Source: a virus
Direction: 5' to 3' (one strand)
Virus record (IMG/VR): IMGVR_UViG_3300049489_000453
Span: 1-30,999 of that record
Length of the DNA: 30,999 nucleotides
This document shows, piece by piece, positions 1 to 30,999 of this stretch. The notes under the pieces were generated by a model. That model ran no database searches and had not been told where the DNA came from. It worked only from the letters and a program-made list of their open reading frames with translations. The number at the start of each line of letters is the position of its first letter. Within the stretch, counting starts at the first letter, position 1. Both the position numbers and the translations under genes were made by a program.

Positions 1-155
1 GATCTATACTTAATGCCTTAAAAGTTCAGTTAAAGCGAATAACTGAAGATAAAAAATCTCATAAAGATATGCCACTTATTTTGCTTCTAAGGCTCAACGA
101 AGAAATATCTAGGCTTAGTGATCTTATTAAAACACTAAGTAAGGAAGAGAGATGA
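1..155 (+). CDS. C-terminal end of an unknown helical protein (partial)
   Basis: An open frame (codons from position 3) enters from the left edge and stops with TGA at 153-155, giving the last 50 residues of a protein whose start lies outside the window. The visible part is rich in Lys, Leu and Glu with heptad-like spacing (for example EEISRLSDLIKTLSKEER), so a helical or coiled-coil C-terminus is likely. Its stop region overlaps a possible 22-codon frame at 152, and it reads in the same direction as the small genes that follow, so it probably belongs to the same transcript. No family can be assigned from this fragment. Confidence 0.6.
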   Translation, partial: SILNALKVQLKRITEDKKSHKDMPLILLLRLNEEISRLSDLIKTLSKEER

Positions 156-220
156 GAGGTATTCAATTTCATGCGGTAATCCTATGTGTAAAATGGAGAA
201 GAAATGAGCGAGGAAGTTAG
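152..220 (+). CDS. possible 22-residue microprotein
   Basis: An ATG overlapping the previous stop (ATGA at 152-155) sits six bases after AAGGA at 141-145, a good ribosome site. It opens a 22-codon frame (MRGIQFHAVILCVKWRRNER followed by two residues) ending with TAG at 218-220, overlapping the next gene by 17 bases. The peptide has a short hydrophobic stretch followed by basic residues. Only the start signal and the tight coupling support it. It could equally be a spacer that keeps ribosomes loaded for the gene at 204. Confidence 0.25.
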   Translation: MRGIQFHAVILCVKWRRNERGS

Positions 221-425
221 GAGGTATGACAAATATTTTCAAGATGGCCCAGGGCTATTAGAGCAAGAAGATGGCATGTTTGTGCTGTATTCTGATTACC
301 AAAAATTACTTGCCAAATACAATTACCTATTAGAGTGGTCTCATAAGCAAGGAGATTTAGGGTATAGTGATTTCGATTTTTACAGAAGGACATTTGAACG
401 AGCTTATAAGGGGACTTTGAAATGA
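204..425 (+). CDS. small conserved-type phage protein, paralogue of the next gene
   Basis: This encodes 73 residues starting at ATG 204 after GGAGAA. The N-terminus has the pattern RRYD ... GMFVLYSDYQKLLAKY: an RYD box, then a hydrophobic strand, then a Y/F-x-D-Y/F-xx-LL helix. The next gene has the same layout (RYD ... GKYVTFEDFNKLLEHC), which makes the two look like diverged duplicates. From general familiarity, small phage proteins of this 'RYD ... G-x-[YF]-V-x-[YF]-x-D' layout are frequent, but their role is unknown. The stop TGA at 423-425 overlaps the next ATG (ATGA). Function is not assigned. Confidence 0.75.
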   Translation: MSEEVRRYDKYFQDGPGLLEQEDGMFVLYSDYQKLLAKYNYLLEWSHKQGDLGYSDFDFYRRTFERAYKGTLK

Positions 426-661
426 GCGAGTGGCCTACTAGGTACGACCTTACTGAAGAATATGACGGTTACTATGACATAATGTTGCCTAAAATAAACC
501 CTGTTGACATGGGGAAATATGTCACCTTTGAAGACTTTAATAAGCTTTTAGAGCATTGCGTAGATAGACTAGATAAGTCAGACTGCTATGCAGATTTACT
601 TCATTCACAAATTAAAAGAGAAATTTTGTACGAACTTTCTAAAGGAGAAAAAAATGACTGA
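422..661 (+). CDS. small conserved-type phage protein, paralogue of the previous gene
   Basis: This encodes 79 residues, starting at an ATG that overlaps the previous stop by four bases, so translation is probably coupled. It shares the RYD box near the N-terminus and the YVTFEDFNKLLEHC segment with its upstream neighbour. The C-terminal half (about residues 50-79) is a charged helix. Its last codons contain the AAAGGAG ribosome site used by the amidase gene, whose ATG at 654 lies inside this frame. No enzymatic motif is visible and the function is unknown. Confidence 0.75.
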   Translation: MSEWPTRYDLTEEYDGYYDIMLPKINPVDMGKYVTFEDFNKLLEHCVDRLDKSDCYADLLHSQIKREILYELSKGEKND

Positions 662-1589
662 CAGCTACCTAGTTTCAATGAATGATCCAGAGACTTTTAA
701 AGTCGGAGAAAAGGCAATATTTAAAGGTGAGGCAGGGCTTAAGGTAGGTTCTATTGAATTAGTCGTGGACGGGTTCCCTATCGGTCGAGCTGGATTTGGT
801 AGATCGTCCGGTGATAGAAAGCTTTGGGAATTGGAATACACTTTTAATGGAGCTGGCAAGAGTAGGATTCTAATGCTTATCGTTACGGATTCAATCGGAA
901 CGGTAATTCAAACCAGGAAGCAATTTATTAATGTTGAGCCTGCAATTAAGATCGAGCCAAAACCAGAAATAAATTTGAAGCTGGTAACATCAGCGGTAAC
1001 TCATGTAACGCGCGGCCCAATGGATTGCGTCGGGCTTGTGGTTCACTACACAGCTACGAACATGAAATCGAAAGCATCTGACGTAATCAGAATGGCAAGC
1101 GATGGGAACCATCCAGCTTATGCCTACTGGGTATTGGATTATGATGGAACTATATACAAGACGCATGAGCTAAATAGATGGGGGTATCATTGTGGAGCAT
1201 ATGAGTATCATTCCAAAATGCTTGGACTAGAAATCATGTGCGCTGGAAAACTTGTGGAAAAAGATGGAAAGCTCTATCCATGGTATAACATTAAAAAAGG
1301 CGTGGTCATTGGACCAGAATTTCCTCGCGACAAAGCGCGATGGTTTGAGGGATCCAAGACGCAGATACCAGGATGGTATATTCCTTACACTGAGGCACAA
1401 GAAAAGAGTTTGTTTGCATTGGTGCAATATCTTAAAGATAATTGTAAAAACTTTAAGATTGATAATGTTCTTGGCCATGATGAAATCATGACAGCCAAGG
1501 GGTGGCGAGGCGAAAAGCAAGACCCAGGCGGCTCTCTTAGTATGGATATGCCTACATTCAGGGAATATTTAAAGAAGGTGATCGTATGA
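654..1589 (+). CDS. N-acetylmuramoyl-L-alanine amidase (endolysin-like) with N-terminal Ig-like domain
   Basis: This encodes 311 residues and probably cuts the amide bond between MurNAc and L-Ala in peptidoglycan for host lysis or entry. The frame is open further upstream (to 588), but ATG 654 follows AAAGGAG with correct spacing and is chosen. Residues 125-311 fit the zinc-dependent Amidase_2/T7-lysozyme fold: His131 in VVHYTAT, a central AYWVLDYDGTIYKTHE block, the LGLEIMCAG strand, His275 in LGHDEI, and a K-x-DPGG box with Lys288 and Asp290. Residues 8-95 look like a beta-sandwich (VDG ... W-x-LEYTF-G ... LIVTDSIGTVI), joined by a Pro/Lys linker; this could bind the cell wall. No signal peptide is visible, so export would need a holin. 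The stop overlaps the next start (ATGA). Confidence 0.88.
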   Translation: MTDSYLVSMNDPETFKVGEKAIFKGEAGLKVGSIELVVDGFPIGRAGFGRSSGDRKLWELEYTFNGAGKSRILMLIVTDSIGTVIQTRKQFINVEPAIKIEPKPEINLKLVTSAVTHVTRGPMDCVGLVVHYTATNMKSKASDVIRMASDGNHPAYAYWVLDYDGTIYKTHELNRWGYHCGAYEYHSKMLGLEIMCAGKLVEKDGKLYPWYNIKKGVVIGPEFPRDKARWFEGSKTQIPGWYIPYTEAQEKSLFALVQYLKDNCKNFKIDNVLGHDEIMTAKGWRGEKQDPGGSLSMDMPTFREYLKKVIV

Positions 1590-1828
1590 TAGACATTAAT
1601 ATACTTGACAGACTTAAGAACCAGCTTGCAGAATACACAGTAAAGATCGAGAAGACAGAACAGGAACGAAAAGACCAGATGGCATCTTATAAAGAACTGA
1701 TCAAAGATTATAAGACCAAGCAGAAAATTATTGCTGAATCTATTTCTTGTAACGATCTTGAACCTATCTTAAATGAACTCGGACCGCACGCGCTGTCTAT
1801 TTTAGGACTAAAAGACGATGGAAATTAA
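1586..1828 (+). CDS. small coiled-coil protein, unknown function
   Basis: This encodes 80 residues. Its ATG overlaps the amidase stop, and its end overlaps the methyltransferase start (1818) by 11 bases, so it is translationally coupled on both sides. Residues 5-55 are strongly helical with many Lys, Glu and Gln in a coiled-coil pattern; the rest is a short, more hydrophobic helix (ILNELGPHALSILGL). There is no signal sequence or membrane segment, so an Rz-like spanin role is unlikely despite the neighbouring amidase. Function unknown. Confidence 0.7.
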   Translation: MIDINILDRLKNQLAEYTVKIEKTEQERKDQMASYKELIKDYKTKQKIIAESISCNDLEPILNELGPHALSILGLKDDGN

Positions 1829-3050
1829 GTGCAGCTATACGGAACTACGAGACCCGCTAACCCTGGTCGCTAATCCTAGGAACTCGAACAAGCATCCTAA
1901 GAAGCAAATCGAGCAACTTTCTAGGATTATGGCGGCCAACGGATTCAGGTCGCCTATAGTTCTTAGTAAACGGTCAGGCTTTATAGTCAAGGGCCACGGC
2001 CGACTACAGGCGGCCATCCTTGGCGGGTGGAAACAAGTCCCGGTCGATATCCAGGAATACGAAAACGAAGCGGCAGAGGTCGCCGACCTTGAGGCTGATA
2101 ATAGAATCGCTCTTTTAGCCGAGATCGACGACGAGCTCTCAAAAGTAAACGCAATGTTTTTGCTAGATAATAATTACGACCTAGATTTTGGTGGGTTTGA
2201 TTTTGATTTTATAAAAGATTTAGATAAACAAGAAGGCGAGAAAAAGGGCAAGACAGACGAGGACGAAATCCCAGAAGTCAAAGAGTCAATTTGCAAAGCA
2301 GGCGACCTATGGCAATTGGGTGAGCATAGGCTTTTGTGTGGGGATTCGACGAACGCGGCAAATGTTGAAAAGTTAATGGACGGGAATAAGGCTGACATGG
2401 TTTTTACTGATCCGCCTTACGGAGATGATCACGCAAGTATGGAGCTTGTTCCTAAAAATGAGAGAAAAGTAAGTCATGATATTATCAAAAAAAGAAATAA
2501 AATCCTTAACGATTCTAACATTGATTTTTTGAAAGACGTTTGCTCTGCGATAAATCCTTTTTTAAATGTTGGTTTTTCTGCTTTTGTTTTCTTCAAATGG
2601 AGCAAATGGGAAAAAATAAAAGAATACTTTAGTGATTTTGGATCTCCAAAAACAGTTTGCGTCTGGGATCGGGATTCCCAAGGGGCAAGCACGTTCAGAA
2701 TTAATCCAGTTCATGAATTTTGTTTTTATTGGGGAACGCTTTCAGATAAAAAAGAAACAGGAAACCTTAGAAACGTTTGGAGATGCCGAAAGGAGCTTGA
2801 GAACAAAGTTTTGCATCCCACGGTCAAACCTATTGAAATAATTGAGATGCCTATAAGAATGTGCTGCGAAAAAAAGCGAATTGTATTGGATGTTTTCCTC
2901 GGCTCCGGCTCAACCCTTATCGCCTGCGAGAAAACAAACCGCAAATGTTACGGCATGGAACTAGACCCGCACTATTGCGATGTTATCATTAAACGCTGGG
3001 AAGACTTTACGGGCAACAAGGCTAAATTAATGTCCAATATAAACGGCTAG
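1818..3050 (+). CDS. ParB-like nuclease domain fused to DNA adenine/cytosine-N4 methyltransferase
   Basis: This encodes 410 residues. Residues 1-95 are a ParB/sulfiredoxin-type domain (N-P-R-x-S ... GFRSPIVLS ... KGHGRLQAA at 58-66), which phages often place before a methylase. Residues 160-400 are an amino-methyltransferase: catalytic DPPY at 198-201, HPTVKP at 333-338, and the S-adenosylmethionine-binding FLGSGST at 360-366 followed by GMELDPHYCDVIIKRW. Catalytic motif before cofactor motif is the beta-class order of N6-adenine and N4-cytosine enzymes. It should methylate phage or host DNA, either to evade restriction or for regulation. No cognate endonuclease is visible nearby. The target-recognition part (about residues 202-332, bases 2421-2813) looks more T-rich than the flanking domains, hinting at domain exchange. 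Two terminators follow. Confidence 0.9.
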   Translation: MEIKCSYTELRDPLTLVANPRNSNKHPKKQIEQLSRIMAANGFRSPIVLSKRSGFIVKGHGRLQAAILGGWKQVPVDIQEYENEAAEVADLEADNRIALLAEIDDELSKVNAMFLLDNNYDLDFGGFDFDFIKDLDKQEGEKKGKTDEDEIPEVKESICKAGDLWQLGEHRLLCGDSTNAANVEKLMDGNKADMVFTDPPYGDDHASMELVPKNERKVSHDIIKKRNKILNDSNIDFLKDVCSAINPFLNVGFSAFVFFKWSKWEKIKEYFSDFGSPKTVCVWDRDSQGASTFRINPVHEFCFYWGTLSDKKETGNLRNVWRCRKELENKVLHPTVKPIEIIEMPIRMCCEKKRIVLDVFLGSGSTLIACEKTNRKCYGMELDPHYCDVIIKRWEDFTGNKAKLMSNING

Positions 3051-3057
3051 TTAGGCT

Positions 3058-3079
3058 ATGGGTATAAGTACCCATTTTT
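3058..3079 (+). terminator. intrinsic terminator after the methyltransferase
   Basis: A perfect 7-bp stem, ATGGGTA (3058-3064) with TACCCAT (3069-3075), closes a four-base loop and is followed by TTTT. It lies eight bases after the methyltransferase stop and should end the first operon. Confidence 0.7.
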
Positions 3080-3101
3080 AAGATAAATTTCAATTAATTT
3101 G

Positions 3102-3130
3102 ATAGGCACTTCTGTAAGTGTCTATTTTTA
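3102..3130 (+). terminator. second tandem intrinsic terminator
   Basis: A 10-bp stem with one G-T pair, ATAGGCACTT (3102-3111) with AAGTGTCTAT (3116-3125), has a CTGT loop and is followed by TTTT. Together with the hairpin at 3058 it forms a double stop that isolates the first operon from the accessory region. The AT-rich stretch 3140-3210 after it probably holds a promoter for the gene at 3246, but no clear -35/-10 pair can be picked. Confidence 0.75.
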
Positions 3131-3245
3131 TTAAGCTTTTAAGGCCGTTAAATATATTTTCAAAAATATTAAAGAAATTTTTTCTTTTGCCGATAAGTAT
3201 TATATAAGGCGGTTGCGAAGCAAACATTAAACAGGAGAAAACAAA

Positions 3246-3464
3246 ATGAACAGAGAAGAACTACAGGCAGCCCTACTAGAAGCAGAAAAAGCAGTATTGA
3301 TTTTGAAACTAGATAGAATGCTCGCACAAATAAGAGACCACGCCTTGGATTCAATTAGCGAGAACATGCACTTGATAGACATGCAGGGAAAAGTTGAGTT
3401 TAAAAACCACGAGAATTTTTTGGAAAGCATTCTTGAATCTTATATGGATAACGAAATGTTTTAA
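3246..3464 (+). CDS. small helical protein, unknown function
   Basis: This encodes 72 residues starting at an ATG after ACAGGAG, following about 115 bases of AT-rich non-coding DNA downstream of two terminators, so it probably opens a new transcript. Residues 3-35 are a leucine- and alanine-rich amphipathic helix (EELQAALLEAEKAVLILKLD). The remainder is acidic and helical, ending near YMDNEMF. No motif is recognised. The short length and position suggest an early or accessory phage protein; function is not assigned. Confidence 0.65.
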   Translation: MNREELQAALLEAEKAVLILKLDRMLAQIRDHALDSISENMHLIDMQGKVEFKNHENFLESILESYMDNEMF

Positions 3465-3476
3465 TAAAAACAAAAC

Positions 3477-3496
3477 GCCCTTGTTAACTCAAGGGC
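3477..3496 (+). other. intercistronic hairpin without U-tract
   Basis: A perfect 7-bp inverted repeat, GCCCTTG (3477-3483) and CAAGGGC (3490-3496), encloses a six-base loop between two small genes. It has no T-run, so it is not a classical intrinsic terminator. It may stabilise or process the mRNA. Confidence 0.4.
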
Positions 3497-3525
3497 TAAA
3501 CAAACTTTATTTACAGGAAAAATAA

Positions 3526-3783
3526 ATGAAAACCATCTATATAGAATCCCTAGCAGCAGCCAGAAAGAAAATGAAAGAACTAGCCTATGTCAAAATAGCA
3601 ATCCTTTTCCGCAATCTAAACGAAAAACCAATAGCCGCATGGGTTCCTAACGGCCGAGACGGCGGCGAGTTTATAACACAGTCAGATATTAAGAAGCGGC
3701 CAAATATGCCGATTCCGCATAACTTTATGGGTAATCAAGATGCGTTCTATATAGTTAGAGCAGCAGCCCTAAAGGAAAAATAG
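3526..3783 (+). CDS. small alpha/beta protein, unknown function
   Basis: This encodes 85 residues starting at an ATG after ACAGGAA. It begins with a strand and helix (TIYIESLAAARKKMKEL), has a middle strand (YVKIAILFRN), then a Pro/Gly/Asn-rich segment containing GRDGGEF, and ends in a strand plus a helix (AFYIVRAAALKEK). It is basic and soluble with no known motif. The sequence after its stop folds into the hairpin that masks the next ribosome site. Function unknown. Confidence 0.65.
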   Translation: MKTIYIESLAAARKKMKELAYVKIAILFRNLNEKPIAAWVPNGRDGGEFITQSDIKKRPNMPIPHNFMGNQDAFYIVRAAALKEK

Positions 3784-3806
3784 ACTTTACCTGAAAATAA
3801 AAATAT

Positions 3807-3837
3807 AATTCCTCTAAACACAATTAGGGGAATTTTT
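3807..3837 (+). promoter_or_regulatory. terminator-like hairpin that encloses the ribosome site of the next gene
   Basis: AATTCCTCTA (3807-3816) pairs with TAGGGGAATT (3825-3834) over 10 bp with one G-T pair and an eight-base loop, followed by a T-run (3833-3837). The right arm contains AGGGGA, the only Shine-Dalgarno sequence for the ATG at 3839. The structure can therefore act as an attenuator or as a lock on translation of the exported protein and, by coupling, of the glycosyltransferase. Confidence 0.5.
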
Positions 3838-3838
3838 A

Positions 3839-4177
3839 ATGTTTAAAAAACTAGCTTTTGCTTTATGTATTTCAACGCCTACTTTTGCTGGGTCTACTGC
3901 ATCTTTTAGCCTAAAGCTTGTCGAAAACAACCCAAACCAAGACACAGTCGTTGGATTTTCCTTAGCTCAACCGATTGGATTCGGCTTAGGATATTGGACT
4001 TGGTTAGGGATGGGAACCCTAGGCAATGATATTAAGTGGGTTGAAAATACTCAGGCTTTGGATTTTAGTTTTACCAAAGACGTTAAAATCACCGCTGCGG
4101 TTAAACTTTCAGAAGACATAGCAAGCGAAGACTTTAAAGACGAATACTCTTTAGGCATTAAGCTTAAACTGTGGTAG
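3839..4177 (+). CDS. small exported beta-rich protein, possibly outer-membrane
   Basis: This encodes 112 residues. The first 17 form a clear signal peptide: MFKK, a hydrophobic core, then TPTFA with likely cleavage before Gly18. The mature part alternates polar and hydrophobic residues in strands (TASFSLKLVE, DTVVGFSLAQ, ALDFSFTKD, VKITAAVKLS, YSLGIKLKLW) and ends in an aromatic residue, as outer-membrane beta-barrels do. At about 95 mature residues it would be a very small barrel, or would have to oligomerise. The stop overlaps the glycosyltransferase start by seven bases, so the two are almost certainly co-produced. Function is inferred only: a surface or receptor-modifying partner, or a superinfection blocker. 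Confidence 0.7.
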   Translation: MFKKLAFALCISTPTFAGSTASFSLKLVENNPNQDTVVGFSLAQPIGFGLGYWTWLGMGTLGNDIKWVENTQALDFSFTKDVKITAAVKLSEDIASEDFKDEYSLGIKLKLW

Positions 4178-5619
4178 AAAAATCTAAACATTCCTATCTG
4201 ATTCCCGGTGTCATTAGCTTTGGGCTTTTGACGCTGGGCGCTTATTTTTTCGCGACCTCAAGGCCAGAACTTTATATTTTTGCGCCCTTTTTCGGGGTTA
4301 TTTTTACATATTTGACAATATCTTATGGGATACTTTTTGCCGGTAAAAAATACGTAAAAGCTAAATTTCCTGAGATAAAAGAATTTCCTACCGTTGACGT
4401 ATTTCTTCCCATTTGTGGCGAGAATACCACGATCATACTTGATGCCTGGAGGCATACTTCAAAGCTAGATTGGCCTAAAGACAAGATCAATTTCTACGTT
4501 TTAGACGATGGAAAGTCTGACACGATGATGATTCTAGCGCAATCTTTTGGCTTTCATTACATCCGTAGAGAAGGTAATGAATTCAAAAAAGCAGGAAATC
4601 TTTTAAATGCTTTTAAAAGAACCAATGGCCAGTTTATATTGGTTTTAGACGCTGATTTTGCAGCCAAGCCAAACTTTCTAAAAGAAACCGTCGCATTTAT
4701 GATGAGCGACTCTAAGATTGGCATCGTTCAAACGCCGCAATACTTCGAAGTCAAAGACGATATGAATTGGATAGAAAGGGGATCGGGATATGTTCAAGAG
4801 TTGTTCTATCGGCTTGTACAAACTTCTAGGGATCTTCACGGCGGTTCTATTTGCGTCGGCTCTTGTGCTGTGTATCGTAGGGAAGCATTGGAAAGAGTTG
4901 GCGGCTTCCGGCAAGTGCAACACTCGGAAGACGTATGGACTGGATTCACGCTGGTTAGCAGCGGATACAAAATCAAATATATCCCCGAGAATCTCTCGGT
5001 AGGTAGATGCCCTGACAATTTGAAAGCTTTCTTTAACCAACAATACCGTTGGTGTTCTGGCAGCATGAGCCTTTTGTTTAGTAGAGAGTTTTGGGACTCT
5101 TCCTTAACGAAGATGCAAAAACTTTGCTATTTTAGTGGAATGGCGTATTACATCAGCTCGGCCATAGGCATCTTTCTTCTAAACATACCATCGATGATCA
5201 TTGTGAATTTCTACCCTGAGAACCTTCATTGGTGGAACATGGTTTTTTACGTCCCATCGTTTCTATTTGGCTCAATCGGAGTTTGGCATTGGTCAAATTA
5301 CCCAAACAAAGATTTTGATTTTCTTAAGCTTAGACATGTCAGCTATTACGCTCACTTCTTTGCTTTAAGGGACAAGCTTTTAAACTCGACGATGCTCTGG
5401 GTTCCTACCGGAGCAAGTCATAAGGGAGGCAGTAGATATGCTTCGTTTCTTTGGCTTTGTAGCATTTGGTCTACTTTATGTTTGCTATTTGTGCTCTACG
5501 GCGTGGCGAAGGCTTATGGCCAGGTTCCAACAATTAACTTGATCATGCCAGTATTATTTGGGCTCTTTAACTTTTGGCTGTCAGCTTCTAGCATTCTGAA
5601 TAGAAACCCAGTAAACTAA
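4171..5619 (+). CDS. membrane glycosyltransferase, family 2, processive cellulose/hyaluronan-synthase type
   Basis: This encodes 482 residues from a GTG start overlapping the previous stop. Two N-terminal membrane helices (about 10-28 and 35-57) precede a cytosolic GT-A domain with every hallmark of processive beta-glycan synthases: LDDG at 111-114, LDAD at 159-162 (metal binding), HSED at 251-254 (catalytic base) and QQYRW at 290-294 (acceptor-channel Q-x-x-R-W). Further membrane segments follow (about 320-345, 355-375, 430-450 and 458-478). No PilZ c-di-GMP domain is present, unlike BcsA. It should transfer a UDP-sugar to a growing polysaccharide or a lipid-linked acceptor at the host inner membrane. 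In a phage this suggests altering the host surface, for example serotype conversion or superinfection exclusion, but the sugar and acceptor cannot be read from sequence. Confidence 0.9.
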   Translation: MVEKSKHSYLIPGVISFGLLTLGAYFFATSRPELYIFAPFFGVIFTYLTISYGILFAGKKYVKAKFPEIKEFPTVDVFLPICGENTTIILDAWRHTSKLDWPKDKINFYVLDDGKSDTMMILAQSFGFHYIRREGNEFKKAGNLLNAFKRTNGQFILVLDADFAAKPNFLKETVAFMMSDSKIGIVQTPQYFEVKDDMNWIERGSGYVQELFYRLVQTSRDLHGGSICVGSCAVYRREALERVGGFRQVQHSEDVWTGFTLVSSGYKIKYIPENLSVGRCPDNLKAFFNQQYRWCSGSMSLLFSREFWDSSLTKMQKLCYFSGMAYYISSAIGIFLLNIPSMIIVNFYPENLHWWNMVFYVPSFLFGSIGVWHWSNYPNKDFDFLKLRHVSYYAHFFALRDKLLNSTMLWVPTGASHKGGSRYASFLWLCSIWSTLCLLFVLYGVAKAYGQVPTINLIMPVLFGLFNFWLSASSILNRNPVN

Positions 5620-5644
5620 ATTAAACAACTGCCTTTTGACTATG

Positions 5645-5690
5645 CGGCCATTGGCCTAGCGGACTGGCACCCGAGGCTCACAACCTCGGG
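5645..5690 (+). other. tRNA 5'-half-like sequence merged with a terminator
   Basis: TGGCCTAGCGG (5652-5662) fits the tRNA D-arm consensus T-R-G-Y-N-N-A-R-N-G-G. GCC at 54-56 pairs with GGC at 66-68 as a D stem. The following 7-bp hairpin carries loop CTCACAA, which read as an anticodon loop would be CAC (Val). The stem is two pairs too long, and there is no T-arm or 3' acceptor, so this is not a functional tRNA. It is either a tRNA-derived relic or a chance likeness. Confidence 0.3.
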
Positions 5691-5698
5691 ATTTTTTT
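5670..5698 (+). terminator. intrinsic terminator after the glycosyltransferase
   Basis: A perfect GC-rich 7-bp stem, CCCGAGG (5670-5676) with CCTCGGG (5684-5690), has a seven-base loop and is followed by A and seven Ts. It closes the exported-protein/glycosyltransferase cassette. The GGAGG ribosome site of the next gene starts directly after the T-run. Confidence 0.8.
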
Positions 5699-5708
5699 GG
5701 AGGCATGG

Positions 5709-6368
5709 ATGCTCTACTTAAAAGACGAATATTTTGAAAATACCGACTTCCGAGAGCTAAATATGTGGAGTACGTCTTACGGCGGAGAGCGCGCTCCTAG
5801 AGATCAACTTCTAGGCTTCAGGTTTCTTGAAGCTTGCGAAAAGTTTAAGGTCAAAAACGCCCTAGCTCTCTGGGTTTACGGAGCCACGGTCACTAGTTGG
5901 TTTAGCCGAGCACCGAAGGATAGATACGGTCAAGTACGTTGGTGCGAAGCCCTGGCCTCTGAGTACGCAAGACTAGGCGATATTAGACTATTACCCTTAA
6001 CCGAGGATGAGCGCGTGATAATGACTTTAGTTTGGACTCAAGCATCTGCCAGGCTTAACGAGTACGCTAAGTTTAAGAAACCAGTAGAGCCTAAACTTCC
6101 CACTAAGCCCGAGCCTATGCCTCAACCCAAACCGGTTGAGAATGGGGGAAAAAAAGAAGCGGAAAAAGAGCCAGAAAAAAAGAGTGAACCTATCCCTACA
6201 GACAAAGAAAGCACTGTCGAAGTGGAAGACAAAAAGACAATGTGGCGAAGATTGATAGGCTCTATCGCAGGTGCCTTGTCTTTTGTGGTTGACAAAATTC
6301 CTATCCCTTTGCCAATTAAATACGTGGTTAAGATCATACTGACCGCTATTGCTACTTTCTTCAAATGA
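5709..6368 (+). CDS. two-part protein with hydrophobic C-terminal hairpin, unknown (holin-like topology possible)
   Basis: ATG 5709 follows GGAGG by five bases and is preferred over the in-frame TTG at 5697, giving 219 residues. Residues 1-122 form a helical, Trp- and Arg-rich domain without known motif. Residues 123-175 are a Pro/Glu/Lys linker (repeated P-K-P-E-like units). Residues 178-219 are hydrophobic, with two short candidate membrane segments (RLIGSIAGALSFVV and IKYVVKIILTAIATFF) separated by a Pro-rich turn. This layout could be a membrane-anchored effector or an unusual holin, but the amidase lies 4 kb upstream and no family is recognised. Confidence 0.65.
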   Translation: MLYLKDEYFENTDFRELNMWSTSYGGERAPRDQLLGFRFLEACEKFKVKNALALWVYGATVTSWFSRAPKDRYGQVRWCEALASEYARLGDIRLLPLTEDERVIMTLVWTQASARLNEYAKFKKPVEPKLPTKPEPMPQPKPVENGGKKEAEKEPEKKSEPIPTDKESTVEVEDKKTMWRRLIGSIAGALSFVVDKIPIPLPIKYVVKIILTAIATFFK

Positions 6369-6406
6369 GCTAAAATAAACAAAATTAATTTTTAGCGAGG
6401 TTTAAA

Positions 6407-6670
6407 ATGAGTGAAGGAATCAAAGAGACTAAAGAAGCGTTATTGGCGTTAGTATCGCTTGGTAAGTATGTCGCATCTTTGGGAGCCGATGGGTTCGACC
6501 TGTCAGATGTTGGCAGCCTAATCACAAAGCTAGTCGTTGACGAAAAGTTCAAAGAATTGCTTGCCGCTGGCATCAAAGGCGCTGAAACCGTACCAGCAGA
6601 ATTAAGTCAGCTAGACATTTCAGAAAGCCTAGAACTTGTTGCCCTATTGGTTGACGTTCTTCGCAAGTAA
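6407..6670 (+). CDS. small acidic helical protein, unknown function
   Basis: This encodes 87 residues starting at an ATG after GCGAGG. The sequence is almost entirely amphipathic helix, rich in Leu, Ala and Val (KEALLALVSLGKYVASLG, VGSLITKLVVDEKFKELLAAG, ESLELVALLVDVLRK). It has no signal peptide, cysteines or catalytic motif. A TAAAAT box lies about 30 bases upstream (around 6372). It ends one base before the stop codon of the opposing endonuclease gene. Function unknown; a small structural or regulatory helix bundle is as far as the sequence goes. Confidence 0.65.
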   Translation: MSEGIKETKEALLALVSLGKYVASLGADGFDLSDVGSLITKLVVDEKFKELLAAGIKGAETVPAELSQLDISESLELVALLVDVLRK

Positions 6671-7369
6671 TTATGAGGCCATGGCATTTAGGTTAAATAC
6701 TTTTAATATGTCATGGCCTTTTAAAATTCTTTTATACGCAGCAGAATAGCTAAAATTATAAATCTCGCACCATTCTGCGAGAGTTTTTGTTTGACAACAA
6801 ATTTGTATTTTAAGATTTGTTCTTCTATTTCTTGATTGTTCTTTCGCAGTGGCCCACCTAATATTTCCAGGTTCATAGCCGAGAGCGTTGTCTATTCGGT
6901 CAATAGAATGAGAATCAGACGGGCTTGGACCAACATAGTCATAAAAAGCGCAAAAATCATTTATCCAAGGTTCATACATTTTTATACCTCTTCCACCGTA
7001 GCGGTCATAGGCATGGGCAGTAGTTTTGTAGCACCTTGCTTTTATTTTGCACCATATATTATGTTCTCGGCTTTGGCTTAACCTTCGCTCTCCTCTTTCT
7101 GCACGATATAAAACATTTGACCATTCAACATTTCCAGGCTCAAAACCTTTTGACCTATCAATTCTTTGAAAATAATATTTACCTTCAGGATTTGGTCCGA
7201 TGTCGTCCATAAAAGAAATGCAGTCGTTTTTCCATTTCTCGCACATTGTTATACCTGAACCGCCATTTTTCGGGTATTCAGGATGATTTTTGTTGTAACA
7301 AACCTGCATAATCCTATCCCAAACCTTGTATTCTTTCGTTCCTCTTTTATTGTGAACTCTTATAGACAT
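6671..7369 (-). CDS. HNH-like (homing-type) endonuclease with tandemly duplicated domain
   Basis: This encodes 232 residues and is the only leftward gene. Residues 102-185 carry the pattern W-x-x-I-x-x-R-C-Y ... YGGRGIKMYEPW ... SIDRIDNALGYEPGNIRWAT-x-x-EQ-x-x-NRR, typical of phage HNH-family nucleases. Residues 12-97 are a second, more diverged copy (KVWDRIMQVCYNK ... NGGSGITMCEKW ... FQRIDRSKGFEPGNVEWS). Residues 193-222 look like a small helix-turn-helix DNA-binding tail (TLAEWCEIYNFSYSAAYKRI-x-x-G). The start at 7369 has a GGAG upstream. Reverse orientation, AT-rich codons and tail-to-tail placement against a phage gene suggest a mobile insertion. The first copy keeps RID but has lost the S-x-D-x-I-D-N context, so it may be inactive. 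Confidence 0.78.
   Translation of the reverse strand: MSIRVHNKRGTKEYKVWDRIMQVCYNKNHPEYPKNGGSGITMCEKWKNDCISFMDDIGPNPEGKYYFQRIDRSKGFEPGNVEWSNVLYRAERGERRLSQSREHNIWCKIKARCYKTTAHAYDRYGGRGIKMYEPWINDFCAFYDYVGPSPSDSHSIDRIDNALGYEPGNIRWATAKEQSRNRRTNLKIQICCQTKTLAEWCEIYNFSYSAAYKRILKGHDILKVFNLNAMAS
6676..6722 (+). terminator. long hairpin between convergent genes
   Basis: AGGCCATGGCAT (6676-6687) pairs with ATGTCATGGCCT (6708-6719) over 12 bp with one G-T pair and a 20-base loop, followed by a short T-run. It overlaps the last codons of the endonuclease gene. It probably ends rightward transcription from 6407; on the other strand no T-run follows. Confidence 0.55.
6815..7336 (-). repeat. two diverged copies of a domain inside the HNH-like gene
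   Basis: Bases 7336-7079 (residues 12-97) and 7066-6815 (residues 102-185) encode aligned segments. They share W at the start, R/V-x-C-Y, (N/Y)GG-x-GI-x-M, W, D-(Y/I)-(I/V)-GP-(N/S)-P, RID and GFEPGN/GYEPGN then V/I-x-W. The similarity is seen at protein level; nucleotide identity is low, so the duplication is old. Confidence 0.7.
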
Positions 7370-7453
7370 ATTTTAAAAACTCCAAAATTTATCAATTAAC
7401 TACCAAAAACAAGGCAAATAATCTATTATATACTCAAGAACTCCTGTCTTTTG

Positions 7454-7482
7454 ATCCCGGGTAGCGATACCTGGGATTTTTT
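7454..7482 (+). terminator. intrinsic terminator insulating the late operon
   Basis: ATCCCGGGTA (7454-7463) pairs with TACCTGGGAT (7468-7477) over 10 bp with one G-T pair, closed by a GCGA (GNRA-type) tetraloop and followed by TTTTT. It stops rightward transcription just ahead of the late-operon start region. Confidence 0.75.
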
Positions 7483-7495
7483 CTTAACGGCGGTT

Positions 7496-7527
7496 TTGTA
7501 TCATGATTTAACCGAGTCGGTTATAAT
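7496..7527 (+). promoter_or_regulatory. candidate late promoter with overlapping palindromic operator
   Basis: TATAAT at 7522-7527 lies about 20 bases before the first late gene. A weak -35-like TTGTAT is at 7496-7501, with a long 20-base spacer. A perfect palindrome, AACCGA-G-TCGGTT (7510-7522), abuts the TATAAT box and could bind a dimeric regulator, activator or repressor. With a terminator directly upstream, this is the most likely transcription start of the packaging and structural genes. Confidence 0.4.
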
Positions 7528-7547
7528 AAGAGAAAACGAGGAAGACA

Positions 7548-8285
7548 ATGAAACAATTTTTGATTGTTCCAGATTGCCATTTTCCTTTCCATGACCTTAA
7601 ATATATTAACTTTATAACCCGACTTTTATCTTATCTAAAATCCACAGGAAAATTAAAGGGGCTTGTCCAGTTAGGAGACGCCCTTGATTTTTTTCAGGTT
7701 TCTACTTACCCAAAAGATCCGGCCAGAAGAAACTCAATCAAAGATGACATGGATGATTATTTAGGCATCGTCAATCTTTGGACTACGTATTTACCAAAGG
7801 GCGGCGAATATCATCAAATCGAAGGAAATCACGAATACAGACTACAGAAATATATTGCCAACAACGCCAAGGAAATCTATCAGCTCGTCACTTCAGTAGA
7901 GTCTTATTTGTCCACAAGATTTAAGTCCAAGAATCACAAATTTATTTGGCACAAATACACAAAATGGGATTCTCTTAAGATCGGGGACGTAAACATTCTC
8001 CACGGCTTCTATTATAATCAGCACGCGGCCGCAACAAATTTAGCCAAATACAAAACCAATATTATAACAGGACATACGCACCGCCTTCAACTTATCAGCG
8101 ACGGAAAGCATTACTCGGCAACCCTTGGTCACGGGTCGGACGAAAAAGAGACAGCACACAACCCAGTCCCGAGCGGATGGCAGCAATCTTGTGCGGTTCT
8201 TACCCTACTTGATTCCGGCAAAACTAATCTAGAAATCATTCTTGTAAACGCTGGAAAGGGAATATATGCAGGCAAGCAAATCTAA
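7548..8285 (+). CDS. calcineurin-like metallophosphoesterase
   Basis: This encodes 245 residues starting at an ATG after GAGGAAG. All metal-binding blocks of the family are present in order: D9-x-H11, GDALD at 43-47, GNHE at 93-96, LHG (His152) and GHTH at 175-178. It should hydrolyse a phosphomono- or phosphodiester, such as a nucleotide, nucleic-acid end or phosphoprotein, with two metal ions in the cytosol. It opens the late operon just ahead of an HExxH protein and the terminase genes, and its end overlaps the next start by 20 bases. Such enzymes occur in phages, but the substrate cannot be deduced here. A role in DNA-end handling before packaging is a guess from context. Confidence 0.9.
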   Translation: MKQFLIVPDCHFPFHDLKYINFITRLLSYLKSTGKLKGLVQLGDALDFFQVSTYPKDPARRNSIKDDMDDYLGIVNLWTTYLPKGGEYHQIEGNHEYRLQKYIANNAKEIYQLVTSVESYLSTRFKSKNHKFIWHKYTKWDSLKIGDVNILHGFYYNQHAAATNLAKYKTNIITGHTHRLQLISDGKHYSATLGHGSDEKETAHNPVPSGWQQSCAVLTLLDSGKTNLEIILVNAGKGIYAGKQI

Positions 8286-8580
8286 TATTCCTACAAGTAT
8301 AACGATCCTTGGTAAGAAAATTAAAATTAGAAAGCCTAAAAAACTTGTCGACCAATCCGGGAACGAGCTCTTTGGTTTGTTCGACCACGACAAGATGATT
8401 ATTTATGTTTCACAAAGTAAAGACCACGACATCAATTCTACTTTTTTCCACGAGTGTATTCATGTTGCCTTGTTTATTTCTGGCCATAATGAGACGCTTG
8501 AACACGAGCAAGAAGAGGCAATCGTCCGCCTTCTTGAACACGCTTTATTTCCTATTTTAGGAGAACTCAAATGGAACTAA
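8266..8580 (+). CDS. small zincin-type (HExxH) metallopeptidase-like protein
   Basis: This encodes 104 residues, overlapping the phosphoesterase by 20 bases. The motif HECIH at 62-66 sits in a helix after a segment with two beta strands (SITILGKKIKIR, MIIYVSQS), followed by a second acidic helix (HEQEEAIVRLLEHAL) that may supply a third zinc ligand. This compact layout resembles the minimal zincin domains of ImmA/IrrE and SprT type found in phages. It would bind one zinc ion and may cleave a protein, but such small domains are not always active. The stop overlaps the next start. The peptidase role is inference from one motif. Confidence 0.65.
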   Translation: MQASKSNIPTSITILGKKIKIRKPKKLVDQSGNELFGLFDHDKMIIYVSQSKDHDINSTFFHECIHVALFISGHNETLEHEQEEAIVRLLEHALFPILGELKWN

Positions 8581-8807
8581 TTAAGGTCAGACTTGCCGAC
8601 AAGTTCACTTATATCAATATTGAGAAAATTCTTTTCTTCGAGGAAAACCGGGTCGGGTTTACAGAACTTCACCTAGACTCGGGCGAGACTTTGGTTATTC
8701 CTATCGAGCCAGAACAGCTTGCGATTATGCTTACACGCGGGCCTGAACAATACGACCACGATAGCAAGGCTTTGACACCCGCGGACTTAACTGCTATTTT
8801 CAAATAA
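8571..8807 (+). CDS. small beta-strand protein, unknown function
   Basis: This encodes 78 residues. ATG 8571 overlaps the previous stop by ten bases and its own stop overlaps the TerS start (TAATG). Residues 1-50 form four probable strands (LIKVRLADKFTYINIEKILFFEE, FTELHLDSGETLVIPIE), reminiscent of small one-domain regulators of FlbD or LytTR-like fold, but the likeness is superficial. The tail is polar and helical. Function unknown; its place directly before the terminase suggests a packaging-linked or regulatory role. Confidence 0.6.
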   Translation: MELIKVRLADKFTYINIEKILFFEENRVGFTELHLDSGETLVIPIEPEQLAIMLTRGPEQYDHDSKALTPADLTAIFK

Positions 8808-9298
8808 TGGCTAAAAGAAGAAACAAAGAACCAGAACCGTCCAGTAAACAGGCGGCATTTAACGCCGAAGTAGATCGTTATATCGCTGCAGGTATGTCGA
8901 GCCATTTCATAGCCGACAAGTTCAACCTACCGCTTGAGTCTACCGAAAACCTGATACGGATTAGAACCGAGGCCGTAAAGAATAGCGCAAGCAATCAAAG
9001 AATCCTTTTAAGGCAACTTTTCAGGGACGCCGTCCCGCGTGCGGTTAATAAAATTAATAGCCTAATCGGTGGCGACTACGAGAAGACAGAGGCAGGGATC
9101 GAAAACGCTCTTTTGCAAATGAAGGCGAGCGACATTCTTCTTAAACACGCCGTTAAATTTATAGACGAGGACGTTGTAACCGCTTGGATCGAGCGGCCTA
9201 CCTTTGCGCAAGAAAAAAACAAACTATTTCAATATACGGCCGAGATCGATTCGTCTGGTTCGGTTATTCTTTCGGCAGAAGTTGAGGACGATATATGA
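8807..9298 (+). CDS. probable terminase small subunit
   Basis: This encodes 163 residues directly before the large terminase, sharing a four-base ATGA overlap with it. The N-terminal third is basic and helical, with a helix-turn-helix-like stretch (VDRYIAAGMSSHFIADKFNL, about residues 27-46). The middle is helical and could oligomerise, and the C-terminus has beta strands (SSGSVILSAEVEDDI), which in TerS proteins usually contact the large subunit. TerS recognises the packaging site on phage DNA and controls the motor. The assignment rests mainly on position and overall layout. Confidence 0.6.
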   Translation: MAKRRNKEPEPSSKQAAFNAEVDRYIAAGMSSHFIADKFNLPLESTENLIRIRTEAVKNSASNQRILLRQLFRDAVPRAVNKINSLIGGDYEKTEAGIENALLQMKASDILLKHAVKFIDEDVVTAWIERPTFAQEKNKLFQYTAEIDSSGSVILSAEVEDDI

Positions 9299-10800
9299 CG
9301 CGAGTCCCTAGATACGACATGATTCCTAAACTTTTCAAGGACGACAAGCCTGCTGGGACTAGCGAGCCTTTTAAAATCAAACTACCGGCGCCGTATCACG
9401 ACTGGCAAAAAATGCTAATCAACTCCAAGATCAAGCTTATGGTTTTTCCGTGTAGCACAAAAGTTGGGAAGTCTATCGCCGGTTCGTCGCGGCTAATTAT
9501 AAACAGTTTTAGCGCGCCGCGAGGACAAGACGCTCTGTATAGAGTTATAGCACCGACTTACGCTTTGTCAAAAATTACTTATCAATATCTAAATAGGCTT
9601 GTCCCTGAAAACCTGCCTCAGGCAAATATAGTGGATTATGAACGGGTAAACGAGCACTGGAAATCTTTCACTCCCGAACGATCCGAGCACGCTGGTTATT
9701 TTAGATGGAAACATAACGGCTCTATGGTGCAGTGTGTTCACGGAGACAACCCAGAAGTTACGATCGAAGGCGCGAGGGTCTACGGGAATTGTTTCGACGA
9801 GGCAGCCAAGTTAAAGCGTCAAGTATTTGACTCGGCAATGTCTACGACGACTCAGACCGGAGGCTGGAACTGCCTTTACGGCACGCCGAGAGGCAAAAAC
9901 TGGTATTACGAACTGTTTAGAGAATGCCGTGAGCACATGGAGTGGGCGCACAGAACCGGCAAACCTCTTGAAATGTATGCCGCCCAAGCGCGCACGATCG
10001 ACAATCCTTTCGTACCAAAAGAATCAATCGAGCGAGCCAGAAAACATTTACCGGATAGAATCTTTAGACAGCTTTTTGAGGCCGAGTTTTTAGACGACGG
10101 ATCCGTTTTCATAGGCTACAAGGATTGCGTTTTTGGGGATAAGATAGAATTCGAGCCAGACCAAAAGGTTCAAATCTGGACAGACCCGGAATGCGATACC
10201 AGGGAAGTCGTAATCGGAGCCGACTGGGCAAAGCGTGACGACTATTTTGTTGCAGCCGCAATAGATCCGACACATAACCCGCCGAAAGTTGTAGGAATTA
10301 TAAGAACTACGCACGTCGATTATACGGCCTGCATTAGACTTCTTTACAATTTCACCAAGAAATTTAAGAGCGTTTACCTAATCCGACACGACCGCACAGG
10401 TGTCGGCGATGTAATTGACGAAATGCTGCAGCCGCTAGGGATTCATATAGAGCCTATTGTTTTTACAAACGCAAGCAAGGCGCATCTTGTGGAGCGCTAC
10501 CTTGTTGCTCTACAGGGCAAAGACGTAATTATTCCGAACTGGAAAATCCTTCTCGACGAGCACGACACCTACGACGCAACGGTTACGGCCACAGGATTGC
10601 CTAAATATGGTGCAATCTCAGGAAGTCATGACGATATAATCACGGCTTTAATGCTTGCCTACTCTGCTGCACACGAGATGCGAGACCGTCACCTAGAGGT
10701 TCGAGCACTAGAAGACCTGGACAAAGATCACGATTACGTGGATCATTTCTCTAAAATAATTTCTGAATTTGAAGATAGCTACGATTCGGAGTACAATTAA
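9295..10800 (+). CDS. terL: terminase large subunit (packaging ATPase and nuclease)
   Basis: This encodes 501 residues. The ATPase domain shows a Walker A-type loop CSTKVGKS at 53-60, a Walker B with catalytic acid VYGNCFDEA at 162-170, and a coupling-motif-like YGTPRG at 195-200. The nuclease domain has the RNase H-like acid in VVIGADWAKRDDYF (Asp310), a second acid in IRHDRTGVGD (366 region), and a third in SHDDI at 444-448. It cuts concatemeric DNA and drives it into the prohead through the portal. Length and motif order are typical of phage TerL. The Walker A has Thr-Lys-Val instead of the usual Gly/Arg-rich loop, within the known variation. The next gene starts four bases after its stop. 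Confidence 0.93.
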   Translation: MTRVPRYDMIPKLFKDDKPAGTSEPFKIKLPAPYHDWQKMLINSKIKLMVFPCSTKVGKSIAGSSRLIINSFSAPRGQDALYRVIAPTYALSKITYQYLNRLVPENLPQANIVDYERVNEHWKSFTPERSEHAGYFRWKHNGSMVQCVHGDNPEVTIEGARVYGNCFDEAAKLKRQVFDSAMSTTTQTGGWNCLYGTPRGKNWYYELFRECREHMEWAHRTGKPLEMYAAQARTIDNPFVPKESIERARKHLPDRIFRQLFEAEFLDDGSVFIGYKDCVFGDKIEFEPDQKVQIWTDPECDTREVVIGADWAKRDDYFVAAAIDPTHNPPKVVGIIRTTHVDYTACIRLLYNFTKKFKSVYLIRHDRTGVGDVIDEMLQPLGIHIEPIVFTNASKAHLVERYLVALQGKDVIIPNWKILLDEHDTYDATVTATGLPKYGAISGSHDDIITALMLAYSAAHEMRDRHLEVRALEDLDKDHDYVDHFSKIISEFEDSYDSEYN

Positions 10801-10804
10801 TAAA

Positions 10805-11002
10805 ATGGCTTTTGTAACTTATTTAAAACACGGCGAAGGAATCAAGATCGGCGAAGCCGTTTTTATTCTACAAAGCGAACGCGGCGCCCGCATTGTTTTA
10901 GAAGTAGACGACAAAGTCGTAATTACAAAGATGACAAAAGAGGAAGTAAACAATGGCCGATGGCGTAAAAAAGCGAAAATCAAAAGCGAAGTCAGCGAAT
11001 GA
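10805..11002 (+). CDS. CsrA-like small RNA-binding protein (tentative)
   Basis: ATG 10805, just after the TerL stop, gives 65 residues; the frame runs further upstream inside terL, but that has no ribosome site. Residues 8-43 match the CsrA/RsmA strand pattern: G-E-x-I-x-IG-(E)-x-V-x-I ... G-x-x-I-x-L-x-V ... VVITK, followed by a T-K-E-E-V helix, as in CsrA's GESI-IGD ... VRLGI ... V-x-R-x-EI. CsrA dimers bind GGA motifs in mRNA leaders. The conserved CsrA Arg near the start of the last helix is Lys or missing here. The gene overlaps the portal start by 50 bases; its basic tail (RWRKKAKIK) lies in this overlap. Confidence 0.45.
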   Translation: MAFVTYLKHGEGIKIGEAVFILQSERGARIVLEVDDKVVITKMTKEEVNNGRWRKKAKIKSEVSE

Positions 11003-13166
11003 TTTTGATTTTGAAGAATTTGAGCACACCGATTATCGCTTAAAATATATAGACGGAAACGGCGCCCAAGGTGAACCGGATCAACCTTTTTGGGCATCTG
11101 AAAACAAAGCATATGCCGACTTACAGACGATTAAAAAACTTTTCTTTTCCGAGGACTGGGTTTTCTCGACCGTTGACGCCGTTGCTCAACCTATAAGCAC
11201 GATACCAATTCACGTCTTTAGAACACAGATGGTCGACGGGCAAGAAGAAAAAACAAAAGTTCGCTCGGACACGATTAGCAAGATATTTAATCAGCCGAAC
11301 CGTTATCAAACTAAGTCACACTTGCTTTATTGCCTTGCGGCCGATTATCTTTTAACCGGAAACTGTTACGCTTGGCGTTCCGAGTCTGGGTCTTTGTATC
11401 AAATCCCAGCCGAGAACGTGATTTATAACTTTGGCAAAGATGCACTCCCTAGCGGTTATCTTGTTATGACCGATTCGGAGAACGGACTGCCTACGGTTCG
11501 TCATTCGATTGCTTTGAATGCCATGGCGCACGCTAAAAGGCCGAATCCTTCGAGCGCAATCTACGGTCTTTCTCCGTTCGTTCCTGGTCGTCGCTCGGTT
11601 TTGTTTAATCGTTACTCGTCCGAATACCTAAACAATTTCTATTTAAAGGGCGCAAGTCCTCAGTGGATTCTAGAAATGGCGGCCGACGCCAACGAAAAGG
11701 CAGTCGGGAAACTTCTTTCTAGCTTTGAGGCTTCCTACGTAGGGCGCAGGAACCAGCGGCGGACTTTGATTTTACCTCGCGGGGTTTCTGCAAAACCTTC
11801 CGAGACTAAGATTGCCGACCAGCAGTTAAAAGACTTGATTACAATGAACCGTGAAAACATTCTAGCGGTTCTTAAGGTTCCTAAACACGTTCTTGGTTTA
11901 CAAACTAGCGGCTCTCTTGGCTCGGAAGAACACAAGCAGGCTCTTAAATATTTCTGGCAAACCACGGTCACAGATACAGCAAAGGCAATCGCTCAGTCCT
12001 TGACGCAAGTATTTTTTCCTAACGGGGAATACAGTATCGAGTTTGATTTTTCCGAAATAGCAGAACTTCAAGACGACGAAATGCAGAAAGCTTTATTGTC
12101 TAAAGAGCTTCTTAACATTATGACGCCAAACGAAGTTCGCAAAAAAATTTGGAAGCTTGACGCAATAGAAGGAGGCGACACGATTGCGAGTTTTCAGCCC
12201 AAGCCTGCTTTTAATCAATTCGGACTGTCAGAACCTGAACAAATTCCAGAACCTGAGCCGGTAGTAAACGAGACGAAAAACCTTTTGACTTTTAATTTTA
12301 ATGAAAACCACAAAAAGGCTATCGACAAAAGCGCACAAGAGACAAAAAAAATAGAAAAAGAATCTTACGCACAACGATTTTCTGCCGCTACGAAGCTTAT
12401 TACTAAGCAGATCGAGACCGCACTAGACGTTATTAATCCTGGGTCAAAAGCGGATTTAAATAAAAAAGAAATTAAAAAGAAATTAGTAGATACCTTTAAG
12501 GAAATGGAATCTGACTACGTAAATGAGGCTGATAAAGACTTAATTGGCACGGCAGAACTTGGCTACGACAAACAAGTCGACCTTGTTTTTGACGAGCAGG
12601 CTAAAGAAGCCCTTGCAGCGGCTAAGGAAAAAGACGCAAAAGGACGCCGTAAACTTTTAACGGACCGCAATCTTTTTAGCTTTAAATCGGCCACTAAGAC
12701 AAATACAGAAAACATCATGTACGAAGTCGAACGCGGGATAAAAGAAAGTCTATCTATATCTGACGTGTCTAAAAATATAGCGCAGTATATGAAAGACAAC
12801 CTTAAGTGGCGCTCCGATATGATGGCTCGCACGGAAACCCTTACAGCACTTAGCGTCGGACAAGACTCTGTTTTAAAACAAGCCAAGGCGTCAGGTATTA
12901 AGAAAATGAAAAAGGTCTGGGTTTCTGCTGCCGACGAGCGAGTTAGATCAGCACACGCCGACGCGATGGGACAGACAGTAGATTCGGACAGTCCTTTTAT
13001 AGTTTCAGGCGAAAAGCTTATGTATCCTAGAGCACCGGGCGGATCGGCTGGCAACGTGATTAACTGCCGTTGCGACATGCTTATGATTCCTAGCGACGAG
13101 ATATCAGACTACGATCAAGACATAGAAAATTTAGAAGAACAACAAGAACAAAACAGAGGAGATTAA
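10953..13166 (+). CDS. portal protein fused to MuF-type minor head domain
   Basis: This encodes 737 residues starting at an ATG after GAGGAAG, inside the preceding gene's end. Residues 40-420 match HK97-type portals: WVFSTVDAVAQPISTIPIHVF, LLTGNCYAW, the NNFYLKGASPQWILEM block, the ILAVLKVP helix and a C-terminal region with NIMTPNEVRK. The portal forms the dodecameric DNA gate at one capsid vertex. A charged helical stretch (430-590) leads to a MuF/SPP1-gp7 domain with MARTET at 624-629, VSAADERVRSAHADAMGQ, then PGGSAGNVINCRC ending at 707. These two functions are usually separate genes, so the fusion ties a minor head or ejection protein to every portal subunit. It is much longer than the usual 400-500-residue portal. 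Confidence 0.9.
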   Translation: MADGVKKRKSKAKSANDFDFEEFEHTDYRLKYIDGNGAQGEPDQPFWASENKAYADLQTIKKLFFSEDWVFSTVDAVAQPISTIPIHVFRTQMVDGQEEKTKVRSDTISKIFNQPNRYQTKSHLLYCLAADYLLTGNCYAWRSESGSLYQIPAENVIYNFGKDALPSGYLVMTDSENGLPTVRHSIALNAMAHAKRPNPSSAIYGLSPFVPGRRSVLFNRYSSEYLNNFYLKGASPQWILEMAADANEKAVGKLLSSFEASYVGRRNQRRTLILPRGVSAKPSETKIADQQLKDLITMNRENILAVLKVPKHVLGLQTSGSLGSEEHKQALKYFWQTTVTDTAKAIAQSLTQVFFPNGEYSIEFDFSEIAELQDDEMQKALLSKELLNIMTPNEVRKKIWKLDAIEGGDTIASFQPKPAFNQFGLSEPEQIPEPEPVVNETKNLLTFNFNENHKKAIDKSAQETKKIEKESYAQRFSAATKLITKQIETALDVINPGSKADLNKKEIKKKLVDTFKEMESDYVNEADKDLIGTAELGYDKQVDLVFDEQAKEALAAAKEKDAKGRRKLLTDRNLFSFKSATKTNTENIMYEVERGIKESLSISDVSKNIAQYMKDNLKWRSDMMARTETLTALSVGQDSVLKQAKASGIKKMKKVWVSAADERVRSAHADAMGQTVDSDSPFIVSGEKLMYPRAPGGSAGNVINCRCDMLMIPSDEISDYDQDIENLEEQQEQNRGD

Positions 13167-13169
13167 AAC

Positions 13170-14279
13170 ATGCTAATAACAGCACAAATGAAGGCCGTTG
13201 CAGATAAAAAAGGTGCGGTAACAATCGAAGGATACGCAAACAAGTTTGAAGTCGATTCCTACAAAGAGAGAATGGACCCGAGCACAATTATCATGGAACG
13301 ATACAAGCAAAACCCTATCTTACTTTTTAACCACGATACCAATTACCCGGTGGGGAAAGTTGTTTCGGTCGAAGCAAGAAAAGACGGCGTTTTCTGTAAA
13401 GCAAAACTTTCAAGCGCAGACGATCCAAAGCTTAATTACGTTCGAGAACTTGTTAAGGACGGAACTTTGTGCACGTTCTCGGTTCGCTTTGATATTGAAA
13501 ACGAAAAGTCAATCGTTGACGACCCTGAGCACCAAGGGGTAAAATTAATCAAAAATTGGGAACTTCAGGAAATTTCTATCGTTTCAATACCGGCGCAACC
13601 AGCCTCGACTTTCAGTTTAGTCGGAGCTAAATCTTTAGGAGAGGCGAGACAAATGGTACTTAAAGCAAAGGGTGCAGACGCAGCAGCATACGTCAATGAG
13701 TGCATCGACGCGGCCGTAAAAGAAGGTGCAGACAGACAGAGTTTATTGGATCAATTAATTTCTATTTCCGGAATGACACAAGGCGAAGTCGCTTCTATCC
13801 TTGCCGGTGAAGTTACTCCTATTCCTGGCGCGTTTCAATCCGCGGCCGTAGAGGTCGCAAAATGTGACGAACAAAAACTAGGAGAGCTCAATGCCGGTGA
13901 TGTTCAGACCGAAGGCGACAAACCCGTTGCAAAGCCAGATGAAAATTTATCTCAATCTGACGGCTCAAAAAATAAGCAGGCAGGACAAGAACCAGGGATA
14001 ACCGAGCCCCTTAGCACGGAAGTCGAGAATACGACTAACCCAATGCTTGAAAGGCTTGACGCAGTAGTATCTCAGCTTGGTTCTCTAAATGACAAGATCG
14101 TTCAGCTAATTTCTATGATGCAGAAAGATGAAAGCTCTGAAAGCGTTGAGCCAGAAGAGAAACAAGAAGTCGTAGAACCAGTTATCGAACCAGCAAGCCC
14201 CGATCAAGTTGAGAAAGCTCTTGCGGACTCTATGGCGAGAATCACAGAAAAATTAAAAGGGCTTGGCATTTCTTTGTAA
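13170..14279 (+). CDS. prohead protease (HK97/U35 type) with C-terminal scaffold-like region
   Basis: This encodes 369 residues starting at an ATG after GAGGAG. Residues 1-150 are an S78/U35-type assembly protease: VTIEGYANKF, the catalytic-His block LLFNHDTNYPVGKV (His55), the catalytic-Ser strand CTFSVRF (Ser104), and WELQEISIVSIPAQP at 130-144. The enzyme cleaves scaffold and capsid protein during head maturation. Residues 160-220 form a small helical domain. The rest is a long acidic, Gln/Glu/Pro-rich region with a coiled coil (MLERLDAVVSQLGSLNDKIV), as expected of scaffolding. A strong internal ribosome site and in-frame ATG lie at the boundary (13653), listed separately. Confidence 0.9.
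   Translation: MLITAQMKAVADKKGAVTIEGYANKFEVDSYKERMDPSTIIMERYKQNPILLFNHDTNYPVGKVVSVEARKDGVFCKAKLSSADDPKLNYVRELVKDGTLCTFSVRFDIENEKSIVDDPEHQGVKLIKNWELQEISIVSIPAQPASTFSLVGAKSLGEARQMVLKAKGADAAAYVNECIDAAVKEGADRQSLLDQLISISGMTQGEVASILAGEVTPIPGAFQSAAVEVAKCDEQKLGELNAGDVQTEGDKPVAKPDENLSQSDGSKNKQAGQEPGITEPLSTEVENTTNPMLERLDAVVSQLGSLNDKIVQLISMMQKDESSESVEPEEKQEVVEPVIEPASPDQVEKALADSMARITEKLKGLGISL
13653..14279 (+). CDS. predicted nested scaffolding protein from an internal start
   Basis: AGGAGAGG (13637-13644) lies eight bases ahead of an in-frame ATG at 13653, codon 162 of the protease gene. It sits about ten residues after the end of the protease domain. Initiation here would make a 208-residue protein containing only the helical domain, the acidic linker and the coiled coil. 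The same arrangement is known in phage lambda, where the scaffold Nu3 starts inside the protease gene C. The free product would template capsid assembly and then be degraded by the full-length protease. Evidence is the start signal, the domain boundary and the lambda precedent; no separate scaffold gene is present. Confidence 0.5.
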   Translation: MVLKAKGADAAAYVNECIDAAVKEGADRQSLLDQLISISGMTQGEVASILAGEVTPIPGAFQSAAVEVAKCDEQKLGELNAGDVQTEGDKPVAKPDENLSQSDGSKNKQAGQEPGITEPLSTEVENTTNPMLERLDAVVSQLGSLNDKIVQLISMMQKDESSESVEPEEKQEVVEPVIEPASPDQVEKALADSMARITEKLKGLGISL

Positions 14280-14293
14280 AAGTGTGTTAAAAT
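14263..14293 (+). promoter_or_regulatory. weak candidate promoter ahead of the capsid gene
   Basis: TTGGCA (14263-14268) and TAAAAT (14288-14293) are separated by a longer-than-ideal 19 bases. The element overlaps the protease stop and could boost capsid gene transcription. Similar GTGT(G)T(T)A-A-A/T boxes recur before 22719. Tentative. Confidence 0.25.
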
Positions 14294-14326
14294 AATTCAA
14301 CATCTAAAAAAAATTAGAGGAACGCT

Positions 14327-15691
14327 ATGACGATTAAAATTGTCGAAGACAAGATCGCTGAATTCGAGGGCAAAATAAACGAAGCTATTAAATCAATCGA
14401 AGAAACAAAAATATTTGGAGGATCTCACATGAGCGGAACTAGCGACGAACAAAAGTTACTTAACTCTTTCGGCGTTAGAAACGTCAAAGAACTACTCGAA
14501 GCAAATATTGCAAGCCCACGCTATGCACACATTGCTGACCACATGAAGGCTTCTGCACTTCAATTAAAGAGCGACTTTGATTGCGCTCGTCTTGCGGCTC
14601 AGATTTTTCAAAACGCCCCATCAAGAGACACCGAAGACATGGTAACTCCTGTTAACGGAGTTCTTGAAACTTCCTACGCTAAGGCAATCGACTTGAAAGC
14701 AAGACTTAAGGCTTTCGGCTCAACCGTAGCCGGTGCGGGTGACGAGTGGGTTCCTACTGCCATTGCCAGCAACTATATCGAAGAGTTCCACTTAGACCAC
14801 AAGCTTGCCGGTCTTATGAAAACTGTTCCTATGGCTTCTAACCCGTTCCAACTCCCTGTACAGACTGACTCTAAAAAAGCTCGTCTAGTAGGCGAAGGAG
14901 TAGCGGCTACCGACGTTCAGTTCGGAACTGAAAAGCTAAATTTTGACGCCAAAAAATTCATGGAATACTACATTCTTCCAGAAGAGTTAAACGAAGATTC
15001 CGCGCCAGCGATTCTTGAACTTGCTCGTCGTGAAGTTGTAGGCGCACAAATTAGAGCGATTGAGTCAGCAATAATCAACGGCGACTTGACCGCTACCCAC
15101 ATGGATAGCGACACAACCGGCTCGATGGCAGAAAAAGGATTCCGCGGCCTTAGAAAGTCCGCTCTTGCAGCTTCTTCAACTGTAGGATTTGCTGGCGGTG
15201 CGGTAACTAAAGACGGCCTTAATGCAATGCGTAAAGCCATGGGCAAGTACGGCGTTAACCCACGTTCTCTTGCTTGGATCTTCGGACCTTCTGTTTATGC
15301 GCAAGCGCAAAAACTTGACATTGTTGAGCCCCTACAAAACTTCGGACCCAACGCAACCGTTCTTACCGGTGCACTTGGTATCTATAACGGTATCAGTGTT
15401 CTAGTTTCCGAGTTCTGCCGCGAAGACCTAAATGCTTCTGGTGTTTACGACGGCACAACCACAACCATGAGTGCGCCTCTTCTTGTAAACCTAGAAAGAT
15501 TCATGCTCGGAATGAGACGTCCAATTCGCGTTAAAGCTGGAATGGATGCCCGTCCTGAGTACGATCGTTGGCAGTTGGTTTCTTATAGCCGCCAAGCTTT
15601 CGTTGGTCACAAGCAAGCTGGTGAAGTTTATGCTTCCGGCACAACTTCAACAGAAAGATCCGTTGTTGTCGGAATCAACCTACTTTCTTAA
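14327..15691 (+). CDS. major capsid protein, HK97 fold
   Basis: This encodes 454 residues starting at an ATG after AGAGGA. It directly follows the protease and ends at a strong terminator. The N-terminal ~110 residues are helical and charged, like the delta/scaffold domain of HK97-type capsid proteins. The remainder has the family's pattern: an N-arm with PVNGVLETSYAKAIDL, an E-loop region around PMASNPFQLPVQ, the long helix EELNEDSAPAILELARREVV, and P- and A-domain segments (AWIFGPSVYAQAQ, VLTGALGIYNGISVLVSE, FMLGMRRPIRVKAGMDARP). It forms the icosahedral shell. A second start with a perfect GGAGG (14417-14421) lies at ATG 14429, codon 35, which would remove the first coiled segment. Confidence 0.9.
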   Translation: MTIKIVEDKIAEFEGKINEAIKSIEETKIFGGSHMSGTSDEQKLLNSFGVRNVKELLEANIASPRYAHIADHMKASALQLKSDFDCARLAAQIFQNAPSRDTEDMVTPVNGVLETSYAKAIDLKARLKAFGSTVAGAGDEWVPTAIASNYIEEFHLDHKLAGLMKTVPMASNPFQLPVQTDSKKARLVGEGVAATDVQFGTEKLNFDAKKFMEYYILPEELNEDSAPAILELARREVVGAQIRAIESAIINGDLTATHMDSDTTGSMAEKGFRGLRKSALAASSTVGFAGGAVTKDGLNAMRKAMGKYGVNPRSLAWIFGPSVYAQAQKLDIVEPLQNFGPNATVLTGALGIYNGISVLVSEFCREDLNASGVYDGTTTTMSAPLLVNLERFMLGMRRPIRVKAGMDARPEYDRWQLVSYSRQAFVGHKQAGEVYASGTTSTERSVVVGINLLS

Positions 15692-15713
15692 TCTTAAGTT
15701 AGTTTAAAATCTA

Positions 15714-15744
15714 GGGAGAGAGGCTAAAAATCTCTCTCCCTTTT
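15714..15744 (+). terminator. intrinsic terminator after the capsid gene
   Basis: GGGAGAGAGG (15714-15723) pairs with TCTCTCTCCC (15731-15740) over 10 bp with one G-T pair and a seven-base A-rich loop, followed by TTTT. As in other phages, it probably lets capsid mRNA exceed downstream mRNA, with partial read-through. Confidence 0.75.
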
Positions 15745-15761
15745 GACTAGAAAGATTTTAA

Positions 15762-16448
15762 ATGGCTATAGTTTTACCACTTCAACAAGCTAAGACACTA
15801 GGGACGACGACGGTTTTACCCTTAGCCGTTTACACGCCAGAAACTTATATAGTCCCGATTCAAACAATTGGTAATGCTTTCCTATCTAGTCTTGTTTATA
15901 AGTCTGGGTCAGGAACTTTGACGGTTAACTATTTTCAGACGACCGTCGATGATACGACATTCGAGCGAACGGACATTGATTCTCACGCGGTCTTGACCGC
16001 ACCGCAGCCAAATGCAGATCAATTATTGTGCACAAGTATTCATAACAAGCTTTACGCTGAAATTATAATCACAGGTTCTAGCGTAGAGTGCGGCATTATT
16101 GGAACTTGCGTCGATCAATCGAGTACTTCCATAGACGCATTTGTGAAAGACAATACAGATTACAATCTGACGGTTGATAAAGGCTTAATAGGAGCCACGA
16201 TAGACGAGGATACTGGCAAGATTGCCTTCCTTCGATCACGAGATGGGATGTTGTTGACTTATGGTTCTGGCTCGGGCTCAGGAGGTTCGACCATTCCAGA
16301 AAACGCTCACATAGTTTTAAACAAATTAATCCAAGGGCCAGATTCGAGAATTATTTCACGAATCGGATCCAAATTTGCTATAATCAATAATACAACCATG
16401 CAGCAATTAAATGTACCAGCAGGAAACGATCTAATTTTTGAGGCATAA
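15762..16448 (+). CDS. beta-rich head protein, possible decoration or fibre-base protein
   Basis: This encodes 228 residues following the capsid terminator. Residues 1-125 are strand-rich (PLQQAKTLGTTTVLPLAVY, FLSSLVYKSGSGTLTVNYFQ, LYAEIIITGSSVECGIIGT), looking like a jelly-roll or Ig-type sandwich. Around residue 170 comes a flexible Gly/Ser segment (GSGSGSGGS), then a C-terminal strand pair and a short tail. Its position between the capsid and the connector genes is where decoration or head-fibre proteins lie in siphoviruses. No family is recognised. It is followed within three bases by the repeat-containing fibre gene, so the two may form one structure. Confidence 0.65.
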   Translation: MAIVLPLQQAKTLGTTTVLPLAVYTPETYIVPIQTIGNAFLSSLVYKSGSGTLTVNYFQTTVDDTTFERTDIDSHAVLTAPQPNADQLLCTSIHNKLYAEIIITGSSVECGIIGTCVDQSSTSIDAFVKDNTDYNLTVDKGLIGATIDEDTGKIAFLRSRDGMLLTYGSGSGSGGSTIPENAHIVLNKLIQGPDSRIISRIGSKFAIINNTTMQQLNVPAGNDLIFEA

Positions 16449-16450
16449 AT

Positions 16451-17563
16451 ATGAGTGAACATTTAATGGGTATTGGTGCAGTTCCTCCCACGCCACCGGC
16501 TGGGTTTGTAACGCTTTATCCTAAATTAGACGGGCGAGTTTATTCTAAAGATTCAACAGGGAGCGAATCGGCTCTTACTGCACCAAATACTACAGACAAT
16601 TTATCCGAGGGGATCTTAAATAAGTATTTCACGGACGAACGAGCGCAAGATGCTGTCGGCGCTATGCTTGCAGATACGGGGACAATAGAATTTACATATG
16701 ACGATGCAGGGAACGAGATCACGGCCGACATTGTCCCTAATTCTATAACAGATGATGAAATTAATGTAGCGGCAGCGATTGCTTTATCTAAGCTTGCGTC
16801 AATGACTGGTAACAAAGCTGTAGTATCAGACGGTGCAGGAAAGTTAATTCCTTCGACAACAGGCGCGACAGAAATAGGATATGTTGCTGGGGTTACGAGT
16901 CCTATACAAGCGCAGCTCGATTCAAAACAAAATGCTGGAGTGGCAATTTCATCTTTAAGCGGAGACGTTGTCGCAAACGGACCAGGCGCGGCCGTTGCCA
17001 CAATTCAACCTGGCGCCGTCGATAACGCAAAAATTGCAGCTTTAGCCGGTATTGCATTGTCAAAGCTTGCAGCCTTGGCAGCGGACAAAGCTTTAATCTC
17101 AGACGGTAGCGGATTCGTTGCAGCAAGCGCAGTGACAAGCGCCGAGGTTGGTCACTTATCTGGTGTTACCGGAAACGTACAGACTCAATTAAACGGAAAA
17201 CAAGCAATAGGAAATTATCTGACTGCACTCACCGGCGAAGTAACAGCAAGCGGACCCGGTTCTAGTGCCGCGACGATCACAGACGGTGCAGTGACAAACG
17301 CAAAAATTCCAAGCGGTGCCAATATAGAACTTTCTAAGCTTCAAAACGTCCCGACCTTTGTTGAGGCTTACGGCTTTCCTCAAGTCGGCGATACTTTGAT
17401 TCAGATGCTTCAAAAACTAGCCTGGTCTAGTATGCTTCAAAATGATTTAATTTCTGTAGATATGACAATACCAAGCGGTCATACTCTTTTAAGAAGCAAA
17501 ACACAAATTACAGGACTTACGACTGTGACCATTGCAGCGGGCGCAACTTTAAAAGTAATTTAA
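16451..17563 (+). CDS. repeat-containing fibre protein, probable head fibre
   Basis: This encodes 370 residues. The N-terminus has a common phage-fibre entry motif (PPAGFVTLYPKLDGRVYSKD, residues 16-34), followed by NLSEGILNKYFTDERAQDAV (50-69), a frequent tail/head-fibre signature. Residues 96-276 are two tandem ~90-residue repeats with a third partial one to 298. The units share IALSKLA, ALISDGSG, VGHLSGVTG-VQ-QLNGKQ and LTGEVTASGPG-x-AATI. Residues 330-370 resemble one beta-helix rung. Such repeats form trimeric shafts. Its neighbour at 17577 is related. Location between capsid and connector genes suggests anchoring on the capsid, though a tail fibre cannot be excluded. Confidence 0.75.
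   Translation: MSEHLMGIGAVPPTPPAGFVTLYPKLDGRVYSKDSTGSESALTAPNTTDNLSEGILNKYFTDERAQDAVGAMLADTGTIEFTYDDAGNEITADIVPNSITDDEINVAAAIALSKLASMTGNKAVVSDGAGKLIPSTTGATEIGYVAGVTSPIQAQLDSKQNAGVAISSLSGDVVANGPGAAVATIQPGAVDNAKIAALAGIALSKLAALAADKALISDGSGFVAASAVTSAEVGHLSGVTGNVQTQLNGKQAIGNYLTALTGEVTASGPGSSAATITDGAVTNAKIPSGANIELSKLQNVPTFVEAYGFPQVGDTLIQMLQKLAWSSMLQNDLISVDMTIPSGHTLLRSKTQITGLTTVTIAAGATLKVI
16736..17344 (+). repeat. tandem ~90-residue repeats in the fibre gene
   Basis: Units span bases 16736-17005 and 17006-17278, plus a partial third 17279-17344. Each begins with an (S/A)(I/V)(T/D)(D/N)-x-(E/K)I-like segment, then IALSKL, and ends with GPG-x-x-(V)ATI. They are diverged at DNA level, so they are ancestral duplications and not recent slippage. 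Confidence 0.75.
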
Positions 17564-17576
17564 TAAAGGAAATTTT

Positions 17577-18689
17577 ATGTCAAAAGTAAATTTATCAAAT
17601 CAAAGCGCGGCTTCTATCGACATACCGGCGTCTGGGACTACTCAGATTTTTGTCGATACAGACAAGAAAATAAAAACCAAAGACGACACCGGCGCAGTAT
17701 TTGATTACTCGGCAGTAGGAAGCGCAATCACTCAATTGACGGGCGAAGTTACAGCAGGTCCGGGGCCGGGTTCGGTCGGAGCTACCGTTTCAAATGCAGC
17801 AGTTTTAGGAAAAGTTTTAACCGGACTTGTTGCTAGTTCGGGCGTAATTGCGCCGACAGACACTATTTTGCAAGCTTTTAATAAACTAGTTAATAAGCAA
17901 AACGGCGACATTTATCCAAACTTAGGCATGGGCAACACTGTCATCGCAGCAAACACGTCTTTGACTTCAGACTTATACTGCGACACTTTGACGGTAAACC
18001 TTGGCGCAACTTTATTTCCGAACGGCTATCGAGTTTTTGCAAAAACTTCTATCGTTTGCAATGGTACTATTGACCGATCGGGAACAGACGCAGCAGGAAC
18101 GGGAGCGACAGCAGCTTTAACAGCGGGAACACTTGCAGCAGCAGGCGCGGGTGGAGCTGGCGGAACAGCAGCAGGATCAGCGGGCGGTGCATCGGCGGTA
18201 GGTCTAGGCGGATCTGGTGGAGCCGGTGGGGCGACAGGATCGGCGGGCGGCGTAGCCGGTGCCTTTACTCTTAACCCAATTAACTCAGGTTCTGTAGAGG
18301 TATTTTACGATCAGGCAAGAGCGCGATTAGGCTTGAGCCTTACCAATGCACTTATTACTGGAGGATCGGGCGGCGGCGGTGGAGCTGGTGACGGAACCGC
18401 TGGAGGTGGCGGCGGAACTGGCGGCGCTCTTATGGTCTTAGTTTCAAGATCCATAACTGGGACAGGATCGATCGTCGCACGCGGTGGGAACGGGTTCCAG
18501 CCTTTGGCAGGCAACAGAGGCGGCGGAGGCGGAGGCGGAGGCGGCGTAATAGTTACGATTTCAGAGAATGACGTAACAACTAGCGGGCTAACTTTTAACG
18601 TGGCTGGAGGCATAGGTGCTTCTGGTTCTGGTACGGGCGGTTCTGGCCTTAACGGTTCAAACGGAAGAATTTACAACATTATAGCATAA
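17577..18689 (+). CDS. glycine-rich adhesin-like fibre protein, paralogue of the preceding gene
   Basis: This encodes 370 residues starting at an ATG after AAAGGAAA. Residues 14-75 parallel the preceding fibre: an N-terminal IPASGTTQIFVDTDKKIKTK, which mirrors its FVTLYPKLDGRVYSKD, and QLTGEVTAGPGPGSVGATVS, which mirrors its LTGEVTASGPG repeat end. Residues 120-165 look like beta-helix rungs (LYCDTLTVNLGATLFPNGYR, TSIVCNGTIDRSG). Residues 170-370 are extremely Gly/Ala-rich, with runs of five to nine Gly separated by hydrophobic strands (ALMVLVSRSITG, GVIVTISENDV). Such polyglycine sheets are known from T-even gp38 adhesins, where the loops bind receptors. It probably binds the host surface; whether it is carried on head or tail is open. 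Confidence 0.7.
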   Translation: MSKVNLSNQSAASIDIPASGTTQIFVDTDKKIKTKDDTGAVFDYSAVGSAITQLTGEVTAGPGPGSVGATVSNAAVLGKVLTGLVASSGVIAPTDTILQAFNKLVNKQNGDIYPNLGMGNTVIAANTSLTSDLYCDTLTVNLGATLFPNGYRVFAKTSIVCNGTIDRSGTDAAGTGATAALTAGTLAAAGAGGAGGTAAGSAGGASAVGLGGSGGAGGATGSAGGVAGAFTLNPINSGSVEVFYDQARARLGLSLTNALITGGSGGGGGAGDGTAGGGGGTGGALMVLVSRSITGTGSIVARGGNGFQPLAGNRGGGGGGGGGVIVTISENDVTTSGLTFNVAGGIGASGSGTGGSGLNGSNGRIYNIIA

Positions 18690-18699
18690 GGGGCGAGCT

Positions 18700-19086
18700 A
18701 TGCAGTTTGTTCCATTTGTTCCTACACAAGAACAATTATTTGTCATGAATTTGGAAAGAAGTGTCGTAAGTGGAAGACAGGCAGCCGAGCGAGTAATTGA
18801 AAAGTTTAAAAAAAATAATCTAGCAAGGTTTATTCAATCTGGGACAAGTTCCGAACTTTCGTTAATGAAAAGTCTTTGGATGCACCATAGACTCAGAGCG
18901 GTTTCTTTTACGTTTCAAGGCGTAGATTTTACAATAGATCTAATGAATCTTTGTATTTCTGGAGATCTTTCTACAGCGGCATTTATAATGTCACAAGTAA
19001 CTCCGGACGACATGACGCAGCCTTATCATTTTCTTTCTCAAGACGTAATTAATGAGCTAAGAGGAATCATGGCGCAAGAATTATGA
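18700..19086 (+). CDS. unknown helical protein of the head-tail region
   Basis: This encodes 128 residues starting at an ATG after AAGGGGCGAG. It is mostly helical with a short central strand pair (LRAVSFTFQGVDFTIDLMNL). There is no signal peptide, membrane segment or catalytic motif. It overlaps the YiiX-like gene (ATGA at 19083), which implies coupled synthesis and perhaps a partner relationship. It sits between the fibre genes and the connector genes, so it may be an assembly factor or minor virion protein. Function unknown. Confidence 0.65.
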   Translation: MQFVPFVPTQEQLFVMNLERSVVSGRQAAERVIEKFKKNNLARFIQSGTSSELSLMKSLWMHHRLRAVSFTFQGVDFTIDLMNLCISGDLSTAAFIMSQVTPDDMTQPYHFLSQDVINELRGIMAQEL

Positions 19087-19643
19087 CAGCATTATTTTTT
19101 AATTTTGTTTCTATGATAAGTTTTTTTATTTCTAAGATCCATTTGCCTTGGAGTACCTTGAAAATCAAGGCGAATGGATATAGAAGTATTTTAGAGCGCA
19201 TAAGTAACGGGGATATTCTTTTAAGTTACACAGAAGGCGAACTAAGTAACGTATTTATTCCTGGTCAATGGTCACATACAGCGATGTTTTTAGATTCTGA
19301 ATGGATACCAGGAGTTATTGAGGCGACAAGTGAAGGCGTAATCCATACAGATATTATTGATTTTTGTTTAAGCAAAGACAAAATTTGTCTTCTTAGGCCA
19401 ACATTTTTAAGCGAGTCTGAGAAATCGGAATGTTTAAAAAGAGGAGTAAGGCAACTAGGAAAGCCTTACGACTACGCTATGAGATCGGACACAAAAGCGT
19501 TTTACTGTTCTGAATTAATCTGGTACTGTATTAATAACGACAAGTTTACAATGCGAAAAAGACTAGGGCAACTTACGGTTGTACCGGACGACTTTTATAA
19601 AGCACGAACAAAATTTGAGGTGATTTGTGAAATTAGTAAATAA
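19083..19643 (+). CDS. YiiX-like permuted NlpC/P60-type cysteine hydrolase with N-terminal hydrophobic segment
   Basis: This encodes 186 residues. Residues 3-18 are hydrophobic (LFFNFVSMISFFISKI), a possible membrane anchor or uncleaved signal. The domain after it has the circularly permuted papain-like layout of the YiiX/YebB family: GDILLSY at 43-49, WSHTAMFLD (His65) followed by VIEAT (Glu80 near a GV turn), then a helix and the nucleophile block YCSELIWY (Cys142, Glu144). Family members cleave peptide, amide or lipid-ester bonds. Inside a head-to-tail operon it could act on peptidoglycan or lipids during entry, or modify a virion protein. Start overlaps the previous stop; end overlaps the next GTG by 17 bases. 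Confidence 0.72.
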   Translation: MTALFFNFVSMISFFISKIHLPWSTLKIKANGYRSILERISNGDILLSYTEGELSNVFIPGQWSHTAMFLDSEWIPGVIEATSEGVIHTDIIDFCLSKDKICLLRPTFLSESEKSECLKRGVRQLGKPYDYAMRSDTKAFYCSELIWYCINNDKFTMRKRLGQLTVVPDDFYKARTKFEVICEISK

Positions 19644-19857
19644 GACCGGAAATGACATTATCGTTCCAAAAGGCCATACTTACCAAACGGTAAAAAATGG
19701 CGAATCTTTTGAAGTAGCTGAAAAAGATTTGGAATGTCTTAAGTTTCTTTTCCCAAAACTTGAGCAAGAAGCGGCCGTTAATGAGTCTGTAAAACAGGCG
19801 GTAAAAATAGAACCAAGTCTAGGAAAAGACAAAAAACTTAAGGACATCGTAATTTAA
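19627..19857 (+). CDS. small head-tail region protein, unknown function
   Basis: This encodes 76 residues from a GTG start that overlaps the end of the hydrolase gene, with GAGGTGA a few bases upstream. The N-terminal part is strand-rich (KLVNKTGNDIIVPKGHTYQT, GESFEVAEKDLECL), the C-terminal part a charged tail. Its stop overlaps the next start (TAATG). Small proteins with this 'V-N-x-T-x-x-x-I' beginning are common in phage head-tail operons just before the connector, but a function cannot be given. Confidence 0.6.
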   Translation: MKLVNKTGNDIIVPKGHTYQTVKNGESFEVAEKDLECLKFLFPKLEQEAAVNESVKQAVKIEPSLGKDKKLKDIVI

Positions 19858-20483
19858 TGACACTTAATACTAATTCACTTGTAACGCTAAACGACGCCAA
19901 AAAGTGGTTAGACATTGCCCTTTTGAATACGGATCTTGACGAACGAGCCGAGCTGTTTATTAATTCCGCATCTGATATGATCGAGAATTATTTAAACCGC
20001 GACCTTGTGCGTAAAATTAGAACAGAGAGATACGACGGCACGCGAGCCAATAAAATATTTTTAAAAAACTGGCCAGCAGATAAGCCTACGGCTATTTCTT
20101 TTGGTTCTGGCTGGGACTTTTCAGAACTGGTAGACGTAGACAACTACACGATTCAAGACGAAAGCCTTGTCGTTTTTAAGAGCCAAATCACGGGCCGAAG
20201 CACGCAAGGGATTCAAATAGAATACACAGCAGGTTATGTTACACCGCTTAGTCCGGTTCAAACCGGGGTCGTTTTACCAAGTGATATAAAAATGGCCTGC
20301 TTAATGCTTATTTCATGGCTTTGGCAAGTCGACCGAGACCGTCGATTAGGCGTTTCGAATAAGTCAAAACAAAACGAGTCAATCTCTTTTGAGTCTGGAA
20401 TGCCTAAAGTAATTGCAGAAATGTTATCGCCTCATAAGCGACTTGAGTTTACCGGCGTCCACTCTGCAATAGATACGTACTAA
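19857..20483 (+). CDS. head-tail connector (adaptor) protein, HK97 gp6-like
   Basis: This encodes 208 residues. The layout fits phage connector adaptors: an N-terminal helix pair (LNDAKKWLDIAL, ERAELFINSASDMIENYLNR), a central beta region beginning with KIRTERYDGT and LKNWPADKP (the family's R-x-x-Y-x-G then L-x-x-xP-I pattern), then IEYTAGYVTP, LPSDIKMACLMLISWLW, and a C-terminal segment on the basic helix. The protein forms a ring on the underside of the portal after DNA packaging and gives the tail a docking surface. Position ahead of a gp10-like gene is as expected. Coupled to the previous gene by TAATG. Confidence 0.82.
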   Translation: MTLNTNSLVTLNDAKKWLDIALLNTDLDERAELFINSASDMIENYLNRDLVRKIRTERYDGTRANKIFLKNWPADKPTAISFGSGWDFSELVDVDNYTIQDESLVVFKSQITGRSTQGIQIEYTAGYVTPLSPVQTGVVLPSDIKMACLMLISWLWQVDRDRRLGVSNKSKQNESISFESGMPKVIAEMLSPHKRLEFTGVHSAIDTY

Positions 20484-20484
20484 A

Positions 20485-20910
20485 ATGGGTGCGATTGATC
20501 GTCTATTATCTAAAATTGAACCAGGAGAAGTCCTGAATCGAATCGGCCTACGTTTAACGAATCGAATCAAGCTAAATATTACTCGTCAACGGGTCGTCGA
20601 TTCTGGAAAAATGAGAGCATCGACTACTTTTAATATAACTGGAAGCAAACTACAGGTCGGAATTTTTGGCGTCAAATATGCCAAGTTTCACGAGTTCGGA
20701 ACCAAGCCAAGTATTAAAATGGCGCGTTGGATTTTTGCAAACCTTAAGCGACGCGGCAAGCGAAGCTCTAAGGGTGTAATCGAGTGGGGAGGTTCAGGGA
20801 GGAATCGAACTGCACGAATAAAGGCTAGGCCTTTTTTTAGACCGTCGATTGAACAAGAAAAGCAATACATTTCTGATATAATTCGATCATACTATTTAGG
20901 AAATAAATAA
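20485..20910 (+). CDS. head-tail joining/tail completion protein, HK97 gp10-like
   Basis: This encodes 141 residues. The family marks are present: YAKFHEFGTKPSIKMARWIF at about 65-84 and KARPFFRPSIEQEKQYI at about 113-129, with the N-terminal helix followed by a strand pair containing QVGIFGVKYAKFHE. HK97 gp10-like proteins join the connector to the tail. The insert between the two motifs (RRGKRSSKGVIEWGGSGRNR) is basic and flexible. It starts right after the connector stop and shares its last base with the next start (TAATG-type). Confidence 0.85.
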   Translation: MGAIDRLLSKIEPGEVLNRIGLRLTNRIKLNITRQRVVDSGKMRASTTFNITGSKLQVGIFGVKYAKFHEFGTKPSIKMARWIFANLKRRGKRSSKGVIEWGGSGRNRTARIKARPFFRPSIEQEKQYISDIIRSYYLGNK

Positions 20911-21347
20911 TGGCTGGCATAGATAGCGAGATCTTAGACGCGCTAGAAACGACCCTTACGGCTTTGCCTTGGGTCAAAAAAGTCAACACCGAGGAAATTG
21001 TCCTAGGATTTTCTGAGGCCGAGGAACACGAAGTTCCTTTGATTCAGGTTTATGGGCTTGGTCAAAGAATCGAGATGGAACGCTCACGGATTAAAACCTA
21101 TTGGACTATTGTGGTCGAACTAGTCTTAAGGTCAAGTTATTCAAATTCCGTTAATATGAGGACTCTTTTGGACTATCGCCAAGAGATAGAACAAGCTATC
21201 GGCGGGAACGCAAACCTTGGCATACCTGGAGTAATTCACGTAGCCTACACAGGGAATTCGGACGATATCAGATTAGCCAAGCCTTTTTATGTGACAGAAT
21301 TAGAATTTGAGGTACAATATTATAAACCGTATACCGGATTTTGCTAA
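20910..21347 (+). CDS. probable tail terminator protein
   Basis: This encodes 145 residues immediately after the gp10-like gene and before the tail tube, the canonical slot of the tail terminator. The fold pattern agrees: an N-terminal helix (DSEILDALETTLTALPWV), strands (LIQVYGLGQRIEMER, YWTIVVELVLRSSY), a long helix (MRTLLDYRQEIEQAIG) and final strands (FYVTELEFEVQYY). Terminators cap the last tube ring and fix tail length together with the tape measure. Assignment is by position and secondary-structure pattern, not by a catalytic motif. Confidence 0.68.
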   Translation: MAGIDSEILDALETTLTALPWVKKVNTEEIVLGFSEAEEHEVPLIQVYGLGQRIEMERSRIKTYWTIVVELVLRSSYSNSVNMRTLLDYRQEIEQAIGGNANLGIPGVIHVAYTGNSDDIRLAKPFYVTELEFEVQYYKPYTGFC

Positions 21348-21359
21348 TTTATTTTAAAC

Positions 21360-21382
21360 AGTCAAGGAATGACTATTTTTTA
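21360..21382 (+). terminator. weak terminator-like hairpin before the tail-tube gene
   Basis: AGTCA (21360-21364) and TGACT (21370-21374) form a 5-bp stem with a five-base loop, followed by ATTTTTTT. The short stem suggests at most partial termination. Confidence 0.3.
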
Positions 21383-21396
21383 AAGGGATTTAAACA

Positions 21397-22623
21397 ATGG
21401 CCAAGAATTACAAAAGTATTTACGAATCGGCGCTAGATTCTAGCTCATTAAACCAAGCTTATTATTTGAAAAAAGAAGTAGTAAACGGAACTTTGATTGC
21501 TCCTGTCGGTGCAGATTTTTTCTACACCTTAGCGGGCGGATCCTTGTCGTTTAGTCAACCAATTGAGCCTAGTGCACATAGGTCTGGGCGACACAATAAC
21601 AACACCATTAAAAAGAAAAAAGCTTTGGAATGGTCTATCCCCGTATATGTGAATATCGACACCGGGGTAGCTGCTGGCGCAACTGAACTTGAGCCTGCAA
21701 TTGCAACTCTTTGGGAATCTGCTTTAGGAAGAAAAACAATTTCTTCTGGCGTGATTTTTGATTCTGTAAACGATCCTAGCATTACCTTTTCTCTTTTTGA
21801 AGTCGGCGACATGTGGGCAAAGCAAGGTTTTGGTTGCTTTGTAGACCAAGCAGAAATCAGCCTTCCTGGTGACGGCGAATCGCAAATAACATTCTCTGGA
21901 ATGGGCGTTGAGTCTTTCCTTGTAGGAATTTCTGCATCTTCAACGGCAAACACAGGAAATACAGTAACCGTTGAGACCGGTCACGGTAAAAGGTTCCCGG
22001 TCGGATCTTATGTTATGATCATCAAAGACGACGGCGTTACCCGTTCAACAGACACTCCCACAGGATCGCCTAGAAAAGTTGTTTCCGTTGCTGGTGATGT
22101 TGTTACCTTAGACGGTGCAGCTCTTACAGATGCAGACGGAACGACTAACGATGTTTATTTAGTTTATTACGAGCCAACGGGCGCGGTAGGAATCGACAAC
22201 CCACAAACTGGACTTGTCGGCGAGTTTACTTCTGCAACTATGGGCGGCCAATGCGTACGTTCTGCGACAATTACAATTGCAAACGGAAACGAAGCACAGA
22301 ACTTCTGCTTTGGAACCGACGCACTTTCTGGCTCAATCTTTGTACCAGCAAGTCGCCTAGAGGTATCTTGCTCGGTTGAAATCAACCTAAACAAGCAAAA
22401 CGTCGGTCTATATAACGACATCCAGGCCTTCTTGCCTCAAGATTTGTTGTTTGTTCTTGGTCTTTCTACGACTCGTCACCTAGAAATTGATCTACCTAAA
22501 GTCATTTTCCAGGTTCCGTCGATCGAAGTCCCAGAATCCGGTTCGATTCCTGTAACTTTTGAAGGCACAGCTTACCAAACAAGTTTGGGAGCAGCCGACG
22601 AAGTAACCGTTTCCTACAAATAA
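21397..22623 (+). CDS. major tail tube protein with an inserted surface domain
   Basis: This encodes 408 residues starting at an ATG after AAAGGGA and followed by a strong terminator, as highly expressed tube genes usually are. It is beta-rich throughout. Tube-like segments are seen at 20-175 (YYLKKEVVNGT, GGSLSFSQPIEPSAHRSGR, ISLPGDGESQITFSGMG) and 265-408 (CSVEINLNKQN, IEVPESGSIPVTFEGTAYQT). Between them, residues 182-262 look like an inserted module (TVTVETGHGKRFPVGSYVMI ... KVVSVAGDVVTLDGAAL). Subunits stack into the tube through which DNA passes. At 408 residues it is longer than typical 150-250-residue tube proteins, the insertion accounting for part of the excess. Confidence 0.82.
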   Translation: MAKNYKSIYESALDSSSLNQAYYLKKEVVNGTLIAPVGADFFYTLAGGSLSFSQPIEPSAHRSGRHNNNTIKKKKALEWSIPVYVNIDTGVAAGATELEPAIATLWESALGRKTISSGVIFDSVNDPSITFSLFEVGDMWAKQGFGCFVDQAEISLPGDGESQITFSGMGVESFLVGISASSTANTGNTVTVETGHGKRFPVGSYVMIIKDDGVTRSTDTPTGSPRKVVSVAGDVVTLDGAALTDADGTTNDVYLVYYEPTGAVGIDNPQTGLVGEFTSATMGGQCVRSATITIANGNEAQNFCFGTDALSGSIFVPASRLEVSCSVEINLNKQNVGLYNDIQAFLPQDLLFVLGLSTTRHLEIDLPKVIFQVPSIEVPESGSIPVTFEGTAYQTSLGAADEVTVSYK

Positions 22624-22643
22624 TTTTATTGATTATTTAAGAG

Positions 22644-22668
22644 ACAGGGCTTTATGCCCTGTTTTTTT
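22644..22668 (+). terminator. intrinsic terminator after the tail-tube gene
   Basis: A perfect 7-bp stem, ACAGGGC (22644-22650) with GCCCTGT (22656-22662), has a five-base loop and a run of Ts to 22668. It should limit expression of the downstream tail genes relative to the tube protein. Confidence 0.85.
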
Positions 22669-22683
22669 ATCACAAAAACTGTG

Positions 22684-22689
22684 TATAAT
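22684..22689 (+). promoter_or_regulatory. TATAAT box ahead of the tail chaperone gene
   Basis: TATAAT lies 29 bases before the chaperone ATG, directly after the tube terminator, where a restart promoter would be useful. The -35 region falls in the terminator T-run and has no good match, so the promoter is tentative. Confidence 0.3.
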
Positions 22690-22718
22690 AAGCGAAACAC
22701 ACTTAAAGGAATTAAGTC

Positions 22719-23195
22719 ATGGCTTTAGTATTTAACGCAATCGTATCTCGCGAACTAAAAGTAATTAGCTCAAAAGACGAATCCCTTTTAGACGTAACCC
22801 AAGAACAGTACGACGACTATTTAAAAGACCTTGACGAGTCTAAGCTTGTCTTTAAAGAAGGCGAAAAACCTACTTATTTTATACTTAAAACCGTATCTAG
22901 CCAGAAAGAAATTCTTGAGCAGAAAGACGCTCAAACTTCTATGGCTATGAAGGCTCAAAAGACTGGCGACGCTCCAATTTACTCTATGATGGCTGGGACT
23001 GTAAGACCCGCCTTGAAAGACATGATTACAGACGGAGTCAGCCAAATTATCAAAGACAAATCCGGTTTAGCTAGCGAAGAGTTTATGGCTTGGTTATCCC
23101 AGACAGATATTATTGCCGACCTTTATCGAGCATTAGAAGCAGCTAAGGGCGTAACTGATGTTGAACTTGCTAAAAAAAAATCAGCGCACTTATAG
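22719..23195 (+). CDS. tail assembly chaperone, short form (gpG-like)
   Basis: This encodes 158 residues starting at an ATG after TTAAAGGA, following the tube terminator. It begins with strands (ALVFNAIVSRELKVISSK) followed by helices and an acidic, helical C-terminus ending AKKKSAHL. Position between tube and tape measure and the slippery A9 run near its end (23172-23180) identify it as the gpG-type chaperone that coats the tape measure during tail assembly. It would be the abundant product; a minority of ribosomes shift to make the longer form. No enzymatic motif. Confidence 0.82.
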   Translation: MALVFNAIVSRELKVISSKDESLLDVTQEQYDDYLKDLDESKLVFKEGEKPTYFILKTVSSQKEILEQKDAQTSMAMKAQKTGDAPIYSMMAGTVRPALKDMITDGVSQIIKDKSGLASEEFMAWLSQTDIIADLYRALEAAKGVTDVELAKKKSAHL

Positions 23196-23620
23196 ACCTT
23201 TCTAACGCGGATCACAAGGAACTTGCAACCAAAGGCAGAAACTTTAATTGTGTTGGTTGCAAAGTTCAAAAACTTAGAAGATGCCAGGAAGACAGGTGGG
23301 ACTTTACAGAAAAGGACGCTAATTTTTTCCCGATGCGAATTCACGACGGTGGGGAATTGTTCGGATTTTGTCCAGGAAAAGCAACTTGGGATCAAGAAAC
23401 AATTGTTTTATATCGAAGTTTAATCGTAGCTCGAACGTGTGGTATAATGTGGGAAGACGGTTCGTTGTCGAATCAGCCTGCTTGGTGGGTAAATCTATTG
23501 AGCTGGTTCATACAGAAATACGACCACGAGGTTTTTGCATCTAGGGCCAGGATGGTTCTAGGCGATGGGAAGACAAAACCAGGCAAAGGAGCTGCGAAAA
23601 ATGGCGGTAAATCGAGATGA
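22719..23620 (+). CDS. tail assembly chaperone, long form by -1 frameshift (gpGT-like)
   Basis: After 154 codons, ribosomes slipping back one base on the A9 run continue in the -1 frame from ATC at 23180 to TGA at 23618-23620, adding 146 residues for a 300-residue fusion. That frame is open over the whole stretch and has no ribosome site or early ATG of its own (first ATG at 23333), so fusion is the natural reading. The extension contains C-x2-C-x7-C (extension residues 24, 27, 35), then FGFC (64) and RTCG (87), suggesting a metal-binding knuckle, and ends with a basic Gly/Lys-rich tail. In lambda the GT form recruits the tube protein to the tape measure. The end overlaps the tape-measure start by 20 bases. 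Confidence 0.8.
23172..23180 (+). other. programmed -1 frameshift site (A9 slippery run)
   Basis: Nine consecutive A residues read as three Lys codons lie 13 bases before the zero-frame stop, containing the slippery heptamer A-AAA-AAA. The downstream -1 frame is open for 146 codons. No strong stimulatory hairpin is obvious after the site. Confidence 0.8.
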
Positions 23621-26600
23621 TCTTTCCATAAATATAAGCGTAGAATCCGAAGACGCGAAAAAAGCCTTATCTAGCGTAAGTAAGCAACTTTCCGAACTAG
23701 ATAAGATGGCCGTTGACTCTGGTAAATCTATAAAAGATTTGTCCGGAGTCTTTTCTAAATTCGGCGCTGGGATGATCGTCGCGAATCAGGTGCTAGAAGT
23801 TTTTGGAAAAATTCAAGGCACGGTAGCAAAGGCTTTAGAACTAACCGCACAAAGAGCCATTAAATTAGAAACAAGTATTGCGCGAATTTCTACAATACTT
23901 ACTCCCACGGAAAAGGCGCAACTCAATCTAAATGAAGCTATCCTTGGAATGCGTGCAGCCTTTGGAACCGATCTTGAGCAAATAGCGGGCGGCCTTTATG
24001 AGTCGATTGATAACAATGCAATTGGTGCAAAAAATTCTATTTTATTTTTAAACGAGGCACAAAAGCTAGCTATTGCTACAGGAAAAGGATTAACAGAGAC
24101 CGCCGACGAACTAGGGCGAGTCATTGCAGCTTACGGTATGAGCGCCGAGGATGCGGCGCACGCAAGCGACGTTCTTCTTGTTGCCTCTCGTGAGGGTTCG
24201 GTCGGGATTGATCAGCTAATAAAATCCACAAGTCAAATGAGCGACGTTGCAAGCCAGGCAGGCGCTTCTTTTGAGGAATTTACTTTCGGCGTTGCAGCTT
24301 TGACTACGTCTGGGATAAGCGGACAAAAAGCTACGGCATATTTGACAGAAGCAATCACGGCGATTATTACACCGGCCGAGGATATGAAAAACATTATATC
24401 TAGCCTTGGTTTTGAGAGCGGGAAAGCCTTAATTCAAACTAAAGGACTAGCTGGCGCAATTGAATTAATTTCATCTAAGACAGACGGATCGGAAGAAAGT
24501 CTTAAGAACCTTTTCGGATCCATTAAAGTCGGAAGCTCGGTCGTGCAGCTTGCTTCTGGTGAAATGAGAAAAACATTTGACGGAATGTTTAAAACAGTCG
24601 CAGAAGGCTCTTTAACGACTCAAGACGCATTTGAGAAAATGAGTAAGACTACAGAACAATCCATGAAAGTCATGGAAGGCCGTGTTGACGTAGCGTTTAC
24701 CAAAATAGGACAAGTTGTTAATTCTGTTTTATTGCCGGCTGTAATAGGAATTGGAAACGCATTCGCTTCTTTCTCTGAGCGCATAGCCGCAATTGATTTT
24801 GCTGGTCTTACAAAAACATTGTGGGACTTGGTTAAAGTAATCGGAGCGGTCGGAATTGCAATCGAAGCAACTTTATTAGCCATGGGCGCTGGTACTTTTG
24901 TAATCGGCGGACTGGCGACGGCAATCGGAGCCGCGGCCACAGCATCGTTTGCCTTTATAGCCGCATGGTCGCCTGTTATTCTTGCCGTCGGAGCTGCGGT
25001 TGTTGCCCTAGACTTACTTATAGCAAACTTCAATATTTTAATCGGTAAACAAAAAGAATTTTCTGGCGGTTTTTTCGGCAAGGTTTTAACCGAAGGTAAA
25101 AAGCTCATGTTCGGTCTTGGAGAGGAAACGAAAAAGACAGCCGACGAAGTTAAAAACTTAGACAAGACTGTATCTAGCGTCGGTCCAACGATTCAAAATG
25201 CTTTTGGTGGAATCGGTGTTGAGTTTCTTAAAAAAGCTACCGAAGGAATTAAGTCTTTAAAAGACATGACGACCAAATACAGCGAGGAACTTAAAAAACT
25301 AGCAACAGCTCGCGGTCTTACTGGCGATTCTGAGATGCAAAAGATCGAAGCACAAAGACAGTTTGGGCTCGAACAAATACGCATGATTGAAACGCAAGCG
25401 CAAAAAGCTGGGATTTTAACGGCAGCAAATAAGCAGCTAATAAAAGATTTAGAAGAAGCAAAAAAGAAAGTAAATGAGCTAGCTAGGGCGCAGCGTATTG
25501 CGTCAAATAACGCAAGTATACTTGGAGATTTAGACAAAACTAAAAAAGATCTTGTAGACATAACTAATGAAAACATGGAAGCAAATACCAGAATTTATTC
25601 TATGTATAAAAACGAGTTTGATATTTTACAAGATCAAGTCGATGCCGCTATTAGAAAAAACAATATAGAAATCGAAAGATTTGATATCGAGACAAAACTA
25701 ATAGAAGCAAAAAGAGATCAGCTAGTAAAAGACAAGGCAAGTACAGAAGAAATACAGAAAGCAAATGATTTACTAAACGAGCGGGCAGGAATAAAGGCGG
25801 CGAAAAAAGAAAGAAATGAAATAATAACAGCAGACGCTAGAGGAAAAGTTGAATCGGCTGGAATTGGAATTGCTAACAGCATTGTATCTTCTATGGCAAG
25901 CGGCGCGGATGCTTTAGTCGGAACAATTATAAGCACGGTAGGAAAAGCTTTTGGACCCATTGGAGATATCGTGGCTGGGCTTATAAACGTATTTAGAAAC
26001 GGTTACGAGTTCATGAAGAATTTAGGCAAAGAGCTGATAATGATAATTGTAGAACTACCTTTAATGATAGCCGAAGGGATTGTTGGGCTTGTCGAAGGAA
26101 TATTAGAGGCGGTTGTCAATACACTAGCCGATCCTGAAAAGCTTGGCAGAATCTTAACAGCATTTACAAGCATGATACCTAAAGTTCTTGGCGCGATTGC
26201 CAGGGCTTTGCCAGGTATAATGAGAACAATTTTTTCTGTTAAGTTCTGGGCAGACATGATAAGCAGCGCGTTTGTTGCCTTAAGAGATTCATTTCTTGGG
26301 ATGTTCGGCTCTATTTTTGGAATGTTTAAGGGCATATCTAAAAATATTACTAAGGGATTTACGGATGGTGTTAAGGCTGGCCTAGATCAGCTTGCGGGAT
26401 TTGGTCAAAAAGTTTTTGCGGTTGTTGCAGATGTTGCAGGAATGGCAAGCGGTCAATCTGCATCTAGCGGCGGCGGTAAAAGTATTGAAGAAGCTATGAA
26501 AAAGGCAGGATCTTGGTGGGCTGGGTTTGTAAAAAATACGTCTAAGTTTTTGTTTGATTTATTCTGGGGAATTGTAGACATAATTGGTACCGTCATGGGC

Positions 26601-28040
26601 GAGCTGATGAAAATAATCGACCTTGTATTCTCTATCCCAGAAAAAATATTTAAGGCCATCGGCGATATTATTATGTTCCTATGGGAAGGCATAAAACAGC
26701 TTCCAGGCTTTTTAATTGACGCAGTAATAGGACTATTTGACGCAGTAATAGGATTGATAGAATCTATTTGGCCGATAATCAAGGCAGTAATAATAGATCC
26801 TTTCGTGGCTATTTTCAATCAGCTTGCCACGGTTATTTCTGATATAGGAAAGGCAGTATATGAGGGCGTCATAAAGCCAATTTTCGACGCTTTCTCAAAT
26901 CTTGCATCTTGGTTATTCGAAGCATTTAGTAAGGTCTGGAATTTCATAATAGAGCTCCCTGGAAAGCTAGTTGATGGGATTGCTCAAATCGGGACGGGCC
27001 TTTGGACCGCAATCCAAAAAGTTCCGGAATTTCTAAAAAATGCTGCAAGTGGTCTAGTAAATGGGCTTACAGAAGGAATCAAAGAAGTTGGAGAAAAAGT
27101 CAAGACAATCATAATCGAGCCTATTTCAAAAATAGGTAAATCAATTTGGGAAGGCATAGAAAAAATTGGTACAGACGTGAGTAATTTTTTCAAAAAGCTT
27201 TTTAGCTTTCCAGAGTCTAAGGGAACGGTAGAAAAATGGGCCAACTTTGATATACCTGTTTTAAGGTTTGCAGAGGGCGGTAATGTTCCAGGTCAGCCAA
27301 AAGTATTTGGCGACTCATACAAAAATGACAGCGTTCCTGCTTTGTTGTCGCCTGGTGAATATGTTCTGCCTAGATCTATAACAAAAAATCAAAAACTTTT
27401 TGACTGGATTATGCAGATTGTTCAGACTGGAAAGTTGCCTGAAATGCACGCATTCGGAATTAAGGACGCAGTAAATGTTGGTAAACAATTTGTTACTGAT
27501 ACTAAGCAATCATTTGTTGAAGTAAGAGATAAAGTTACAAGCGCGTCAATACCGCCGCAGGTCAGGGCAATCTATGATTGGATAAATGAAAATATTGGCG
27601 GAATTGACATAGGAAACTTTATAAAAAACCCTATAGGCGAAGCCACAAAAATATTTGAAAGGTCTATTGGCAGATATTTTAAAGGTAGATCAGAAAGCAT
27701 ACTTAAGGGGATCATGGGCAACAAATTTCACCAAGGCGGACTAGTCGGATCTTATGCCTTTGGCGGGGAAGTTCCCGCGATGCTTCAATCTGGTGAGTTT
27801 GTAATGAATCGTCGCGCGGTTTCAAATATCGGGGAATCGAATCTAGGAAATATGAATCTAGGCCGATCAGGATCATTCGGACAAGGCGACACGACGATTA
27901 ATATTGATTTAAAAATAGACACTGAACAGCCGATTGACGAGGCATTTATAAAGTCTAAACTTATTCCAAGTCTTAAAAAAGAGCTTAGGGATTCATCGTT
28001 GCGTGGTGAATTTATTATGAGCCAGAAAGGGCTAAGATAA
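23601..28040 (+). CDS. tail tape measure protein
   Basis: ATG 23601 follows AAAGGAG and gives 1,479 residues; the frame is open upstream to 23565 but lacks a better start. Residues 90-320 resemble the TP901-type tape-measure core (ARISTILTPTEKAQLNLNEA, LNEAQKLAIATGKGLTETAD, GVAALTTSGISGQKA). Hydrophobic stretches at about 400-485 and 750-900 may insert into the host membrane. A coiled coil covers 560-740. Repeats of the type W-x-x-I-x-x-L/V-P follow at about 1025, 1111, 1133 and 1181. Two Gly-rich anchors (SVPALLSPGEYVLPRS near 1245 and VPAMLQSGEFVMNRR near 1393) are typical of the C-terminal part. By the usual 0.15 nm per residue it implies a tail of roughly 220 nm. Confidence 0.93.
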   Translation: MAVNRDDLSINISVESEDAKKALSSVSKQLSELDKMAVDSGKSIKDLSGVFSKFGAGMIVANQVLEVFGKIQGTVAKALELTAQRAIKLETSIARISTILTPTEKAQLNLNEAILGMRAAFGTDLEQIAGGLYESIDNNAIGAKNSILFLNEAQKLAIATGKGLTETADELGRVIAAYGMSAEDAAHASDVLLVASREGSVGIDQLIKSTSQMSDVASQAGASFEEFTFGVAALTTSGISGQKATAYLTEAITAIITPAEDMKNIISSLGFESGKALIQTKGLAGAIELISSKTDGSEESLKNLFGSIKVGSSVVQLASGEMRKTFDGMFKTVAEGSLTTQDAFEKMSKTTEQSMKVMEGRVDVAFTKIGQVVNSVLLPAVIGIGNAFASFSERIAAIDFAGLTKTLWDLVKVIGAVGIAIEATLLAMGAGTFVIGGLATAIGAAATASFAFIAAWSPVILAVGAAVVALDLLIANFNILIGKQKEFSGGFFGKVLTEGKKLMFGLGEETKKTADEVKNLDKTVSSVGPTIQNAFGGIGVEFLKKATEGIKSLKDMTTKYSEELKKLATARGLTGDSEMQKIEAQRQFGLEQIRMIETQAQKAGILTAANKQLIKDLEEAKKKVNELARAQRIASNNASILGDLDKTKKDLVDITNENMEANTRIYSMYKNEFDILQDQVDAAIRKNNIEIERFDIETKLIEAKRDQLVKDKASTEEIQKANDLLNERAGIKAAKKERNEIITADARGKVESAGIGIANSIVSSMASGADALVGTIISTVGKAFGPIGDIVAGLINVFRNGYEFMKNLGKELIMIIVELPLMIAEGIVGLVEGILEAVVNTLADPEKLGRILTAFTSMIPKVLGAIARALPGIMRTIFSVKFWADMISSAFVALRDSFLGMFGSIFGMFKGISKNITKGFTDGVKAGLDQLAGFGQKVFAVVADVAGMASGQSASSGGGKSIEEAMKKAGSWWAGFVKNTSKFLFDLFWGIVDIIGTVMGELMKIIDLVFSIPEKIFKAIGDIIMFLWEGIKQLPGFLIDAVIGLFDAVIGLIESIWPIIKAVIIDPFVAIFNQLATVISDIGKAVYEGVIKPIFDAFSNLASWLFEAFSKVWNFIIELPGKLVDGIAQIGTGLWTAIQKVPEFLKNAASGLVNGLTEGIKEVGEKVKTIIIEPISKIGKSIWEGIEKIGTDVSNFFKKLFSFPESKGTVEKWANFDIPVLRFAEGGNVPGQPKVFGDSYKNDSVPALLSPGEYVLPRSITKNQKLFDWIMQIVQTGKLPEMHAFGIKDAVNVGKQFVTDTKQSFVEVRDKVTSASIPPQVRAIYDWINENIGGIDIGNFIKNPIGEATKIFERSIGRYFKGRSESILKGIMGNKFHQGGLVGSYAFGGEVPAMLQSGEFVMNRRAVSNIGESNLGNMNLGRSGSFGQGDTTINIDLKIDTEQPIDEAFIKSKLIPSLKKELRDSSLRGEFIMSQKGLR

Positions 28041-28972
28041 TGGCTGGCGGTTATTTAGAAGACCCGTATCTAGTATTTCCATACCTTGCGCCGGTAGCGG
28101 CCGGGAACTTGGTATCTGGCGCACAGTTTCAGGTGATAGTTGAGGAACGACTAGGCGCACAATTTAGGGCAGCGATTTATAATAATACCCAACTTAGGTT
28201 TATGTATGACTTTCCAAGTCGCGGAGATGGCACAACTTGGTCCGGAAGTTCGGCAACAAGTTCTAGTAATGCTTTTAGTCCTAATAATTTAAACACTGAT
28301 ATTGTAGAACAGGTTTGGCGTTCTTCTGCTGGGACCTCTCACACGCTACAATGTGTTCCAGGAACACCAGAATTTGTTTTAGTTGATACTTTCGCAATGC
28401 TTAACCACAACCTAACACTTGGTGCAACAATAACTTTTGAGGGGTCAAATAACGGAGTTACTTATCCGTTTTCTGTTTCTATAACGCCAGAACTAGAAAA
28501 TTGTTACTGGGTAAGTCCTGATCTACCGACAACAGCTTATAAATTCTGGCGCGTAAATATAAGCGACCCAAGCAATCCGGACGGCTATTTACAAATTGGA
28601 TCGATTGTTTTCGGGTCTTCTGTGATTTTTACATTAGCGGAAACATTTACCGACGATGTAAATTTTGGACTCAAACAGTTTGACGACAAAATCTATACAG
28701 AAGGATTTACAAACGTATCAAACGACCGGGGTCAAAAGAAATATTTAGGTTTAAATTTTGAGCTATTAAAGGCCAAAGACGCAAACTTTAAAAATCTTAG
28801 AACGCTATTTAAAGAGGCAGGGACTTTGTTAAAAGTTCTTTATATTCCTACTCCACAAGATCCGAGTGAGTTTGCAGTTTTTGCTAAAATGAAAGAAATT
28901 CCTCAAGAATCCCATAAACAAATGGGCGAGCGTTATGTATCTTTAAGCTTAGACTTGGACGAATCACTATGA
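28040..28972 (+). CDS. distal tail-type protein with discoidin-like domain
   Basis: This encodes 310 residues, coupled to the tape measure by TAATG. It occupies the place of the distal tail protein, which starts the tail tip. Residues 110-195 look like a jelly-roll of F5/8-discoidin type (FAMLNHNLTLGATITFEGSN, FWRVNISDPSNPDGYLQIGS), a carbohydrate-binding fold often found in tail tips. The C-terminal third (KYLGLNFELLKAKDANFKNL, YVSLSLDLDESL) is strand-rich and may belong to the ring-forming part. The stop overlaps the next start by four bases. The exact class (Dit or minor tail protein) is uncertain. Confidence 0.65.
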   Translation: MAGGYLEDPYLVFPYLAPVAAGNLVSGAQFQVIVEERLGAQFRAAIYNNTQLRFMYDFPSRGDGTTWSGSSATSSSNAFSPNNLNTDIVEQVWRSSAGTSHTLQCVPGTPEFVLVDTFAMLNHNLTLGATITFEGSNNGVTYPFSVSITPELENCYWVSPDLPTTAYKFWRVNISDPSNPDGYLQIGSIVFGSSVIFTLAETFTDDVNFGLKQFDDKIYTEGFTNVSNDRGQKKYLGLNFELLKAKDANFKNLRTLFKEAGTLLKVLYIPTPQDPSEFAVFAKMKEIPQESHKQMGERYVSLSLDLDESL

Positions 28973-30912
28973 GCGCACGAGATAGAAAGCCGTGGAAAAC
29001 GGCAACAAGTATCACTCAATCCCTTTTGGATTATTGCCAAGATAATCTTTTAAACGGCATGGAATCCATTATAGAAATAACCGCGCCAGATGGGTCAACT
29101 ATTCGAGCCAGTGATAGGAATAAATATGTAGGTGAGCACTTTTATGAGGCTTTAACAAACTTCCCAAACGTTACGAGAACGGTCGGAGATTGGCTTGGGT
29201 CTAGCTTGGTATTTTCTGAAATTGATTTTGAGCTTTCAAACGTGGACGGGCGATTCAATAAGTTTTTGCCAGAAGGAAATGATTTTGGAACTTGGGTAAA
29301 TTTACCAGTTATTTTAAAGATCGGACTTGCCGAGCAAGCAGCAACTTATTTGACGGTATTTAAGGGAAATATTACAAACGAAGGCGGATTTTCTAGGTCT
29401 ACCAAAAGCATCAAGATAAAGGCTAGAAACGAACTAGAAAAGGTAAACGCGAGTTTTCCAACGGTAGTTTTTACAAACCTTTCGCATCCAAAATCAAACG
29501 AATCATTATGGGGAAAACATATTCCAATAGTCTACGGGGATTGGACCGTTGAAGTAACAAACGGAGCGGCTAGTTTGCCTGCATTGGTAACAAACGGAGC
29601 TGATCTTTTAGTAAACAGTAAACAGGTCCCGGTCACGGTTACGAACGGATCACCAGCAATTTTTACCAGTGTAAGGCATCGACTAGATATCGGAGATTCT
29701 ATTTTATTGGCTACGTCTGGAACTTTACCGACCGGGGTGACGCCAGGCAAAAAGTGGGTAATATCCGTGCCGACAGTCGATACTTTGACGCTCTCAGATA
29801 CTAGCGGCGGTCCACAGATAAACGCTTCTGGCGCACAATCTGGCTCACATACTTTAGAAAGAGATCCGAGCGATGCCCTAGAAAATGTCAAATTAACCAT
29901 TTCAATAAATGATTTAATAAGCCTAGACACTTCTAAAGTATTTTTAAGACGAGGAGATTTTTATTATAGAATCCCACAGGCTTTAATAGTCAACGTGGGG
30001 TCTGGAAACAAAACTTTTGAGATTGATCAAGACGATGCCTCATTTCAGATTGAGGGCGAAAACTGGAAATACGACGAGTCAGACGAGTTTTTTGTTTTGG
30101 CTAAAGGCAAAGACCTAAGCGCGTATACTGATAACCCGGTCTGGATTGCCAGGGATATTATGATTACTTACGGTGGTCTTGTTTCTGGCGACTTTAACGG
30201 CACATGGAACAGTTTTAGGGACAAGGCGAGCGTTTCAAGTACCAAGGCTAGGGCATACCTATTTGAAGAACAAAACGCCATGGAGTACGCAATATCGCTT
30301 CTAGAACAGGTCCAACTTGAACCATTTGTGGACCGAGATCTTGACTTTTCTTTGAACAGCTTACAGTTTGACGACTGGACAGCAAACCCAAGCTTTAAAC
30401 TTAGAAACTGGGATCTTGAAAAAGATTCTTTTCAATTGTCGATCGACCAGAGAAACAATTTTAACCGGGTCAGGGCAGCCTACAATTATTTACCCGATAA
30501 GGCCGACAATGCGTGGTCTACGGGATATTTTAGAAATCAAAATGCAATTACGCAGCAAGGTTCTACTGATACAAAAGTAATCATTTACCCGAACCTTTAC
30601 CAAAGGGATCGAGTCGAATATTTTGCAAAAGAAACCCTAAAACTTGCAAGCGCGTTTCGAGAAGTCATAACCTGCACGGTTACGCCAAGAGCCTTTTTAT
30701 TAGACATTTCAAATTTTGTTGCACTTAATGTTCAAATAGGATCTTCAAAATTTGAAAACGTACCGGCGATGATTCGTGACTTGGGCTACGACCCGGCAAA
30801 CTTAAAATTGACGCTTACCTTGTGGGCAATGACCATGATCCCTTTCCCTGGTTATGTTCCTGGCAATCCTGGAACGGTCGGGGGATACAATGCGACAATT
30901 ACAGCGGAATGA
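28969..30912 (+). CDS. tail tip / hub protein with inserted beta module
   Basis: This encodes 647 residues, coupled by ATGA to the previous gene. The N-terminal 190 residues are strand-rich with LVFSEIDFELSNVDGRFNKF and a VFKGNITNEGG block, resembling hub or minor tail proteins that set up the tip. Residues 220-297 form a separable module (IFTSVRHRLDIGDSILLATS, GTLPTGVTPGKKWVISV, DTLTLSDTSGGPQI) that recurs as a mobile domain in many phage tail proteins. The C-terminal part (320-647) has the NFNRVRAAYNYLPDK segment and an ALNVQIGSSKFENVPAMIRD strand region like gp27/gpJ-type hubs. It probably seals the tube and carries receptor-binding or puncturing components. Confidence 0.65.
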   Translation: MSARDRKPWKTATSITQSLLDYCQDNLLNGMESIIEITAPDGSTIRASDRNKYVGEHFYEALTNFPNVTRTVGDWLGSSLVFSEIDFELSNVDGRFNKFLPEGNDFGTWVNLPVILKIGLAEQAATYLTVFKGNITNEGGFSRSTKSIKIKARNELEKVNASFPTVVFTNLSHPKSNESLWGKHIPIVYGDWTVEVTNGAASLPALVTNGADLLVNSKQVPVTVTNGSPAIFTSVRHRLDIGDSILLATSGTLPTGVTPGKKWVISVPTVDTLTLSDTSGGPQINASGAQSGSHTLERDPSDALENVKLTISINDLISLDTSKVFLRRGDFYYRIPQALIVNVGSGNKTFEIDQDDASFQIEGENWKYDESDEFFVLAKGKDLSAYTDNPVWIARDIMITYGGLVSGDFNGTWNSFRDKASVSSTKARAYLFEEQNAMEYAISLLEQVQLEPFVDRDLDFSLNSLQFDDWTANPSFKLRNWDLEKDSFQLSIDQRNNFNRVRAAYNYLPDKADNAWSTGYFRNQNAITQQGSTDTKVIIYPNLYQRDRVEYFAKETLKLASAFREVITCTVTPRAFLLDISNFVALNVQIGSSKFENVPAMIRDLGYDPANLKLTLTLWAMTMIPFPGYVPGNPGTVGGYNATITAE

Positions 30913-30920
30913 TTTATAAT
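30892..30920 (+). promoter_or_regulatory. candidate promoter for the next tail gene
   Basis: GCGACA (30892-30897, four of six matches to the -35 consensus) and a perfect TATAAT (30915-30920) are separated by the optimal 17 bases, overlapping the stop of the preceding gene. Confidence 0.4.
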
Positions 30921-30948
30921 TAAAAAGCTAGAATTTGAAAGGAATCAA

Positions 30949-30999
30949 ATGGCCGTAAATCTTTTTATATGCGAAACCCTAGCAAATTCAAACACGACC
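30949..30999 (+). CDS. start of a further tail gene (partial)
   Basis: ATG 30949 follows GAAAGGA with normal spacing and opens a frame of 17 codons (MAVNLFICETLANSNTT) that runs off the right edge. The gene follows the hub gene and has its own candidate promoter, so it is probably a tail-tip or fibre component. Too little is visible to assign a function. Confidence 0.6.
   Translation, partial: MAVNLFICETLANSNTT

Follow-up and report, generated by a model that had tools for sequence, protein, structure and literature searches.

A two-gene cassette carried by a phage probably forms a self-contained system that makes and exports an extracellular polysaccharide, a reading to which we assign a probability of about 0.7. 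The cassette lies in a 30,999-base virus record (IMGVR_UViG_3300049489_000453), referred to here in full as the window, which also contains terminase, portal and capsid genes. Its first gene encodes a small exported protein of 112 amino acids (positions 3839–4177), predicted to consist of a signal peptide and a mature part of ~94 amino acids, with homologues in 15 further phages. Its second gene, with a GTG start, encodes a BcsA-like processive GT2 synthase of 482 amino acids without a PilZ domain (4171–5619). Both genes, like all features given below, are on the + strand. As the preliminary description had stated, the GTG start of the synthase overlaps the stop of the small gene (ctGTGgTAG); the shared 7 nt, GTGGTAG, are at 4171–4177, an arrangement consistent with translational coupling of the two genes. 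A second phage, L002, keeps both proteins (83% and 68–69%) and the identical 7-nt overlap, there reading ATGGTAG. Comparison of the two synthase genes gave a dN of 0.14 and a saturated dS of 4.3, values that indicate strong purifying selection. Conservation of the proteins and of the overlap, together with the low dN, shows that the gene pair is not a product of chance.

The synthase was compared with known families by sequence and by structure. Pfam GT2 models matched it with E values of 1.9e-22 and 3.5e-21. The top NCBIfam model was CelA, with 212 bits against a cut-off of 699.1 bits; the protein falls below this curated cut-off because the alignment is limited to the catalytic core (model positions 95–423 of 714). 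E. coli BcsA was the top PDB sequence match (E 3.6e-43), and Foldseek ranked BcsA first for the AF2 model as well (E 4.5e-20). A VIA comparison of the model with BcsA gave a Z of 21.6 and an rmsd of 5.5 over 415 residues, with HAS at a Z of 17. PcManGT and the hyaluronan synthases stood lower than BcsA in the PDB rankings by sequence and by structure, and no GtrB-type protein was a best match. The model, of moderate pLDDT (66), is close to HAS in size and shows two transmembrane helices, then a GT-A domain with interface helices after it, and finally about four more transmembrane helices. The two N-terminal helices, seen in both the model and the hydropathy profile, span residues 10–30 and 32–65 (4198–4365). 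No PilZ domain was matched by Pfam, and the protein terminates after its last transmembrane helix.

The complete motif set named in the preliminary description was confirmed in this membrane protein: DDG at residue 112 (4504–4512), the Asp pair that binds the nucleotide sugar; DAD at residue 160 (4648–4656), the DxD of metal/UDP binding; SED in place of TED as the catalytic base, in HSED 251 (4924–4932); and QQYRW at residue 290 (5038–5052), the QxxRW signature of processive synthases. In addition, WVPTG (5398–5412) aligns with the FxVTxK gating loop of BcsA and BgsA. With helices flanking the GT domain, this alignment fits a channel-like layout, although in a model of pLDDT 66 only. Catalytic motifs, gating-like motif and QxxRW are invariant or nearly so across the 16 phage synthases, with S252, E253 and D254 and likewise W410 and G414 of the gating-like motif identical in every row of the alignment. 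The clade is marked by three substitutions, FxVTxK to W-x-[PA]-T-G, FFCGS to [IV]C[VC]G[ST] and TED to SED.

The small protein starts with a hydrophobic stretch, behind which lies a plausible site for signal peptidase I, and it ends in ...LGIKLKLW. Inspection of the 16 homologues bore out the signal peptide and the terminal Trp reported earlier; the last residue is Trp in 14 of the 16, with Phe in L130 and Trp-Asp in L121. The family alignment contains the signal peptide, six amphipathic strands and a central W-x-G motif. Hydrophobicity alternates in the six strands, and insertions and deletions fall mainly between strands 1 and 2, 3 and 4, and 5 and 6. This pattern suggests an outer-membrane beta-barrel, which would need to oligomerise since it has only six strands. 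In the last strand, positions −2, −4 and −6 are the hydrophobic ones, a shift by one residue from the register typical of outer-membrane proteins. Because the AF2 model of the small protein was useless (pLDDT 36), the barrel assignment is drawn from the sequence pattern; it also presupposes a host with an outer membrane. Searches of Pfam, PHROGs and the PDB returned nothing convincing for the family, and direct homologue searches with the small protein of the window as sole query were empty. In genomes drawn evenly from two phyla, the small gene was found in none of 398 Pseudomonadota and none of 194 cyanobacteria; as a positive control, an earlier small-protein profile detected three phage records.

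The two genes are linked wherever the phage family was found. Scans of IMG/VR with a three-phage and then a seven-phage synthase alignment opened the family, and 18 non-actinobacterial viral contigs, representing 16 distinct phages including the window, carry a synthase of the clade. A homologue of the small gene lies upstream of the synthase in all 18, so that the shared neighbourhood for which the preliminary description had proposed a search is kept in every phage homologue found. It was beside the synthase in none of four viral contigs of actinobacterial type; L003, L086, L087, L118 and L132, which are of this type (G+C about 0.65–0.70 where measured), were omitted from the count of phage pairs. 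Among the 16 cassettes, the genes overlap by 4–10 nt in eight and are separated by 3–12 nt in six, while the remaining two have one intervening gene, for a DNA methyltransferase (L122) or a Fis-type HTH protein (L125). Leave-one-out HMMs built from the first seven small proteins recovered members in other loci with E values of 1e-11 to 1e-24. Distances between the small proteins correlate with those between the synthases (Mantel r 0.84, or 0.74 without close pairs; p 1e-4), and by this measure of sequence divergence the two proteins co-diverge. A gene for a UDP-sugar dehydrogenase lies upstream in two of the 16 cassettes only, L134 and L085 (where it is cut by the contig end), and hints at the substrate.

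The position of the cassette in the phage genomes varies. Some copies adjoin lysis genes, some lie in recombination regions, and in others, such as that of L128, the neighbours are terminase on one side and head-tail connector on the other; the phage genes around the cassette include RecT, RecE-like, lysozyme, terminase and tail collar genes. The 54-kb phage G001 has these two genes alone in common with the window, while G002 shares lysis-region genes in addition to the cassette. With its varied sites and its own predicted promoter and terminator, conserved in two phages, the cassette looks like a moron. Integrase genes occur in three of 12 further cassette records, which makes it probable that some of the cassette phages are temperate; the window, G001 and G002, possibly fragments, yielded no integrase gene. 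Relatives of the portal, tail and primase proteins indicated no consistent host. HNH-like genes border the region of the lysis cassette in the window (6671–7369) and in the L002 region (62% identity between the window and G002), and may help module exchange. Downstream of the cassette, at 5697–6368, the window encodes a 223-aa protein whose middle part is rich in Pro and Lys and which has a membrane helix at its C-terminus; it had no family match and has a counterpart after the cassette in L002 (62%).

Expression signals were predicted on either side of the gene pair. A sigma70-like promoter, TAGACT-N17-TATAAT, is an exact match at 3781–3809. Since the pattern by itself is not above chance, the promoter call carries weight because the position is conserved, with an equally placed counterpart in L002 at 7614–7642. 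An 11-pair hairpin at 3807–3834 (MFE −12.6, z −4.5) begins inside the −10 box and takes in the Shine-Dalgarno sequence of the small gene. RNA started from this promoter, with a predicted start at ~3815, would be without the left arm of the hairpin, and the fold would be lost. The L002 leader has a counterpart (z −2.5) in which different bases are paired. Leader hairpins that occlude the Shine-Dalgarno sequence (z ≤ −2) were predicted in eight of the 16 cassettes and in seven of 150 control genes taken from these contigs (odds 20, p 5e-6, the relatives not being independent). Comparable structures at genes e, soc and 49 of phage T4 act against early read-through (PMC3014915). The occluding hairpin thus suggests that mistimed expression of the cassette is harmful. 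Behind the synthase, an intrinsic terminator is predicted at 5670–5690 (CCCGAGG-CTCACAA-CCTCGGG followed by a T-run), with the same stem in L002 at about 9499–9519. This stretch of the window resembles the 5′ half of a tRNA, with CTCACAA as an anticodon-like loop. A tRNA-Val remnant at 5645–5690 was considered and rejected, as both ARAGORN and Rfam were negative and the L002 loop does not fit a tRNA, leaving a plain terminator.

A scan of ~85,000 species genomes gave closest cellular homologues of the synthase at 39–45% identity, chiefly in Streptomycetaceae and Leptolyngbyaceae. In the tree, the 16 phage synthases form one group (85/84), for which support is only fair, within a 100/100 clade of PilZ-less synthases; they cluster with the Streptomyces and Leptolyngbya enzymes, and BcsA and BgsA stand next to this cluster. 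The Streptomyces enzymes share the clade, ~40% identity and the same gating-like motif with the phage synthases, whereas their loci have a GH26-like neighbour and, in those tested, lack the small exported protein. Of 65 synthase loci, nearly all of the Streptomyces type, 61 have a GH26-like gene nearby and 40 have one for UDP-glucose dehydrogenase. In L003 and other loci of this type, a GT2 synthase, a GH26-like hydrolase, a PMT-like glycosyltransferase, a UDP-glucose dehydrogenase and a DPM-like gene are conserved together, a neighbourhood for which we found no description in the literature consulted. L087 encodes a 1284-aa fusion (7551–11405) of a PilZ-less GT2 synthase with acyltransferase-3 and SGNH domains, adjoining a GH26 gene; its product is probably an O-acetylated polymer. 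The idea that CslZ of Streptomyces is a mannan synthase was wrong, as CslZ is a glucanase (PMC11022532).

Compared with BcsA/BcsB, the phage system has the same GT2 core with DDG, DxD, xED and QxxRW, a predicted membrane channel, and the combination of a synthase with an envelope partner. It differs in the absence of PilZ, a shorter membrane part, SED for TED and WxPTG for FxVTxK, and in place of BcsB/BcsC it has an unrelated partner of ~100 amino acids. In BgsA/BgsB, too, the gene of a GT2 synthase is paired with an upstream one for an envelope protein, but the partner is of HlyD type, unlike the small protein of the window. Cyanophage S-CBWM1 (L084, 6349–9701) has a similar unit, gp157-gp158, annotated as an efflux-pump membrane protein and a putative cellulose synthase, and thus shows that a phage can carry a synthase with an envelope protein. 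It looks like an independently acquired BgsB-BgsA mixed-linkage glucan unit. A 100/100 split in the tree separates gp158, on the BgsA side, from the window synthase, so BcsA-like synthases have probably been acquired by phages at least twice. The chlorovirus hyaluronan and chitin synthases and the CelA-like protein A473L are also polysaccharide synthases encoded by a virus; their hosts, however, are eukaryotic, and we know of no small partner for them. A viral entry of 520 aa in BFVD, M1HTG7, is 40% identical to the window synthase. PBCV-1 encodes a UDP-glucose dehydrogenase as well as its hyaluronan synthase, and the polymer coats the infected cell (PMC7019647). Chloroviruses are the nearest viral precedent, and the advantage of their hyaluronan coat is not yet established (PMC3946568, PMC5408694).

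From these data we infer, on good grounds, that the cassette makes a surface glycan. The expression signals support a first step in which the cassette would be transcribed from its own promoter, while RNA reading through from upstream would be silenced by the hairpin that hides the ribosome site of the small gene, as at T4 gene e. Motifs, model and tree point to a GT2 synthase in the inner membrane that would add nucleotide-sugar units singly and thread the chain through its own channel like BcsA, working without c-di-GMP control via PilZ. The exported small protein, as an oligomeric beta-barrel or another beta-meander, would then lead the chain through the outer envelope and so fill the role of BcsB/BcsC, PgaA/PgaB or BgsB. 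More speculatively, the polymer might change the cell surface during infection or lysogeny, the likeliest benefit being that receptors are masked against other phages. We offer only as a tentative proposal, at well under even odds, that the small protein represents a new class of tiny oligomeric outer-membrane channel serving one polysaccharide synthase, in a system that phages have evolved or kept and swap as a surface-remodelling weapon.

Other roles for the small protein were weighed against that of exporter. The leading one, possible though clearly a minority view, is a periplasmic partner that activates, primes or anchors the synthase in the manner of BcsB, GlxA or BgsB, with export left to host porins or no outer-membrane export needed. 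Synthases of BcsA type generally require an envelope partner, and an HlyD-like partner adjoins the BgsA-like synthases, and S-CBWM1 has a comparable pair; GlxA is the partner of CslA (PMC11022532). The strand and loop pattern of the small protein is, however, more barrel-like than that of a globular adaptor, and neither kind of solved structure matches it. We regard it as unlikely that the protein is instead a surface blocker, that is, an outer-membrane protein for superinfection exclusion that adds to the effect of the glycan. Its signal peptide, beta-rich character, C-terminal aromatic residue and variable odd-numbered loops, as if exposed at the surface, would fit such a role, and superinfection-exclusion genes are common among morons. 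Yet the small gene strictly accompanies the synthase gene, diverges in step with it and overlaps it in half of the cassettes, which argues for one shared machine, and the viral scans never met the small gene without a neighbouring synthase.

Doubts about the synthase itself carry less weight. It is improbable that it makes a short lipid- or capsid-linked virion glycan, or a seroconversion sugar of Gtr type, rather than a long exported polymer. Some viral glycosyltransferases do modify virion proteins, as in chloroviruses (PMC5408694), and the GtrA/GtrB/GtrC cassette of P22, like the present one as proposed, alters a surface sugar from a phage genome, but it transfers a single lipid-linked sugar. 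Against a short product stand QxxRW, SED, the gating-like motif and the channel-like membrane part. Moreover, the window synthase has no significant similarity to P22 GtrB (BLASTP E 4.5), GtrB contains none of SED, QxxRW and the gating motif, and no flippase-like, GtrA-like or GtrC-like ORF was recognised beside the synthase in the window. The absence of GtrB likeness and the conserved linkage together support the earlier claim of a processive synthase coupled to a small exported protein and distinct from GtrAB. Least probable of all, and already disfavoured, is that the phage contigs have picked up the two genes as metabolic DNA of the host, with no function for the phage. Relatives of the synthase do occur in Streptomyces and cyanobacteria, but the pair is present in 16 distinct phage contexts, the synthase is under purifying selection, and the small gene was absent from both sets of sampled genomes.

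The enzyme class is known, as is the idea of a polysaccharide synthase carried by a virus; in the literature searched we found no description of a phage-wide synthase pair with a dedicated exported partner. Phages are known to remodel the cell surface mainly through Gtr-type glucosylation, changes of O-antigen polymerase and small blocking proteins. A recurrent processive synthase with its own partner would add synthesis of a whole polymer to these means and would be a bacterial parallel to chlorovirus hyaluronan. If the proposed system is correct, ~600 amino acids encoded by two genes would form a complete line from synthesis to export at the surface. The pair is far smaller than the known polysaccharide secretion systems of Gram-negative bacteria and is consequently a good subject for the study of minimal export needs, and the 16 diverse versions of the cassette allow direct testing. 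Taken together, the results suggest that phages carry their own compact set of genes with which they coat or modify the surface of infected bacteria.

Follow-up and report, generated by a model that had tools for sequence, protein, structure and literature searches.

In phages of the T-even type, gp38 is a glycine-rich tip adhesin, and in phage phi29 the gene of the capsid fibre gp8.5 adjoins the capsid gene. Fibres and spikes of the head are also already known as adhesins. In RcGTA, the head spike consists of the fibre rcc01080 on a pentamer of a base protein that holds the N-terminus of the fibre; as told in the available part of the source, the spike binds capsular polysaccharide, and is helpful and dispensable (PMC10218006). 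The available text on phi29 describes gp8.5 as a trimeric fibre of the capsid, dispensable and thought to aid attachment (PMC7602432). Agrobacterium phage 7-7-1 carries long flexible capsid fibres, one per vertex, that act as first-contact adhesins beside the tail fibres; the fibre protein is not identified in the paper, as far as its available text goes (PMC12796354).

Here, we analysed a 30,999-bp IMG/VR virus record (the window, that is, the whole stretch of DNA), in which two genes, A and B, encode fibre-type proteins between the major capsid protein (MCP) and the connector. The original prediction of such a pair was confirmed, with two ORFs of 370 codons each (Table 1). As with gp38, the gene of a putative glycine-rich adhesin directly follows a stalk gene; in contrast, gp38 is encoded at the tail end, and B has its own stalk motif and no detectable match to solved chains. 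We propose RcGTA as an analogue by description, since its flexible fibre is N-terminally anchored on a base protein of the head; however, RcGTA has one fibre, whereas here there is a paralogous pair, and the glycine-rich tip of B is absent from the RcGTA spike in the available description (PMC10218006). The fibres of phage 7-7-1 are likened to A and B by description only (PMC12796354). According to the text available, gp8.5 combines a beta-tulip base with a helix-turn-helix supercoil (PMC7602432), whereas A and B, by sequence, belong to no described family matched in Pfam (0 families at E ≤ 0.1, described head-fibre families included).

The late genes of the window run in the order TerL, portal, S78 protease, MCP, protein C, A, B, a 128-aa gene, Peptidase_C92, gp6-like connector, gp10-like gene, tail tube, tape measure and two tail-tip genes, those without a family match being named from gene order and reading. 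Relatives of the MCP include L002 (64% identity), L004 (61%) and L003 (49%), where L numbers designate the loci and records compared. A and B are separated by 13 bp that contain a Shine-Dalgarno-like AAGGA.

Table 1. Coordinates of the MCP-to-connector region in the window, with the evidence for each feature.
Feature	Position	Strand	Evidence
Major capsid protein (MCP), HK97 type, 454 aa	14327..15691	+	PF05065 E 2.4e-9
Protein C, 228 aa, putative head decoration/anchor protein	15762..16448	+	residues 1-120 predicted jelly-roll; 71-ORF family in fetched loci
A, fibre protein with variable shaft, 370 aa	16451..17563	+	PHROG 16122 E 1.1e-14, strongest over residues 192-290
A N-terminal motif, residues 12-45	16484..16585	+	profile match to B N-terminus, 98.9%
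A shaft repeat 1, residues 108-171	16772..16963	+	repeat alignment vs shuffles
A shaft repeat 2, residues 199-262	17045..17236	+	repeat alignment vs shuffles
A C-terminal unit common to B, residues 252-367 (LTGEVTA, helix DTLIQMLQKL, terminal beta strands)	17204..17551	+	BLASTP and profile comparison
B, putative fibre/adhesin with glycine-rich tip, 370 aa	17577..18689	+	
B N-terminal motif, residues 17-40	17625..17696	+	profile comparison with A
B unit common to A C-terminus, residues 46-146	17712..18014	+	BLASTP and profile comparison
B glycine-rich tip, beta-solenoid-like, residues 147-370	18015..18686	+	AF2 model
128-aa gene directly 3' of B	18700..19086	+	34% identity to L099 protein, likewise directly 3' of B
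Peptidase_C92 (YaeF/YiiX-like permuted papain fold)	19083..19643	+	PF05708 E 2.9e-18
gp6-like head-tail connector	19857..20483	+	PF05135 E 2.3e-7

A consists of the N-terminal motif, the segment LSEGILNKYFTDERAQDAV, two shaft repeats, and a C-terminal unit (residues 252-370) with LTGEVTASGPG, the helix DTLIQMLQKL, and closing beta strands. In B, the shared unit stands straight after the N-terminal motif, and the glycine-rich domain comes last. The original prediction had the shaft repeats of A following the LTGEVTA unit; in fact, they precede it. The LTGEVTA-type motif occurs twice in A, as LSGDVVANGPG and LTGEVTASGPG. The two shaft repeats aligned with a score of 144, and none of 1000 shuffles scored as high.

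The homology between A and B was computed directly. The shared unit is 33% identical (A252-367 against B46-146, BLASTP E 9e-7), and A256-370 aligned to B46-150 with a score of 96 that none of 2000 shuffles equalled; over the whole length, the observed score was reached by 7 of 1000 shuffles, owing to composition. The common N-terminal motif, also part of the prediction, was weak for a single A against a single B sequence (9 of 2000 shuffles), but strong for family profiles built from eight A and nine B N-termini (98.9%, E 1.5e-17). Profiles of the LTGEVTA/helix/beta unit likewise agreed (98.4%, E 7.6e-15), against 0.2% for the mismatched control. Since the profiles share both parts, A and B are, judged by sequence, paralogues in which A lengthens the stalk and B retains a large tip. 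Their equal length of 370 aa is a coincidence, because A spans 183-731 aa in the relatives and B 368-378 aa (complete proteins; B is cut in L110).

Within the A family, direct comparison gave conserved ends and a mosaic, length-variable middle. The shaft repeats, which we take to be the known fibre type xELxYLSGVTSxIQTQLxxK / LTGDVTAxGPG, were matched in 22 of 50,697 phage records and in L018; in the three isolate records inspected, the shaft modules alone were common and the contexts differed. The shaft modules are generic and present in other contexts. The PHROG labels are mixed: 16122 (head), 2012 (tail) and 697 (head) for A, and 13336 (unknown) for B.

The AF2 model of B, from eight sequences, is of low confidence overall (mean pLDDT 57). 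Short strands are predicted at residues 23-43 and a helix at 97-108, followed by confident beta strands at 121-166 (pLDDT 85-91 over 121-170); residues 175-259 fall below 50, with no confident structure, and strands return at 285-369 (mostly 69-89 over 281-370). Foldseek searches with this fold gave eight matches at E ≤ 1e-3 in BFVD, to proteins of uncultured phages and collagen-like proteins of giant viruses, and weak matches only in the PDB (five listed, Z ≤ 4.2, beta-solenoid types by name). The collagen-like proteins among the best viral matches belong to Orpheovirus and Pandoravirus. The B profile matched seven PDB sequences up to E 1, the best at E 0.012, with no phage adhesin by name, and had no match to Gly_rich_2 (PF21722) in Pfam at E ≤ 0.1. 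From resemblance only, we read the tip of B as an adhesin. The earlier description of B as a polyglycine adhesin fits in that the domain is glycine-rich, but it appears beta-solenoid-like rather than plain polyglycine, with a longest glycine run of 9 residues.

The slot between MCP and connector was compared across the capsid family of the window. An MCP alignment found 196 relatives, of which 80 were kept, and the slot count covered the 42 loci with readable MCP and connector, the MCP being called by profile; L037, L039 and L047 are outside the 42 because an opposite-strand ORF masks the MCP ORF. All 30 loci with C directly after the MCP have 3489-6285 bp before the connector, and all 12 loci without C have 50-874 bp between MCP and connector. 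Merged at 97% MCP identity, there are 27 with C and 7 without. Four of the loci without C have 874 bp: L021, L022 and L023 form a single lineage with 64% identity to the window MCP, and L040 is near this lineage. The remaining eight are distant (MCP 26-38% identical in matched segments). C was not found anywhere in the records of L021, L023 and L040, and a search without positive control returned no B-type proteins in L021, L022, L023 and L040.

Direct comparison of the slots, some of them cut by contig ends, revealed their variability. In several pairs, the MCPs are 94-97% identical, yet the slot proteins are 20-46% identical or unalignable (e.g., L027/L033 and L027/L034). L066 and L068 share 96% identity in the first gene of the slot, and all later slot genes are unrelated; the slots of L087/L091 and L054/L066, with MCPs 96-99% identical, are conserved. 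This turnover would be the behaviour of receptor-binding genes. A literature search on head fibres with metagenomic adhesins or hypervariable capsid decoration found no title concerning this slot.

Other contents of the slot were also observed. In L028 (10893-14572) and L033 (8190-11368), it holds an unrelated long coiled-coil-like fibre and a glycine-rich protein. The glycine-rich protein of L028 matches Gly_rich_2 (PF21722, E 1.3e-15); like B, it is a putative glycine-rich adhesin whose gene follows that of a long fibre in the head slot, but it represents a separate glycine-rich family that B does not match. The slot of L041 has a protein read as FN3-like, with no Pfam match, and those of L096 and L098 have beta-rich-looking proteins of about 280/300 aa. 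By eye, slot or tail genes at L092:5145, L096:11387, L098:11432 and L194:1568 open with a signal-peptide-like start, which is odd for virion proteins. Outside the family, L018 (7356-10656) has two fibre-like genes in tandem (651 and 427 aa), flanked by genes read as capsid-like and connector-like; its capsid is unrelated, and the first of the two carries A-type shaft repeats.

The MCP-alignment scan together with B alignments retrieved ten further virus records with full-length or N-terminal B: L047, L099, L100 (identical to L109), L105, L106, L107, L108, L110, L193 and L194. The plain B sequence as query matched no relatives, so that alignments were required; low-complexity filtering of the glycine-rich sequence is probably part of the reason. 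The window B shares 48-62% identity with seven B homologues. The pairing, computed directly, is conserved as predicted: A lies 2-18 bp 5' of B in all ten distinct records that extend upstream of B (the window, L047, L099, L100, L105, L106, L108, L110, L193 and L194, of which L110 is cut), L107 being outside this count because it starts at B.

The flanks of the pair recur as well. A small ORF (57-175 aa) lies 3' of B in all carriers with sequence there (L110 is cut). These ORFs are of at least two sequence types, which may be related (18.6% in the comparison); those of 158-175 aa in L047, L100, L193 and L194 may resemble the 128-aa gene of the window. On the 5' side of A, a protein of 112-189 aa with a QQMLVDGHLTVLGHL-like motif was seen by eye in L047, L105, L106, L108, L110, L193 and L194. 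In L105 (3649-4218), the protein 5' of A has a K1-lyase_C domain (PF24146, E 5.8e-8), which is usually linked to tailspikes.

The expectation of the same pair in the same slot of other phages held for part of the carriers. The pair follows the capsid gene in the window, L047, L099, L100 and L108 (the MCPs of L099 and L100 named from order and reading only, that of L108 matching SU10_MCP), but it is upstream of the terminase in L105, L106 and L193, as is B alone in L107 (the terminases of L193 and L107 identified largely by reading), and 3' of the tail-tip genes in L194. The latter is a distant relative of the window whose capsid and tail genes are of the same type; after its MCP come a 115-aa gene and then the connector, without C and without slot. 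Its later genes run p310, p647, 250, 126, a 1395-aa fibre, 322, 120, 127, A, B, 158, C92-like, 317 and genes read as lysis genes. Since three carriers have P22-like portals (L099, L108 and L193), the cassette seems to cross virion types. It is very likely that A and B form a mobile two-fibre adhesion cassette, whose content is A, B, the small gene and often a C92-like peptidase. Such a portable two-protein adhesin module would be common to siphovirus-like and P22/SU10-like phages.

Most further matches of the B profile (L111-L183) were limited to residues of about 44-110; the 12 inspected were for the most part very long fibres, in varied contexts, and these partial matches were left out of the evidence on head location. 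In the isolate phages of INPHARED (50,697 records), none matched all of B, and only two Rhodococcus records matched, at query residues 44-110. Searches of genome contigs for prophage relatives gave 0 matches with the MCP alignment and one with the B alignment, at residues 54-104 only.

Residues 1-120 of C form a confident predicted jelly-roll (AF2 pLDDT 85-98). Its fold matched the BPP-1 cement, Carin1 capsid and HFTV1 turret chains (E 2e-3 to 5e-3), and many unrelated jelly-rolls scored as well as or better than the cement and turret chains; the fold is that of a generic jelly-roll. Among the other carriers, C is full in L047, and L100 matches its C-terminal part only. We rejected C as a universal anchor of the pair, as it is missing from 7 of the 9 other carriers searched.

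The N-terminal motif profile matched 23 of 2032 ORFs at E ≤ 1e-3: the 17 training sequences, 4 duplicates, and ORFs of L035 and L088, both in the head slot of the window's capsid family. The motif lies inside long fibres in L035 (residues 498-535) and in the tail-end fibre of L194 (residues 721-763). Due to this internal position, its role may be in trimerisation rather than in anchoring.

The original prediction derived decoration of the head from the gene position. The slot after MCP/C is indeed consistent in the capsid family of the window, but the same pair at the tail-tip side (L194) and at the terminase side means that position alone leaves the location in the virion undecided; as proof of a head location, we rejected it on L194. 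For the head, we count this slot, its co-occurrence with C, its variability, the separate tail-end genes of relatives and the motif matches in L035 and L088; against our explanation, besides the positions in other carriers, stand the generic shaft modules, the mixed PHROG labels, the low confidence of the B model and the generic fold of C. We give display on the head in this phage an even chance, and the head rather than the neck or tail is the least certain part of our explanation. That A and B are instead tail or neck fibres with genes in the head block, a mobile cassette whose proteins end up at whichever neck, collar or tail acceptor is present, is a serious possibility that falls clearly short of even. 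It would agree with the place of the cassette in L194 (3' of the tail-tip genes) and in L105, L106, L107 and L193 (upstream of the terminase), its presence in short-tailed phages too, the motif within the tail-end fibre of L194, and the carriers, most of which have no C. However, the capsid family of the window always has the slot between MCP/C and connector when C is present, and relatives with slot genes keep their own tail-end genes: these stand after p647 in L043 and L063, as they do in L021, which has no slot genes. The more specific reading, that jelly-roll C docks exchangeable fibres on the head and creates a hypervariable adhesin slot in a large group of uncultivated phages, is tentative and sits somewhat below an even chance.

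The arrangement of the chains was also weighed. Mixed A/B trimers, as had been suggested, are disfavoured and highly improbable: the N-terminal motif and helix unit are common to A and B, but the shared units are contiguous in B and split by the length-variable shaft in A, so that shafts of very different length would put mixed chains out of register. It is unlikely, though less so, that B is a distal tip adhesin capping the A stalk, in the way that gp38 caps gp37 in T-even-like phages. Such capping would suit the fixed order of a stalk gene followed by a glycine-rich gene, the free variation of A beside a constant B, and the same logic repeated with unrelated sequences in the slots of L028 and L033. 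On the other hand, B itself carries the N-terminal motif found in A, which suggests an A-like attachment and not attachment to A, and its profile matched no solved adhesin.

Instead, we infer that A and B each probably form their own homotrimer, in which the short N-terminal beta motif would be followed by a helix (DTILQAF/xKL) setting the register of the trimer. A would be a stalk of adjustable length with a small beta tip at its end, and B a short stalk tipped with a conserved, glycine-rich adhesin of the beta-solenoid type. Both would most likely be displayed on the head, adjoining jelly-roll C or through it, where they may bind surface polysaccharide or other matter reversibly before the tail engages its receptor. 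Probably, they help the virus to grip surfaces.

If head-displayed, the slot would be a second adhesion system apart from the tail, able to change fully between phages with near-identical capsids, and would be a natural experiment on the purpose of head fibres. Should C dock the fibres, the head would diversify as fast as a receptor-binding tail, as a second and independently evolving adhesion system. The presence of the pair in three genomic places is also a caution against inferring virion location from gene position.

Finally, a Peptidase_C92-type enzyme lies between MCP and connector even in L021, without C and fibres, as it does in the window; the enzyme type was also noted at L184:5119-5688. 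C92-like ORFs 3' of the A/B cassette in L193 (10661-11113), L194 (10592-11152) and L106 are matches of our own profile, and Pfam gave no confirmation. This enzyme type may be a virion or cassette enzyme. Elsewhere in the window, ORFs at 4171-5619 and 1818-3050 resemble, by eye, a membrane glycosyltransferase and a ParB/DNA-methyltransferase fusion, respectively.
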